The notes beneath the pieces were generated by a model that made no database searches, was not told the DNA's origin, and worked only from the letters and a program-made list of their open reading frames with translations. Positions 1 through 44,119 of a stretch of 44,119 bases of DNA are shown here, piece by piece (the first letter of the stretch is position 1; each line of letters opens with the position of its first letter). Where the stretch lies: IMG/VR virus record IMGVR_UViG_3300048597_000300, positions 1-44,119 of that record; one strand, 5' to 3'. The translations under genes were made by a program, and so were the position numbers. This DNA is from a virus.

Positions 1-127
1 CAATTACTAAGTCACTCGGGTCACTAACCGATGGCCCCCGCTGCATGTTTCTGATGCACCGCAACAAAGACGGTGGGCACAATAAGGAGCATAAGCGGAT
101 ATTCGGTTACGGAGTCTATTACGATCA
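1..127. repeat. Terminal direct repeat, left copy (circular closure)
   Basis: Bases 1-127 are identical to 43993-44119. The length of exactly 127 equals a common assembler k-mer, and the repeat lies inside one continuous gene, so it is best read as the overlap of a circular assembly rather than a biological terminal repeat. The unit genome is 43,992 bp. Confidence 0.95.
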
Positions 128-575
128 CGACGGATTCGTAGCCCTACTTCGCACACTGCTGGTACTTCAGAGGCTTTATTCTGAAAAAGTTCCCACACGA
201 ATATACATTTCCGTAAATCGAAGAGACATCAGCAAAGCGGCACGAACACTACACACAACGCTGGTCGATGCCATATATGCCGGTGAAGAAAATCGAATGC
301 ATGTATATAGGGGAATTCTAAAAAACTCACGATCCACCCTCATGCAGCCGTATTGCCGTGCTGAAACAATGTTTCTCATTGATGTTGATAACACGGAGGG
401 TGTAGATGTGCATGGTAATGCCCTCAAATGGTTTGCAGAAAATGGGGTTGAAATCATCCATCAGCGGCCCACAAAAAACGGATGGCACGTGCTTACAAAG
501 CCATTCAACCCGACCACGTACCCATCAAACGCAGGCGAAATTAAGAAGGACGGACTACTGAATTTGTCGTGCTAA
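1..575 (+). CDS. 3' part of junction-spanning protein; possible primase-like (AEP-like) fold
   Basis: This is the continuation of the gene that starts at 43938. Across the circular junction the full protein is 209 residues, and here the reading frame enters at base 3. The C-terminal half shows a hydrophobic strand ending in D-x-D (FLIDVDN) and, about 35 residues later, a G-x-H strand (TKNGWHVLTKPF). This spacing recalls the metal-binding DxD and the sxH motifs of archaeo-eukaryotic primases, but the third motif is not obvious and the protein is short. Conserved phage proteins of this look are usually annotated hypothetical. Position after the RNA-repair genes would fit nucleic-acid metabolism. 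The gene ends just before a phage promoter. Function is tentative; the reading frame itself is certain. Confidence 0.8.
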   Translation, partial: ITKSLGSLTDGPRCMFLMHRNKDGGHNKEHKRIFGYGVYYDHDGFVALLRTLLVLQRLYSEKVPTRIYISVNRRDISKAARTLHTTLVDAIYAGEENRMHVYRGILKNSRSTLMQPYCRAETMFLIDVDNTEGVDVHGNALKWFAENGVEIIHQRPTKNGWHVLTKPFNPTTYPSNAGEIKKDGLLNLSC

Positions 576-576
576 A

Positions 577-616
577 TATCCCCAGAATCCTTGACATATT
601 CAGATTCATGTACACT
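577..616 (+). promoter_or_regulatory. Phage promoter, copy 1 of 5
   Basis: ATCCCCA at 578-584, six bases, TTGACA at 591-596, 14 bases, TACACT at 611-616, then six bases to an ATG at 623. The same ungapped arrangement occurs at 6375, 14654, 24527 and 32617. The ATG at 623 opens only a three-codon reading frame (Met-Thr-Phe-stop), and the real downstream gene starts at 749. Confidence 0.75.
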
Positions 617-748
617 TCATTTATGACGTTTTAACTCCTAAAAACCCCAAAAATTCCGCTTTGGGGAAGGGTAAAGCTCCCTTATGTCCCGTCCCCAGAC
701 GTGGAATCTGGCACCGGAAAGTCCGGTGATGCTCTTTGAGAGGTTCCC
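617..748 (+). ncRNA. Structured leader RNA with four consecutive hairpins
   Basis: Downstream of promoter copy 1 the sequence contains four adjacent inverted repeats: CCCCAAA/TTTGGGG (645-651 with 660-666), AAGGG/CCCTT (667-671 with 679-683), CCAGA/TCTGG (695-699 with 707-711) and CACCGGA/TCCGGTG (712-718 with 722-728, loop AAG). An AGAGG Shine-Dalgarno-like sequence follows at 736-740, just before the ATG at 749. A leaderless three-codon minigene (623-634) opens the transcript. The region may be a cis-regulatory leader or a separate small RNA; I do not recognise a known riboswitch class. Confidence 0.55.
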
Positions 749-952
749 ATGACCGATCAGGAACTGCTTGCGAAGGCAGTAGGTCGAATTCGGGAAGGCA
801 CGGAAGTAAAAGTTTTCGCGCTTTACTACGGCCAACTCGACGCGACCGTTCAGCAGCTCATCTATGAGCGTTCCGGGAAACTCGAAGACGATTTCCGGGA
901 GTGGCTCATGGTTCAGGTCGACGACCGTCAACTCGTTTTGGAGGGGGTGTAA
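749..952 (+). CDS. Small hypothetical protein (67 aa)
   Basis: A 67-residue acidic, helical protein with no recognised domain. It is one of the few genes here with a plausible Shine-Dalgarno sequence (AGAGG, eight bases before the ATG) and sits behind a structured leader driven by promoter copy 1. Its stop codon lies immediately before a pair of tiny zinc-finger reading frames at 959 and 1117, so the three probably form one transcript ending at the terminator near 1250. The position at the first phage promoter before the packaging genes would fit an early or regulatory role, but nothing in the sequence proves it. Confidence 0.6.
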   Translation: MTDQELLAKAVGRIREGTEVKVFALYYGQLDATVQQLIYERSGKLEDDFREWLMVQVDDRQLVLEGV

Positions 953-958
953 TGCACC

Positions 959-1120
959 ATGGCGAAAAGCGTTATCTGCGCACACTGCCGAAGGCGAGAG
1001 GGCGTACATCGGGAGGCGTACAGTCACCGGTACTACTGCAACCTACCACCATGCTTCATACGGTGGCTGGCTCGCACGCTGGCCGCACGCGTGAAGTACG
1101 CACGGCACCGAACCGTGTGA
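959..1120 (+). CDS. Zinc-finger microprotein (53 aa)
   Basis: A 53-residue protein from the ATG at 959. It starts with MAKSVICAHC and has four cysteines arranged C-x2-C near residues 7-10 and C-x4-C near residues 27-32, followed by a basic tail; this is a plausible treble-clef or zinc-ribbon nucleic-acid-binding module. An alternative frame starting at ATG 952 would read through to 1206 but carries no cysteines in this part, so the 959 frame is preferred. The TGA stop overlaps the GTG start of the next microprotein (GTGA), typical of translational coupling. Confidence 0.55.
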   Translation: MAKSVICAHCRRREGVHREAYSHRYYCNLPPCFIRWLARTLAARVKYARHRTV

Positions 1121-1206
1121 GCGATCCCTGCCCCAAGTGCGGATGCTCTATGACCTTCAAGCGAAGGATCAGCCACGGGCCGGGGAAGAAGGCTACCTGT
1201 TGTTAG
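1117..1206 (+). CDS. Zinc-ribbon micropeptide (29 aa)
   Basis: A 29-residue reading frame starting at GTG 1117, overlapping the previous stop codon. It contains a CPKCGC knuckle near the start and a terminal Cys-Cys pair, with a basic stretch between them. The same frame extends upstream to ATG 952 without cysteines, so it could alternatively be the C-terminal zinc ribbon of an 84-residue protein starting at 952. Either way the cysteine pattern argues that this stretch is translated. Role unknown. Confidence 0.45.
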   Translation: MSDPCPKCGCSMTFKRRISHGPGKKATCC

Positions 1207-1209
1207 AGT

Positions 1210-1235
1210 TCACTTTCGTGACCTCACGAAAGTGA
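1210..1235. repeat. Perfect 12-bp inverted repeat (operator or hairpin)
   Basis: TCACTTTCGTGA at 1210-1221 and its exact reverse complement at 1224-1235 are separated by CC. The near-perfect dyad immediately after the zinc-microprotein genes could be an operator for a dimeric regulator or a very stable transcript hairpin. It is not followed directly by a T-run. Confidence 0.7.
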
Positions 1236-1242
1236 CACGCCC

Positions 1243-1269
1243 GCCGGAGCGTTATCCGGCATCTTTTTC
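1243..1269 (+). terminator. Rho-independent terminator
   Basis: GCCGGA at 1243-1248 pairs with TCCGGC at 1255-1260 across a six-base loop and is followed by ATCTTTTTC. It separates the short leader operon from the genes beginning at 1276. Confidence 0.7.
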
Positions 1270-1275
1270 ATTTGC

Positions 1276-1542
1276 ATGAGTCCAATACCACACGATCAAC
1301 TGGTTACAATGCGATTTACGGAAGAAGAAGCCGTACTTGTTCGCTTTCTTTTGGGACGTGAGGCAAAGGACTATGGTCGAACTGATAACCGGGAAGTTGA
1401 TGAGTATGTTTGGGATTGTCGGCAGGCATTCCGGAAAGCAGACCGCGCACTGCGTTCATTCCAAAGCGTTAAAAACCAATTAGCAGAAGACCGCGATAAG
1501 CAAATCTATGATACAACCCAATCCGAATCAGCCGACGCCTGA
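1276..1542 (+). CDS. Hypothetical protein before terminase (88 aa)
   Basis: An 88-residue charged, mainly helical protein with no recognised domain. It starts directly after a terminator, so its own promoter must lie within or across that terminator, or there is read-through. The 3' end overlaps the next gene by 35 bases in another frame, the compact style of this genome. Its position just ahead of the small terminase gene is the usual place for unannotated packaging-region genes. No function can be assigned. Confidence 0.65.
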   Translation: MSPIPHDQLVTMRFTEEEAVLVRFLLGREAKDYGRTDNREVDEYVWDCRQAFRKADRALRSFQSVKNQLAEDRDKQIYDTTQSESADA

Positions 1543-1720
1543 ACAGCAGGCAGAGCTAAAGAAGCGCAGTGAAGAATTTATCCGACGCATGAAGGAAGTC
1601 GAACGGGATACACAGTTTACGGTTGTTGCAATTTTGAAATATGACATTGACGGGTTAAAGCCAGCTCTCGAATTGGTACCCATTAGCACGAAGCCAGAAT
1701 CACCAATTGTAACGATATAG
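1508..1720 (+). CDS. Hypothetical protein (70 aa)
   Basis: A 70-residue protein with a Pro/Gln-rich N-terminus, a charged helix (about residues 15-35) and a C-terminal beta-rich half. It starts inside the end of the preceding gene, and its ATG lacks a Shine-Dalgarno sequence. It lies 11 bases before the terminase small subunit and is probably cotranscribed with it. No family recognised. Confidence 0.6.
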   Translation: MIQPNPNQPTPEQQAELKKRSEEFIRRMKEVERDTQFTVVAILKYDIDGLKPALELVPISTKPESPIVTI

Positions 1721-1731
1721 AACTAATTCAA

Positions 1732-2271
1732 ATGGCTAAGAAGAAAGTCACAAAGAAAAAGGGTAAGGAAAAAAAGTCCAAAACACATTGGAATCCTCTT
1801 CTTACTACTGACTCACTGCTTAACCTCTTTGATAAAGACAAAGGGGGAAGGCCACGGAAGTTTGAAACCTATAACGATCTAGCGGCAGCAATCATTGGAT
1901 ATTTCCAGTCAGTGGGGGAGATCTCATGGCCAAAGAATTTACCTACCAAAAACGGTTTAGCAATTCATTTGGGAACTACAAGGGAAACATTGGGTGACTA
2001 TGAATCAGGTAAATACGATGACGATGACAATAAGTTTTCTGACGCCATTAAAACGGCGTATGGCCTAATTGAAGAAGTTTGGGGGCAAGAACTGTCACGG
2101 CAGACCACTGTGACTGGCATCATCTTTTACCTGAAGAATGCATTCAAGTGGCGGGATCGTCATGAGTTTGGAGGGGAAGACGGTGGGCCACTTGATGTAA
2201 ACGTGACGTTGAAGGAAGCAATCGATAAAACCTATGGAGACACAGACTCCACCGAGCCAGAAGGCAATTGA
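1732..2271 (+). CDS. terS: Terminase small subunit
   Basis: A 179-residue protein that would recognise the phage DNA and load it onto the large terminase. After a lysine-rich N-terminus come GRPRKFETYNDL, a helix-turn-helix-like segment (PTKNGLAIHLGTTRETLGDYE, about residues 85-105), and the conserved block near residues 140-152 (IIFYLKNAFKWRDR) that resembles the YLKNK-GWKD signature of one small-terminase family. The immediate downstream gene is an unmistakable large terminase whose start overlaps by 38 bases, which supports the call. The acidic C-terminal tail would be available for contact with the large subunit or portal. Confidence 0.85.
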   Translation: MAKKKVTKKKGKEKKSKTHWNPLLTTDSLLNLFDKDKGGRPRKFETYNDLAAAIIGYFQSVGEISWPKNLPTKNGLAIHLGTTRETLGDYESGKYDDDDNKFSDAIKTAYGLIEEVWGQELSRQTTVTGIIFYLKNAFKWRDRHEFGGEDGGPLDVNVTLKEAIDKTYGDTDSTEPEGN

Positions 2272-3715
2272 TGCGCTGGTAAAGACCGCTTATGAAGCGG
2301 GGGCACCAGCTGATCAAGTACAGCAATTGGTAAGCCATGGCTATGTTCCGTTGCCGTGGCAGTGGGATTTCCATGCAGCTGCACGTGAAGCTGACCTTGA
2401 AACCGGCCCTGATCTCATTGGCGCAGGAGGGGCACGTGGCCCGGGTAAATCCCATGCCGTTTTCTCGCAGGTGACTTTAGACGATAGCCAGCGCGTTGCC
2501 GGCCTCAAGGGTTTGTTTCTGCGTCAGACCGGGCTTTCAGCGCAGGAATCGTTTGAGGATCTTATTGAGAAGGTTTTACGTGGCAAAGTGCCATATACGT
2601 ACAAAAACAATATGCTGCGGTTTGGCAATCGGTCACGCTTACTGCTAGGTGGATTTCACAATGCTAAAGACATCGATAAGTACATCGGTATTGAATACGA
2701 CTACATCGTAATTGAGGAAATGAATCAGTTGACCAAAGAGAAAATCGAGAAGATCCGGGGGTCAGTACGAACCAGCAAACCAAATTGGAGGCCACGGGTG
2801 TACAGCTCATTTAACCCGGGAGGGGTGGGGCATGGATACCTAAAGGAAACGTTTGTTGAACCATATCGAAAAGGGGAGGAACATAGGACGCGCTTTATTC
2901 CGGCAACGTATAAGGAAAATCCACATCTTAATAGCGGATACATCGAGTACCTTGAGGGGCTTACTGGCGATCTGGGACGCGCGTGGAGGGAAGGAGAATG
3001 GGATCTGTTTGCTGGTCAGTATTTCTCTGAATGGCGCCACGACATTCACGTAATTCAACCATTTGCCATTCCCACCGATTGGAAGCGTTTTGTCATGGGG
3101 GATTATGGCTATAAGAATCCTTCAGCAGTGTACTGGGGTGCAATCAGTCCCGACGACATCATTTACATTTACCGGGAACTTTACACCACAGAACGAACCT
3201 ATCAGGAATTGTGTAAGGACATCGTTTCAATGACCAATGACGATGAAGTAATTTCTTACTGGGTATTTGATCCTGCTATCTGGGCACGAGACGGTAAGAG
3301 TATCGCAGGGCTTTCTGGCGCTGACATCATTGAGCAGGAATTCAAGCGTCTTACCGGAAAAACATTGCGGCTTATACGTGGTGACAATGACCGTATTGAT
3401 GGTTGGAATGCATTGCGGCAACGTCTCAAGCCACGGGTATCCGCGGACGGGGGCGTTACCGCAGGAATTGTGTTCTTCTCTACTTGTCACAACTTTATTC
3501 GCACGCTTCCCAACCTCATTCATGACGAGCATCGGCCGGAAGATCTTGACACGACCGGTGAGGATCATGGGCCGGACGCGGTACGGTACGGGGTTAAGTC
3601 AAACCCAACACGCAGCAAAACGGCAGAAGAAGTAAAGGAGATGCACTTCAGGAAGCAGATGGCAATGAAGAAGAAGAGGGGAATTATTCCTAAAATTTAT
3701 CCGCGTAACCCTTAA
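2234..3715 (+). CDS. terL: Terminase large subunit (ATPase-nuclease)
   Basis: A 493-residue packaging motor that pumps DNA into the prohead and cuts it at start and end. Visible motifs: a Walker A-like loop GGARGPGKS at residues 65-73; Walker B YIVIEE at 157-162 with the catalytic glutamate; coupling motif SSFNPGG at 191-197; and an RNase H-like nuclease with acidic residues at D290 (VMGDYG), D345 (WVFDPA) and D443/D447 (DHGPDAV). Length is normal for the family. No usable ATG lies between 2234 and the Walker A motif, so the start at 2234 inside the small-subunit gene is retained. Confidence 0.97.
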   Translation: METQTPPSQKAIDALVKTAYEAGAPADQVQQLVSHGYVPLPWQWDFHAAAREADLETGPDLIGAGGARGPGKSHAVFSQVTLDDSQRVAGLKGLFLRQTGLSAQESFEDLIEKVLRGKVPYTYKNNMLRFGNRSRLLLGGFHNAKDIDKYIGIEYDYIVIEEMNQLTKEKIEKIRGSVRTSKPNWRPRVYSSFNPGGVGHGYLKETFVEPYRKGEEHRTRFIPATYKENPHLNSGYIEYLEGLTGDLGRAWREGEWDLFAGQYFSEWRHDIHVIQPFAIPTDWKRFVMGDYGYKNPSAVYWGAISPDDIIYIYRELYTTERTYQELCKDIVSMTNDDEVISYWVFDPAIWARDGKSIAGLSGADIIEQEFKRLTGKTLRLIRGDNDRIDGWNALRQRLKPRVSADGGVTAGIVFFSTCHNFIRTLPNLIHDEHRPEDLDTTGEDHGPDAVRYGVKSNPTRSKTAEEVKEMHFRKQMAMKKKRGIIPKIYPRNP

Positions 3716-3718
3716 TGT

Positions 3719-4000
3719 ATGGCAGAAGATCTATTTACTAAACAGTACCCCGAATTCTCAGACTCGCTTACTGGTATGGAACTGAAGATCATGCGAATAC
3801 TTTTTGAAAAACCAGTGGTTGAGATACGTGAACTTTACGACAGCGTCAATTCAACCCCATGGCTTGCTGACAATTGCGTACGGGTGCATATAAAAAACAT
3901 CAGACGGAAAATGCGTTTACTGAAAGTAAAGCTTTCAATTGAAACCATACGAGCCTGCAATGTTCGTGGTGTTAGTAAATTTAAACTCTTAACCAAGTAG
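3719..4000 (+). CDS. Stand-alone OmpR/PhoB-type winged-helix protein
   Basis: A 93-residue protein that aligns by eye with the effector domain of OmpR/PhoB response regulators: LTGMELKIMRILFEKP (residues 17-32) matches the first helix, CVRVHIKNIRRKM (53-65) matches the recognition helix region (family pattern VDVHI-LRKK), and IETIRACNVRGVSKFKL matches the C-terminal wing. No receiver domain is present, so DNA binding would not depend on phosphorylation. It is a good candidate regulator of the five repeated phage promoters, though that link is inference. It lies three bases after the terminase gene and lacks a Shine-Dalgarno sequence. Confidence 0.75.
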   Translation: MAEDLFTKQYPEFSDSLTGMELKIMRILFEKPVVEIRELYDSVNSTPWLADNCVRVHIKNIRRKMRLLKVKLSIETIRACNVRGVSKFKLLTK

Positions 4001-4003
4001 ACC

Positions 4004-4288
4004 ATGCAAATTACAGCACGAAAGGGATTCATCATTACGAACGATCCGACTGAAGTTTCCGGTGAAACAAAACTGGAGTCGGGAATAATCCTTACTGGGA
4101 AGCAATTCGATAAGCAAGACGGGTACGGAATCTTTGCAGAAGTCATCTCAGTTGGAGAAGACATTAAAGACGTTGTTCCCGGTGATGAGGTGATGCTGAA
4201 CTACTACGACGCAACACCATTTGAAAACAATACAAAGCGATATTTGTCGATCAAGGCAGACATTGTTATGGCGAAGGTAATGAAGTAA
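4004..4288 (+). CDS. GroES-like co-chaperonin
   Basis: A 94-residue protein with the Cpn10 layout: an N-terminal beta strand, a mobile-loop-like segment containing SGIIL (about residues 27-31, equivalent to the GGIVL loop that docks on GroEL), the core strand GIFAEVISVGEDI, the PGDEVML turn, and the C-terminal strand YLSIKADIVMAKV. This matches the GroES barrel in order and length. By analogy with T4 gp31, it could pair with the host GroEL and adapt it for folding of the phage capsid protein. It sits between terminase and a block of small unknown genes. Confidence 0.85.
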   Translation: MQITARKGFIITNDPTEVSGETKLESGIILTGKQFDKQDGYGIFAEVISVGEDIKDVVPGDEVMLNYYDATPFENNTKRYLSIKADIVMAKVMK

Positions 4289-4296
4289 TTAACCTT

Positions 4297-4506
4297 ATGA
4301 AGAAATTACTCGATAGATACTTTCGCGTTGAACACTTTTGGGGAGCCGATTACACGGGTAGAGGTCATGCACAGGGCATTGGTTTTAACCTGCTTGTTCG
4401 GCGTTTTACCATTGGAAACCCAGCGTGGTTTACGGTCGTCACCGACATCGTACTGAGTACTGAAAGTGAGTGGTTGGAGAACTTAAAAGGGAGACTAAAA
4501 AAGTAG
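4297..4506 (+). CDS. Hypothetical protein (69 aa)
   Basis: A 69-residue protein with a basic N-terminus and C-terminus and an aromatic, beta-rich centre. No family recognised. It follows the GroES-like gene by eight bases, has no Shine-Dalgarno sequence and is probably part of the same transcript. Confidence 0.6.
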   Translation: MKKLLDRYFRVEHFWGADYTGRGHAQGIGFNLLVRRFTIGNPAWFTVVTDIVLSTESEWLENLKGRLKK

Positions 4507-4516
4507 CTAAGTAGGT

Positions 4517-4678
4517 ATGACGCAAGATACTCAATGGAGAGCCGAATTAGTGCAGGACGTTTATGATCTTTATATCCAATTCCTAAAAGCCACTGGGCAG
4601 TGGGCCGAAGCACTTAAAGTGACCATTGAGAAACGTGAGACATTGCGCGAGTTACAAAATTCTAACGACACGGTATGA
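4517..4678 (+). CDS. Small hypothetical protein (53 aa)
   Basis: A 53-residue, mostly helical protein starting MTQDTQWRAEL and rich in Glu, Gln and Trp. Its TGA stop overlaps the ATG of the next microprotein (ATGA at 4675-4678). Its last 16 coding bases and stop form the first copy of a 19-bp direct repeat. No function recognised; the coupling to its neighbour supports translation. Confidence 0.55.
   Translation: MTQDTQWRAELVQDVYDLYIQFLKATGQWAEALKVTIEKRETLRELQNSNDTV
4660..4678 (+). repeat. 19-bp direct repeat, copy 1
   Basis: TTCTAACGACACGGTATGA occurs here and exactly again at 4756-4774. Each copy carries an ATG that starts a small membrane protein (4675 and 4771), so the repeat duplicates a translation start region. 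Confidence 0.9.
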
Positions 4679-4761
4679 CCATCTTTGACCACATTATTGT
4701 CTTCGCCACCTTCTTTACACTCCTAACTTGCTTCAAGGTATGGAGCACTACCAGCTTCTAA
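4675..4761 (+). CDS. Single-pass membrane micropeptide (28 aa)
   Basis: A 28-residue peptide starting MTIFDHIIVF whose middle is a continuous hydrophobic stretch long enough for one membrane span. It starts inside the stop of the preceding gene and ends inside the second copy of the 19-bp repeat. Such very small membrane peptides can be holin-like, antiholin-like or modulators of host membrane complexes; none of these is shown. Confidence 0.4.
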   Translation: MTIFDHIIVFATFFTLLTCFKVWSTTSF

Positions 4762-4774
4762 CGACACGGTATGA
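4756..4774 (+). repeat. 19-bp direct repeat, copy 2
   Basis: Exact copy of 4660-4678. It overlaps the stop of the 28-residue peptide and provides the ATG at 4771. Confidence 0.9.
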
Positions 4775-4941
4775 ACAATATAACTTCCATTATTATTGGT
4801 ATAGGCATCTCTCTAGTCATTAGCGTGTTTTTCAACGTTACACAATGGCAGTGGTGGGCGTTGCTAATTGGCATTAATCTCCTTGTAACCGTCGCCAGAG
4901 CGTTAAGGACATTACCAGCTTCTTCGAGCAACTATGAATGA
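4771..4941 (+). CDS. Two-span membrane protein (56 aa)
   Basis: A 56-residue protein with two hydrophobic segments, about residues 5-21 and 29-42, separated by a short Trp-rich turn (QWQWW). Its stop overlaps the start of the next gene by eight bases. The initiation region is the second copy of a 19-bp repeat, so this and the previous micropeptide may share translational control. It could be a small holin or a membrane modulator; no family recognised. Confidence 0.5.
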   Translation: MNNITSIIIGIGISLVISVFFNVTQWQWWALLIGINLLVTVARALRTLPASSSNYE

Positions 4942-5344
4942 GAAACTAGAGGCAATACGGCAGGCGTGCATCAAGGCGAACCCGGAGATTGTGGAGTTGA
5001 AGTTTGGGTGTCAACTTTCTCTTTTAGGAAGGCGATACGCTGTCTTTGGGCAGTGCCTGAACGTGTGGCAAATTGTCTCTATTGAGAGAGATCTTTTTCA
5101 CAGCACCTCCTTACCAAACGGCGCTGATACTTTTGGAGTAAATGCAATTTATGGCCGCCCAATCCGATTAAGTGATGTGCTGTTGGCGATGAACGTACAG
5201 CTATTCAAAGATAGTTGGGACTTGCCGGTGCTTGACTACGACGGATCGAAGATCATTGCGTTGTGGAACCTCCGCAAAGACGATTTAACCCAGCAATCCC
5301 CCGAAACCATCGACTTCCTGTACGATCTCTTAAAAGAAAACTAA
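4934..5344 (+). CDS. Conserved phage hypothetical protein (136 aa)
   Basis: A 136-residue protein with an N-terminal helix (EKLEAIRQACIKANPEIVEL) followed by a short beta-rich core and the segment RPIRLSDVLLAM near residues 75-86. Similar proteins are common among phages and metagenomic contigs, without assigned function. It overlaps the preceding membrane protein by eight bases and lacks a Shine-Dalgarno sequence. Confidence 0.75.
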   Translation: MNEKLEAIRQACIKANPEIVELKFGCQLSLLGRRYAVFGQCLNVWQIVSIERDLFHSTSLPNGADTFGVNAIYGRPIRLSDVLLAMNVQLFKDSWDLPVLDYDGSKIIALWNLRKDDLTQQSPETIDFLYDLLKEN

Positions 5345-5350
5345 CCCACT

Positions 5351-5656
5351 ATGACCAAAGAACCAGAAGAATGGGAGAAAGAGTTGGAAGAGGTACTAGG
5401 AAGGCGTCCGGTAAGGTTTAACGCCGTATCTATCGACCATAAGGACTGGACTGACTTAGTTGCCTTCATCTCCCAACTCCTAGCCACCGAAAGGGAAGCA
5501 GCGAGGAGGGAGGAGAGGGAGAAAGCGCGGGAGGACATTATCGGCCTAATCATTCTTCACTCAACTGGATATGACACTGTAGGCGGCAAGCGTTTATGGC
5601 ATGTTGATATAGACGAATTGCAGGCCGCCCTCACCCCCACCGGAGAGGATAACTAA
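5351..5656 (+). CDS. Hypothetical coiled-coil protein (101 aa)
   Basis: A 101-residue acidic protein. The central segment LLATEREAARREEREKARED (residues 43-62) is a highly charged helix, probably coiled coil. The downstream gene at 5667 contains a related block (LLTTEREKARADEKER), so the two are likely diverged paralogues built on the same helical module. Function unknown. Confidence 0.65.
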   Translation: MTKEPEEWEKELEEVLGRRPVRFNAVSIDHKDWTDLVAFISQLLATEREAARREEREKAREDIIGLIILHSTGYDTVGGKRLWHVDIDELQAALTPTGEDN

Positions 5657-5666
5657 ACCAACCATC

Positions 5667-5963
5667 ATGAACAACGACGAATTGGAGAAGGCGCAAGCCG
5701 AAACCGTAGAGCTAGTCCAAAGATACTTTCCAAAAGGGGAATGCGCAGAGCGTAGCCAAGCCAACGTCCTACATGGAATGATGTGGGTTGTGTTCGACAA
5801 ACTCCTCACCACCGAGCGAGAGAAGGCACGGGCAGATGAAAAGGAGCGAATTGAGAACGTCTTTAAAAAATATGTACCACCGCATCCACTTTCTCTTGAG
5901 GACAGCGTATGGTTGAAGCGTATTTTAAATAAGGCATTTAATAATTCTCAAAATTCACAATGA
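5667..5963 (+). CDS. Hypothetical coiled-coil protein (98 aa), paralogue of preceding
   Basis: A 98-residue protein with two charged helices; LLTTEREKARADEKER at about residues 46-61 mirrors the helix of the gene at 5351. The stop codon overlaps the next ATG (ATGA). Function unknown; the pairing suggests local gene duplication followed by divergence. Confidence 0.65.
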   Translation: MNNDELEKAQAETVELVQRYFPKGECAERSQANVLHGMMWVVFDKLLTTEREKARADEKERIENVFKKYVPPHPLSLEDSVWLKRILNKAFNNSQNSQ

Positions 5964-6253
5964 AAAAATCAAAGTTGCCTATTATAAATTATTCAAGCAT
6001 TAGCTTTATACGCCCATTTTACTTAATCCGACACGAAGGCGAGTCTATACCCAATTCTATTATCGTATTTGAGCGTATACCCTATATCCTTAAATCAATA
6101 AGAATTCCTACTTCTGAGAGTACATATGATGTTAAAGTTGTTCCGATGAATCATCGCTATTTCATCAGAGTAAACTTATGGCTAGTGACGTTTGAGACAT
6201 CGTTTGTATGGCCACGCGTAGAAAGCCAAGTGCTTGTCAGAGTAGGCGAGTGA
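5960..6253 (+). CDS. Hypothetical protein (97 aa)
   Basis: A 97-residue protein, basic and beta-rich, more AT-rich than its neighbours. No domain recognised. It starts within the stop of the preceding gene and is the last gene before promoter copy 2 and the portal gene. Confidence 0.55.
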   Translation: MKKSKLPIINYSSISFIRPFYLIRHEGESIPNSIIVFERIPYILKSIRIPTSESTYDVKVVPMNHRYFIRVNLWLVTFETSFVWPRVESQVLVRVGE

Positions 6254-6374
6254 ATATTCTTTGAAAGGTGGACATGCCTCAAGAAATGCTAGGTTAGTCC
6301 ACCAATGCGGGCTTCGCTTCCTCACCTTATCTATGGCTTAAAGGTATGGAGGCTCCACCTTCCAGAGTGTGTTT
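6254..6374 (+). other. Intergenic region with two inverted repeats
   Basis: GGTGGAC at 6267-6273 can pair with GTCCACC at 6297-6303. A second compact hairpin lies at 6341-6361 (AAGGT..GGA/TCC..ACCTT with a two-base bulge). Neither has a strong T-run. They sit between the early small genes and the promoter of the portal gene and may end or process the upstream transcript. Confidence 0.45.
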
Positions 6375-6413
6375 ATCCCCAAATCCCTTGACAATTACTT
6401 GAAAGAATATAAT
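6375..6413 (+). promoter_or_regulatory. Phage promoter, copy 2 of 5 (portal)
   Basis: ATCCCCA at 6375-6381, six bases, TTGACA at 6388-6393, 14 bases, TATAAT at 6408-6413. Both boxes are perfect sigma-70 consensus hexamers, but the spacer is 14 rather than about 17. The predicted transcript begins near 6420, five bases before a TTG codon and 20 before the ATG of the portal gene. Confidence 0.8.
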
Positions 6414-6424
6414 TCGTAAAAAGG

Positions 6425-8383
6425 TTGGCTGGCATATTCATGTCGGCTTCCTTTACCTATCGACCAACAAAGAGCGAAGAGAAGGCCCGTAGGCAAGCTT
6501 ACGATGACCTTGATTTTATGCTTGAGCAGCGGAATAAAACCCGCAACGAATTTGCATACAGTGAGGGCGCACGGACACCACAGCAGTACTGGGATGACTC
6601 AGAACGACGTTTGAATGGTCATACTCCTACCCGTGCTGATCAGGGTAAGGAGGAATGGCAAGAAAACTTTTTCAATCCAATTACCCGTCAGAAGCTACGG
6701 GCTATTGTTGCTGGTGTATCATCAACCGTCCCGGAATTTACATTCAAAGCAGTCAATCGTGAGGGACTTTTGTCGGTCGAACGCGCAGAGATTGCCCATC
6801 AGTTGACTCGACACTCATACCTGACCGGAAATCCACGCCTAGAGATGTTCTGGGAGACGTGGGAAGCGGCTGCAAAGGGTACTGTAATCAAGTACGACAG
6901 CTATAAATACCGAAAGGAGAAGGTCAAAGTAGTCACCGGATACGATCCAGTGACCGGACGGGTGCAATGCGAACGTCAGGAACACGTGGTTGAAGACCGT
7001 CTATGTGACGAATTGATCCCCCTTTCAGAGATGTTCATATGGGATTTTTACATTCACGACATTCAGGAGCAGCCTAAACTGGCATGGGTACAGTATTACG
7101 ATAAGGATCGTTTGAAGAAAGAATTCGGACATTTCCCGAACTTTAAATATGTTAAAGATACCGCCAACTGTTCCCGCTTGGCGTCTTCAACCGACACTTT
7201 TTACTACAAGAAATGGGGTGAACGGGCAGAAAAAAATAACGGAATGTATGAGGTTTTCCGTTACTACTCGAAGACTGAAGATAAATACGAGATCTGGGTA
7301 AATGGGGTACCAATTCTTCGCGCACCTCTTTTGTGGGGTAAGAAGCGAAAGATCTATCCGTTTGCTAAATCGATCCATGAGCCGTTTGCTAATAAGCACT
7401 TCTTCTACGGAAAGAGTTTTCCGTCAGTGATTGAAGGCTCACAGGACATCAACAACACCACATGGAATTCCACGCTTGATAACCTGTATCGCTCATTCAA
7501 CCCTAAAAAACTGGTCGGACTGGTAAACAAGGATCTTTTGGATATTGAAGATGAGTTTGTTACCGCAGACGACATTCTGTACGTGCCTGATGTCAATCAG
7601 GTCAAAATGGAGCCAAGTAGGGGAGTTCAGGCAGCTGACATTAACCTCATTAATCTTTCTTCCCGCAGCGCCGATCTCGCATCCATTGATCCATCTCAGC
7701 AGGGAGCAGCAGGACGGCAGGCAACCGCCCGGGAAATTCTCATTGCCGATGAACGTGCCCGTGAACTGAAGGGCATCTTTTACATGTTTATTGAAGATCT
7801 CTGGCTGCAGAAGACCAAGATCCGGGTGCAAAACATTCTGACCCATTACATGCAGCAGAAGACTGAAATGATTGTTGGAAAGGAAGGAGCGCAGCAACTG
7901 CAGAAGATCAAGACCGTGTTTACCGTACCCGATGTACATCTTTCTGATGGCACTATGGGTACCCTTGGCGTTCAGATAGTAGATAGCAAAACTGATCTGC
8001 CCAGTGTCACTGACATTGAAGCTACGGAAGACGCGATGGCAGAGTCAGGAATCAACTACAAAATGGTCGCCATCACTTCCGATTACCTTGATGACTGGGA
8101 GCTGGACTTCCTTATTGTCCCTGAATCGCTTGAGAACAAATCAATGGCACGGAAGGAAGCTGTATTTGCGGACAAAATCGATAAGGCTTCCACTTACTTC
8201 CCTGAATACGTGGCTTCAAACAAGGAGAAGTACTTCGGTGAGTTTGTGGAAATTTACGGTGAACGCCTCGATGAGTACAACCCGCCTGCAGAGGCACCCC
8301 CGCAGCCGGAAGGTGAAGCGGGGTCTGTGCTTGGTTTAGAAGACGCTAATGCTGTACCTCAAAATGTCCCAGTTGCTGCTTAG
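6425..8383 (+). CDS. Portal protein
   Basis: A protein of about 650 residues forming the dodecameric DNA entry ring at one capsid vertex. It follows terminase, has typical portal length, and contains the stem-region-like segment GSQDINNTTWNSTLDNLYRS and the long helical C-terminal half expected of podoviral portals. The frame can open at TTG 6425 or ATG 6440 (MSASFTYRP). The promoter at 6375-6413 predicts transcription from about 6420, so a near-leaderless TTG start is possible, but ATG 6440 is at least as likely. It overlaps the next gene by 35 bases or, from the later start, 20. Confidence 0.85.
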   Translation: MAGIFMSASFTYRPTKSEEKARRQAYDDLDFMLEQRNKTRNEFAYSEGARTPQQYWDDSERRLNGHTPTRADQGKEEWQENFFNPITRQKLRAIVAGVSSTVPEFTFKAVNREGLLSVERAEIAHQLTRHSYLTGNPRLEMFWETWEAAAKGTVIKYDSYKYRKEKVKVVTGYDPVTGRVQCERQEHVVEDRLCDELIPLSEMFIWDFYIHDIQEQPKLAWVQYYDKDRLKKEFGHFPNFKYVKDTANCSRLASSTDTFYYKKWGERAEKNNGMYEVFRYYSKTEDKYEIWVNGVPILRAPLLWGKKRKIYPFAKSIHEPFANKHFFYGKSFPSVIEGSQDINNTTWNSTLDNLYRSFNPKKLVGLVNKDLLDIEDEFVTADDILYVPDVNQVKMEPSRGVQAADINLINLSSRSADLASIDPSQQGAAGRQATAREILIADERARELKGIFYMFIEDLWLQKTKIRVQNILTHYMQQKTEMIVGKEGAQQLQKIKTVFTVPDVHLSDGTMGTLGVQIVDSKTDLPSVTDIEATEDAMAESGINYKMVAITSDYLDDWELDFLIVPESLENKSMARKEAVFADKIDKASTYFPEYVASNKEKYFGEFVEIYGERLDEYNPPAEAPPQPEGEAGSVLGLEDANAVPQNVPVAA

Positions 8384-9260
8384 TGCATTCAAAGAATTGG
8401 GTCAACACCTCGGGAAAAAACTCGATGAGGTGGTTTCTGCTGTACGCAATACACCCCAAAAGATCGAATTGGATCTCGGACAGTCTTCACGTCAGCTGGA
8501 ATCAGCAGCTGAAAAGCTTTCTGCATTGGCTGATATATTCAAAACCAATGAAAAATCAAAGGATCTTGGGGCAGTAAAAGAGTCGCTCGTAAAAATGGCA
8601 GGTGAATTGGGTAAGGCAGCAAACGCACTTGAAAGAGGGGCATCCAATTCAAGTAAGGAGGACTTTGCGCGTCTCCATAGCGAAATGGTGATCCTTACAG
8701 AAGCAGTTCGGGGCATTAAGCTCGAAGAGCAAGAAATAGATTTCTCACCACTGACTGATGTTTCTACAATTCTTTTGGCAATTCAGGGCGCCGTTGAATC
8801 AAAAAGCACTGATGGCATCGAAACGAAACTTGAAAAAATTCTTGAGTACTTGAAGCAGATCAAGGTCGAACTACCGCAAAGTTTTAAGCTTGATTCAGGG
8901 CAACTCGACCGGATTGTAAATGCTTCTGGTTATGGCGGGGGAGGCGGGGGCGGTAGCTCACCAATGGCTGCACGGATGACTATGGCGAATGTCGATATGG
9001 CATCAGCTAATACCCAGTATTCCTACACTTTCCCCAAAAATACGGTTGGTTTCTACATGAAAGTACGCGCACAGAATGCGAAGTTTACTTTTGCGTGGGT
9101 TACCGGAAAGATGCCAACGTCAGGTGACGGTACCGCCTATATGACCACAACGCAGAATTTCCTTCAGTCACGGCCCGATGTTTCGTTTTCTGAAAAGACT
9201 ATTTACTTTCAGTCCGATGTAGCAAGTCAGGTAATGGAGATTGAATCGTATCAGTTCTAA
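8364..9260 (+). CDS. Coiled-coil structural protein with Gly linker and beta head
   Basis: About 298 residues; an ATG at 8349 would add five. The N-terminal two thirds is a long charged helix/coiled coil (LESAAEKLSALADIF and similar). A run of glycines near residue 194 follows (GYGGGGGGGSS), then a beta-rich C-terminal domain (about 95 residues) ending in VMEIESYQF. This architecture, an elongated stalk linked to a small beta head, fits a virion attachment or capsid-associated fibre. It lies between portal and the giant fibre gene, and its stop is one base before that ATG. Exact role not known. Confidence 0.65.
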   Translation: MSQLLLSAFKELGQHLGKKLDEVVSAVRNTPQKIELDLGQSSRQLESAAEKLSALADIFKTNEKSKDLGAVKESLVKMAGELGKAANALERGASNSSKEDFARLHSEMVILTEAVRGIKLEEQEIDFSPLTDVSTILLAIQGAVESKSTDGIETKLEKILEYLKQIKVELPQSFKLDSGQLDRIVNASGYGGGGGGGSSPMAARMTMANVDMASANTQYSYTFPKNTVGFYMKVRAQNAKFTFAWVTGKMPTSGDGTAYMTTTQNFLQSRPDVSFSEKTIYFQSDVASQVMEIESYQF

Positions 9261-9261
9261 C

Positions 9262-12200
9262 ATGCGAAGTATTTTATTATTACTAGGGATTGCTGCACTG
9301 ATGTTCGTAACCATTGTGCAGATCGTAAGCGCACAGGGCGCTGATATTTGGTTTCCCGATTCAAGCGGGGGTAATGATTATGCCCGATTGGTCGATCCAA
9401 CATGGGGATTACTGGTTGATGATCTTGCCAGTGCGGGAACTCCTTGTGTAACTGTAGACTCAGTAGGACGATTTGGTACTTCAACATGCGGGTCAGGAAG
9501 TGGTAGTTTTGCCACTAGTTCAGCAGACTACTGGATCAGTCAGTATTACAAGGGATATTTCTTTTCGACCACCAGTGCCGACCACTGGGAGACAACCCAA
9601 ACAGCACGTACTGCAGACGATCTTTCTAATAACTCAATAGAGGATCTTTCCGACGTTGCGGCCATGACTGAGAACTATGGTGACCTTCTCGGCTGGAATG
9701 GTTCAACATGGACGGACTTTGCGACCTCAGCCCTGAAAATTTCATGGAATGATCTCGCCAACATTCCGGCAGGCTTTGCCGATGGTACTGACGATACGGC
9801 CGGAGGTGGTAGCGGCGCGATTGCTACCAGTTCGGCTGAAACAGCGGGTCAACTTGCGTATTGGACTACCACCAACGGAACACCAGCACGCCTAAGTACT
9901 GTTGCAACTGGCACGCTCACTTGTTCATCAGGCATTTCTTGCACCTCTCGGGCGGTAATCGGGGGATCGTCTGCAATCACCCTTGACGCTACGGGCAACT
10001 GGACGGGAACGCTTGACGGGTTTGAGGCAGCGGCACTGATAGCAGCAGGCTTTTCTACGACCTCAGCCAACTACTGGGAGACGCAACAGACGGCACGAAC
10101 AGCGGACGACCTCACCAACAACTCTATTACCGATCTCTCTGACGTTGATACGGCGGGTGTTTCCGCAGGCAACATACTCGGCTTTGATGGCTCCAACTGG
10201 GTGGATATGTCCACTAGCTCCTACCTCATCTCAAGCGAACTTGACACCATTGCCGAACTGGAAACCCAACTTGGAAGCGTGAACGTTCTCTTGGAGACTG
10301 AGATTGACGCGGCCTCGGAACTGGCAGCGTTGCTCGATGACGAAACCGGAAGCGCAGGCGGTGGCGTACCCGTATTCTCCATCAATCCACTTCTCTCAGG
10401 CTTCCGCTCGTACGCATCATCAACAATAGGCGATGGCACCCTAGCAGGGGGTCTTACCGTTTCTGGTGGAGCAACCACGACAGCTACCTCTACACTCAAA
10501 GCCGCAAACATTCAAAGCGCTCTTACGCTCTTTGGTAGCACGGTGTCAACTCATAACGCGCTCTGCATCCTTCTTACCGGCACTGCCGATCTTTGCGATG
10601 GTTCAGATGACGGGGGCGTTGGTGGTGGTTCTCTTCATGCGGATGCCGGATCGTACATCTATCCCAAAGATGGCGATTACCACAGCGCACCACGATACTC
10701 CTCAACTTCCACTACGGCAACGTCAACGAGTCTTGGCCCGTGGGCCTTCACGGCGAGTGCCGATTACGGAAGCAATAACTTCGATGATGGCTTTGTAGTG
10801 ATGAGCAGCCTGTATGATGGCACCATTCTTAACATTCAGGGCAGCTCAAGCGGTTCCGCATCGGATGACGGCTTGGTGCTAATCGAGCAGAACGATGCCT
10901 CACATGCTAACGAGTTGCTTGCTCTCATCAACAACTCAACCAGTGCCGCCTCAGAAGAGTGGGCGATGTACTCCCCAGTCCCCGACTGGCTGATGTGTGA
11001 TACCAACGCAGATGCTAACGACTGTTTTGAGGGTGAGCAGAATGACGACTGGTTCCTCTTAAACGGCCGCAACAGCGGAAATGACAGCTTCGAGCGTGCA
11101 TTTATATTCGGCCCGAGTCGGACGGGAGGAATGCTTGGCTTGGGTACCAACTTCTCTACGGCTTCGATGAACGCGAAGCTTACTATTGTTGCAACTACCA
11201 CTGTCCCCGGTGACAGCGACATTCTTCATCTCAACTCAACCACCAACGGTCAGGGCGACTACGGACGTGTGACCGGGGAGGGAGTGTTGGTAATGGGCGA
11301 TTACGATGCACCGAACAACAATCTTGGCCGGATACTTGTTGCGCGTGGTGCGCTTGCTCCATCATCAATTGATCTTGATGACACTCTTGCCGTAGGAGCA
11401 ACCAACGCCAACGCTACGAACAAGTATCTCGGGCAGTTCGGGTGGTTCTCGGCTGACAGCAACTTCTCTGCCGCGAAGCTTGTGGCGTACATTGGGGCAG
11501 AGGCTTCCGAAACTTATGCAGCAGATGATGATGTTGGTTCGCATATCAACTTCTACACGGGCACGCAAGGCAATAGCAACCCAACCCTCAAAGCTCAGCT
11601 TCAGGACGACGGAGACTTTCAGTTGGTATCTGGCAACCTCGACATCGACGGCACCGGGACATCGACACTCGCAGGAAATGCCGACCTCGCAGGAGACTTA
11701 AACGCCGACCAGCTTTTTGTAACTGGTGCTACCTCGACGTTCGCCTCGGGCCTCAATATTACGGGCGGCTGCTTCGCTCAGAACGGCACTTGTCTCACCA
11801 CAAGCGCGGGTACCATCGACGGTTCTGGCTCTGGAGGCCGGGTAACCTATTGGAGCGACGCCGATACACTCACTTCAGACACTGATCTTACCTTTGACGG
11901 CTCACGGCTTACCGCTACCAACCTGCTCGTTTCAAGCTACGCAACCACTACCTACCTAGTTACTAAAGGGGCAGCAACACCGGCTATTACCGACACTGCA
12001 ACCTACTTCTGGACTGACACCAATGGTTTTGCAAACTTCCGTACATCCCTCGATGACACTGGCTTCTTCTACTACAACGGGTCAGGAAGCGAACTGTTTG
12101 CTGTAGATAGTTCAATTTCGGCATGGCGAAGTCTCTATTCGCTTGATGTAAACGGAACTGCAACATCGACCTTTAACCGTGGAATAAATATTGACGGAAC

Positions 12201-13161
12201 CGGATGCTTTGCTGTCAACGGCGTATGTGTGGGAGGTGTGGGTGGCACTGGTACCGTAAACTCTGGCACGCAGGGGCAGTTTGCGTACTACGCGGGCGCA
12301 GGAACAGCGGTATCCGGCACCTCGACTATCTTTATTGACACTGATAAGCAGATCGGAATTGGTACGACATCCCCCCAGGAAACCTTTAACGTGGTAGGAA
12401 ATTACATCGTTGAGGGTCAGACCGGATCAAAGGCATACCGTTTCCGCACGACCGGCTCCAACCTTGATTTCGACGCAGGAGGCGCAGACCTCTATTTCAC
12501 CAACAACACTGCTGCTGACTTCACCGGCACTGAACGCAAGTATCTGGTGATGGGATCGACTTTTGACTTTGTGGCTGCCTTTGGAGGATGGGAGTGGCAG
12601 GATCGCGCTGGTGGTGCCGTTCAGCACAAAATTGATGGAGAAGGTGGCGTTGTGTTCAACGAGCAAGGCGGTGATCGTGATTTCCGGGTTGAAAGCGATA
12701 CCATCACTCACTTGCTTTTCACCGACGCATCAACAAACAGGGTGGGTGTTGGAAGTTCCACGCCATGGGCGTTCCTTGGTATTCTTCCCGACGCCAGCGC
12801 CACACGTCCGATTTTCAGCGTAGCGTCCTCAACAAACACTTCAATTCTTGAAGTTACCGCGACGGGTTCGGTAAAGATCAACGACAAGGGCGTACTTTAC
12901 GATTTCACCACCGCCTCAGCTTCATCATCGAAGAACAGTAACGACAAGTTTGACCAGATTGCATGGTGTCCCAACGGATACAAAGCCATTTCCGGTGGCT
13001 ACAGCTTCGGTACGACCACAGCGGGCATCGACCTTGGAGCACTGGCAACTGAGCCTACTGCTACCAGCGGGGGGTGGAGTGTCGATGCAATCGAAACAGT
13101 ATCGGTAACCACAAACTGGGACGTTAAAGTAACCGCAAACTGTACCCGTTTAAGTTATTAG
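9262..13161 (+). CDS. Giant repetitive fibre/adhesin with signal peptide
   Basis: A 1299-residue protein beginning with a clear secretion signal (basic N-terminus, hydrophobic core IALLMF-like region to about residue 23, cleavage near VSA-QG). The rest is Thr/Ser/Gly-rich beta structure. Repeated modules include TTSADHWETTQTARTADDL near residue 101 and TTSANYWETQQTARTADDL near 263, ATSTF blocks near 823 and 967, GIGTTSP near 1032 and GSSTPW near 1162, then a C-terminal Cys-containing domain (GYKAISGGYSF). I associate this vocabulary with surface proteins of Parcubacteria. Likely a receptor-binding fibre. A TTG at 9241 is a possible longer start, but ATG 9262 sits right after the previous stop. 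Base composition is richer in C from about 10.1 kb on, suggesting acquisition. Confidence 0.75.
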   Translation: MRSILLLLGIAALMFVTIVQIVSAQGADIWFPDSSGGNDYARLVDPTWGLLVDDLASAGTPCVTVDSVGRFGTSTCGSGSGSFATSSADYWISQYYKGYFFSTTSADHWETTQTARTADDLSNNSIEDLSDVAAMTENYGDLLGWNGSTWTDFATSALKISWNDLANIPAGFADGTDDTAGGGSGAIATSSAETAGQLAYWTTTNGTPARLSTVATGTLTCSSGISCTSRAVIGGSSAITLDATGNWTGTLDGFEAAALIAAGFSTTSANYWETQQTARTADDLTNNSITDLSDVDTAGVSAGNILGFDGSNWVDMSTSSYLISSELDTIAELETQLGSVNVLLETEIDAASELAALLDDETGSAGGGVPVFSINPLLSGFRSYASSTIGDGTLAGGLTVSGGATTTATSTLKAANIQSALTLFGSTVSTHNALCILLTGTADLCDGSDDGGVGGGSLHADAGSYIYPKDGDYHSAPRYSSTSTTATSTSLGPWAFTASADYGSNNFDDGFVVMSSLYDGTILNIQGSSSGSASDDGLVLIEQNDASHANELLALINNSTSAASEEWAMYSPVPDWLMCDTNADANDCFEGEQNDDWFLLNGRNSGNDSFERAFIFGPSRTGGMLGLGTNFSTASMNAKLTIVATTTVPGDSDILHLNSTTNGQGDYGRVTGEGVLVMGDYDAPNNNLGRILVARGALAPSSIDLDDTLAVGATNANATNKYLGQFGWFSADSNFSAAKLVAYIGAEASETYAADDDVGSHINFYTGTQGNSNPTLKAQLQDDGDFQLVSGNLDIDGTGTSTLAGNADLAGDLNADQLFVTGATSTFASGLNITGGCFAQNGTCLTTSAGTIDGSGSGGRVTYWSDADTLTSDTDLTFDGSRLTATNLLVSSYATTTYLVTKGAATPAITDTATYFWTDTNGFANFRTSLDDTGFFYYNGSGSELFAVDSSISAWRSLYSLDVNGTATSTFNRGINIDGTGCFAVNGVCVGGVGGTGTVNSGTQGQFAYYAGAGTAVSGTSTIFIDTDKQIGIGTTSPQETFNVVGNYIVEGQTGSKAYRFRTTGSNLDFDAGGADLYFTNNTAADFTGTERKYLVMGSTFDFVAAFGGWEWQDRAGGAVQHKIDGEGGVVFNEQGGDRDFRVESDTITHLLFTDASTNRVGVGSSTPWAFLGILPDASATRPIFSVASSTNTSILEVTATGSVKINDKGVLYDFTTASASSSKNSNDKFDQIAWCPNGYKAISGGYSFGTTTAGIDLGALATEPTATSGGWSVDAIETVSVTTNWDVKVTANCTRLSY

Positions 13162-13176
13162 TTAAATACATTAACC

Positions 13177-13365
13177 ATGGAAATATTCAAGATTCAGGTA
13201 AACATCGTTTTGGGGGTTGCTTTTGGTGTACTTATTTGTCTGTTCTCTCTGCATGCATTTACCGTATATCAGTTTAAGCGCGACCTCACTCTTTTGATCG
13301 GGCAGGTAAGTGCAAATTCGAGAGATGTCGGTGGCATCATTGAATACTTGAAGTCGAAACAGTAA
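13177..13365 (+). CDS. Small single-span membrane protein
   Basis: A 62-residue protein with one hydrophobic span (about residues 10-32) and a charged helical tail (RDLTLLIGQVSANSRDV). It lies immediately upstream of the holin gene and is probably an accessory of that lysis unit, for instance an antiholin-like or hemolysin-XhlA-like partner. That assignment rests on size, topology and position only. Confidence 0.6.
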   Translation: MEIFKIQVNIVLGVAFGVLICLFSLHAFTVYQFKRDLTLLIGQVSANSRDVGGIIEYLKSKQ

Positions 13366-13377
13366 TTCACTGCTACT

Positions 13378-13815
13378 ATGTGGGGTTACATTTCAAATTA
13401 CCTGCAGCATCTTTCAGAGATTGTGCTGTCTTTTGCGAGCTTGAAAATTGTTGTTGCAGCACTGCTTGCAATCGCTTCTTTTTTCTTTGGTGACCTTTAT
13501 ATTGATGCAATCATTGCCACGGTCATGCTCATGGTCATCGATCTTGGTACTGGGCTTACTGCTTCGTATGTAGAAAAAATACCAATCACTTCACGACGGA
13601 TGAGTGGCAGTGTCCTTAAAGGGACGGTGTATCTTACTGCGATTAGCGCGGCCCACTTTGTAGATCAGTCAGTGCCGGGATCTTTCGTACAGAGTGCAAT
13701 GATTTCCTTTGTTGCACTAACCGAGTTTACTTCAATCCTCGAAAACATCGGGCGAATGGGCTTTTCAACTCCAAAGAAAATCCTTAATCAATTAAAAGAC
13801 AAATATGGGCAATAA
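13378..13815 (+). CDS. Holin, phage_holin_4 / TcdE-like family
   Basis: A 145-residue membrane protein that would form the lesion releasing or activating lysis enzymes. Hydrophobic segments lie near residues 20-40, 42-62, 80-95 and 100-118. Family-like landmarks are visible: LMVIDLGTGLTASY (the LDxxTG motif), SSRR/KG-type loop, AHFVDQSVPG, and the end motif SILENIGRMGFSTPKKI, which closely follows the SILENLGRLGVPIPKKL signature of this family. The last 11 bases overlap the next gene, a papain-like protease, which argues for a holin-protease lysis pair. Confidence 0.85.
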   Translation: MWGYISNYLQHLSEIVLSFASLKIVVAALLAIASFFFGDLYIDAIIATVMLMVIDLGTGLTASYVEKIPITSRRMSGSVLKGTVYLTAISAAHFVDQSVPGSFVQSAMISFVALTEFTSILENIGRMGFSTPKKILNQLKDKYGQ

Positions 13816-14686
13816 CAATTTTGGCCTTCAGCCGCTTCCACAAGACAGTCGAGACTTTCAGCTCGGCGCCATTGTTACGTTGCCAGCCCTTAAAGATTTA
13901 CCAGAACGTTTTGCCCTAACCGGGAGTATATGGGTCAAAGATCAAGGGGATTCTGACTTCTGTACCGCGTATGCCTATTGTGGTATTTCACAACTTCAGG
14001 AAGGCGTGAGGCTTTGTGACGACTTTTCATTCGCCGCATCAAAGTGGCTATCAGGAAATTTGGAATCATGGGGTCAGGACATGCGTTCAGCTGCAAAGGC
14101 TCATGTAAAAATCGGGGCAATTGAAGAGAGTGACCGGCCAGATGGCTTTACTGTCGAAGAGAAAGGCTCGGACTTCTTGCGAAATATAGCCAATTGGCCA
14201 GAGAAATTGCAGAGAAAGGCAGTCAAACATCGGAAGAAATCCTTCGCTGCAGTAATCGATCCTAGTAGTGACTATGACTGCTTCGATCAAATCAGGGCTT
14301 CAATATGGAAGTTTCGGGATAAGAAGCAAGGAGTCGCCATTGGCGTTATTTGGGGCTGGAAAAAGAGTCAGGTATACATTGACGAAATTGGGACTGGGCA
14401 GTACGGACATGCGATGTATGCAATCGGTTGGGAAGGGGACTATCTCATTGTTGTAAATTCACATGGGAAGGTCACGGGTCGTAACGGTTTCCATTATTTC
14501 CACCGGAAAGTGATTAATCATTTTGCACCGATGTATGGCGCTTTTATGCTCATCGATCTTGAAAAAGATGATGCTAAGTATTACATCGAAAACGGTATTA
14601 AATGGGATGCCGGCTGGCTTCGGAAATTACTTCAGCTTTTTAAGAAGGTATTTATCCACAAACCTCTTGACATTCGAAATACCTGA
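13805..14686 (+). CDS. Papain-like cysteine protease (C1-like)
   Basis: A 293-residue enzyme with the papain catalytic layout: oxyanion Gln47 and nucleophile Cys53 in VKDQGDSDFCTAYAY, His202 in YGHAMYAIGW and Asn218 in VVNSHG. The order and spacing match C1 peptidases. It begins inside the end of the holin gene, so it may act at the cell surface after holin action, cutting wall-linked or S-layer protein, or be a virion-associated protease. No signal peptide is seen, in line with holin-dependent release. The 3' end carries promoter copy 5. Confidence 0.8.
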   Translation: MGNNNFGLQPLPQDSRDFQLGAIVTLPALKDLPERFALTGSIWVKDQGDSDFCTAYAYCGISQLQEGVRLCDDFSFAASKWLSGNLESWGQDMRSAAKAHVKIGAIEESDRPDGFTVEEKGSDFLRNIANWPEKLQRKAVKHRKKSFAAVIDPSSDYDCFDQIRASIWKFRDKKQGVAIGVIWGWKKSQVYIDEIGTGQYGHAMYAIGWEGDYLIVVNSHGKVTGRNGFHYFHRKVINHFAPMYGAFMLIDLEKDDAKYYIENGIKWDAGWLRKLLQLFKKVFIHKPLDIRNT

Positions 14687-14692
14687 TACCCT
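14654..14692 (+). promoter_or_regulatory. Phage promoter, copy 5 of 5
   Basis: ATCCACA at 14654-14660, within a perfect DnaA-box-like TTATCCACA (14652-14660), six bases, TTGACA at 14667-14672, 14 bases, TACCCT at 14687-14692, six bases, then the ATG at 14699. It lies inside the 3' end of the protease gene and would start a leaderless message for the head genes. Confidence 0.8.
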
Positions 14693-14698
14693 CAAATC

Positions 14699-14962
14699 AT
14701 GCATTCACTTGCAAAAACCAGCGATGAGATGTGTCTTGAACCTAGCAGGGTTTATTACCCGTCGATCTATGTCGACGACAAGGCTATGCCAGAGATCAAG
14801 GATCTCAAGGTTGGTGAGGAATTCAGCATGGTTATCAAGGCCAAAATTTCGAGCCAGCACGAAAGCGAGCGTGACGGGGAAACTCGTTTGCACGCCGATG
14901 TTTCTGTTATGGCATATGAGATGACCGACCATGATAAAGATGTTGAAAAGACTTTGGATTAG
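14699..14962 (+). CDS. Conserved small phage protein (87 aa), predicted leaderless
   Basis: An 87-residue beta-rich protein with the pattern VYYPSIYVDDKAMPEIKDL followed by VGEEFSMVIKAKI, which I have seen among phage hypothetical proteins close to head genes. It is the first gene after promoter copy 5, whose -10-like box ends six bases before the ATG. Possibly a minor head or scaffold-associated factor. Function not established. Confidence 0.7.
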   Translation: MHSLAKTSDEMCLEPSRVYYPSIYVDDKAMPEIKDLKVGEEFSMVIKAKISSQHESERDGETRLHADVSVMAYEMTDHDKDVEKTLD

Positions 14963-15257
14963 ATGGATGGTTTCCTTGTGGGAACCACCCCATCCTTCAG
15001 AGGGTGATGCAAAGCTCATTGATGAATGGCTGGTTGCCACGTACAACCACAAAGGTTTTCATGCGTACGTACGGCATCGGGATCTGTACTTTCTGAAAGA
15101 GCTTGGCGGGGGTGTTGCGCTATCTCCCCGGGGTCATGATGACTATGTCGGATTGATTCATCAGCGCATTGAATTACTGAAACTGGCAGAGAAGGGCAAG
15201 AAGGCCCATGAATTGCACATTGCGCGGTTACGGGAGAAGCAAAGTCAGGGACGGTGA
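14931..15257 (+). CDS. Hypothetical protein (up to 108 aa)
   Basis: A basic, helical protein. Possible starts are 14931, 14940 and 14967; the conserved-looking part begins after residue 25 (LIDEWLVATYNHKGFHAYVR). The C-terminal half is a charged helix ending REKQSQGR. It overlaps the preceding gene when the first start is used. No domain recognised; it lies directly before the structured leader of the scaffold gene. Confidence 0.6.
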   Translation: MIKMLKRLWIRWMVSLWEPPHPSEGDAKLIDEWLVATYNHKGFHAYVRHRDLYFLKELGGGVALSPRGHDDYVGLIHQRIELLKLAEKGKKAHELHIARLREKQSQGR

Positions 15258-15386
15258 ATCTTTGAAAATTAAATATCAAAGTTGGCCATCGACCCGGTGT
15301 TCTGGGTTGGGGGTTTTTTCGCCAACTTTTCCTCCAACCTAGAACACGGGGCCGGTGCAAACCGGCTTATTTCTGGTTACATTTCC
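15258..15386 (+). promoter_or_regulatory. Structured leader with competing hairpins before scaffold gene
   Basis: AAAGTTGGC (15278-15286) can pair with GCCAACTTT (15321-15329). A 14-bp stem with one G-T pair can form between 15297-15310 and 15334-15347; because it crosses the first pairing, the two are mutually exclusive. A third hairpin, GCCGGT-GCAA-ACCGGC (15351-15366), has a GNRA-type loop and is followed by TTATTTCT. This resembles an attenuator controlling scaffold and capsid expression. No protein start other than a TTG at 15282 is available in it. Confidence 0.55.
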
Positions 15387-16046
15387 ATGCTCAAAAATGA
15401 CAATCAGGACGGTGCCCTTGAGAAAACCGACACGACCGCGGTGAACACAGCAGCGGATGATCAGTCTATAACCACCACTGGTGAAGGTACTACCGGAACC
15501 GATGATGGGGACGGATCAGGTGATGGGAAAGGTGATGATGATTGGAAGGCGCGTGCATTAAAGGCAGAAGCAATCCTTAAACGAAACAAGGATAAACCAG
15601 CCACTGCACCGGCTAAAGATGATTCAGAACCTAAAGATAAGGATGCTGAACCACAGCTTCCTGCTGATGCAGATGAATCTGCCCCCGTCACTAAGCGAGA
15701 TCTTCACAAGATCAACGAGAGAAAAGCAATTCGTACTGCCACAACTGTTTCTGACGATGACAAACCAGAAGATCGTGCGATTAAGCAAGAAATCCACGAC
15801 CACTGGGATGAAATCAAGCGGTTCTATACGGGCCGCTCAGGGAAAAATGATCCCGCAGATATTGTTGATGACATTCTCGATGCTCACGCGGCATGGAGAA
15901 GGCGCAATGCGAATAAGAGTGACGGCGGTAAAGCCGCAGTCGCTACCCTTACACGGGATGCAGGTGCGCGCGGTTCGTCCCCGTCCGCTACCGATGTAAG
16001 GAAAGCACCCCCTCGACAGAAGGAAGGTCTAGCAAATTGGTATTAA
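15387..16046 (+). CDS. Scaffolding protein (putative)
   Basis: A 219-residue, highly charged, low-complexity protein: a Thr/Asp/Gly-rich N-terminal half with many DDG repeats, a helical segment (KARALKAEAILKRNK), and a second helical region (HDHWDEIKRFYTGRSG) before a basic tail ending EGLANWY. This composition and the position two genes ahead of the major capsid gene are typical of phage scaffolding proteins that organise prohead assembly and then leave. A TTG start at 15282 would add 35 residues but would translate through the hairpin leader, so ATG 15387 is preferred. Confidence 0.7.
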   Translation: MLKNDNQDGALEKTDTTAVNTAADDQSITTTGEGTTGTDDGDGSGDGKGDDDWKARALKAEAILKRNKDKPATAPAKDDSEPKDKDAEPQLPADADESAPVTKRDLHKINERKAIRTATTVSDDDKPEDRAIKQEIHDHWDEIKRFYTGRSGKNDPADIVDDILDAHAAWRRRNANKSDGGKAAVATLTRDAGARGSSPSATDVRKAPPRQKEGLANWY

Positions 16047-16063
16047 AAATTTATTCCACAATC

Positions 16064-16483
16064 ATGTCTTTCATTCCTGAAAACTATGACTCTGGGAAAA
16101 CCGTACTGCTTCCAATGAGCAACGGTGGTTCAAGCGCAGCCTACAGTGTAGGCCAAGCACTGACCATCAGCTCTGGTTACTATGCGGCTGCTTCCGGTGG
16201 TCAGAATTCTGACGTGACGCACGTCTGCATGGAAGCAGGAACGGTCACTACAAACGGTACTTTGCTCAAGGCGATTCGCGTCAAGGGCGTTGTATTTGTA
16301 GCTGACTGTGATGCTGACCCTGTACGCGCAACTGAAGTTGGTACCTATTGCGACCTCGCATCGGCTACCCAACTCGATACTGATGCCTCTACTGACGATC
16401 TCTTCTATATCGAAGATATTGTTGGTGCGGCCAGTGATCGCAAGGTACGCGGCTGGTTCGCTGGCGGCGTTCCGAATTCCTAA
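16064..16483 (+). CDS. Capsid decoration/stabilisation protein (putative)
   Basis: A 139-residue beta-rich protein (SFIPENYDSGKTVLLPMSNG) with repeated short strands and few charges. Small proteins of this size and composition directly before the major capsid gene are commonly head decoration proteins. It has no Shine-Dalgarno sequence; a start at 16037 is possible but adds a non-conserved extension overlapping the scaffold gene. Assignment is by position and composition. Confidence 0.6.
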   Translation: MSFIPENYDSGKTVLLPMSNGGSSAAYSVGQALTISSGYYAAASGGQNSDVTHVCMEAGTVTTNGTLLKAIRVKGVVFVADCDADPVRATEVGTYCDLASATQLDTDASTDDLFYIEDIVGAASDRKVRGWFAGGVPNS

Positions 16484-16507
16484 TCTTATTAATTTTTACT
16501 CTTTACC

Positions 16508-17491
16508 ATGATTACTCGTTCAGATTTTCCGACGCTGACCGAGCGAATCGAAGAGGTGTATAACGAAGCTGCAAAGACATCAATTGCAGAAATGCTCGGC
16601 TCGAAGATCTTCGAAGAGAAGACGACCGATGACTACACGTACAACCACCTCATCCTTCATGGACTCCCGGGAATGCGCCGCGTGGCAGAAGGCCAGCAGT
16701 ATCCCCGTGTGACCGCCAGCGAAGGTGATTCGATCTCGTACACTCAGCGTCAGTTTGGTGAAATCGTTGCTGTCACTAAGACGCTTCGCAAGTTCGACCG
16801 GTGGGATCAGATCGAAGATTTGGTTCGCTCGGCCACTGACAGTTCGTTCAGTGACATTGATCAGTCGTATGCTGATGCCCTTCTTTACGGATGGTCAACC
16901 AGCTACACGGATGTTTGGGGTGATGCAGTATCAGGCGCAGGGCCAGATGGTCTTTCGCTCTTCCATACCGCACACACCAATAATCTCTCTTCCCGCACCT
17001 TCCGGAATCAAATCAGGGATTCTGTCGGAAATGAGAATGCCGCATTTGAGCGCGATCCGATTGTTACGGCCCGTAAGGATGCCCGTGTATATCGTGATGC
17101 TCAGGGCAAAAACCGTCCGATCCGTCTCGATACCCTCGTTGTTGCTCCTAATTTGGAGGACTTCGCGTACCGCATTGTCAATTCCACGAATATTTCAGGT
17201 AGCCCGAACAATGACATCAACCCTCTCAAGGGATCAATCAAGGAAATCATTGTCTGGGAGAAGCTTGAAGCTCGTTCAGATGGAACCGACACGAAGGCGT
17301 ACTGGTTCATGGCCGATTCGTCGAAGGTCAAGAATTCGCTCAAGGCTCTGTATGCGCAGAAGCCCATGATGCAGGCTCCTGAATTGGTGCATGACACTCA
17401 GGATTGGGACTATGTGCTTGATGCCTACTACGCATTGGGCCTTGGATTCCCGATCTATATCTGGGGTTCAAAGGGCACTAATGCCGCGTAA
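16508..17491 (+). CDS. Major capsid protein (Mu gpT-like)
   Basis: A 327-residue protein with features of the Mu-like major head subunit family: an N-terminal helix, LHGLPGMRRVAEGQQYPR, the loop PDGLSLFHTAHTNN near residues 155-168, RDAQGKNRPIRLDTLVVAPN near 197-216 and NDINPLKGSIKEI near 234-246. It forms the icosahedral shell with an HK97 fold as expected for tailed phages. No Shine-Dalgarno sequence is present even for this presumably most expressed gene; the ATG is preceded by TTTACC. Confidence 0.85.
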   Translation: MITRSDFPTLTERIEEVYNEAAKTSIAEMLGSKIFEEKTTDDYTYNHLILHGLPGMRRVAEGQQYPRVTASEGDSISYTQRQFGEIVAVTKTLRKFDRWDQIEDLVRSATDSSFSDIDQSYADALLYGWSTSYTDVWGDAVSGAGPDGLSLFHTAHTNNLSSRTFRNQIRDSVGNENAAFERDPIVTARKDARVYRDAQGKNRPIRLDTLVVAPNLEDFAYRIVNSTNISGSPNNDINPLKGSIKEIIVWEKLEARSDGTDTKAYWFMADSSKVKNSLKALYAQKPMMQAPELVHDTQDWDYVLDAYYALGLGFPIYIWGSKGTNAA

Positions 17492-17514
17492 TTACTAACT
17501 AACCGCTTACAGCT

Positions 17515-17868
17515 ATGTCTTCTTCACCCAATTGGGCACGTCTGGTTTCTCAAGGCCGCGCGAAAGCGTATGGCGTACCGTGGAGTGATGAGGAAGTCCA
17601 CGCTGTGTACGAACTCGGCATTCCAGCCGAGTTCGTACGCCGTGGTGCCCTCACACGCGATGAGTACGATGCCATGCAGGATGCAGACCGAAAGCACAAA
17701 GAAAAGACCGGCAAGAAGCCCGTTGAAGCGATGGATCGTGAAGAGCTTCAGAAGGAAGCAGAGGAGGTTGGGATCGACACCACCCCCGCTGCAACAACTG
17801 AATCTTTGCGAGATGTCGTAAATGCAAAGGGTGGCAAGCGGTCATCAAAGGAAAAAGACCATGAATAA
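17515..17868 (+). CDS. Hypothetical structural-region protein (117 aa)
   Basis: A 117-residue charged protein. The N-terminal part (GVPWSDEEVHAVYELGIPAE) recalls a short domain found next to capsid genes in other phages, and residues 67-110 look like a small SAP/LEM-type helical motif (MDREELQKEAEEVGI) with a lysine-rich tail. It may be a head-completion or DNA-end-associated protein. It overlaps the next gene by eight bases. Confidence 0.6.
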   Translation: MSSSPNWARLVSQGRAKAYGVPWSDEEVHAVYELGIPAEFVRRGALTRDEYDAMQDADRKHKEKTGKKPVEAMDREELQKEAEEVGIDTTPAATTESLRDVVNAKGGKRSSKEKDHE

Positions 17869-18430
17869 AATTCTTTCAGTTATTGCTGTGGGATTGGCTT
17901 TGGTCGCCTTGGTGGTTGCGGTTGCCCGGGAAACTCCGGTGGTTGTTGAAAAGCAACCCAATGAAGATCCCGCGCTTGGCGCGATTCCCCCACAGGGAAA
18001 CTTTGACGCCATTACGGTTGAAGAGTTCGAGCAGGGCGGTGGTGCATATCAGCTTTCCTTTACCGGAACTGGTTCAACCACTCTCACTCAGGACTTAATG
18101 GCGAACAACAACTGGTTCGTCATTCCGGCGTCAACTACGTTCCCAATCCAATTCACTGTAACGCTTCCTGCAACTTCTACGCTCACCAGTATTTTGACCG
18201 AACCAGGTGACACTCGTGAATGGTACTTCCAAAACGAGAACACTGTAGCTGCAACTACCACAACGATTGCAGCTGGTACGGGCATTAACCTTGTTGGCGA
18301 CACCGCCAACGATGATCTGATCAATGGAGCAGAAATCGGCAGGTTGACTTGTATTCGTGACCGCATTTCCACCACGGCAAGACCCGGCGATGTATATTGT
18401 TGGGTTTCCGAAAGTGTCGCTGCGGACTAA
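17861..18430 (+). CDS. Secreted structural-region protein (189 aa)
   Basis: A 189-residue protein with an N-terminal hydrophobic signal (MNKILSVIAVGLALVALVVA) and a Thr-rich beta domain (ASTTFPIQFTVTLPATST). Two cysteines near the C-terminus could form a disulphide after export. Export signals are unusual for phage virion proteins; two other genes here share this feature. It may be added to the virion at the membrane or remain on the host surface. Confidence 0.65.
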   Translation: MNKILSVIAVGLALVALVVAVARETPVVVEKQPNEDPALGAIPPQGNFDAITVEEFEQGGGAYQLSFTGTGSTTLTQDLMANNNWFVIPASTTFPIQFTVTLPATSTLTSILTEPGDTREWYFQNENTVAATTTTIAAGTGINLVGDTANDDLINGAEIGRLTCIRDRISTTARPGDVYCWVSESVAAD

Positions 18431-18444
18431 CGGATTCCTAGTGT

Positions 18445-18479
18445 TTCTATGTTGGCCCTTTACGGGGCCAGCAATAGAA
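18445..18479 (+). other. Strong intergenic hairpin
   Basis: TTCTAT/ATAGAA (18445-18450 with 18474-18479) encloses a small internal loop and TGGCCC/GGGCCA (18453-18458 with 18465-18470) around a six-base loop. No T-run follows, so it looks like an RNA-processing or stability element between two secreted-protein genes rather than a simple terminator. Confidence 0.6.
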
Positions 18480-18508
18480 TCGTTAGATTTAAAAAGTAAT
18501 TTATTAAC

Positions 18509-18985
18509 ATGAAGAAATTTCTCATAGGGTTTGCAGTTGGACTGGGCGTACTCTTTGCCGGGTATGCCACCGCTCAGAGTCAAGATCAGGGATCAACAAG
18601 CATTGGTACATGGAAGAACCAAAGCTTTATGAACGCCACATCAACCTCGGCAAGCTCATCACCGCGAGTAATTGGTGGCGCCAAAAGCGTCACATTGCAG
18701 TTCACCCGGGGTGATACGACCGGGCAGGGTAATACCGGGTCTAGTACTTTCAGCGTATGGGTTTCAGTCGATGGTACGAACTACGTTCAGTACAACAAAC
18801 TCATCGACAATGTCACCAATACGAATTCCCAGACTCTGACCCGTGTTGCTACAGCAGTTCTTACTGGTACTTCTACTAAGACATATACGATGGATCTGAA
18901 CGGCGAATCATTTGCAACGGTTAAATGTTCAGTGCTTGAAGTTACTGACGGTGAGCATACTTGTAAGGCACAAATAAGATATTAG
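18509..18985 (+). CDS. Secreted structural-region protein (158 aa)
   Basis: A 158-residue protein with a canonical signal peptide (MKKFLIGFAVGLGVLFAGYA, predicted cut after ATAQ or nearby) followed by a beta-sandwich-like domain with alternating Thr/Ser strands and two C-terminal cysteines. It resembles the secreted beta domains in the fibre gene at 9262. Likely displayed on the virion or host envelope. No Shine-Dalgarno sequence. Confidence 0.65.
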   Translation: MKKFLIGFAVGLGVLFAGYATAQSQDQGSTSIGTWKNQSFMNATSTSASSSPRVIGGAKSVTLQFTRGDTTGQGNTGSSTFSVWVSVDGTNYVQYNKLIDNVTNTNSQTLTRVATAVLTGTSTKTYTMDLNGESFATVKCSVLEVTDGEHTCKAQIRY

Positions 18986-18987
18986 GT

Positions 18988-19125
18988 ATGGAAACGAGAA
19001 TCATTGTCACGATTGAAAAAAAATACGATGACTCTTCTGTTGACCGTCTCACCCACTCCACCGAAGATCCGAATGAAGCAAAGGAGTTTATAGAGCAACA
19101 TGCACTCCAAAAAGTAACCGAATAA
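18988..19125 (+). CDS. Small hypothetical protein (45 aa)
   Basis: A 45-residue protein (METRIIVTIEKKYDDSS) predicted as two beta strands and a helix (PNEAKEFIEQHALQKV). It fits exactly between two genes, two bases after one stop and one base before the next ATG, which supports it being real. Function unknown. Confidence 0.55.
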   Translation: METRIIVTIEKKYDDSSVDRLTHSTEDPNEAKEFIEQHALQKVTE

Positions 19126-19126
19126 T

Positions 19127-20530
19127 ATGCCCCCGATTTTACGCCATCGCAATCGCCAGTTATCAGCCGACCTGACCCCACTGGTTGAGGCGGGGCTAGA
19201 GGTCACCTATCTGACTGCTGATTCGGCTGCATCTTCCGGCACGATAACCGTCAAAGATATTGACGGTTTTGCCGCAAATCAATTCCTTTTGATTGGAGAA
19301 TTAGGCCAAGAGGGAAGTGAAATTGTTCGTACTCATACCGCAACCGCTCCTTCAGGAACGACAATAACTCTTAACGCCAATACAGCGTTTGCCCATGGTG
19401 CGGGTACCCCGATATACCGGATTGAATTCAATCAGATCGAATGGGCACATGCCGCAACTATTGGCGGTTCAAAATCTACACTGGCAACTTCCAATATACA
19501 GGCAGATCAGTTAGTTCAGATCTATACCGATACTTCCCAAACGACGGGGTACTATTTCGCACGATTCAAAAACTCCATTGATAGCACTACCGGTTCATAT
19601 AGCGATGGTGTCCCGTACGGTGGATTTGCAGCAAATACTTTGGCATTCATAATCAGTTGGGCATTAAAACGAAATGGCCTCAATAACTATGAGGGAAATA
19701 TCACCAAAGAATTTTGTATTGAGGAAACAAATGACTGTCTTAATGAAATTCAAGGTTCCCAACTCAGGTGGGCTGAACATCAGAATCTTAATGCCGTGAT
19801 CGGGGATATTACTGCTGGTACCCCGGTGGTTACTCTTCCCACTGACATCTATGATTCCAACTCAAATAAGTCACTGATTAATGTACGGCTTTCTGTCGAT
19901 AAAGATTTACGATACCTCGATCCCATTGAAATGGAGGCAGCAAAAATTGGCGCAATTACTACCACCCTCGTTACACAAGTAACTGCAGGTGCCACTTCAA
20001 TGACTCTTACTGACGCTGACGACTTTGAAGACAGCGGCAGTATTTCGTTCTTTGTATCTGGAACCGAATATTCAGCAACTTATACAGCCATCGACCGCTC
20101 AACCGGTGTTATTTCGGGCATTCCAGCTTCAGGCACGGGATCGATAACTGTGACAGTTGCAGCGGCAACATACATCCATCAGGGCGTATCATTTGGAACC
20201 CCGCTCTACTACACGGTAAACAACGGAAATATCGATCTATACCCGGTTCCTGATGGGGAGTATCACGGCAGGAACCTTTATGGTGACTACTGGAATGTAG
20301 TAACCGCAGTTGATTCAGAGGGAGATACCATCGATGTTCAACGATTCGACATGGTTAAGTACTGGCTTGCATGGAAGATGAGATGTCAGTTGAAGAACGA
20401 AGGCGCTCTTGATCTCAATGACGGATTTTACTCAAAGTTTAAAGAACGGCTCAACCAAGCCATAAGAAACGCACCACGACATATTAAATACAAACGGCAA
20501 TACACGCCTAACCGTATTAGGTACCGATAA
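19127..20530 (+). CDS. Head-tail connector/adaptor protein
   Basis: A 467-residue protein. The N- and C-terminal parts look helical and surround inserted beta domains (for instance TVKDIDGFAANQFLLIGE near residue 40 and SMTLTDADDFEDSGSISF near 290). The end is basic (RHIKYKRQYTPNRIRYR). Position between capsid genes and the nozzle-like gene fits a connector or tail-tube adaptor below the portal, with inserted Ig-like decoration. No tape measure exists in this genome, which favours a short podoviral tail. Confidence 0.6.
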   Translation: MPPILRHRNRQLSADLTPLVEAGLEVTYLTADSAASSGTITVKDIDGFAANQFLLIGELGQEGSEIVRTHTATAPSGTTITLNANTAFAHGAGTPIYRIEFNQIEWAHAATIGGSKSTLATSNIQADQLVQIYTDTSQTTGYYFARFKNSIDSTTGSYSDGVPYGGFAANTLAFIISWALKRNGLNNYEGNITKEFCIEETNDCLNEIQGSQLRWAEHQNLNAVIGDITAGTPVVTLPTDIYDSNSNKSLINVRLSVDKDLRYLDPIEMEAAKIGAITTTLVTQVTAGATSMTLTDADDFEDSGSISFFVSGTEYSATYTAIDRSTGVISGIPASGTGSITVTVAAATYIHQGVSFGTPLYYTVNNGNIDLYPVPDGEYHGRNLYGDYWNVVTAVDSEGDTIDVQRFDMVKYWLAWKMRCQLKNEGALDLNDGFYSKFKERLNQAIRNAPRHIKYKRQYTPNRIRYR

Positions 20531-20535
20531 CCACT

Positions 20536-22008
20536 GTGAGAAAACTCGAAGCACAATTCTACAAAGAATTCTCATCAGCGATGATCTCAAACATCGCTCA
20601 AAATTTAGTACCTAAAAATGCCGCTGAAGTCGTCCTGAATCTGGATGCTGACGAACAATTTGGCGCACTGGTTACCCGGTTGGGTACGGGGCTAATTGGA
20701 ACCGCAGGACTTGGTGCCGGGGGTACCGTCTTAGGCTTACATCAGCACGTGGATTCGACAAACAGTGCCAACAATAAGCTGTTTGCTGCTGTGGTTCATT
20801 CAGGCCAAAACAAGATCTATGACGTCATTGCCGGCAGTGCGTCATTGTCAGGTGATACTTCGGGCCTAAAAACACGATTCCATACCTTTTTGGGGGAAAC
20901 ACTCCGATTAAATGGTACCGATGCACCAAAGGCATTTAACAGTACTTCGTGGATCACTACGGGTGGAGCATTTGACCTTGGCGATATGCCAACAGGATAT
21001 AAGTACTCCACTGATTTTCTCGACCGAGTGTACATGACGGGAAACAGTAGCAACCCGTCCCGCGTAGTATATTCGGGACTATCAAATGGGTCTGCAGTTG
21101 CATGGGCAAGCGACTATATCGACATCGATGCAAAGGATGATGACGGGCCTAATACTGCACTGGCAAAGGTACCGGGGTATCTATTGATTTTTAAGGAACG
21201 GTCGCTGCATCGTTTTAATTACTATTCCGCATTCCCAGAATCACTTGTTCAGATCGGTACCCTTTCACAAGAATCAGTAGTAATGGGCCATGGATTGTGT
21301 GCATTTTTCTCACCTTCAGCGGAAGACGGAAAGGGATTTTATGTCACCAACGGAAACCGTCCTGTTGCAATTTCCCATGATCGTTTAAAGAACATTAAAA
21401 AGTTTGTCGACGCTATTGCCTCATCTTACTACGATGACGTCTCAGGTTGGGCTACCGACCGCGGGTATGCATGGAGTGTCGGAAATTTGACCGTCGACGA
21501 TTATACCTATACCAACGCGGTTTTGCGCTGGAATCGGATTCTTGATCAGTGGGTTATTCGGACATATCCGACCCAATTCTCAGTATTTGCAAAGTATGTT
21601 TCATCAAGTCAAACAATTGTGGTTGGCGGCGACAGTGCCGGCACAGTTCTGCAGCTCGATAAGCCGGCAACGTTCACTGACTATAGCGGTAAGACAATTA
21701 ATTGGATGCTCAAAACCCACCCTGACAAATTCGACTATAACCAGCTAAAGACCATTAGTGAGCGTGTCGTTCTTGATTGCAAAAATATGGATTCAGCTGT
21801 AATCGACATCGTTAATGAGTCAGGTAAGATTGTCAGCTATCGCGCAAAGGGCAACAAGGTAATGAAAGTCATTCGTCAATTCATGAGTCTCGACATGGTA
21901 AGGGGTAACAAATTTAGTGTTGTTGTTCGGGGTACAGTCGATGGGGCGCAAGGCATTCTACACGAAATTGAAATCCCGAATATCGAATTGGCTTTGAGTT
22001 ACGACTAA
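20536..22008 (+). CDS. Tail hub/nozzle protein (beta-propeller-like)
   Basis: A 490-residue protein starting at GTG 20536. Its pattern of short strands with bulky turns (LFAAVVHSGQNKIYDV, DRVYMTGNSSNPSRVVYSG, KGFYVTNGNRPVAISHD, AYAWSVG-like repeats) resembles the beta-propeller nozzle proteins of podoviruses (tail tubular protein B/gp10 types). It directly follows the connector and precedes the spike. The call rests on pattern and order. Confidence 0.65.
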   Translation: MRKLEAQFYKEFSSAMISNIAQNLVPKNAAEVVLNLDADEQFGALVTRLGTGLIGTAGLGAGGTVLGLHQHVDSTNSANNKLFAAVVHSGQNKIYDVIAGSASLSGDTSGLKTRFHTFLGETLRLNGTDAPKAFNSTSWITTGGAFDLGDMPTGYKYSTDFLDRVYMTGNSSNPSRVVYSGLSNGSAVAWASDYIDIDAKDDDGPNTALAKVPGYLLIFKERSLHRFNYYSAFPESLVQIGTLSQESVVMGHGLCAFFSPSAEDGKGFYVTNGNRPVAISHDRLKNIKKFVDAIASSYYDDVSGWATDRGYAWSVGNLTVDDYTYTNAVLRWNRILDQWVIRTYPTQFSVFAKYVSSSQTIVVGGDSAGTVLQLDKPATFTDYSGKTINWMLKTHPDKFDYNQLKTISERVVLDCKNMDSAVIDIVNESGKIVSYRAKGNKVMKVIRQFMSLDMVRGNKFSVVVRGTVDGAQGILHEIEIPNIELALSYD

Positions 22009-22009
22009 T

Positions 22010-24286
22010 ATGGCACAACCCAGACAGCTTGGTTACAACGCAAGGGATCTTCTGTCAAATCAGATGGATGCTCTTTTTAATGACCCGATGGATGAGGCGA
22101 ATGGTTCCTATGCCAACTCATTTGGTGATGCAGTTGCCCCCGGGTCGATTGCTTCAGGCAGTTTGATCGGATTATTGCAGCAGGAGTTTGGGGCAATCTT
22201 TGCCGGAAAGGGAAGTTTCAATAATTCAGAAACTGGCTACCGTCTGGGTATCGACGAATCCGATGGATTGGCCAAATTCTATATTGGCGATGCAAGCAAC
22301 TATCTCAATTGGACTGGTACAGCTCTTAACATCGCAGGTACATTTTCGGCAGGATCAATTGATATTGGCGGTTCTGATGCTACTTCTTTTCATGTTGACA
22401 GCGACGGTAACATGTGGCTCGGCGCATCTTCGTTCGCTGCTGCCCCCGCAAAGATTTCAAATGCAGGAGCCGGAACTTTTTCATCCATAACTATCACCGG
22501 GGGCACGATCACCGGAACTCCTATTGCCTCAATTCCAAACAATTCATCAACCGATATTTCGCTTTTGGAGTATACCCACAATCTTGTTTTTAGTGTCACG
22601 GATAACAATACGGTCGCATGGGCTTCGGGAACAATAACCATGAGCAACGCAAGGACGTTTTCAATTACCGGTAGCAATACCGGTAATATGGCGGCACGAA
22701 CCTACATTTACCTTGATACAGGCACTTCGACCACGGCCCTTCAAACTACCACAACTGTTGCAACTGCAATGGGGGCAAACAAGATTCTGATTGCTGTAGC
22801 AGAAAACGGATCAGGGCAGGCAACCTATCAGGTATACGGCGGTATAGGGGGACTGAAGGTGGGATCTGCCGGGGTAAACATCGCCAATAATAACTGGACA
22901 TACAGCGGAACGTGGTCAGTAACTGACGCCGATACGGTTGCTTGGGGGTCGGGTACTCTCAAAACTTCTGATGGTACTTCTTACTCCATTACCGGTTCCA
23001 ACACCGGGAATATGTCTGCCAAGACATACATTTATTTTGATTTGGGTACTTCATCAACCGCTTTTCAGACAACCACCACGGCCACTACAGCAATTGGTGA
23101 TGGCAAAATCCTTATTGCTATTGCTCAAAACGGCACCGGGGAGGCGAATTTCATGGTGATGAATGATAAGCAGGTAAACATTGACGCATCGAGCATTGTC
23201 GCAGGATCAATTACAGCAAATGAAATTGCAGCAGGGGCGATTACAGCTGCAAAAATCAGTGTGTCCTCTCTTTCCGCAATTACTGCCGACATGGGTACGA
23301 TAACTGCGGGCACTATAACTTTAAATACTTCTGGGTATATCCGCGGTGGGCAGACGGCGTATGGTACCGGCACTGGTTTTTTTCTTGGATACTCAGGTGG
23401 AGCATATAAGCTGTCAATTGGTGTTGGGGAATCAGGTCTTACGTGGGATGGTTCAACCCTTACGGTGAACGGCTATAAAGTGCAGGACGGGGGAACGTTT
23501 GGCGGTGATGGATCGGATAGCTCATACGCCCAATCTTCGGGAACTGACACGATGGATTTGGGGGGTGCACGGGTATATATAATGAATTTCACCACGTTAT
23601 CTCTCACCGGGACGGCAAAAATCGCATTCTCAAACCCTCATGCAAACGGAACTATAGTAATTTTCCGTGTTCAGGGAAATTGCACCATAAATAGCTCGAC
23701 GCTTCCGACAATTGATTTGCGCGGTATTGGCGCAGCGGGTGGCGATACTGGTGGAGGTACGCCAGTTGCAGGTAATGACGCAAGCTTTAACCCGAAAGAT
23801 GTTTCAATGGGCGGCTTAACTGGTGCATCAAATGGAGACAAAGGAGGTGGGGGGGCTTCATCGATAGCTGATGGCACCAGCGCAGCGGGTGTAGGAGGAA
23901 CCGCACCATATCCAAATATTGGTGCAACTGACGCGGATGCGCTGCTGCTCTTCGGCTACTCGTTCATATTACCCGGTGGAGGTGGTGGTGCTGGAAATGA
24001 GGGTGGTGGTTTTTCCGCTTCTGTTGGTGGACGTGGAGGCGGGGCTTTTATTCTTGAGGTTGGCGGCACGCTTACTTTGGTCGGATCCGGAGCCATTAAC
24101 GCAAACGGTAGTGACTCATCAGCCGCTGATGCGGACGGAGGTGCGGGGGGTGGCGGTGCTATTGCGGTTCTGTATCGAACTGCCGGGACTATTACTGGGA
24201 CAGTGACGGCAACGGCAACCGGCACCAACGGCGTAAGTGGAGGTACGGGATTTGCGGTCGTAACTTCTAATAAATATAGATCATAA
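22010..24286 (+). CDS. Tail spike/fibre with duplicated domain and Gly-rich end
   Basis: A 758-residue receptor-binding type protein. The N-terminal 60 residues would attach to the tail. Two consecutive related domains start at the shared phrases DNNTVAWASGT (22.6 kb) and DADTVAWGSGT (22.9 kb), about 108 residues apart; both contain SITGSNTGNM, TYIY-D-GTS, and KILIA-A-NG. A helical neck follows (ANEIAAGAITAAKI). The C-terminal 180 residues are strongly Gly-rich (GGGGGAGNEGGG), like collagenous or polyGly-II fibre tips. Unlike the other fibre gene, it has no signal peptide. Confidence 0.75.
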   Translation: MAQPRQLGYNARDLLSNQMDALFNDPMDEANGSYANSFGDAVAPGSIASGSLIGLLQQEFGAIFAGKGSFNNSETGYRLGIDESDGLAKFYIGDASNYLNWTGTALNIAGTFSAGSIDIGGSDATSFHVDSDGNMWLGASSFAAAPAKISNAGAGTFSSITITGGTITGTPIASIPNNSSTDISLLEYTHNLVFSVTDNNTVAWASGTITMSNARTFSITGSNTGNMAARTYIYLDTGTSTTALQTTTTVATAMGANKILIAVAENGSGQATYQVYGGIGGLKVGSAGVNIANNNWTYSGTWSVTDADTVAWGSGTLKTSDGTSYSITGSNTGNMSAKTYIYFDLGTSSTAFQTTTTATTAIGDGKILIAIAQNGTGEANFMVMNDKQVNIDASSIVAGSITANEIAAGAITAAKISVSSLSAITADMGTITAGTITLNTSGYIRGGQTAYGTGTGFFLGYSGGAYKLSIGVGESGLTWDGSTLTVNGYKVQDGGTFGGDGSDSSYAQSSGTDTMDLGGARVYIMNFTTLSLTGTAKIAFSNPHANGTIVIFRVQGNCTINSSTLPTIDLRGIGAAGGDTGGGTPVAGNDASFNPKDVSMGGLTGASNGDKGGGGASSIADGTSAAGVGGTAPYPNIGATDADALLLFGYSFILPGGGGGAGNEGGGFSASVGGRGGGAFILEVGGTLTLVGSGAINANGSDSSAADADGGAGGGGAIAVLYRTAGTITGTVTATATGTNGVSGGTGFAVVTSNKYRS

Positions 24287-24296
24287 ATTTTTTACT

Positions 24297-24527
24297 ATGG
24301 CAAAAACAATCCAAATTACCGATGTTGCGATTAAGGAAGTGCAGATTTCGCTGACAGATGGGGAAACTTCAATAAACGTTCTTTACGCACTCGTATCTGA
24401 CGACGGGAAAGAGTATTCACGCCAATGGCGAACTTTTAAAGGTGAGAGAATTGCCGGGATTATAGACCGTCTTGAGCGCGTACTTGAAAAGGCCATTGAG
24501 AAAGTGAAGGAGGACGAGGGGATTTAA
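24297..24527 (+). CDS. Small hypothetical protein (76 aa)
   Basis: A 76-residue protein with an N-terminal beta half and a C-terminal charged helix (GIIDRLERVLEKAIEKVKED). It closes the spike operon; its stop overlaps the upstream box of promoter copy 3. It may be a spike-assembly chaperone, judged by size and position only. Confidence 0.6.
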   Translation: MAKTIQITDVAIKEVQISLTDGETSINVLYALVSDDGKEYSRQWRTFKGERIAGIIDRLERVLEKAIEKVKEDEGI

Positions 24528-24565
24528 TCCACAAAATCCTTGACATTCCCCAAATCATATACGCT
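24527..24565 (+). promoter_or_regulatory. Phage promoter, copy 3 of 5 (ejection proteins)
   Basis: ATCCACA at 24527-24533, six bases, TTGACA at 24540-24545, 14 bases, TACGCT at 24560-24565, six bases, then the ATG at 24572. A leaderless transcript for the three large genes that follow is predicted. Confidence 0.8.
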
Positions 24566-24571
24566 CTATAT

Positions 24572-25513
24572 ATGGCAACCATAAAACCCACAGCTGGATC
24601 AAAGCTAAGAAATAACAGTACTGGTGAAGAGGTAACTGCCAGCGGCAGTGCCACCTATAATCCCGATAAATGGACTGTTGTGTATGCTGCACCAGCTTCT
24701 AACGAGGGGAATACAAATACTGGGGGAACTACCAATACTGGTGGTGGTACCACGTCCGGAGGCACAACCCCACCCCCACCAAACTATGAACAGGAGTTGG
24801 AGGATCTTTTAGAGAAATACGACCTTTCGGACGATGACAAAAAAGCGATTACCGCATATTACGGTGCGCTGGCTAATAACAATGAAGAAGAAGCACAGCG
24901 GCTTGCTGCAAACCTTGAGCTTGGCGCGACGTTCGCAGATCCAATTTTCAAACAAAAGATCGCAATAGTTACTGATGGGTTGGTTCGAAATTTCAATTCG
25001 ATTGGTGATAATTTGATTTTTCAAGAACGGCAGTTGTCCCAGAGATTGCAGGATCTTCGTGCGGACATTGAGTATGCCGGTGCAAATCTTACGCTTGATG
25101 AACAAGCAGAATTACGTGCGCTTGAACGTAGCTATTCAGAAACTTTGGCCACAACTCAAGATAATCTTGCTGCTAGCGGATTTACTACATCAAGCCGTCG
25201 CACAACGCGAGAAGGCATTTTAGCGGATCAGCGCGGCGATCTTGTTGAGTCTACGCGCCGTCGATTTGCGTCCCAACAGAAGTCACTGACTGATCAATTG
25301 GCCCGGGAAGAGCGCGATACGCAGCAGGAAGTCGAGCGTCTTCGGAATCTCTCCCAAGAACAAAAGGTAGATTTGGCACGAAAAGCTGAAGAGATTCTTG
25401 GTAGTGATCGTATCGACTCTTCACTTGCCGGAACGGGAGTTACAAAGCTTGGCGGCCTTACTGGCTCAGCGGAAATTGAACGCCGCAATGATATTGCGCA
25501 GTTCGTCTTTTAA
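24572..25513 (+). CDS. Putative internal virion/ejection protein (313 aa)
   Basis: A 313-residue protein: a short beta N-terminus, a Thr/Gly/Pro-rich linker (NTGGTTNTGGGTTSGGTTPP, about residues 48-69) and a long helical, charged C-terminal two thirds (REERDTQQEVERLRNLSQEQ). Such linker-plus-coiled-coil proteins, encoded together with a giant helical protein at the end of the structural block, fit the ejection proteins of podoviruses. First gene after promoter copy 3; predicted leaderless. Confidence 0.6.
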   Translation: MATIKPTAGSKLRNNSTGEEVTASGSATYNPDKWTVVYAAPASNEGNTNTGGTTNTGGGTTSGGTTPPPPNYEQELEDLLEKYDLSDDDKKAITAYYGALANNNEEEAQRLAANLELGATFADPIFKQKIAIVTDGLVRNFNSIGDNLIFQERQLSQRLQDLRADIEYAGANLTLDEQAELRALERSYSETLATTQDNLAASGFTTSSRRTTREGILADQRGDLVESTRRRFASQQKSLTDQLAREERDTQQEVERLRNLSQEQKVDLARKAEEILGSDRIDSSLAGTGVTKLGGLTGSAEIERRNDIAQFVF

Positions 25514-25516
25514 CAT

Positions 25517-26860
25517 ATGGCAAAATATTTAGACAAAAATGGAAACGTAGTAGATGAGACTGGCAAGGTTGTTCAGACCGCTTCTCAGTATGCATCGGCT
25601 CAAAAAACCGCACAGCAAAACGGCATTACTTTGCCGACACTTAAAGCCTATACGGGAACTACTTCAAGTGGGTCAGGCTCCTCTAGTGGTTCGGGCGGTA
25701 CTACCGTTCCCATTAGCGGGAACAGTGGCCAGACTATAGGCGGCATCAAACTTACACCTGAACAAATTGCGAAGGTACAAAAGAATAACCCCAACTTGGC
25801 AAAGAATCTGGGACTTCCAGAGGTTTCAAATATGGATTCCTCTTTGGGAGATCTGGATACTGGAAATAAGTCCCTTGATGGAAGTGGCGGTGCTGATTTT
25901 GAGCTTCCTGATGTACCGGCACGGAAAGGCAGTCTGGTAATGTTTGCCGATGCCCTGAATCAAGCAACCGAATTGGCACGTAAATCACGTCTGCGTAATC
26001 AGCAGGGCCAGCTTGCTACTGCAGGCTTTACACCCGGCAACGTATCCCCGGGAACTTTTGCTGCAATCATTGGCAATCTAGAGAGAAGAGAGTCATCATT
26101 TTCTGCCCCACTTTCAGAGTCAGCGGTTAAGGCATATCAGGATTCCGCTTCTAACGAAGTCAGTACCCGGGCATCTATTAACGAACTTGCTCTTTCTCTT
26201 GTAGAGAATGGGGCCAGTAGGGAGGCCGTGAACGGTGTTCTCAAAGCCCCAAACCTTGAATCGGCAATATCAATGGCAGCGGGCGTATTGGAATCAAAGT
26301 CATCGACCAATGAAGAAGTTCGGCAGGTTGGAAACAAAATTGTTATGGTTGATACCAAAACAGGTGCTACTCGACTCGTTTTTGATGGAGGTAGTGGGAG
26401 TGGTGGTACAGACAGTGAGGAACTACTTTCAGTCAGTGAATCTGCTCGGCTTGGTGTTCCATACGGAACGACGGTTGGAGAAGCTATTCAACTGGGCAAA
26501 ACTCCCACCACAGGAACGGGTGGCGGCGGCGGTTCAACCCCATCGACAAAAAAAATATCAAGCGGCGGCTTGGTAATAACTCAGGCAGATATTGGCGAAG
26601 GGGCATCCGCATTAGATGCCGCACGGGGCGAAGACGGATATACTGACCCGAATCTCTATTTAGATCTGTATCAGGACTGGGTTTCAAGCGGAGGTCTTCC
26701 CAACGACTTTATAAAATATTTCCCGCCCGAACAGTACTTGAATCCAGCCATTGATCCCAAAACGCTTGGCCGTGTCGTTCCTGACTTTATTCTTAAAAAG
26801 GTAAAGAAGGGAGGCGGGGGCGATAACGTGGATGCGTTACTTGACCAATATCTTCAATAG
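25517..26860 (+). CDS. Putative internal virion protein with a shared GI[KR]LT motif (447 aa)
   Basis: A 447-residue protein with Ser/Gly linkers (GSGSSSGSGG near residue 52, GGGGG near 334) separating helical segments. Residues 76-101 (GGIKLTPEQIAKV, then NPNLAKNLGLP) closely match a segment of the small minus-strand protein at 32270, a notable shared module. The middle is Ser/Ala-rich helix typical of internal virion proteins. The end (residue about 430 onwards) is lysine and glycine rich. Cotranscribed between two other ejection-type genes. Confidence 0.6.
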   Translation: MAKYLDKNGNVVDETGKVVQTASQYASAQKTAQQNGITLPTLKAYTGTTSSGSGSSSGSGGTTVPISGNSGQTIGGIKLTPEQIAKVQKNNPNLAKNLGLPEVSNMDSSLGDLDTGNKSLDGSGGADFELPDVPARKGSLVMFADALNQATELARKSRLRNQQGQLATAGFTPGNVSPGTFAAIIGNLERRESSFSAPLSESAVKAYQDSASNEVSTRASINELALSLVENGASREAVNGVLKAPNLESAISMAAGVLESKSSTNEEVRQVGNKIVMVDTKTGATRLVFDGGSGSGGTDSEELLSVSESARLGVPYGTTVGEAIQLGKTPTTGTGGGGGSTPSTKKISSGGLVITQADIGEGASALDAARGEDGYTDPNLYLDLYQDWVSSGGLPNDFIKYFPPEQYLNPAIDPKTLGRVVPDFILKKVKKGGGGDNVDALLDQYLQ

Positions 26861-29800
26861 ATGGGTTTCTTTTCTGACTCAATTAACAAAAAAAAGGTAC
26901 CGGCCGCTGCAGCATCCGAATCTACCAGTGGCGGTTTTTTCAGTGGGTCGGTTCAAGCGCACAAACAAAGGATCAGTCAGCAAAATACTCCATCTAAACC
27001 AGCAATATCGGGAAGAGTCACCAACGCTGCCAACCTGTTAAAGCAGGCTCCCGCAGCAAAGTCAAAAATTTCATTTGATCTTACACCCGGAGCTACCGCC
27101 AATACTACCACCACTTCCGCTCCAAAGGGATTTGATGCCGTTGACTTTGTAAAAGGAGTCGTACGTGATACCTTCATTCGTTTCCCCGCTTCTGTTGGTG
27201 AAGAGATTGGTAGAACTGCTCTTCGTATTGCCGGAAGTGATAAGGCTGAAATTCAGACACCGGCACGCGAAACCCCACTGGGGCCAGTCGAGACATATCA
27301 GTCTGCAGCGCAGCGCAGAATTGCTGAAGGGGAAGATCCAAAAATGGCTGTCATTAAAGAAGCCGGAAGCGCCCTATTGGACGAACCTGCAGGCATTGCC
27401 TTTAAACCGATATTGGCGGTAGGGAGTATGGTGTTTCGCCAAATGGGGAAGAAGGGTGTCAAGGAGGCGGTAGATTTAATTTCCAAATCAAGCGATAGCG
27501 AAAAAGTTGCAGAGGGTTTACTAAGACTCGGCATTACTGATGAGTCTGGTGAATTGCAAATCAAGCTTTCTAAAATTACTGAACCCGAAGAAATCGCAAA
27601 GGCAATCGACGACTTCCGTATCAAGCAAGCTGTTCGCAGTTTTCCAACAGAAGAAATTCAAGGTCGGATTGAGAATTTGACGCCACAAATTGAAGTCCTA
27701 AAGGACACAGTAAAAAACGACCCTGCAAGTAAACTAATGCGTTATATAGGAAGAGGGGACAATTCTATTTCAGAGCTTAACGCAAAGGCAATTGGAACAA
27801 ATCGCAAATCAGCGGAATTAGATGAGATTGTTACAGAACTTGGCTACAAAGATATGGAAGACGCTCAACGTGGGGTTGAGCAATATCGGCAGAATACGAT
27901 GGCGCTGCAGTCAATGAAATCAGAACTCGTTGCTTTAAAAGAGCAACTTAGTCAGTCGAAAAATGCTGATATTACAGTTCGTGACTTAAATGCCGAACTT
28001 GATATTGCCGATTCACTTCAGAGTGACGTAACAAAGATTACAAAACCAAAGGAAGAATTCCCTAAAATTGAACGTAGGGCAATGGCAGCTATCCCGGAAT
28101 TTGCAACACCAGAAAATATTGAAAAATTACGATCTCGAACACGCGGGGTTATATCGGACGAAGAAGCGTACGAAACTGCCCGGTCGTTAGGAATTACCGA
28201 AGATCAGGTTTTGAATTTTCCGGTTGGCAAAATTCTAACCAAAGAGGAAAAAACCGCGGTTAGTGGGCTTGTTCAAAATAACGTTGAAACTCTTAGGGCT
28301 TTGGAAAAAAATCTACCTAAAGCATTGCTGACTCCAGAAGATGAGGTAAGCCGAAGGGTTGTAGAGCAATATGCACTGCAAAAGGTAAAGGTAATGAAAA
28401 TGCTTGCCGTAGAGCGGGGTATTGCCGCTGAAACCGGACGCGCTCTTCAGGCACATAAGATGCTTGCTCAATCTATTTCTGATGAGGAAGCGCGTATCGC
28501 AAAATTCCTTTCAGATCCGAAGGTCACGCAAGACAAAAAGGATTACGTATTGGATATGATTTCAAGGAACGGGAACGATCCCGAAAAGATGCGGGATCTG
28601 CTTAGGAAGCTTAATGATCCCAAGTTCACTGAAATGCTGGCCGAGTTTGCAACAGCGATAAAGCTCTATGGAATACCTACTCATCTCGTGAACGTATTAA
28701 CCAGTGCCACTCGCACACTTTTAAATGTACCTCTTCGGGCAACGTCAGGGGCAATTGACACAGTGATTTCTAAACTTGCAGGAAGAGAGAAGGAACGATT
28801 TGTCAGAGAGGCATTATTGGAGGCGACAGGCCAATGGCAGGGATGGAAGGAATCGTGGAGGGATGCGCTAAAAGCTTTGGCAGACGAAAATTACGCGCAG
28901 GAAGTGCGTAAGCTACAAGATGTAGCACCAAAAGGCCCAGCTATTCGTGGTCGATTAGGTAAAGACAGCACATATGATCGTTTCCTTGATGTATTTGGAA
29001 AGAGTGTTCGCTTATCGTTTCGTGCCCTTGGTGCGGAAGATCTTCTTATTCGTGGCCCTGCAGAGCGCGGTGCAGCCTATGTATTAGTAGGGCGTGCAGC
29101 AATGAAAAAAGGTATTCAGCCGGGTACAAAAGAATTTGAAAAATTTGTGGCAGAAAATGTGTTTAACCCAAGCGCGGAAACGCTTGAACAAATGGTAAAA
29201 ATCGCTGACGAAGCTCTCTTTCAAAGCGACCTTGCCCCCTCAATGCAAAAGATAAACGATATAAGAAACGCTTTCCCGGCTACAAAACTGATCGTCCCAT
29301 TCTTTAAGACCCTCAATAATTTGATCAAGCAATCAATTGAGTTTTCGCCAATCGCACCAGTGCTGCCAAGTGTAAGAAAGTCTCTTGCAACCCCGGGCGC
29401 ACAGTCCGATGCTCTCTCAAAAATGGTACTGGGAACGTCAGTCATACTCCCACTAACAATGTATGCGATGGAAGATCGAATTACCCTTGGCGCACCAAAG
29501 AGTGCCGGTGAGCGTGATCAATTTTATTCAGAGGGCAAGCAACCGTACAGCATACTGATTGGCGAAAATTGGTATCCTTTTGCTCGTTTTTCCCCATTCT
29601 CTGAATGGTTTGTTACGGCAGGACTTCTTGCAAAGTCAATAAACAATGATGAAGAAAAACGTTTTGTAGAGGTTTTAACTGATGCATTTTTTACAATGTC
29701 TCAGAACATGCTCGACAAAACTTTTGTTTCGGGCCTGAACGATCTTTTAGGCGCATTAACCGATCCCAACAAGGCAGAGAATTGGCTGGAAAACTTTGCT

Positions 29801-30418
29801 ACTGGAACCACTTTGCCAACCATTGTTGGTGGTGCAGCAAGGTCACTTGACCCAGTTGTAAGGGAGTCGGAGGGCTTTTTAGAAGCATATATGGCAAAGA
29901 TACCGGGACTGTCAGATAATCTGCCGGCACGTACTGATGTATTTGGAAATGATGTAATGCGCCCCGGGTCAGCACTTGAACGGTTTGTGGCACCGGTAGT
30001 ACCTTCACCCGTGAAGGTTGATCTCGTTAGGCAAGAACTCAAAGATATGGATTATGTAATTGGCTTCCCAGATTCTTCAGCTTTTGGAATGGATCTTACC
30101 GATGAACAATACAGGCAACTCAAAGTTGCTAGTGGAAAAGTAATCTATAATGTTTTGTACGACATTTTTACTACCCCAGATTTTGGGTCGCTACCACCGG
30201 GAAAGAAAGAGGAGGTGGTGCAGTCTGTAGTAAACAGAACAAGAAATCGCGTAAAGGAAAAACTTTTTCCTGAACTTGAATTACAGAAGGCCATAAAAGA
30301 CCGGCTCGAAGAGCGGGGCATGGCGTCTGATGAGGCAGAAAAAAAAGCTATTGAGATATACGAACGTATCAAATCAGAAGAAACATCTTCTACTCTTCCT
30401 CAAGATACTTTTCAATAA
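26861..30418 (+). CDS. Giant internal virion/ejection protein, LPD38-like
   Basis: An 1185-residue mainly helical protein. The central and C-terminal parts carry phrases typical of large phage polyvalent/ejected proteins with LPD38-type domains: YGIPTHLVNVLTSATRTLL near residue 605 and VPFFKTLNNLIKQSIEFSP near 812, the latter matching the PFxKTPxNIxK-SP signature. It would be packaged in the capsid and injected with the DNA to form a conduit. The start follows the previous stop directly (TAGATG). Its last 29 bases overlap the convergent minus-strand gene. Confidence 0.7.
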   Translation: MGFFSDSINKKKVPAAAASESTSGGFFSGSVQAHKQRISQQNTPSKPAISGRVTNAANLLKQAPAAKSKISFDLTPGATANTTTTSAPKGFDAVDFVKGVVRDTFIRFPASVGEEIGRTALRIAGSDKAEIQTPARETPLGPVETYQSAAQRRIAEGEDPKMAVIKEAGSALLDEPAGIAFKPILAVGSMVFRQMGKKGVKEAVDLISKSSDSEKVAEGLLRLGITDESGELQIKLSKITEPEEIAKAIDDFRIKQAVRSFPTEEIQGRIENLTPQIEVLKDTVKNDPASKLMRYIGRGDNSISELNAKAIGTNRKSAELDEIVTELGYKDMEDAQRGVEQYRQNTMALQSMKSELVALKEQLSQSKNADITVRDLNAELDIADSLQSDVTKITKPKEEFPKIERRAMAAIPEFATPENIEKLRSRTRGVISDEEAYETARSLGITEDQVLNFPVGKILTKEEKTAVSGLVQNNVETLRALEKNLPKALLTPEDEVSRRVVEQYALQKVKVMKMLAVERGIAAETGRALQAHKMLAQSISDEEARIAKFLSDPKVTQDKKDYVLDMISRNGNDPEKMRDLLRKLNDPKFTEMLAEFATAIKLYGIPTHLVNVLTSATRTLLNVPLRATSGAIDTVISKLAGREKERFVREALLEATGQWQGWKESWRDALKALADENYAQEVRKLQDVAPKGPAIRGRLGKDSTYDRFLDVFGKSVRLSFRALGAEDLLIRGPAERGAAYVLVGRAAMKKGIQPGTKEFEKFVAENVFNPSAETLEQMVKIADEALFQSDLAPSMQKINDIRNAFPATKLIVPFFKTLNNLIKQSIEFSPIAPVLPSVRKSLATPGAQSDALSKMVLGTSVILPLTMYAMEDRITLGAPKSAGERDQFYSEGKQPYSILIGENWYPFARFSPFSEWFVTAGLLAKSINNDEEKRFVEVLTDAFFTMSQNMLDKTFVSGLNDLLGALTDPNKAENWLENFATGTTLPTIVGGAARSLDPVVRESEGFLEAYMAKIPGLSDNLPARTDVFGNDVMRPGSALERFVAPVVPSPVKVDLVRQELKDMDYVIGFPDSSAFGMDLTDEQYRQLKVASGKVIYNVLYDIFTTPDFGSLPPGKKEEVVQSVVNRTRNRVKEKLFPELELQKAIKDRLEERGMASDEAEKKAIEIYERIKSEETSSTLPQDTFQ

Positions 30419-30632
30419 GGGTGTCAATTTGGGCGTCTAGTTCGGGATTCTCCCGCGTAAATTCTTCACTGCGCTTTTCTCCAACATACTCACGAATGTA
30501 GCTGACATCTTTAGCGATTTCGTCAGTTTTAGTTGAATTGTTAGAAACTGATGAGTATAAAACTATACCCCATACTGTAATTAGTATGGTGACTATAACT
30601 GCGTACTTGATCGATGATTTTTCTTTTTCCAT
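30390..30632 (-). CDS. Small single-span membrane protein (80 aa)
   Basis: An 80-residue protein with a basic N-terminus, one membrane span (about residues 9-28) and an acidic helical outside or inside tail (RENPELDAQIDTLIEKYLEEE-like, shown in part). It is the last gene of the minus-strand operon and overlaps the end of the + strand ejection gene by 29 bases. Its topology is like the small protein at 13177, so a holin-accessory or membrane-modulator role is possible. Confidence 0.6.
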   Translation of the reverse strand: MEKEKSSIKYAVIVTILITVWGIVLYSSVSNNSTKTDEIAKDVSYIREYVGEKRSEEFTRENPELDAQIDTLIEKYLEEE

Positions 30633-30633
30633 T

Positions 30634-30738
30634 TTACTTTAAGATTGAGTATATAAGTTTCCCGATCCAGAAAGCAGCTATAATAAAAGCCGCAATCTTC
30701 CACGTGTACCGTAGTGTCCAGTATTTTGGGTATGCCAT
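30634..30738 (-). CDS. Membrane micropeptide (34 aa)
   Basis: A 34-residue peptide starting MAYPKYWTLRYTWKI with one hydrophobic span (AAFIIAAFWIGKLIY). It fits exactly between its neighbours, one base from each, which supports translation. Possibly an accessory subunit of the glycosyltransferase encoded just upstream in the operon. Confidence 0.5.
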   Translation of the reverse strand: MAYPKYWTLRYTWKIAAFIIAAFWIGKLIYSILK

Positions 30739-30739
30739 A

Positions 30740-31990
30740 TTATCGCGTCCCCCATCCCTTATTTTTGACGGTAAACAGTGCGTGTAACGTCTGCCAAAAC
30801 ATCACAAATTGAGAGAAGAAGGAAAATAGAATTAATCCCCATACTCGATCCGGGGAAAAGAACACCAAAGGAAGATGCCTGATCACAGCCAGTCCCAAGA
30901 GGGCAGGGAGGATCACCAGAAACGCGAATGCTGGATCAATGATCATATTCAGCATTACTAAAAGAACCAGACCCACAGAAAGCAGGGGTAACACCAATTC
31001 CCATACTAATATCTCAAAGAAGAGAATTGGCTTGACTCGCCACATAAAGGGAAGAGCCACTATTGCTTCCTGAAAGAACCCGCGGCGCCATCGAAGTTGC
31101 TGTTTTAAAAACACCCTCAATGATTCCGGCGAACTGGTATATGCTATCGCTTCAGGACGGTATACCACATCGTAGCCATCGCGCAACACGAGGTTAGTTA
31201 AGTGACGATCTTCAGAGTACGTACACTTTTTACCTAAAAACTCCTCATTCACAAACTCATCCATCAGTGGCTTTATTACTTCGGCACGGTATCCAGCAAG
31301 GGCGCCGCTGCAGCACGCCACCTGACCAATTGCAGACTGCGCCCTACGCGCCATATTTAAGGCCGCCCAATAGTACGCCCCGGTCATTTGAGTGAGCCAG
31401 TTTGTCTTCTCGTTTAAAAGCTGTACATCACCACTAACCCCGCCAATATTTCCAGTCTTTAATGCTTCTACCATTTTTACGAATGCGTCAGGATGAAAGA
31501 CCGTATCACTGTCAGTAGTGACTATGTATTTAGCATTCCCTGAATACTCTTTAATGCCCGTATAAAGGCCGTGGCGTTTCCCCCTATTTTGCTCGAAGGT
31601 ATGCACTGTAATGTTTGGAACGGAAGCATACTTCACAAGGGTTTTTTCAACTCCATTGGTAGAGCCGTCATTAATGATGACAATTCGCTTGTTGCCTTTT
31701 GCCGCGAGGATGGATAGGATGCTTCGCTTCAGTAATGCCGGCTCTTCGTTATAGCAAGGAACTATCACACATACCTCTTCTCCATCGTACGTAGCAAATT
31801 TACGAGGGCGCATGTCTTCCTTGGCCAGAAGCGCAAAAATATACCATGTATGGCCCAGTGCCAGCGTGATATAGGCAACGTAAAAACCGTACCAGATATG
31901 CGGCATAAAGCCGGTTACGTACAATCCTAAAAGGAAAAGCGATACCGCAATTACACCAAAAAGGGAATAGTAGATTGCTTTAACTGACAT
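30740..31990 (-). CDS. Processive GT2 glycosyltransferase, hyaluronan-synthase-like
   Basis: About 416 residues (422 from an alternative start at 32008). Two N-terminal membrane spans precede a GT2 catalytic domain with PCYNEE (79-83), DGS (108-110), TDSDT (159-163), the priming-loop-like CSGALAGYR (227-235), EDRHLTN (260-266) and the QQLRWRRG (297-304) motif of processive synthases; further membrane spans follow. The order matches class I hyaluronan/chitin/NodC synthases, which polymerise a polysaccharide and extrude it. In a phage it could coat infected cells with a new polymer and block other phages or change host attachment. The ATG at 31990 overlaps the preceding gene by 11 bases. Confidence 0.88.
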   Translation of the reverse strand: MSVKAIYYSLFGVIAVSLFLLGLYVTGFMPHIWYGFYVAYITLALGHTWYIFALLAKEDMRPRKFATYDGEEVCVIVPCYNEEPALLKRSILSILAAKGNKRIVIINDGSTNGVEKTLVKYASVPNITVHTFEQNRGKRHGLYTGIKEYSGNAKYIVTTDSDTVFHPDAFVKMVEALKTGNIGGVSGDVQLLNEKTNWLTQMTGAYYWAALNMARRAQSAIGQVACCSGALAGYRAEVIKPLMDEFVNEEFLGKKCTYSEDRHLTNLVLRDGYDVVYRPEAIAYTSSPESLRVFLKQQLRWRRGFFQEAIVALPFMWRVKPILFFEILVWELVLPLLSVGLVLLVMLNMIIDPAFAFLVILPALLGLAVIRHLPLVFFSPDRVWGLILFSFFSQFVMFWQTLHALFTVKNKGWGTR

Positions 31991-32273
31991 GCCCGGAGAA
32001 TGCGGCAATTAGGTTGCCGAGGATCGTAGCTCGCTTACAGTGTGCGACTGCGCGTCGTTCAGGAAGGGTTTCACATTTACGCTCAGCCTCTTCCTTCCGG
32101 ATTGTAAGACGCTCAATAATCCTTTCGAATGGACGCATATCATGTCTGACGTGATCGCGGCCGTTGGTTGCATATGCGTAAGTAAGCCCACTTTCATCGT
32201 GATTTGCAACAACCCCGAAGGTATATGCACCAAGCAATGCGAACATAAACACCCAAATAAAAATCTTTTTCAT
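31980..32273 (-). CDS. Secreted or membrane-anchored small protein (97 aa)
   Basis: A 97-residue protein with a strong signal sequence (MKKIFIWVFMFALLGAYTF) and a charged helical remainder with two cysteines. It overlaps the genes on either side within the minus-strand operon. It may be a periplasmic or surface partner of the glycosyltransferase; the sequence itself shows no known domain. Confidence 0.6.
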   Translation of the reverse strand: MKKIFIWVFMFALLGAYTFGVVANHDESGLTYAYATNGRDHVRHDMRPFERIIERLTIRKEEAERKCETLPERRAVAHCKRATILGNLIAAFSGHVS

Positions 32274-32482
32274 ATGCCCATAATTCTCTTATGCTCACAT
32301 TCTAAATAAGGTCTTACTGGTAAACCAAGTCTCATTGCTAATGCAGGATTGCGATACCATACTTTTACAATCTGCTCATCGGTCAATCTTATTCCTTGAA
32401 CCTGTCGCCTCTTAGGTTTTATAGCTACCTTTTTTGCCAAATTAAAAAGTAGGCGGGAAATAAATATTCTTAGTGTGACCAT
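32270..32482 (-). CDS. Small basic protein with GI[KR]LT motif (70 aa)
   Basis: First gene of the minus-strand operon; ATG 32482 gives 70 residues, GTG 32497 gives 75. A basic N-terminus (RRLLF/KPKRRQ) is followed by GIRLTDEQIVKV and NPALAMRLGLP, which match residues 76-101 of the virion protein at 25517. The helix-loop-helix spacing could suit a small DNA- or protein-binding module. Its stop overlaps the next ATG. Confidence 0.55.
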   Translation of the reverse strand: MVTLRIFISRLLFNLAKKVAIKPKRRQVQGIRLTDEQIVKVWYRNPALAMRLGLPVRPYLECEHKRIMGI

Positions 32483-32492
32483 GTAATTTAAA

Positions 32493-32524
32493 ACCACGCC
32501 AAACCGTGGTAGCGGCTGGCGTGG
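32493..32524 (-). promoter_or_regulatory. Attenuator-like competing hairpins before minus-strand operon
   Basis: Read on the minus strand, CCACGCCA (32524-32517) pairs with TGGCGTGG (32501-32494), while ACCACG (32510-32505) pairs with CGTGGT (32498-32493) just before TTTAAATT. The two pairings exclude each other; the second plus its T-rich tail is terminator-like. Transcription entering the glycosyltransferase operon may thus be conditional. Confidence 0.55.
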
Positions 32525-32530
32525 CTTAAC

Positions 32531-32536
32531 TTTTAT
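32531..32536 (-). promoter_or_regulatory. Possible -10 box for the minus-strand operon
   Basis: TATAAA on the minus strand (32536-32531), placing a start near 32524, exactly at the attenuator-like hairpin. No good -35 box is visible, so this is weak. Confidence 0.3.
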
Positions 32537-32616
32537 ACCATATGCCAGCTACCACTGACATACTCTTTATACACCTTTGCCATGGGTAGTCAACTTGCAA
32601 GTGGTGTTTTAAAGTT

Positions 32617-32655
32617 ATCCCCAAATCTCTTGACATTCTTTAAAGTCGATACCAT
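32617..32655 (+). promoter_or_regulatory. Phage promoter, copy 4 of 5 (lysis cassette)
   Basis: ATCCCCA at 32617-32623, six bases, TTGACA at 32630-32635, 14 bases, TACCAT at 32650-32655, six bases, then the ATG at 32662. It predicts a leaderless message for the CHAP-like hydrolase and the lysis genes behind it. Confidence 0.8.
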
Positions 32656-32661
32656 TGAGTC

Positions 32662-33144
32662 ATGAACGAAACCCTTCTGGGGCTTTTGGATCGATCACCC
32701 GTGCCAAAGCGACGGGTCATTTTTGACTATGCGGTGTCGTGTTTGGGTAAGGATATTTCACCAATTCAAAACGAACTTGCCTGTATGGAGTCCGTCGAAA
32801 CCATCATGGGTGCGGCGACCGGGAAAAAGATCGGGGCAGGGGCTTCAACATATTGGGGTCAGGTACTTCTAGACAAACAAAGTTTCCCCCATTTCGGCTG
32901 GCGATTTGTAAAAATCAAAGAGAGTCAGGCGCGCCCCGGGGATCTGGTAATTTCAGCCAGTGGGTACGGCGGTAGTAGGACTGTGTCAAATGGGCACGTG
33001 GGCATTGTAGGTGAAAACGAACAAATAATGTCTAACAACTCAAAGACCTTTAAGTGGGATGCGCATTATACGTTTGCAACATGGCGGCAGCGTTACGTGG
33101 TCGAGGGCCGTTTTCCGATGAATTTTTACAGGGTAATTAAGTAG
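32662..33144 (+). CDS. CHAP/NlpC-like peptidoglycan hydrolase (putative endolysin)
   Basis: A 160-residue papain-fold amidase/endopeptidase candidate. Cys41 in ACMESVE begins the predicted catalytic helix, His112 lies in SNGHVGIVGEN, and a polar residue (Asn125/126) in IMSNNS completes the usual C-H-N triad. RPGDLVIS before the His motif is the standard GD-V strand. The end (WRQRYVVEGR..NFYRVIK) matches a family of phage proteins with this fold. It follows promoter copy 4 without leader and heads a lysis cassette. It has no signal peptide, in keeping with holin-dependent release. Confidence 0.75.
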   Translation: MNETLLGLLDRSPVPKRRVIFDYAVSCLGKDISPIQNELACMESVETIMGAATGKKIGAGASTYWGQVLLDKQSFPHFGWRFVKIKESQARPGDLVISASGYGGSRTVSNGHVGIVGENEQIMSNNSKTFKWDAHYTFATWRQRYVVEGRFPMNFYRVIK

Positions 33145-33146
33145 TT

Positions 33147-33389
33147 ATGAATAGCAAAATTTTTAAGGTAAATCTTACTGACGTTGCACGCGCGGCAGGT
33201 TCGGCGGTTTTTGTTGCTGCATTGACGACACTGTACGGCGTAAGTGTTCAGGAAGGATTTGACATCTTTACCGCAGATTGGATGGCAATAGGGAAGATGA
33301 CATTAAATGCGTCTTTTGCTGCGTTTCTGGGTCACTTCGGCAGTATCTTCCTTAGCGATTCGGAAGGGAAGCTGCTTGGCAAGATATAA
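33147..33389 (+). CDS. Holin-like two-span membrane protein (80 aa)
   Basis: An 80-residue protein with hydrophobic segments at about residues 14-32 and 48-66 and a short charged end (SDSEGKLLGKI), a layout seen in small phage holins with a TNSEGKI-type tail. It lies between the hydrolase and lysozyme genes, three bases after the former. A second, unrelated holin is encoded at 13378, so one may be an antiholin or belong to the ejection pathway. Confidence 0.65.
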   Translation: MNSKIFKVNLTDVARAAGSAVFVAALTTLYGVSVQEGFDIFTADWMAIGKMTLNASFAAFLGHFGSIFLSDSEGKLLGKI

Positions 33390-33449
33390 ATTGCCCCGTT
33401 TGTGGGCGTCGGTCTGAACAACCCTCATTGCAAATTTAATGTAAACGAT

Positions 33450-33614
33450 ATGTCTCAAGACAACGTCGAACAAGAAGGGGTAGAGGTAGAAGAAGAAGTT
33501 ACGGATGGTGATGCTGGTACCCCAGTTTCAACCATTGAGTCTGGGGAAGGAGACGATGATGGTGGCGACGATGACGACGATGAGGAAGAAGACGGCGATG
33601 ATACTGTCGACTAG
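33450..33614 (+). CDS. Extremely acidic small protein (54 aa)
   Basis: A 54-residue protein, about half Asp and Glu, without any Lys, Arg or His (runs such as GGDDDDDEEEDGDD). Polyacidic phage proteins can act as DNA mimics that occupy host nucleases or regulators, but low-complexity acidic tails also occur without such function. It lies within the lysis cassette, 60 bases after the holin-like gene. ATG 33450 is preferred over 33402, which would add unrelated residues. Confidence 0.55.
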   Translation: MSQDNVEQEGVEVEEEVTDGDAGTPVSTIESGEGDDDGGDDDDDEEEDGDDTVD

Positions 33615-33624
33615 TCAGTAGTTC

Positions 33625-33643
33625 GGTCGGATCTCAACCGACC
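33625..33643 (+). other. Hairpin just upstream of lysozyme start
   Basis: GGTCGG (33625-33630) pairs with CCGACC (33638-33643) around a seven-base loop; the lysozyme ATG follows four bases later at 33648. It could gate translation or protect the message 5' end. Confidence 0.5.
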
Positions 33644-33647
33644 AAAA

Positions 33648-34103
33648 ATGTTTTACGCAGTAATAGCATCATGCGTTGCGGCGACCGTGTTGTCCCTCAT
33701 CCCTAAAACGATTGAGGTCGACAACCGGTCGTCAGTGGCGCTTGCCGATACTGAAACGCCAGTGGTGGCAGAAATACCCGTTGAAGTTCCGAAAGAACCG
33801 GAATATATCCAGTCGTATGAGGAAATGATTCTCGAAGTCTTTCCTGATGCACCAATAATGGTGCGAATTGCCAAGTGCGAAAGTAGGCTACGGCAGTACG
33901 GATCTAACGGGGAAGCCCTTAGAGGGGAACAGAACCCACTTGATCGGGGTCTTTTTCAAATCAACGAGAAGTATCATCTCAAAAACGCTATAGATATGGG
34001 CATTGATATACATACCCCAGAAGGCAATATCTTGTATGCACGATATTTATATGACCGCAATGGTACCCGGGACTGGGCTTGGTCACAAAAGTGTTGGGGT
34101 TGA
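33648..34103 (+). CDS. Membrane-anchored lysozyme/lytic transglycosylase
   Basis: A 151-residue protein with an N-terminal hydrophobic anchor or signal (about residues 3-19), a linker, and an SLT/lysozyme-like domain: Glu78 in AKCESRLRQY is the catalytic acid, GLFQIN at 101-106 is the second conserved motif, and the C-terminus has YARYLYDRNGTRDWAWSQKC. Cys77 and Cys149 could form the disulphide typical of exported versions. It would cut the glycan backbone, complementing the CHAP-like hydrolase. The exported anchor suggests a signal-arrest-release endolysin or host-wall remodelling during entry. Confidence 0.82.
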   Translation: MFYAVIASCVAATVLSLIPKTIEVDNRSSVALADTETPVVAEIPVEVPKEPEYIQSYEEMILEVFPDAPIMVRIAKCESRLRQYGSNGEALRGEQNPLDRGLFQINEKYHLKNAIDMGIDIHTPEGNILYARYLYDRNGTRDWAWSQKCWG

Positions 34104-34105
34104 CT

Positions 34106-34311
34106 TCTGTGAAGGAATAGTGAATATAGTAGTATTTACAAGTGGATAACGCCATGGGGTTATACCCCTCCCAATTTGGGGCTTGCAGGGTGGCGGGTGG
34201 TAATATGACTATGCCCTTATCGGGCGACTCTAGGAAAATTGGAGCCGCCTTATATAAGCGGCGTACGCAACCGCTCGTTTAGCCTGCAAGCTACGGGCGG
34301 TTGTGCAATTT
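34106..34311 (+). ncRNA. Candidate structured RNA with long-range pseudoknot
   Basis: No gene lies here. Hairpins: GGGG/CCCC (34156-34168), CCC/GGG (34170-34180), GCCC/GGGC (34213-34225), GCCGC/GCGGC (34244-34262) and a 13-bp stem with two G-T pairs (34266-34278 with 34293-34305). The loop of the last stem holds CCTGCAAGC (34283-34291), an exact complement of GCTTGCAGG at 34181-34189, giving a pseudoknot. CGCCA (34150-34154) can pair with TGGCG (34191-34195). A promoter-like TTGACT-N19-TATAGT lies at 34100-34130. Could be a stand-alone RNA or the leader of the next gene. Confidence 0.5.
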
Positions 34312-34617
34312 ATGATCAACATATTCAGATCGAAGAGGGTAATCGATAAGCAGATTGAGGAGTACTGCAACTGGCGGGTCGAAGTATATCCAACAGCGGC
34401 ACTTAGAGAAAAGCAATGGATTCTTCATTTTGTCAAAAGGGTAGGGCGGCAAGACGTTGCAGAAATATCAGCAGAAGATGTAGCGAGGTGGGTGCTTGAG
34501 ATAAGGTCAGAGAGTCGATCTCATCACAATCAAAATATTGCAGAGAAAGCAATTAAAAACTTTTTACGGTACTTCCACGCCAGAGGATTCCCCAGCCCCA
34601 GTCCGCGGGTATTCTAA
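34312..34617 (+). CDS. Orphan tyrosine-recombinase core-binding (SAM-like) domain
   Basis: A 101-residue protein that matches only the N-terminal DNA-binding domain of phage integrases: IEEYCNWRVEVYPTAALREKQ, then ISAEDVARWVLEIR and NIAEKAIKNFLRYFHARG, four helices in the right order. The catalytic domain with the Arg-His-Arg-Tyr residues is absent and the following DNA encodes something else. It is probably a DNA-binding factor rather than an integrase. A GTG at 34303 is a possible longer start, but it lies inside the hairpin stem. Confidence 0.7.
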   Translation: MINIFRSKRVIDKQIEEYCNWRVEVYPTAALREKQWILHFVKRVGRQDVAEISAEDVARWVLEIRSESRSHHNQNIAEKAIKNFLRYFHARGFPSPSPRVF

Positions 34618-34622
34618 GATAA

Positions 34623-34631
34623 TGTTAAAAT
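34623..34631 (+). promoter_or_regulatory. Extended -10 promoter, leaderless
   Basis: TGTTAAAAT is an extended -10 element (TGn plus TAAAAT at 34626-34631). The ATG at 34638 follows after six bases, the same spacing seen at the repeated phage promoters. No TTGACA box is present. Confidence 0.6.
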
Positions 34632-34637
34632 ACGGTC

Positions 34638-34829
34638 ATGGCTAACCCACGCAACACCCCACGGATTGCGGCAGCTGTCGCGCTACGCAGAAAAAATAAA
34701 AAGTACGCTGACATAATGGAGATTCTCACCATTCGGAACAAAAAGACCTTATGGCGTATTTTTAATTTATATGCGCCAGACTGGAATACACGGAGATGGG
34801 CACATGTGGATAAGCTCAGCTTTGACTAA
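34638..34829 (+). CDS. Small helix-turn-helix protein (63 aa)
   Basis: A 63-residue basic protein with a homeodomain-like HTH: RIAAAVALRRKNKKYADIME, then ILTIRNKKTLWRIFNLYAPD; the second block would be the recognition helix. Predicted leaderless from an extended -10 promoter. A second promoter (TTGACT-N16-TATACT) lies at and just after its 3' end. Likely a phage transcription regulator. Confidence 0.65.
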   Translation: MANPRNTPRIAAAVALRRKNKKYADIMEILTIRNKKTLWRIFNLYAPDWNTRRWAHVDKLSFD

Positions 34830-34849
34830 AAATAATACAGGAGTATACT
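34822..34849 (+). promoter_or_regulatory. Sigma-70-type promoter of downstream RNA
   Basis: TTGACT (34822-34827), 16-base spacer, TATACT (34844-34849). In contrast to the repeated phage promoters it has conventional spacing and lacks the ATCCMCA box. The predicted start is near 34856. Confidence 0.65.
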
Positions 34850-34855
34850 GGTAGG

Positions 34856-35042
34856 CAGTTGAGTTCATTGCAATCTAATGAGACAAAAGTAGGGCCGGGT
34901 GGCCCACTTAAAAGGACTGTAAGAGTCGCACAATATATCTTGGAACTGTCAAGGGTACTATTTGAAAAGTACCCACGGTTCTAAAACGACCATTACCCCT
35001 ACCTTTTAAAAGCCGCCCCCCATGGGCGGTTCTTTTGTTTCT
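34856..35042 (+). ncRNA. Candidate small RNA gene (about 185 nt)
   Basis: A non-coding stretch bounded by a good promoter (34822-34849) and an intrinsic terminator (35011-35043). Within it GGGCC/GGCCC (34892-34905), GACT/AGTC (34915-34927), CTTG/CAAG (34939-34953) and GGGTACT/AGTACCC (34953-34974) can form hairpins. No reading frame of note is present. Size and organisation fit a stand-alone regulatory or decoy RNA; I recognise no known family. Confidence 0.6.
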
Positions 35043-35043
35043 C
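35011..35043 (+). terminator. Rho-independent terminator
   Basis: CCGCCC (35013-35018) pairs with GGGCGG (35024-35029) around CCCAT, extended by flanking pairs, then TTCTTTTGTTT. Confidence 0.85.
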
Positions 35044-35064
35044 ATTTATCAGCAAGAAAAAAAC

Positions 35065-35235
35065 ATGGCATATCAAGCACTCGTTTACTCAATGCAGATG
35101 ATCGCATTATTCGTAATTGTCGATCTCTGCATTCTCGCCACGTTGATCATGGCGATTGTGTCAGGTGACCCGGGAGTTTACCACATCCCATTCTGGGACT
35201 GGCAACTGAAAATGTTTGTCTCCCTAATCTCCTAA
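35065..35235 (+). CDS. Small membrane protein (56 aa)
   Basis: A 56-residue protein with one long hydrophobic region (about residues 8-33: MQMIALFVIVDLCILATLIM) and a short polar tail. It starts 22 bases after the terminator and lacks a Shine-Dalgarno sequence. Function unknown. Confidence 0.5.
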   Translation: MAYQALVYSMQMIALFVIVDLCILATLIMAIVSGDPGVYHIPFWDWQLKMFVSLIS

Positions 35236-35247
35236 TTAACCCTTATG

Positions 35248-35290
35248 CGCTTTGTTCTGCCTTTCTCATAAGGGGAGGCAGAGCAGAGCG
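35248..35290 (+). other. 15-bp hairpin upstream of recombination genes
   Basis: 35248-35262 pairs with 35276-35290 over 15 positions (two G-T pairs), loop 13 bases. The ATG of the next gene follows after eight bases (35299). An A-rather than T-run follows on this strand, so it looks like a 5' stabiliser or translational control element. Read on the opposite strand it would be followed by a T-run only beyond the stem's other end, so a terminator role is not supported. Confidence 0.55.
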
Positions 35291-35298
35291 GAAAAAAC

Positions 35299-35958
35299 AT
35301 GGAAAAAACAAAAAGTTTGGCACTAAAAAGCAAATACGAACTGGATCAGCCCCAACAGATGGCACAGATGGCGGTAGTCCTGAAGTCACACATCGTCAAG
35401 CATCAGCTATACACGCCGATTGCTGGAAGAAATTATGCGCACGTTGAAGGATGGCAATTTGCCGGTGGCCTCATGGGTTTGTTCCCACGCGTTGTTACGG
35501 TAACTGATTTGTCGAAGGGTAGTGAACGCAAGTGGATGGCAGAGGTAGAGATTGTAAATCTAAAAACGGGCAGCATTGTCAGCCGCGGCTTTGCAGTTTG
35601 TTCCAACAGTGAAAATAAGAAGAAGAGTTTTGATGATTACGCAGTTCTTTCGATGGCACAGACTCGCGCCATTGGTAAAGCGTTCCGAAATACGGTCGGA
35701 TGGGTTATGAAACTTGCTGGCTATGAGGGAACGCCGAAGGAAGAAATGACAAAGGTTGGCGAACAGTCTGAGGCAGCGGCATCTGAACATACGGAAACCA
35801 CGGTCGTGTATGACGAAGGACTGATTTGCAAAGGAACAACCAAAAGCGGGTGCGGCAATGATATTACTTCCGCTGAATCAAACTATTCCAGAAAGATTTT
35901 TGGAAAGGATCTTTGTCGGTCGTGCCAAAAATTAGCAACTCCAATAAAGCGAAAATAA
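35299..35958 (+). CDS. ssDNA-annealing-like recombination protein with Zn ribbon (putative)
   Basis: A 219-residue protein of a widespread phage family: YAHVEGWQFAGGLMGLFPRV (residues 46-65), a central strand region, and SMAQTRAIGKAFRNTVGWVM (residues 116-135), the SMAQTRAxGKAxR signature that resembles Rad52/Sak-type annealing proteins. The C-terminus (about 176-212) has a zinc ribbon, CKGTTKSGC and CRSC. It is followed by a PD-(D/E)XK nuclease, giving the usual annealase-exonuclease recombination pair. Exact biochemical activity is inferred. Confidence 0.65.
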   Translation: MEKTKSLALKSKYELDQPQQMAQMAVVLKSHIVKHQLYTPIAGRNYAHVEGWQFAGGLMGLFPRVVTVTDLSKGSERKWMAEVEIVNLKTGSIVSRGFAVCSNSENKKKSFDDYAVLSMAQTRAIGKAFRNTVGWVMKLAGYEGTPKEEMTKVGEQSEAAASEHTETTVVYDEGLICKGTTKSGCGNDITSAESNYSRKIFGKDLCRSCQKLATPIKRK

Positions 35959-35959
35959 T

Positions 35960-36865
35960 ATGGCCGACTCAATCTTACACTCGCTTTACAAAGGCAAGGT
36001 ACAGGTGAAGTTTTACCCGAACTCGCATCAGTATTGGGTGAGCGTCAAGGGTGGCAATTTTGAACGCAAAAGCGGCGTTACCACCTTCATCGGTATAAAA
36101 GACAAAAGCCGGCCTCTAAGCATCTGGCAGCAGCAGATTACTGCTGATTATCTCTTGGGCAAGATAGCCGAGGGAAAGAAAGTTGATGCTGATATTGCCA
36201 TTGAAGCCGTGCTTCAGTGCGATCTCCAGCGCGATACCGCGGCTGACATCGGACACGAGATCCATTCGTGGTGCGAACACTACATCAAAAGGAAATTAAA
36301 GGTTCCGGGATATAAGGACTTGCCAGAAATCCCTAACTTTCCAGAAGCAGTAACGGGTGTCAATGCATTTCTCGACTGGGAGAAGGCACACAAGGTCAAA
36401 TTCATATCTTCAGAAAGGATTGTGTATTCGGTGAAGCATGACTACATCGGAACCATGGACTTTGAAGCAATCATTGACGGTCAATACTGTGCTGGCGATT
36501 TCAAATCATCCAATGGGCTTTATAACGGCGTGCGGATGCAGACCGCTGCGTACGGTCGTGCGAGTGAAGAAGAAGCCGGCAAGCGCCTGTACGACGGGCG
36601 ATGGGCAATCAGGCTTTCAAAATATACAGAAGCCGAGTATCGCCAGAAGGAGGAAAGGAAAAAAGAAATGAAACGTGCGATTTGCCGGATTCAGGGCAAA
36701 GAATTCAAGGATTACGACATCAAGCCATATCAGGTATTTGAAGCAAAGTTCCTTGATAACCACGCCAGTTTCTTCAAACGGGACATGGATGCCTTCATTT
36801 CTGCAATGAATTTACACGCGTGGGATCGGGATACTGATCCGTTTTATCAGGGTGATAACTGGTAA
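35960..36865 (+). CDS. PD-(D/E)XK nuclease (Cas4/RecB-like exonuclease)
   Basis: A 301-residue nuclease. The active-site pattern is visible: GHEIHSW at 98-104, Glu152 (SERIV), Asp167 in IGTMDFEA, the D-x-K pair 180-182 in GDFKSS, and QTAAYGR at 194-200. This matches phage-encoded RecB-family exonucleases that process DNA ends for recombination or degrade host DNA. It starts one base after the annealing-like gene, supporting a joint function. Confidence 0.88.
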   Translation: MADSILHSLYKGKVQVKFYPNSHQYWVSVKGGNFERKSGVTTFIGIKDKSRPLSIWQQQITADYLLGKIAEGKKVDADIAIEAVLQCDLQRDTAADIGHEIHSWCEHYIKRKLKVPGYKDLPEIPNFPEAVTGVNAFLDWEKAHKVKFISSERIVYSVKHDYIGTMDFEAIIDGQYCAGDFKSSNGLYNGVRMQTAAYGRASEEEAGKRLYDGRWAIRLSKYTEAEYRQKEERKKEMKRAICRIQGKEFKDYDIKPYQVFEAKFLDNHASFFKRDMDAFISAMNLHAWDRDTDPFYQGDNW

Positions 36866-36869
36866 CCCT

Positions 36870-37046
36870 ATGAAAACGTGGGAAGCATACAACCGTCGTA
36901 ACCGTACCAAAGATCTCCTTTTTAAGAACGCGTTTCGTGCGGTTCGAATATACGGAATTGATGCAGATGATTTACCGGACATTTTCAGGGAGGTAGCGGA
37001 GGACATTGAAATTGAATTTAGGAGGAATGTTCAGGAAAAAAAGTAA
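36870..37046 (+). CDS. Small hypothetical protein (58 aa)
   Basis: A 58-residue basic helical protein (MKTWEAYNRRNRTKDLLF) ending in a charged helix. Start at ATG 36870; a 36852 start overlaps the nuclease gene. No family recognised; lies in the replication-recombination operon. Confidence 0.5.
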   Translation: MKTWEAYNRRNRTKDLLFKNAFRAVRIYGIDADDLPDIFREVAEDIEIEFRRNVQEKK

Positions 37047-37051
37047 GGCTT

Positions 37052-37177
37052 ATGGAAGACTGTCTCATTTGTGGAGGAACAGGCGAAGTAAGGGTTGGAG
37101 AGTTTGACGATATTCGGGTTGAGAAATGTATTTGCCTTTCGGAAGAGTCAGATGAATCAAATTCGTTAGAGGAATAG
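37052..37177 (+). CDS. Zinc-finger microprotein (41 aa), DnaJ-type knuckle
   Basis: A 41-residue peptide with CLICGGTGEV, a CxxCxGxG knuckle as in DnaJ zinc fingers, and CIC further on, followed by an acidic tail. The four cysteines could bind one zinc ion. It sits four bases before the next gene. Confidence 0.55.
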   Translation: MEDCLICGGTGEVRVGEFDDIRVEKCICLSEESDESNSLEE

Positions 37178-37181
37178 CACT

Positions 37182-37463
37182 ATGAAAACAAACGTCAGAG
37201 ACACATCGATTCTTGCATACCGTACGGATGTTGAGCCGACGCTTAACGAGCGACAGCAACGCGTATATGACGCATTACTTGCGAACGATCCACTGACGAA
37301 CAGTGAAATTGCAGCGTACCTCAACTGGCCGATTAACTGCATCACCCCACGAATTTTTGAGCTTCGTAGGATGGGACTTGTTTTTGAAGACAAAAAGCGC
37401 CCTTGCCGGGTTACCGGTCGTACGGCATACGCTTGGCGCGTTACCAAAGACACTCTTTTTTGA
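37182..37463 (+). CDS. Winged-helix DNA-binding protein
   Basis: A 93-residue MarR-like winged helix: LNERQQRVYDALLANDPLT (helix 1), NSEIAAYLNWPINCITPRIF (helix-turn-helix), ELRRMGLVFEDKKRPCRVTG (wing). Immediately precedes the replication initiator-like gene, so it may assist origin binding or repress the operon. Confidence 0.75.
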   Translation: MKTNVRDTSILAYRTDVEPTLNERQQRVYDALLANDPLTNSEIAAYLNWPINCITPRIFELRRMGLVFEDKKRPCRVTGRTAYAWRVTKDTLF

Positions 37464-37465
37464 CC

Positions 37466-38239
37466 ATGAAAACGAGAATGATTAATACGCGATTCTGGAA
37501 CGACAGCTTCATTTCCCGGCTCGACCCTATCGAGAAGCTTCTTTTCATCTACTTCATGACCAACGAGCATACGAATATCTGCGGGATATATGAGCTTCCC
37601 CTAAAGATTGCAGCAATAGAGACGGGCATCGATGAAAGTATGTTCAAGAAGATTCTTGGTCGGTTGAAGCCAAAGATTCTGTACCGGAAGGGTTGGGTGA
37701 TTGTAACGAATTTCCCACGGCATCAGCAGCTTAATTTACCGATGGTCAAAAAGGGTTTTACGGCTGCGTTGAGCCATATTCCAGCTGAAATAATTGATTA
37801 TGCGGTTGCCAATGGGTACCCAATCAATTGGCAATCCATTGGCAATGCATTGCCAACCGGAAATATTGATTCTGATTCTGATATTGATTCTGATTTAGAA
37901 AATACTGTCGCAGCTAACGCAGCGACGGGTGGAGCTTCGGGGAAAAAGAAAAAAACAAAGACACCAGCAGATACCCCTCTTAACTGGCCTGAATACCTTG
38001 AGAGCATGGATAAAAATCCACAGCTTCACATTCAGCTAATCGGCTACTACTTCAAGCGGCGAAAGATTTCGTACGACACCCATGGGGAAGTTCAGGAAGC
38101 TATTTCAAGACACAGCAAAGCAGCGGTGAGGGTGGCAAAGTTCGGAAAGACAAAGGTCTTTGAAGCCATGGATAGATGCGACCGAATGAACGGTATCCGC
38201 TGGACTTTGGAAACTGTTTACAAGGAATTAACAAAATAG
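37466..38239 (+). CDS. Phage replisome organizer-like replication initiator
   Basis: A 257-residue protein starting MKTRMINTRFWNDSFI, the opening of DnaD/replisome-organizer N-terminal winged helices (RxFWxDxxIxxL-KLLFIYL). A Ser/Asp linker (DSDSDIDSDLE, near residue 135) and a lysine patch (KKKKTKT) connect to a helical C-terminal domain that could recruit the host helicase. No helicase or polymerase is encoded in this genome, so replication likely depends on host machinery loaded by this protein. Start at ATG 37466; an upstream start at 37403 overlaps the winged-helix gene. Confidence 0.72.
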   Translation: MKTRMINTRFWNDSFISRLDPIEKLLFIYFMTNEHTNICGIYELPLKIAAIETGIDESMFKKILGRLKPKILYRKGWVIVTNFPRHQQLNLPMVKKGFTAALSHIPAEIIDYAVANGYPINWQSIGNALPTGNIDSDSDIDSDLENTVAANAATGGASGKKKKTKTPADTPLNWPEYLESMDKNPQLHIQLIGYYFKRRKISYDTHGEVQEAISRHSKAAVRVAKFGKTKVFEAMDRCDRMNGIRWTLETVYKELTK

Positions 38240-38241
38240 CT

Positions 38242-38667
38242 ATGGCCTATGACGATAACAAAAATGCCCCACAAGACGGCATTAAACGAACTCTACGCAA
38301 ACCGCTTTCCTCACTGGGGCTTAGTGAAATCAGGACACTGCTCGATCACTTCGACACAAACCTGACCTTCAAATCAACCGCGTCACCGAGAATGCAAAAA
38401 AATTGCGGTCACATCCTAGATTGGCTACGTCTCCCGATTGATCAATTTTCGAAGGCTGCACGCAGACATGGTGACCGGTTCTTTGTTTCGACTGATGCGG
38501 TTCGCGTGAAAGGAGGTGCCGAGAGCGTCGTAATCCCGGTGGATGACAACGGTGAAGCATTGTGGCCAACGCTGTATGAAGTATTGCAAATCCGAATGCG
38601 TGAAATGGAACTGGTGAACTTTGCAAAGGACAAAGAATTAGCCTCACTGGAAGCACTAGCTGCCTAG
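38242..38667 (+). CDS. Hypothetical DNA-metabolism-region protein (141 aa)
   Basis: A 141-residue protein with a basic N-terminal half (DGIKRTLRKPLSSLGLSEIR) and a beta-rich centre (FFVSTDAVRVKGGAESVVIP). Encoded two bases after the replisome organizer; probably assists replication, but no domain is recognisable. Confidence 0.6.
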   Translation: MAYDDNKNAPQDGIKRTLRKPLSSLGLSEIRTLLDHFDTNLTFKSTASPRMQKNCGHILDWLRLPIDQFSKAARRHGDRFFVSTDAVRVKGGAESVVIPVDDNGEALWPTLYEVLQIRMREMELVNFAKDKELASLEALAA

Positions 38668-38670
38668 ACC

Positions 38671-39231
38671 ATGAACTTTCTTGCTCAAGAAAAAGATGGA
38701 GGAATCAAAATGTCACCCGTAACAAGGGCGAAATTCATTGATTTTTTGCGCAAGAATCCCGGAATCAGACTTGAAATTTCAGCAGTTCTTCCAGAAAGCA
38801 ACCACCAGCGACGGTTTTACTTTGGAGCGTTGCTCGGCCTCATCGCCTTTTATCAGGAAGGCATGAGTCACCGCAAGCACGAAGACATCATGCGAATCCA
38901 CGAGTGGGTAAAACAGGAATTCAACGGAGAAATGGTGGTCATTGACGGAAAGAAACACGTAATTGGAAAGACATCGAAAGGCAGGGAATCGTTGAACAAA
39001 ATCACCACGGCCGTATTTGACTGGCTTGTTGAAAACTACAACCCGCCAATGGAAGCCCTGACACCGGAGAAATACAAGCTTTGGCAAGACACTATTTTTC
39101 CATACGGCGGCCCGGAAAATTACATCGACTACTTGGTTGAAAGCGGCGTACTTCGCTCGAACCGAAAGATTCGAAACGAAGGATGGCAAAGGCCGCTTAC
39201 ACCGGTACGTGACGTGAATTATCAATCATAA
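38671..39231 (+). CDS. Conserved phage protein (186 aa), NinB-like context
   Basis: A 186-residue protein of a family common in metagenomic phages. Recognisable phrases: RLEISAVLPESNHQRRFYFG (residues 34-53), FNGEMVVIDGKKHVIGKTSK (residues 89-108) and the terminal IFPYGGPENYIDYLVESG. The first block recalls recombination mediators of the NinB type, but the match is partial. Together with the annealing protein and nuclease it belongs to the DNA-processing block. Confidence 0.6.
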   Translation: MNFLAQEKDGGIKMSPVTRAKFIDFLRKNPGIRLEISAVLPESNHQRRFYFGALLGLIAFYQEGMSHRKHEDIMRIHEWVKQEFNGEMVVIDGKKHVIGKTSKGRESLNKITTAVFDWLVENYNPPMEALTPEKYKLWQDTIFPYGGPENYIDYLVESGVLRSNRKIRNEGWQRPLTPVRDVNYQS

Positions 39232-39285
39232 AAATACCTATGACCTAAAATTTTTTACCAATTTTTATTTCTTAATCTCACTATC

Positions 39286-39486
39286 ATGAACGTAAAAAAG
39301 GTTCCTTCAACAAAGGCAAAGAAGACAGCAAAGAAAACTTTAAAAGCTTATGCTTGGGCACTCTTCTCTGAAGGCATTTTGGTAAATATTTATTGCACTC
39401 GTACCGAAGCACGAACTGCAAAGGCAGTCCAGTATCCGGATCTTGATCCCAAAGTTGTGCGTGTCACGGTTACCGAAACTAAGTAA
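39286..39486 (+). CDS. Small basic protein (66 aa)
   Basis: A 66-residue protein with a lysine-rich histone-like N-terminus (KKVPSTKAKKTAKKTLK) and a small beta-alpha remainder. An AT-rich upstream stretch (39232-39285) holds a weak TAATCT box seven bases before the ATG. May bind nucleic acid. Confidence 0.55.
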   Translation: MNVKKVPSTKAKKTAKKTLKAYAWALFSEGILVNIYCTRTEARTAKAVQYPDLDPKVVRVTVTETK

Positions 39487-39487
39487 T

Positions 39488-39556
39488 ATGCGATTCCTGA
39501 CCGTAATAGTCGGAATCAGTATGGTACTCGCATTTATAGGCTTTCTATTTGGTTAA
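39488..39556 (+). CDS. Possible membrane micropeptide (22 aa)
   Basis: A 22-residue reading frame (MRFLTVIVGISMVLAFIGFLFG, shown only as hydrophobic core MVLAFIGFLF) that is one membrane span. It ends one base before the SPFH gene. Too short to be certain. Confidence 0.3.
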   Translation: MRFLTVIVGISMVLAFIGFLFG

Positions 39557-39557
39557 A

Positions 39558-40370
39558 ATGTTTAAACTCATTACAGCTGGTGTCATGGCATTCGTCATTC
39601 TCGTGACCACGCTTGTCGCCTTCACTACGGTTGAAACTCAGGAACGCGGAATTGTTACACGCTTTGGAGAGGTAACAGAGGTATTGGAACCAGGGCTGCA
39701 TTTTGTAAATCCATTTACTTCGACTGTCACCATCATGGATGTAACGGTACGCGCTTTGCCGGTTGAAAAACTCTCTTACTCGAAAGATTCACAGACCGTT
39801 GCGGCACAGGTTACGGTCAACTATCAGCTGAATCCTGCAATGGTGACACAGGTATTTAGTGAGGCTCGAAATGACTATGAGGCACGGTATGTCATTCCGT
39901 CTGTAAACGGCGCCATTGAAACTGTCTTCACTCGCTATACCGCACAGGGGATCATCGACAATCGCTCAAAGATTCCGTTTGAAATTCAGGAAAGTCTTGG
40001 CAATCTTGCTTCCCGCGGAATCATTATTTCGAAGGTTGAGCTTACCAATTTCGACTTCGATGATGCATACGAAGAGGCTGTAAAAAATAAGCAGGTGCAG
40101 GAACAGCAGGCACTGGCACAGGTAAACATCACTCGGCAGGAAGAAGAAAAAAAGAAACAGGAAATTCTTAAAGCAGAAGCACTGGCCGAAAAGACCCGAT
40201 TGGAAGCTGCTGCACTTGCTTCCCAGAACGGTGAAAAGGTAATTGGAAAAATCTACGCTGAAGCAGCTTTGGCCGCATCGAACAAGTGGAATGGCGTGAT
40301 GCCGGTCAACATGTATGCAGACGCACCGATGCCGTTTATCAAGGTAGAGAACGCAGCTGCTGCTGAATAG
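39558..40370 (+). CDS. SPFH/prohibitin-like membrane protein
   Basis: A 270-residue protein with an N-terminal membrane anchor (about residues 4-25), then the SPFH core (ERGIVTRFGEVTEVLEPGLH, residues 30-49; a classic Band-7 opening), and a coiled coil rich in Glu, Lys and Ala (about 175-225). Host SPFH proteins such as HflK/C control FtsH proteolysis and membrane microdomains. A phage copy may shield phage proteins from FtsH or stabilise the envelope. It immediately precedes a prepilin-like gene, so both may act at the host surface. Confidence 0.88.
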   Translation: MFKLITAGVMAFVILVTTLVAFTTVETQERGIVTRFGEVTEVLEPGLHFVNPFTSTVTIMDVTVRALPVEKLSYSKDSQTVAAQVTVNYQLNPAMVTQVFSEARNDYEARYVIPSVNGAIETVFTRYTAQGIIDNRSKIPFEIQESLGNLASRGIIISKVELTNFDFDDAYEEAVKNKQVQEQQALAQVNITRQEEEKKKQEILKAEALAEKTRLEAAALASQNGEKVIGKIYAEAALAASNKWNGVMPVNMYADAPMPFIKVENAAAAE

Positions 40371-40371
40371 T

Positions 40372-40536
40372 ATGCAAAGAGGATTTACGCTCATTGAATT
40401 GCTCGTAATGATTGGCATTCTCGGCACGTTGGCTTGGTTGCTTATTGGGTCTATCCAGAGAAGTAACGTGATCGATGAACCATGTGACGATCCCAGTCGA
40501 CTTACTGAGTGCCTTAAAGCAAAGCAAAATGGCTAA
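40372..40536 (+). CDS. Mini type IV prepilin-like protein (54 aa)
   Basis: A 54-residue protein with a textbook type IV prepilin start: MQRG followed by FTLIELLVMI, i.e. the PilD cleavage glycine, phenylalanine +1 and glutamate +5, then the hydrophobic alpha-1N stretch to about residue 26. Beyond that only a short tail with two cysteines (38 and 47) remains, far shorter than normal pilins. It could enter the host pilus or its assembly machinery and cap or block it. The stop overlaps the next gene's start. Confidence 0.8.
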   Translation: MQRGFTLIELLVMIGILGTLAWLLIGSIQRSNVIDEPCDDPSRLTECLKAKQNG

Positions 40537-40690
40537 AGGATTTTTACTCGCAGTTGTAGCAATCCTCATTTTGTCCGGCATCTTATGGGTTGCATACACA
40601 ACCGGGAAAATCGCAGCCCGGAAATCGCGGAAGGTAGTAATGCGAGACGTGCTTACTAAGAAATCTGATGATCATGTCTCTTCAAATTGA
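40529..40690 (+). CDS. Small membrane protein (53 aa)
   Basis: A 53-residue protein starting at ATG 40529, inside the end of the prepilin gene. Residues 5-22 form one membrane span (LLAVVAILILSGILWVAY), followed by a basic cytoplasmic-type tail (KSRKVVMRDVLTKK). Probably acts with the prepilin-like peptide; function unknown. Confidence 0.55.
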   Translation: MAKGFLLAVVAILILSGILWVAYTTGKIAARKSRKVVMRDVLTKKSDDHVSSN

Positions 40691-40895
40691 CGCACGCGCC
40701 CTGCAGCGTACCTTGAATCAAATCCGTCAGGAGCTTTGTAAAGGAAATGCTGTATTTCTTGAACCAAAAGCGGACGGAACAGTGGATACAACATGCATCA
40801 GGGTTGAAGGTTGCAAGAATGAGCGGCGCAACGGATCTGCTTGGTGTCAGAAGTGTTCTGATGAACATAAGTCAAAGCAAAATGAGCAAGCATAA
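40674..40895 (+). CDS. Zinc-finger protein (73 aa)
   Basis: A 73-residue protein from ATG 40674 (ATG 40668 possible). The N-terminal helix (ARALQRTLNQIRQEL) is followed by cysteines CIRVEGC and CQKC, a four-Cys zinc site, then a polar tail. Function unknown. Confidence 0.55.
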   Translation: MSLQIDARALQRTLNQIRQELCKGNAVFLEPKADGTVDTTCIRVEGCKNERRNGSAWCQKCSDEHKSKQNEQA

Positions 40896-40962
40896 CAAAC
40901 ATCGGGCGAGACAGCGGAAGCGACGGAAGGAAAAGAAAAATAAAAAAACTGAAGAGAAGTAA
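40882..40962 (+). CDS. Highly basic micropeptide (26 aa)
   Basis: A 26-residue reading frame starting MSKHNKHRARQRKRRKEK, more than half Lys/Arg. It overlaps the end of the preceding gene and stops two bases before the next ATG. Could bind nucleic acid; existence is plausible but unproven. Confidence 0.35.
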   Translation: MSKHNKHRARQRKRRKEKKNKKTEEK

Positions 40963-40964
40963 AT

Positions 40965-41393
40965 ATGGCGAAAGCCCCTAAAAAATTTAGATTGCCGCTC
41001 GATGTCGCAGCATACGTTGTCTCGCAAGGGGCACTGTATGAAATCGTGAAAAGGCCCGGGCATCTGTTTGCGGAGTACTGGCTGGATGACACTACTGAAA
41101 ACCGGCGCCATGCAATGAATTTTCTTCAGGGGCTTTCGAGCATGAATCTGATCACCTATCTGTACAACCGAACGCGCATGAAGTTGGAGCAGAAACAGGA
41201 ACCGATGGTAGTTCCAGTGACGGGGGACGTTGCCCCTCAAAAAATCATGGGAGGACAGGGATACTGGTATGTCGAGAACGGTCAGATTCTGCATACGGTA
41301 TACGCCAATAAGGAACCGCACCTGTCGCGGCTAGAGAAAGGGAACGTTTATACGAATCGAATTACCGCACAGCTTGCGGCAACAAAAAAGTAG
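40965..41393 (+). CDS. Hypothetical protein (142 aa)
   Basis: A 142-residue basic protein with helical N-terminal half (LPLDVAAYVVSQGALYEIVK) and a beta-rich C-terminal half. No domain recognised. Two bases separate it from its neighbour on each side. Confidence 0.6.
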   Translation: MAKAPKKFRLPLDVAAYVVSQGALYEIVKRPGHLFAEYWLDDTTENRRHAMNFLQGLSSMNLITYLYNRTRMKLEQKQEPMVVPVTGDVAPQKIMGGQGYWYVENGQILHTVYANKEPHLSRLEKGNVYTNRITAQLAATKK

Positions 41394-41395
41394 GT

Positions 41396-41827
41396 ATGCC
41401 AATTAAAAACTATACAACCAAAGAACCGGCTCAAAAGAGTCTGCAAAAGATTCAGGATATGCTGGTTTCCCATGGAGCGGTTGGGATTCAAATGATGTAC
41501 GACGGTGACCGACGAATATCTGCAATCTCTTTTGCGCTTCCGTTCAACGACGGCAGGAATCTGTCATTTCAGCTTCCATGCCAGTGGCGGCGGTTTCAAA
41601 TGGTGCTTAAAGAGCAACAAATTAAACGGTGGGAAGATGATGAGTACGCGTATCGTGTAGCGTGGGCAAATCTGCGTGACTGGGTCGCGTCACAAATGGC
41701 ACTGTACGAAACCCAAATGGTGACCATGCCGCAGATATTCTTGCCGTTTGTTGAAGACGGTAATGGTCAAACGCTCTTTGAAAAGATTGCACAGAATCCG
41801 AACTTCTTACTAGGTAGCGGCGAATAA
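41396..41827 (+). CDS. Conserved phage hypothetical protein (143 aa)
   Basis: A 143-residue protein matching a family seen in many unrelated phages: IKNYTTKEPAQKSLQKIQDM at the start, YRVAWANLRDWVASQMALYE near residue 82 and VTMPQIFLPFVEDGNGQTLF near the end. Function unknown. It stands directly ahead of the RNA ligase gene. Confidence 0.75.
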   Translation: MPIKNYTTKEPAQKSLQKIQDMLVSHGAVGIQMMYDGDRRISAISFALPFNDGRNLSFQLPCQWRRFQMVLKEQQIKRWEDDEYAYRVAWANLRDWVASQMALYETQMVTMPQIFLPFVEDGNGQTLFEKIAQNPNFLLGSGE

Positions 41828-41828
41828 C

Positions 41829-42893
41829 ATGAAAGTCCCAACATACGAAGAAATAAAGCCGTATATCGAAAAGAAGCTGGTGTCAGAGCAATCACACCCC
41901 GAAGATCCAAACGTTCGAATCTTCAACTACACTCAGCATTGCCAATTCGAGCAGGCATGGAATGACGTTACGAGACAGTGTCGCGGACTGATCCTCAATG
42001 TAGCCACTGGTGAGGTTCTAGCACGACCATTTCCGAAGTTCTTCAACTATTCCGAACACATAGACAAAGGCTGGCCCATTCCGGAGGAAAAGCCGATCAT
42101 CACTGAAAAGCTCGATGGATCACTCGGCATCCTTTATTGGCTGAATGGAAGGGCGTGGATTGCAACAAGAGGAAGCTTTACTTCCGATCAGGCAATGTGG
42201 GCCACGAATTGGTGGCGTCAGAATGTCAGCAAAATAGTGAAGATTGAAACCGGGCTTACGCATCTATTTGAAATCATTTATCCCGAGAATCGGATTGTGG
42301 TTCCGTATGACTTCTCTGGTCTGGTGTTTCTGGAAACCATCGATAACGAAACCGGCAAACCGCCCACTAAGGTTGAAAAGCGGGAAGGATTCCGTACAGC
42401 AAAGCGGATCCGTACAACTGACCTAAAGACATTAGCAGAAATGGATGAACCTAACGGGGAAGGCTTTGTGGCATATTTCCCCCGTGCGAATATCCGAATC
42501 AAAATCAAGTTTCCGGAATACGTGAGGTTGCACAAGCTCATTACACGGGTTTCTGAAATTGCCATTTGGGAGCATATGCGGGACGGAAAACCGCTCAATG
42601 ACCTGATAGAGAAAGTACCCGATGAATTCTTTAAGTGGGTAGGGGAAGTATCCGGGCGCATTGGACGCGAATTCAACGCCATTGCTGAAACTGTTGTACT
42701 CGACTATGAGCGGATTTGCCTTGACCGACCGATCGATGGCCCTACCCGAAAGGAATTGGCATTGGAAATTCAAAAGACGAAATACCCCGGTTTGGTCTTC
42801 TCGTTGCTCGACGACAAAGATTTCAAACCTGCAATATGGAGAATGGTGAGGCCAAAAGGAGCATCGGCCTTTAAAACCGACATCGATCTATGA
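41829..42893 (+). CDS. rnl1: T4 Rnl1-type RNA ligase
   Basis: A 354-residue ATP-dependent RNA ligase. TRQCRGLILN (48-57) and ARPFPKFFNYSEH precede motif I, EKLDGSLG, with adenylated Lys94; motif III is FEIIYPENRIVV (147-158), motif IV EGFVAYF (211-217) and motif V KIKFPEY (225-231). A helical C-terminal domain follows as in T4 Rnl1. The gene overlaps a polynucleotide kinase/phosphatase gene (ATGA), so the pair can repair broken tRNAs. It implies that the host uses anticodon nucleases against phages. Confidence 0.92.
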   Translation: MKVPTYEEIKPYIEKKLVSEQSHPEDPNVRIFNYTQHCQFEQAWNDVTRQCRGLILNVATGEVLARPFPKFFNYSEHIDKGWPIPEEKPIITEKLDGSLGILYWLNGRAWIATRGSFTSDQAMWATNWWRQNVSKIVKIETGLTHLFEIIYPENRIVVPYDFSGLVFLETIDNETGKPPTKVEKREGFRTAKRIRTTDLKTLAEMDEPNGEGFVAYFPRANIRIKIKFPEYVRLHKLITRVSEIAIWEHMRDGKPLNDLIEKVPDEFFKWVGEVSGRIGREFNAIAETVVLDYERICLDRPIDGPTRKELALEIQKTKYPGLVFSLLDDKDFKPAIWRMVRPKGASAFKTDIDL

Positions 42894-43738
42894 AAAGAAT
42901 AATTCTTACTAAAGGACTGCCGGCATCGGGAAAGACTACGTATGCTAAAGAGATTCTTAAAAAGGGCGCAGGTGCGTATAAACGGGTCAATAAAGACGAT
43001 CTGCGTGCCATGCTCGATGACGGGAATTGGTCGGGAAGCAATGAGAGATTCGTATTGAAGATCCGCGATCAGATCATTCTGCAGGCTATCGGAGAGGGCA
43101 AGCATGTAATTGTCGACGACACGAATCTTAACCCCATCCATGAACAGCATATCCGCGATCTGGTAAAGGGACTTGGCGTGGTCGAGATTGCCGATTTTAC
43201 CCATATTCCAGTCGAAGAATGCATTGCCCGGGATCAGAAGCGTACTGTCGGACGGGTTGGCGAAAAGGTAATTAAAGACATGTACAAAAAATACCTAAAG
43301 CCGAACAACAAAGTGCCTGTCGATCACACTCTTCCCCCTGCAATCATATGCGACATAGACGGTACGCTAGCCATCATGGATGGGCGATCCCCATTTGAAT
43401 GGTTGAGGGTGAAGGAAGACAAAGTTAATCGTGTGATAAAAGATTTACTGGCACGCTTCGATGAAGCGACAACCATCATTATGGTTTCTGGTAGAGACAG
43501 CGTATGCCGGGAGCTTACGACCCAGTGGCTTGAGGAAAACGGAATTCGCTTTAATGCCCTCTACATGCGCGATCAGTATGACGCGCGTAAGGACTCAATC
43601 GTCAAGCGAGATATATTCGATAACCACATACGGGGAAAGTTTAACGTTAAGTTTGTTCTTGATGACCGCAATCAGGTAGTGGAGATGTGGCGGGATCTTG
43701 GACTCACCTGTTTACAAGTGGCTGAGGGAGATTTTTAA
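42890..43738 (+). CDS. pseT: Polynucleotide 5'-kinase / 3'-phosphatase (T4 Pnkp type)
   Basis: A 282-residue two-domain enzyme. Kinase domain: P-loop GLPASGKTT at residues 9-17, followed by VDDTNLNP near 75-82. Phosphatase domain of the HAD class: ICDIDGTLA with Asp155 and Asp157, VSGRD at 199-203 and the terminal LDDRNQVVEMWRDLGL. It prepares cleaved RNA ends (5' phosphate, 3' hydroxyl) for sealing by the RNA ligase encoded immediately upstream and overlapping by four bases. Domain order equals that of T4 Pnkp. Confidence 0.93.
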   Translation: MKRIILTKGLPASGKTTYAKEILKKGAGAYKRVNKDDLRAMLDDGNWSGSNERFVLKIRDQIILQAIGEGKHVIVDDTNLNPIHEQHIRDLVKGLGVVEIADFTHIPVEECIARDQKRTVGRVGEKVIKDMYKKYLKPNNKVPVDHTLPPAIICDIDGTLAIMDGRSPFEWLRVKEDKVNRVIKDLLARFDEATTIIMVSGRDSVCRELTTQWLEENGIRFNALYMRDQYDARKDSIVKRDIFDNHIRGKFNVKFVLDDRNQVVEMWRDLGLTCLQVAEGDF

Positions 43739-43742
43739 GCTT

Positions 43743-43928
43743 ATGAAAAACAAAAAACCAATGGGATTTGCGACAATGTCACCTGAACGGCGCCGTGAAA
43801 TTGCAAGTATGGGAGGGAAGGCGGCACAGAAAGCGGGAACTGCTCATGTATTTACACCCGAAGAGGCGTCGGAAGCCGGGAAGAAAAGTTGGGAATCACG
43901 AACGAATAAAACAAATATTGAAGAGTAA
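43743..43928 (+). CDS. KGG-motif (YciG/con-10-like) small protein
   Basis: A 61-residue protein with GFATMSPERRREIASMGGKA and FTPEEASEAGKKSW, the MSxExxREIAxxGGKA signature of stress-induced KGG-repeat proteins. Usually linked to stress or sporulation in bacteria and fungi, function unclear. It closes the RNA-repair operon. Confidence 0.8.
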   Translation: MKNKKPMGFATMSPERRREIASMGGKAAQKAGTAHVFTPEEASEAGKKSWESRTNKTNIEE

Positions 43929-43937
43929 TACGACCGT

Positions 43938-44119
43938 ATGCGAAACATTAAAATTGATCAGTTCATAGAAGATATAGAGGTTGAGGTTGAAACAATTACT
44001 AAGTCACTCGGGTCACTAACCGATGGCCCCCGCTGCATGTTTCTGATGCACCGCAACAAAGACGGTGGGCACAATAAGGAGCATAAGCGGATATTCGGTT
44101 ACGGAGTCTATTACGATCA
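43938..44119 (+). CDS. 5' part of the junction-spanning protein
   Basis: This gene starts at ATG 43938 (MRNIKIDQFIEDIEVEVETI), runs off the window end and continues at base 3 of the window, giving 209 residues in all (stop at 575). In the linear view it appears as two fragments. See the entry at 1-575 for the primase-like motifs. Confidence 0.85.
   Translation, partial: MRNIKIDQFIEDIEVEVETITKSLGSLTDGPRCMFLMHRNKDGGHNKEHKRIFGYGVYYD
43993..44119. repeat. Terminal direct repeat, right copy
   Basis: Identical to 1-127; closes the circle. Confidence 0.95.

Follow-up and report, generated by a model that had tools for sequence, protein, structure and literature searches.

A mini type IV prepilin encoded beside an SPFH protein in phages: recurrence of the gene pair and a possible role in interference with host pili

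The window, which is the whole stretch of 44,119 bp analysed here, carries terminase and portal genes, and also a gene for a very short type IV prepilin that begins immediately after a gene for an SPFH (prohibitin-like) protein. The features concerned are as follows:

39489..39556, plus strand: 22-aa hydrophobic ORF (MRFLTVIVGISMVLAFIGFLFG) upstream of the SPFH gene, recognized in the sequence, relevance uncertain
39558..40370, plus strand: phage SPFH/prohibitin-like protein, 270 aa, with an N-terminal TM helix (PF01145, E 4.1e-31)
40372..40536, plus strand: mini-prepilin, 54 aa (MQRGFTLIELLVMIGILGTLAWLLIGSIQRSNVIDEPCDDPSRLTECLKAKQNG), from ATG 40372 to TAA 40536, recognized by its sequence and PF07963
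40529..40690, plus strand: 53-aa single-TM ORF, recognized in the sequence, with ATG 40529 rather than 40475 as the likely start
32662-33144, same strand as the pair: endolysin-like gene, about 6.5 kb from the pair

The 54-aa product is matched by the Pfam N_methyl family PF07963 over its first 24 residues (25.3 bits versus a cut-off of 21.2, E 1.1e-5), and the 44,119-bp record contains no other N_methyl gene. It has the N-terminal features of a type IV prepilin, namely a short basic leader (MQRG), a G before F at the predicted cut G4|F5, an E at +5 and a hydrophobic helix of about 20 residues (alpha-1N). A loose prepilin motif would be expected 0.005 times by chance in the six frames of the window and was observed once. 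The C-terminal globular alpha/beta domain is absent, and the helix is followed by a polar tail of about 30 residues, which contains two cysteines (PCDDPSRLTEC) and has no domain match. The initial annotation, which had described a prepilin signal and alpha-1N with almost no globular domain, is therefore confirmed on this point. Four PHROG families contain the same motif (phrog_13280, phrog_11263, phrog_10597 and phrog_3433); they are small and unnamed except for the last, which is called 'pilin'. With the window pilin as sole query, neither tblastn nor back-translated scans gave matches, and no relatives of it alignable past the motif were found.

The SPFH gene stops at 40370, 1 nt before the mini-prepilin ATG. 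Its product shows the Band 7 domain, the N-terminal membrane segment and the C-terminal helical region of the family, and profile comparison against the PDB retrieved prohibitin-2 (6.7e-47), HflK (3e-17) and QmcA (3e-12). An AF2 monomer model (pLDDT 78) had the human prohibitin complex 8rrh as its best Foldseek match (5e-17), and the SPFH-NfeD complex QmcA-YbbJ was found to be a structural neighbour as well. As for the small ORFs around the pair, the SPFH gene of record L002, whose product is 55% identical to the window SPFH, is also preceded by two tiny TM ORFs. The overlapping downstream membrane protein of the initial annotation is real as a reading frame, overlapping the mini-prepilin stop by 8 nt (ATGGCTAA), but its start is likelier to lie at 40529 than at 40475. 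Pfam, PHROGs and the viral contigs hold no relative of this ORF, and it was rejected as a conserved module partner; conservation ties the mini-prepilin to the SPFH gene before it, so the proposal of a two-gene unit with the downstream ORF is not supported.

The pair is flanked by an exonuclease and a DnaD-like loader upstream and by an RNA ligase and PNKP downstream. At 41829-43738, a T4 Rnl1-type RNA ligase is directly followed by a kinase and PNKP-type phosphatase protein, which together form a complete RNA repair pair. A 143-aa protein at 41396-41827 resembles, by eye, the protein encoded immediately before SPFH in L181 (3064-3501); its family was found in 29 other viral contigs, and 0 of the 19 tested have SPFH. 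On the minus strand (30740-32008), the window also has a gene for a membrane glycosyltransferase of family 2, GtrB-like (PHROG 841, O-antigen conversion), which is possibly a second gene for surface modification or exclusion. Scans with the terminase and with a 186-aa neighbour gave no useful relatives.

The pairing of a short prepilin with SPFH recurs in uncultured viral records. A first scan of viral contigs searched for DNA encoding GFTLIELLV with no condition on SPFH. It yielded many pilins, and the majority of those that are short adjoin SPFH (L034, L028, L066, L071, L073, L095, L102/L116, L106 and L111). The count was restricted to complete pilin ORFs preceded by 1 kb or more of sequence; among the 61 non-redundant ones, L102 and L116 being near-duplicates, SPFH linkage was found for 9 of 13 short prepilins and for 0 of 48 long ones (Fisher p 4e-8). 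A second scan, seeded with SPFH only, gave 80 loci and a downstream prepilin at 13 of them, which is not an unbiased frequency because the seed alignment consisted mostly of pilin-linked proteins; it added L132, L152, L161, L180 and L181, as well as a 32-aa form in L202. Altogether, 16 of 60 SPFH phage IMG/VR records (the window and fifteen others) have a prepilin gene, one per record, downstream of SPFH and within about 0.4 kb of it, while the remaining 44 have neither an adjacent prepilin nor one anywhere in the record. L048, with no SPFH neighbour, was left out of the counts. Gaps of -4 to +4 nt between the two genes are frequent, suggesting that their translation is coupled, and one small gene lies between them in L071, L102 and L152. 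Nineteen control phages, selected through a third gene, had neither N_methyl nor SPFH (0/19 each), and no prepilin followed SPFH at 80 cellular loci holding the nearest SPFH relatives.

The same prepilin N-terminus also occurs in front of larger domains. In L181 (4789-5157), an SPFH-linked protein of 122 aa has it fused to about 90 aa of extra domain, and in L081 and L112 other small domains stand behind it with no SPFH nearby; phages may therefore use prepilin helices as general anchors.

Cultured phages were searched in INPHARED by tblastn. The L106 pilin matched nothing even at E 10, and this result, like that with the window pilin, is probably due to masking of the hydrophobic stretch; the mini-prepilin of L152, a query with a longer tail, did give matches. 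It matched 114 records, mainly of Synechococcus, Vibrio, Aeromonas, Pseudomonas and Acinetobacter phages, and nearly all of them infect genera known for type IV pili. SPFH matched 493 INPHARED records, and phages of Staphylococcus, Escherichia and Klebsiella, though SPFH-positive, are absent among the 114. SPFH followed by a pilin-like gene was found in the T4-like Aeromonas phages Aes508, Aes012, 50AhydR13PP and AhFM11, where the prepilin part has about 75 residues and the annotated CDS of AhFM11 is longer at its start. In the Xanthomonas jumbo phage PhiXhv-12 the order is reversed, the pilin lying immediately before SPFH; a nearly identical pilin is present in Ep032, a record marked UNVERIFIED. 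Conservation next to SPFH in other phages, the check named in the initial annotation, is thus confirmed: beyond the window, the arrangement is present in fifteen other IMG/VR records, in Aeromonas phages of the T4-like group and in one jumbo phage of Xanthomonas, and SPFH plus pilin is well supported as a conserved module. Both genes are present but apart in Nankokuvirus, KVP40-like phages, Aeh1 and phi-ST2, PhiW-14 and Acibel004 have a mini-prepilin without SPFH, and S-CAM7 and Vibrio 033B likewise lack SPFH. Two records were set aside: MT836441, which has two pilins and its own prepilin peptidase, is probably a bacterial contig, and a Salmonella 'phage' match is a bacterial assembly.

Some of these genes have been annotated before. 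ORF040c of Aeh1 and the mini-protein of the orf086/orf087 pair of Aes508 are annotated as pilin-like in GenBank, and in Synechococcus and Acinetobacter phages pilin annotations have been given to longer genes of this type. The latter annotations, together with the intact alpha-1N and E+5, would suit the idea that the mini-prepilin enters the pilus and modifies rather than abolishes it, to the benefit of the phage, for instance through pilus marking or retraction, changed DNA uptake or better adsorption of progeny. This seems unlikely, in that the mature peptides have only 25-50 aa and lack the globular domain that forms the pilus surface, and the minimal pilins of Aeh1 (28 aa) and PX29 (31 aa) end right after alpha-1N; that of PhiW-14 has 44 aa.

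In Aes508, the lysis-inhibition gene rI is located about 0.4 kb away from the pair. With the small single-TM product and the endolysin-like gene on the same strand of the window, this location could point to a pinholin- or antiholin-like peptide for lysis or lysis timing. However, neither the prepilin cut site nor E+5 is required for such a peptide, and the window pair, about 6.5 kb from the endolysin, is situated between replication and RNA-repair genes, so that a role in host takeover fits better than one in lysis, which we consider very unlikely.

Comparison of 19 aligned mini-prepilins showed that G-1, F+1 and E+5 are invariant. A simple membrane anchor has no need of the glutamate at +5, which is important in the assembly of pili. 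The pilins of L071 and L152 are 70% identical, with saturated synonymous change and dN of 0.22, and dN/dS is about 0.2 for the pairs Aes508/AhFM11 and Ab06/LSL4; the pairs with few changes, Aes508/50AhydR13PP (0.77) and Aeh1/PX29 (0.70), are uninformative. Homologous mini-prepilin pairs, the window copy not among them, are under purifying selection. The tails, including their cysteines, are conserved between L071 and L152 and among the Aeromonas pilins, which indicates that the tail matters too. The tails are nevertheless highly variable, with total protein lengths of 32 to 122 aa, so one binding target is not implied. Many tails, that of the window included, have an even number of cysteines; paired cysteines in L071 (2050-2295), L152 (4811-5062), L224 (2998-3225) and L132 (4722-4964) recall the disulfide-bonded D-region of full-length pilins and possibly form a minimal periplasmic disulfide loop. 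The selection data also bear on whether the gene is a truncated host pilin, captured by chance and functionless. Bacterial genomes are rich in prepilin N-termini and the window copy has no close relative, but diverged phages share the linkage, each with a single copy in its genome, and homologous pairs have dN/dS of about 0.2; for the mini-prepilin class, chance capture is already contradicted, and we regard it as highly improbable.

On an SPFH tree of 85 rows, a quick tree with some long branches, the pilin-linked proteins are scattered, with 15 changes of state, at least 8 of them forced by well-supported branches. This scatter implies repeated gains and losses of the pair, whose gene order has almost always been the same. 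L002 and L003, which have the closest SPFH relatives (55%), lack the pilin; they were dropped as a refutation of the pairing once it proved patchy on the tree. SPFH occurs without a mini-prepilin in most phages (44 of the 60 records) and a mini-prepilin sometimes without an adjacent SPFH, so neither strictly needs the other adjoining.

As to hosts, 37 of the 80 nearest cellular relatives of the pilin-linked SPFH proteins, taken as a group, belong to Patescibacteria (hand count). In addition, the L180 SPFH is 70% identical to a gene on a chromosome-like stretch of a Ca. Kaiserbacteria MAG (L230:3992-4852), which suggests a recent exchange between host and phage. On these two sequence comparisons, Patescibacteria are plausible hosts for some carriers. 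For the window, these comparisons do not establish the patescibacterial host implied by the initial annotation, and the cultured carriers infect Aeromonas and Xanthomonas.

Neither a prepilin peptidase (PilD, PF01478) nor a PilC-like platform protein was found in the intact phage records tested, so processing and any action on pili would have to use host machinery. This supports host-dependent processing of the mini-prepilin, the cleavage itself being predicted from its signal. The protein keeps the features for cutting and pilin docking (G|F, E+5 and alpha-1N) and drops the globular domain needed for the fibre surface, and poisoning of the pilus, leading to superinfection exclusion, would be its best-fitting function. 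During the early or replication phase, SPFH and the mini-prepilin might be made by coupled translation. Host PilD would then cut the 4-residue leader and methylate F+1, the phage having no peptidase of its own, and a mature helix of about 50 aa, with E+5 and alpha-1N kept and the globular domain missing, would be located in the cytoplasmic membrane. There it may compete with real pilins at the PilC/PilB platform or in the growing fibre, which would stop pilus extension. Prohibitin and HflKC form rings or cages, and the SPFH protein, from which a similar assembly is expected, could concentrate the mimic or shield it from membrane proteolysis; the outcome would be loss of pili and exclusion of pilus-dependent phages. 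That the mini-prepilin is a PilD-processed pilin mimic, held or stabilised by SPFH and interfering with host type IV pili in superinfection exclusion, is a tentative reading to which we give a little less than an even chance. It is possible, but with less confidence, that a widespread phage system uses an SPFH cage to concentrate a decoy pilin, processed by PilD, which jams or encloses the type IV pilus platform of the host.

The main rival to pilus interference takes the mini-prepilin as a membrane subunit that partners the SPFH ring, in the position that NfeD/YbbJ has beside QmcA. Its prepilin segment would then be a handy self-associating helix, and the module would serve membrane proteases or membrane integrity, not pili. 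The strict adjacency to SPFH, the QmcA-YbbJ complex as a structural neighbour, the extra domain of about 90 aa on the L181 helix and the frequency of SPFH in phages of non-piliated hosts are all consistent with such a subunit. However, a plain anchor does not need the invariant E+5 and G|F cut site, mini-prepilins exist in phages without SPFH, and the carriers in INPHARED are largely phages of hosts known for type IV pili; moreover, no NfeD-type OB domain was matched in the mini-prepilins or in the longer L181 form, whose extra domain matches no NfeD model. We judge a partner subunit unrelated to pili to be rather unlikely.

The components belong to known families, and the pair of SPFH and mini-prepilin has apparently not been discussed. 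In the literature searched, whose coverage of subscription journals and preprints was thin, no paper was found on the pair or its function, nor one giving phage SPFH proteins a function. A strictly linked prepilin mimic offers a concrete, testable hypothesis for a subset of phage SPFH proteins and would add an unrecognised class of phage pilus modulators. Tests are possible with the cultured carriers 44RR, Aes508, PhiXhv-12, Nankokuvirus and KVP40-like phages, and specific inhibitors of type IV pili might be developed from the small peptides. If the decoy-pilin cage is true, superinfection exclusion would gain a new molecular class, and SPFH scaffolds a new use, in phages ranging from uncultured ones to those of Aeromonas that are T4-like.

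Among known systems, the precedent for the proposed function is PfsE (PA0721) of Pseudomonas phage Pf4, a 30-aa inner-membrane protein whose binding to PilC blocks type IV pili, so that phages dependent on pili are excluded (PMC8764522). The mini-prepilin is likewise a tiny phage-encoded protein, the inner-membrane location and the effect on pili being those reported for PfsE; PfsE differs in its 30 aa with a YAWGW aromatic motif, and the available text of that article mentions neither a prepilin signal nor an SPFH partner (PMC8764522). Tip of phage D3112 and Aqs1 of phage DMS3 are pilus inhibitors binding PilB, as cited in the same article (PMC8764522). Both switch off type IV pili during infection, as the mini-prepilin may do. 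Their target is the assembly ATPase PilB, and to our knowledge neither is prepilin-like. Type IV major pilins share the class III signal, alpha-1N and E+5 with the mini-prepilin, and even the short PilA-N of Geobacter has about 61 aa when mature; unlike these pilins, the mini-prepilin has no globular domain, is usually shorter, and is phage-encoded in one copy beside SPFH. Prohibitin, HflKC and QmcA-YbbJ have the SPFH fold in common with the phage partner gene, but they are cellular, with FtsH or NfeD as partners, and no prepilin accompanies SPFH at the 80 cellular loci. Comparable genes are known from the T4-like Aeromonas phages 44RR, Aeh1 and Aes508. Table 3 of Petrov et al. 2006 lists two 44RR ORFs with consecutive numbers, 097c with an N-methylation motif and 098c with SPFH, and also Aeh1; the paper does not use the word 'pilin', and in the passages found the 44RR and Aeh1 genes appear only in this Pfam table, with no discussion or function (PMC1524935). 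In Aeh1, the mini-protein with the N-methylation motif (ORF040c) is far away from SPFH, whereas 44RR ORF097c/ORF098c, adjacent by their ORF numbers, and Aes508 orf086/orf087 place such a mini-protein next to SPFH, as in the window.
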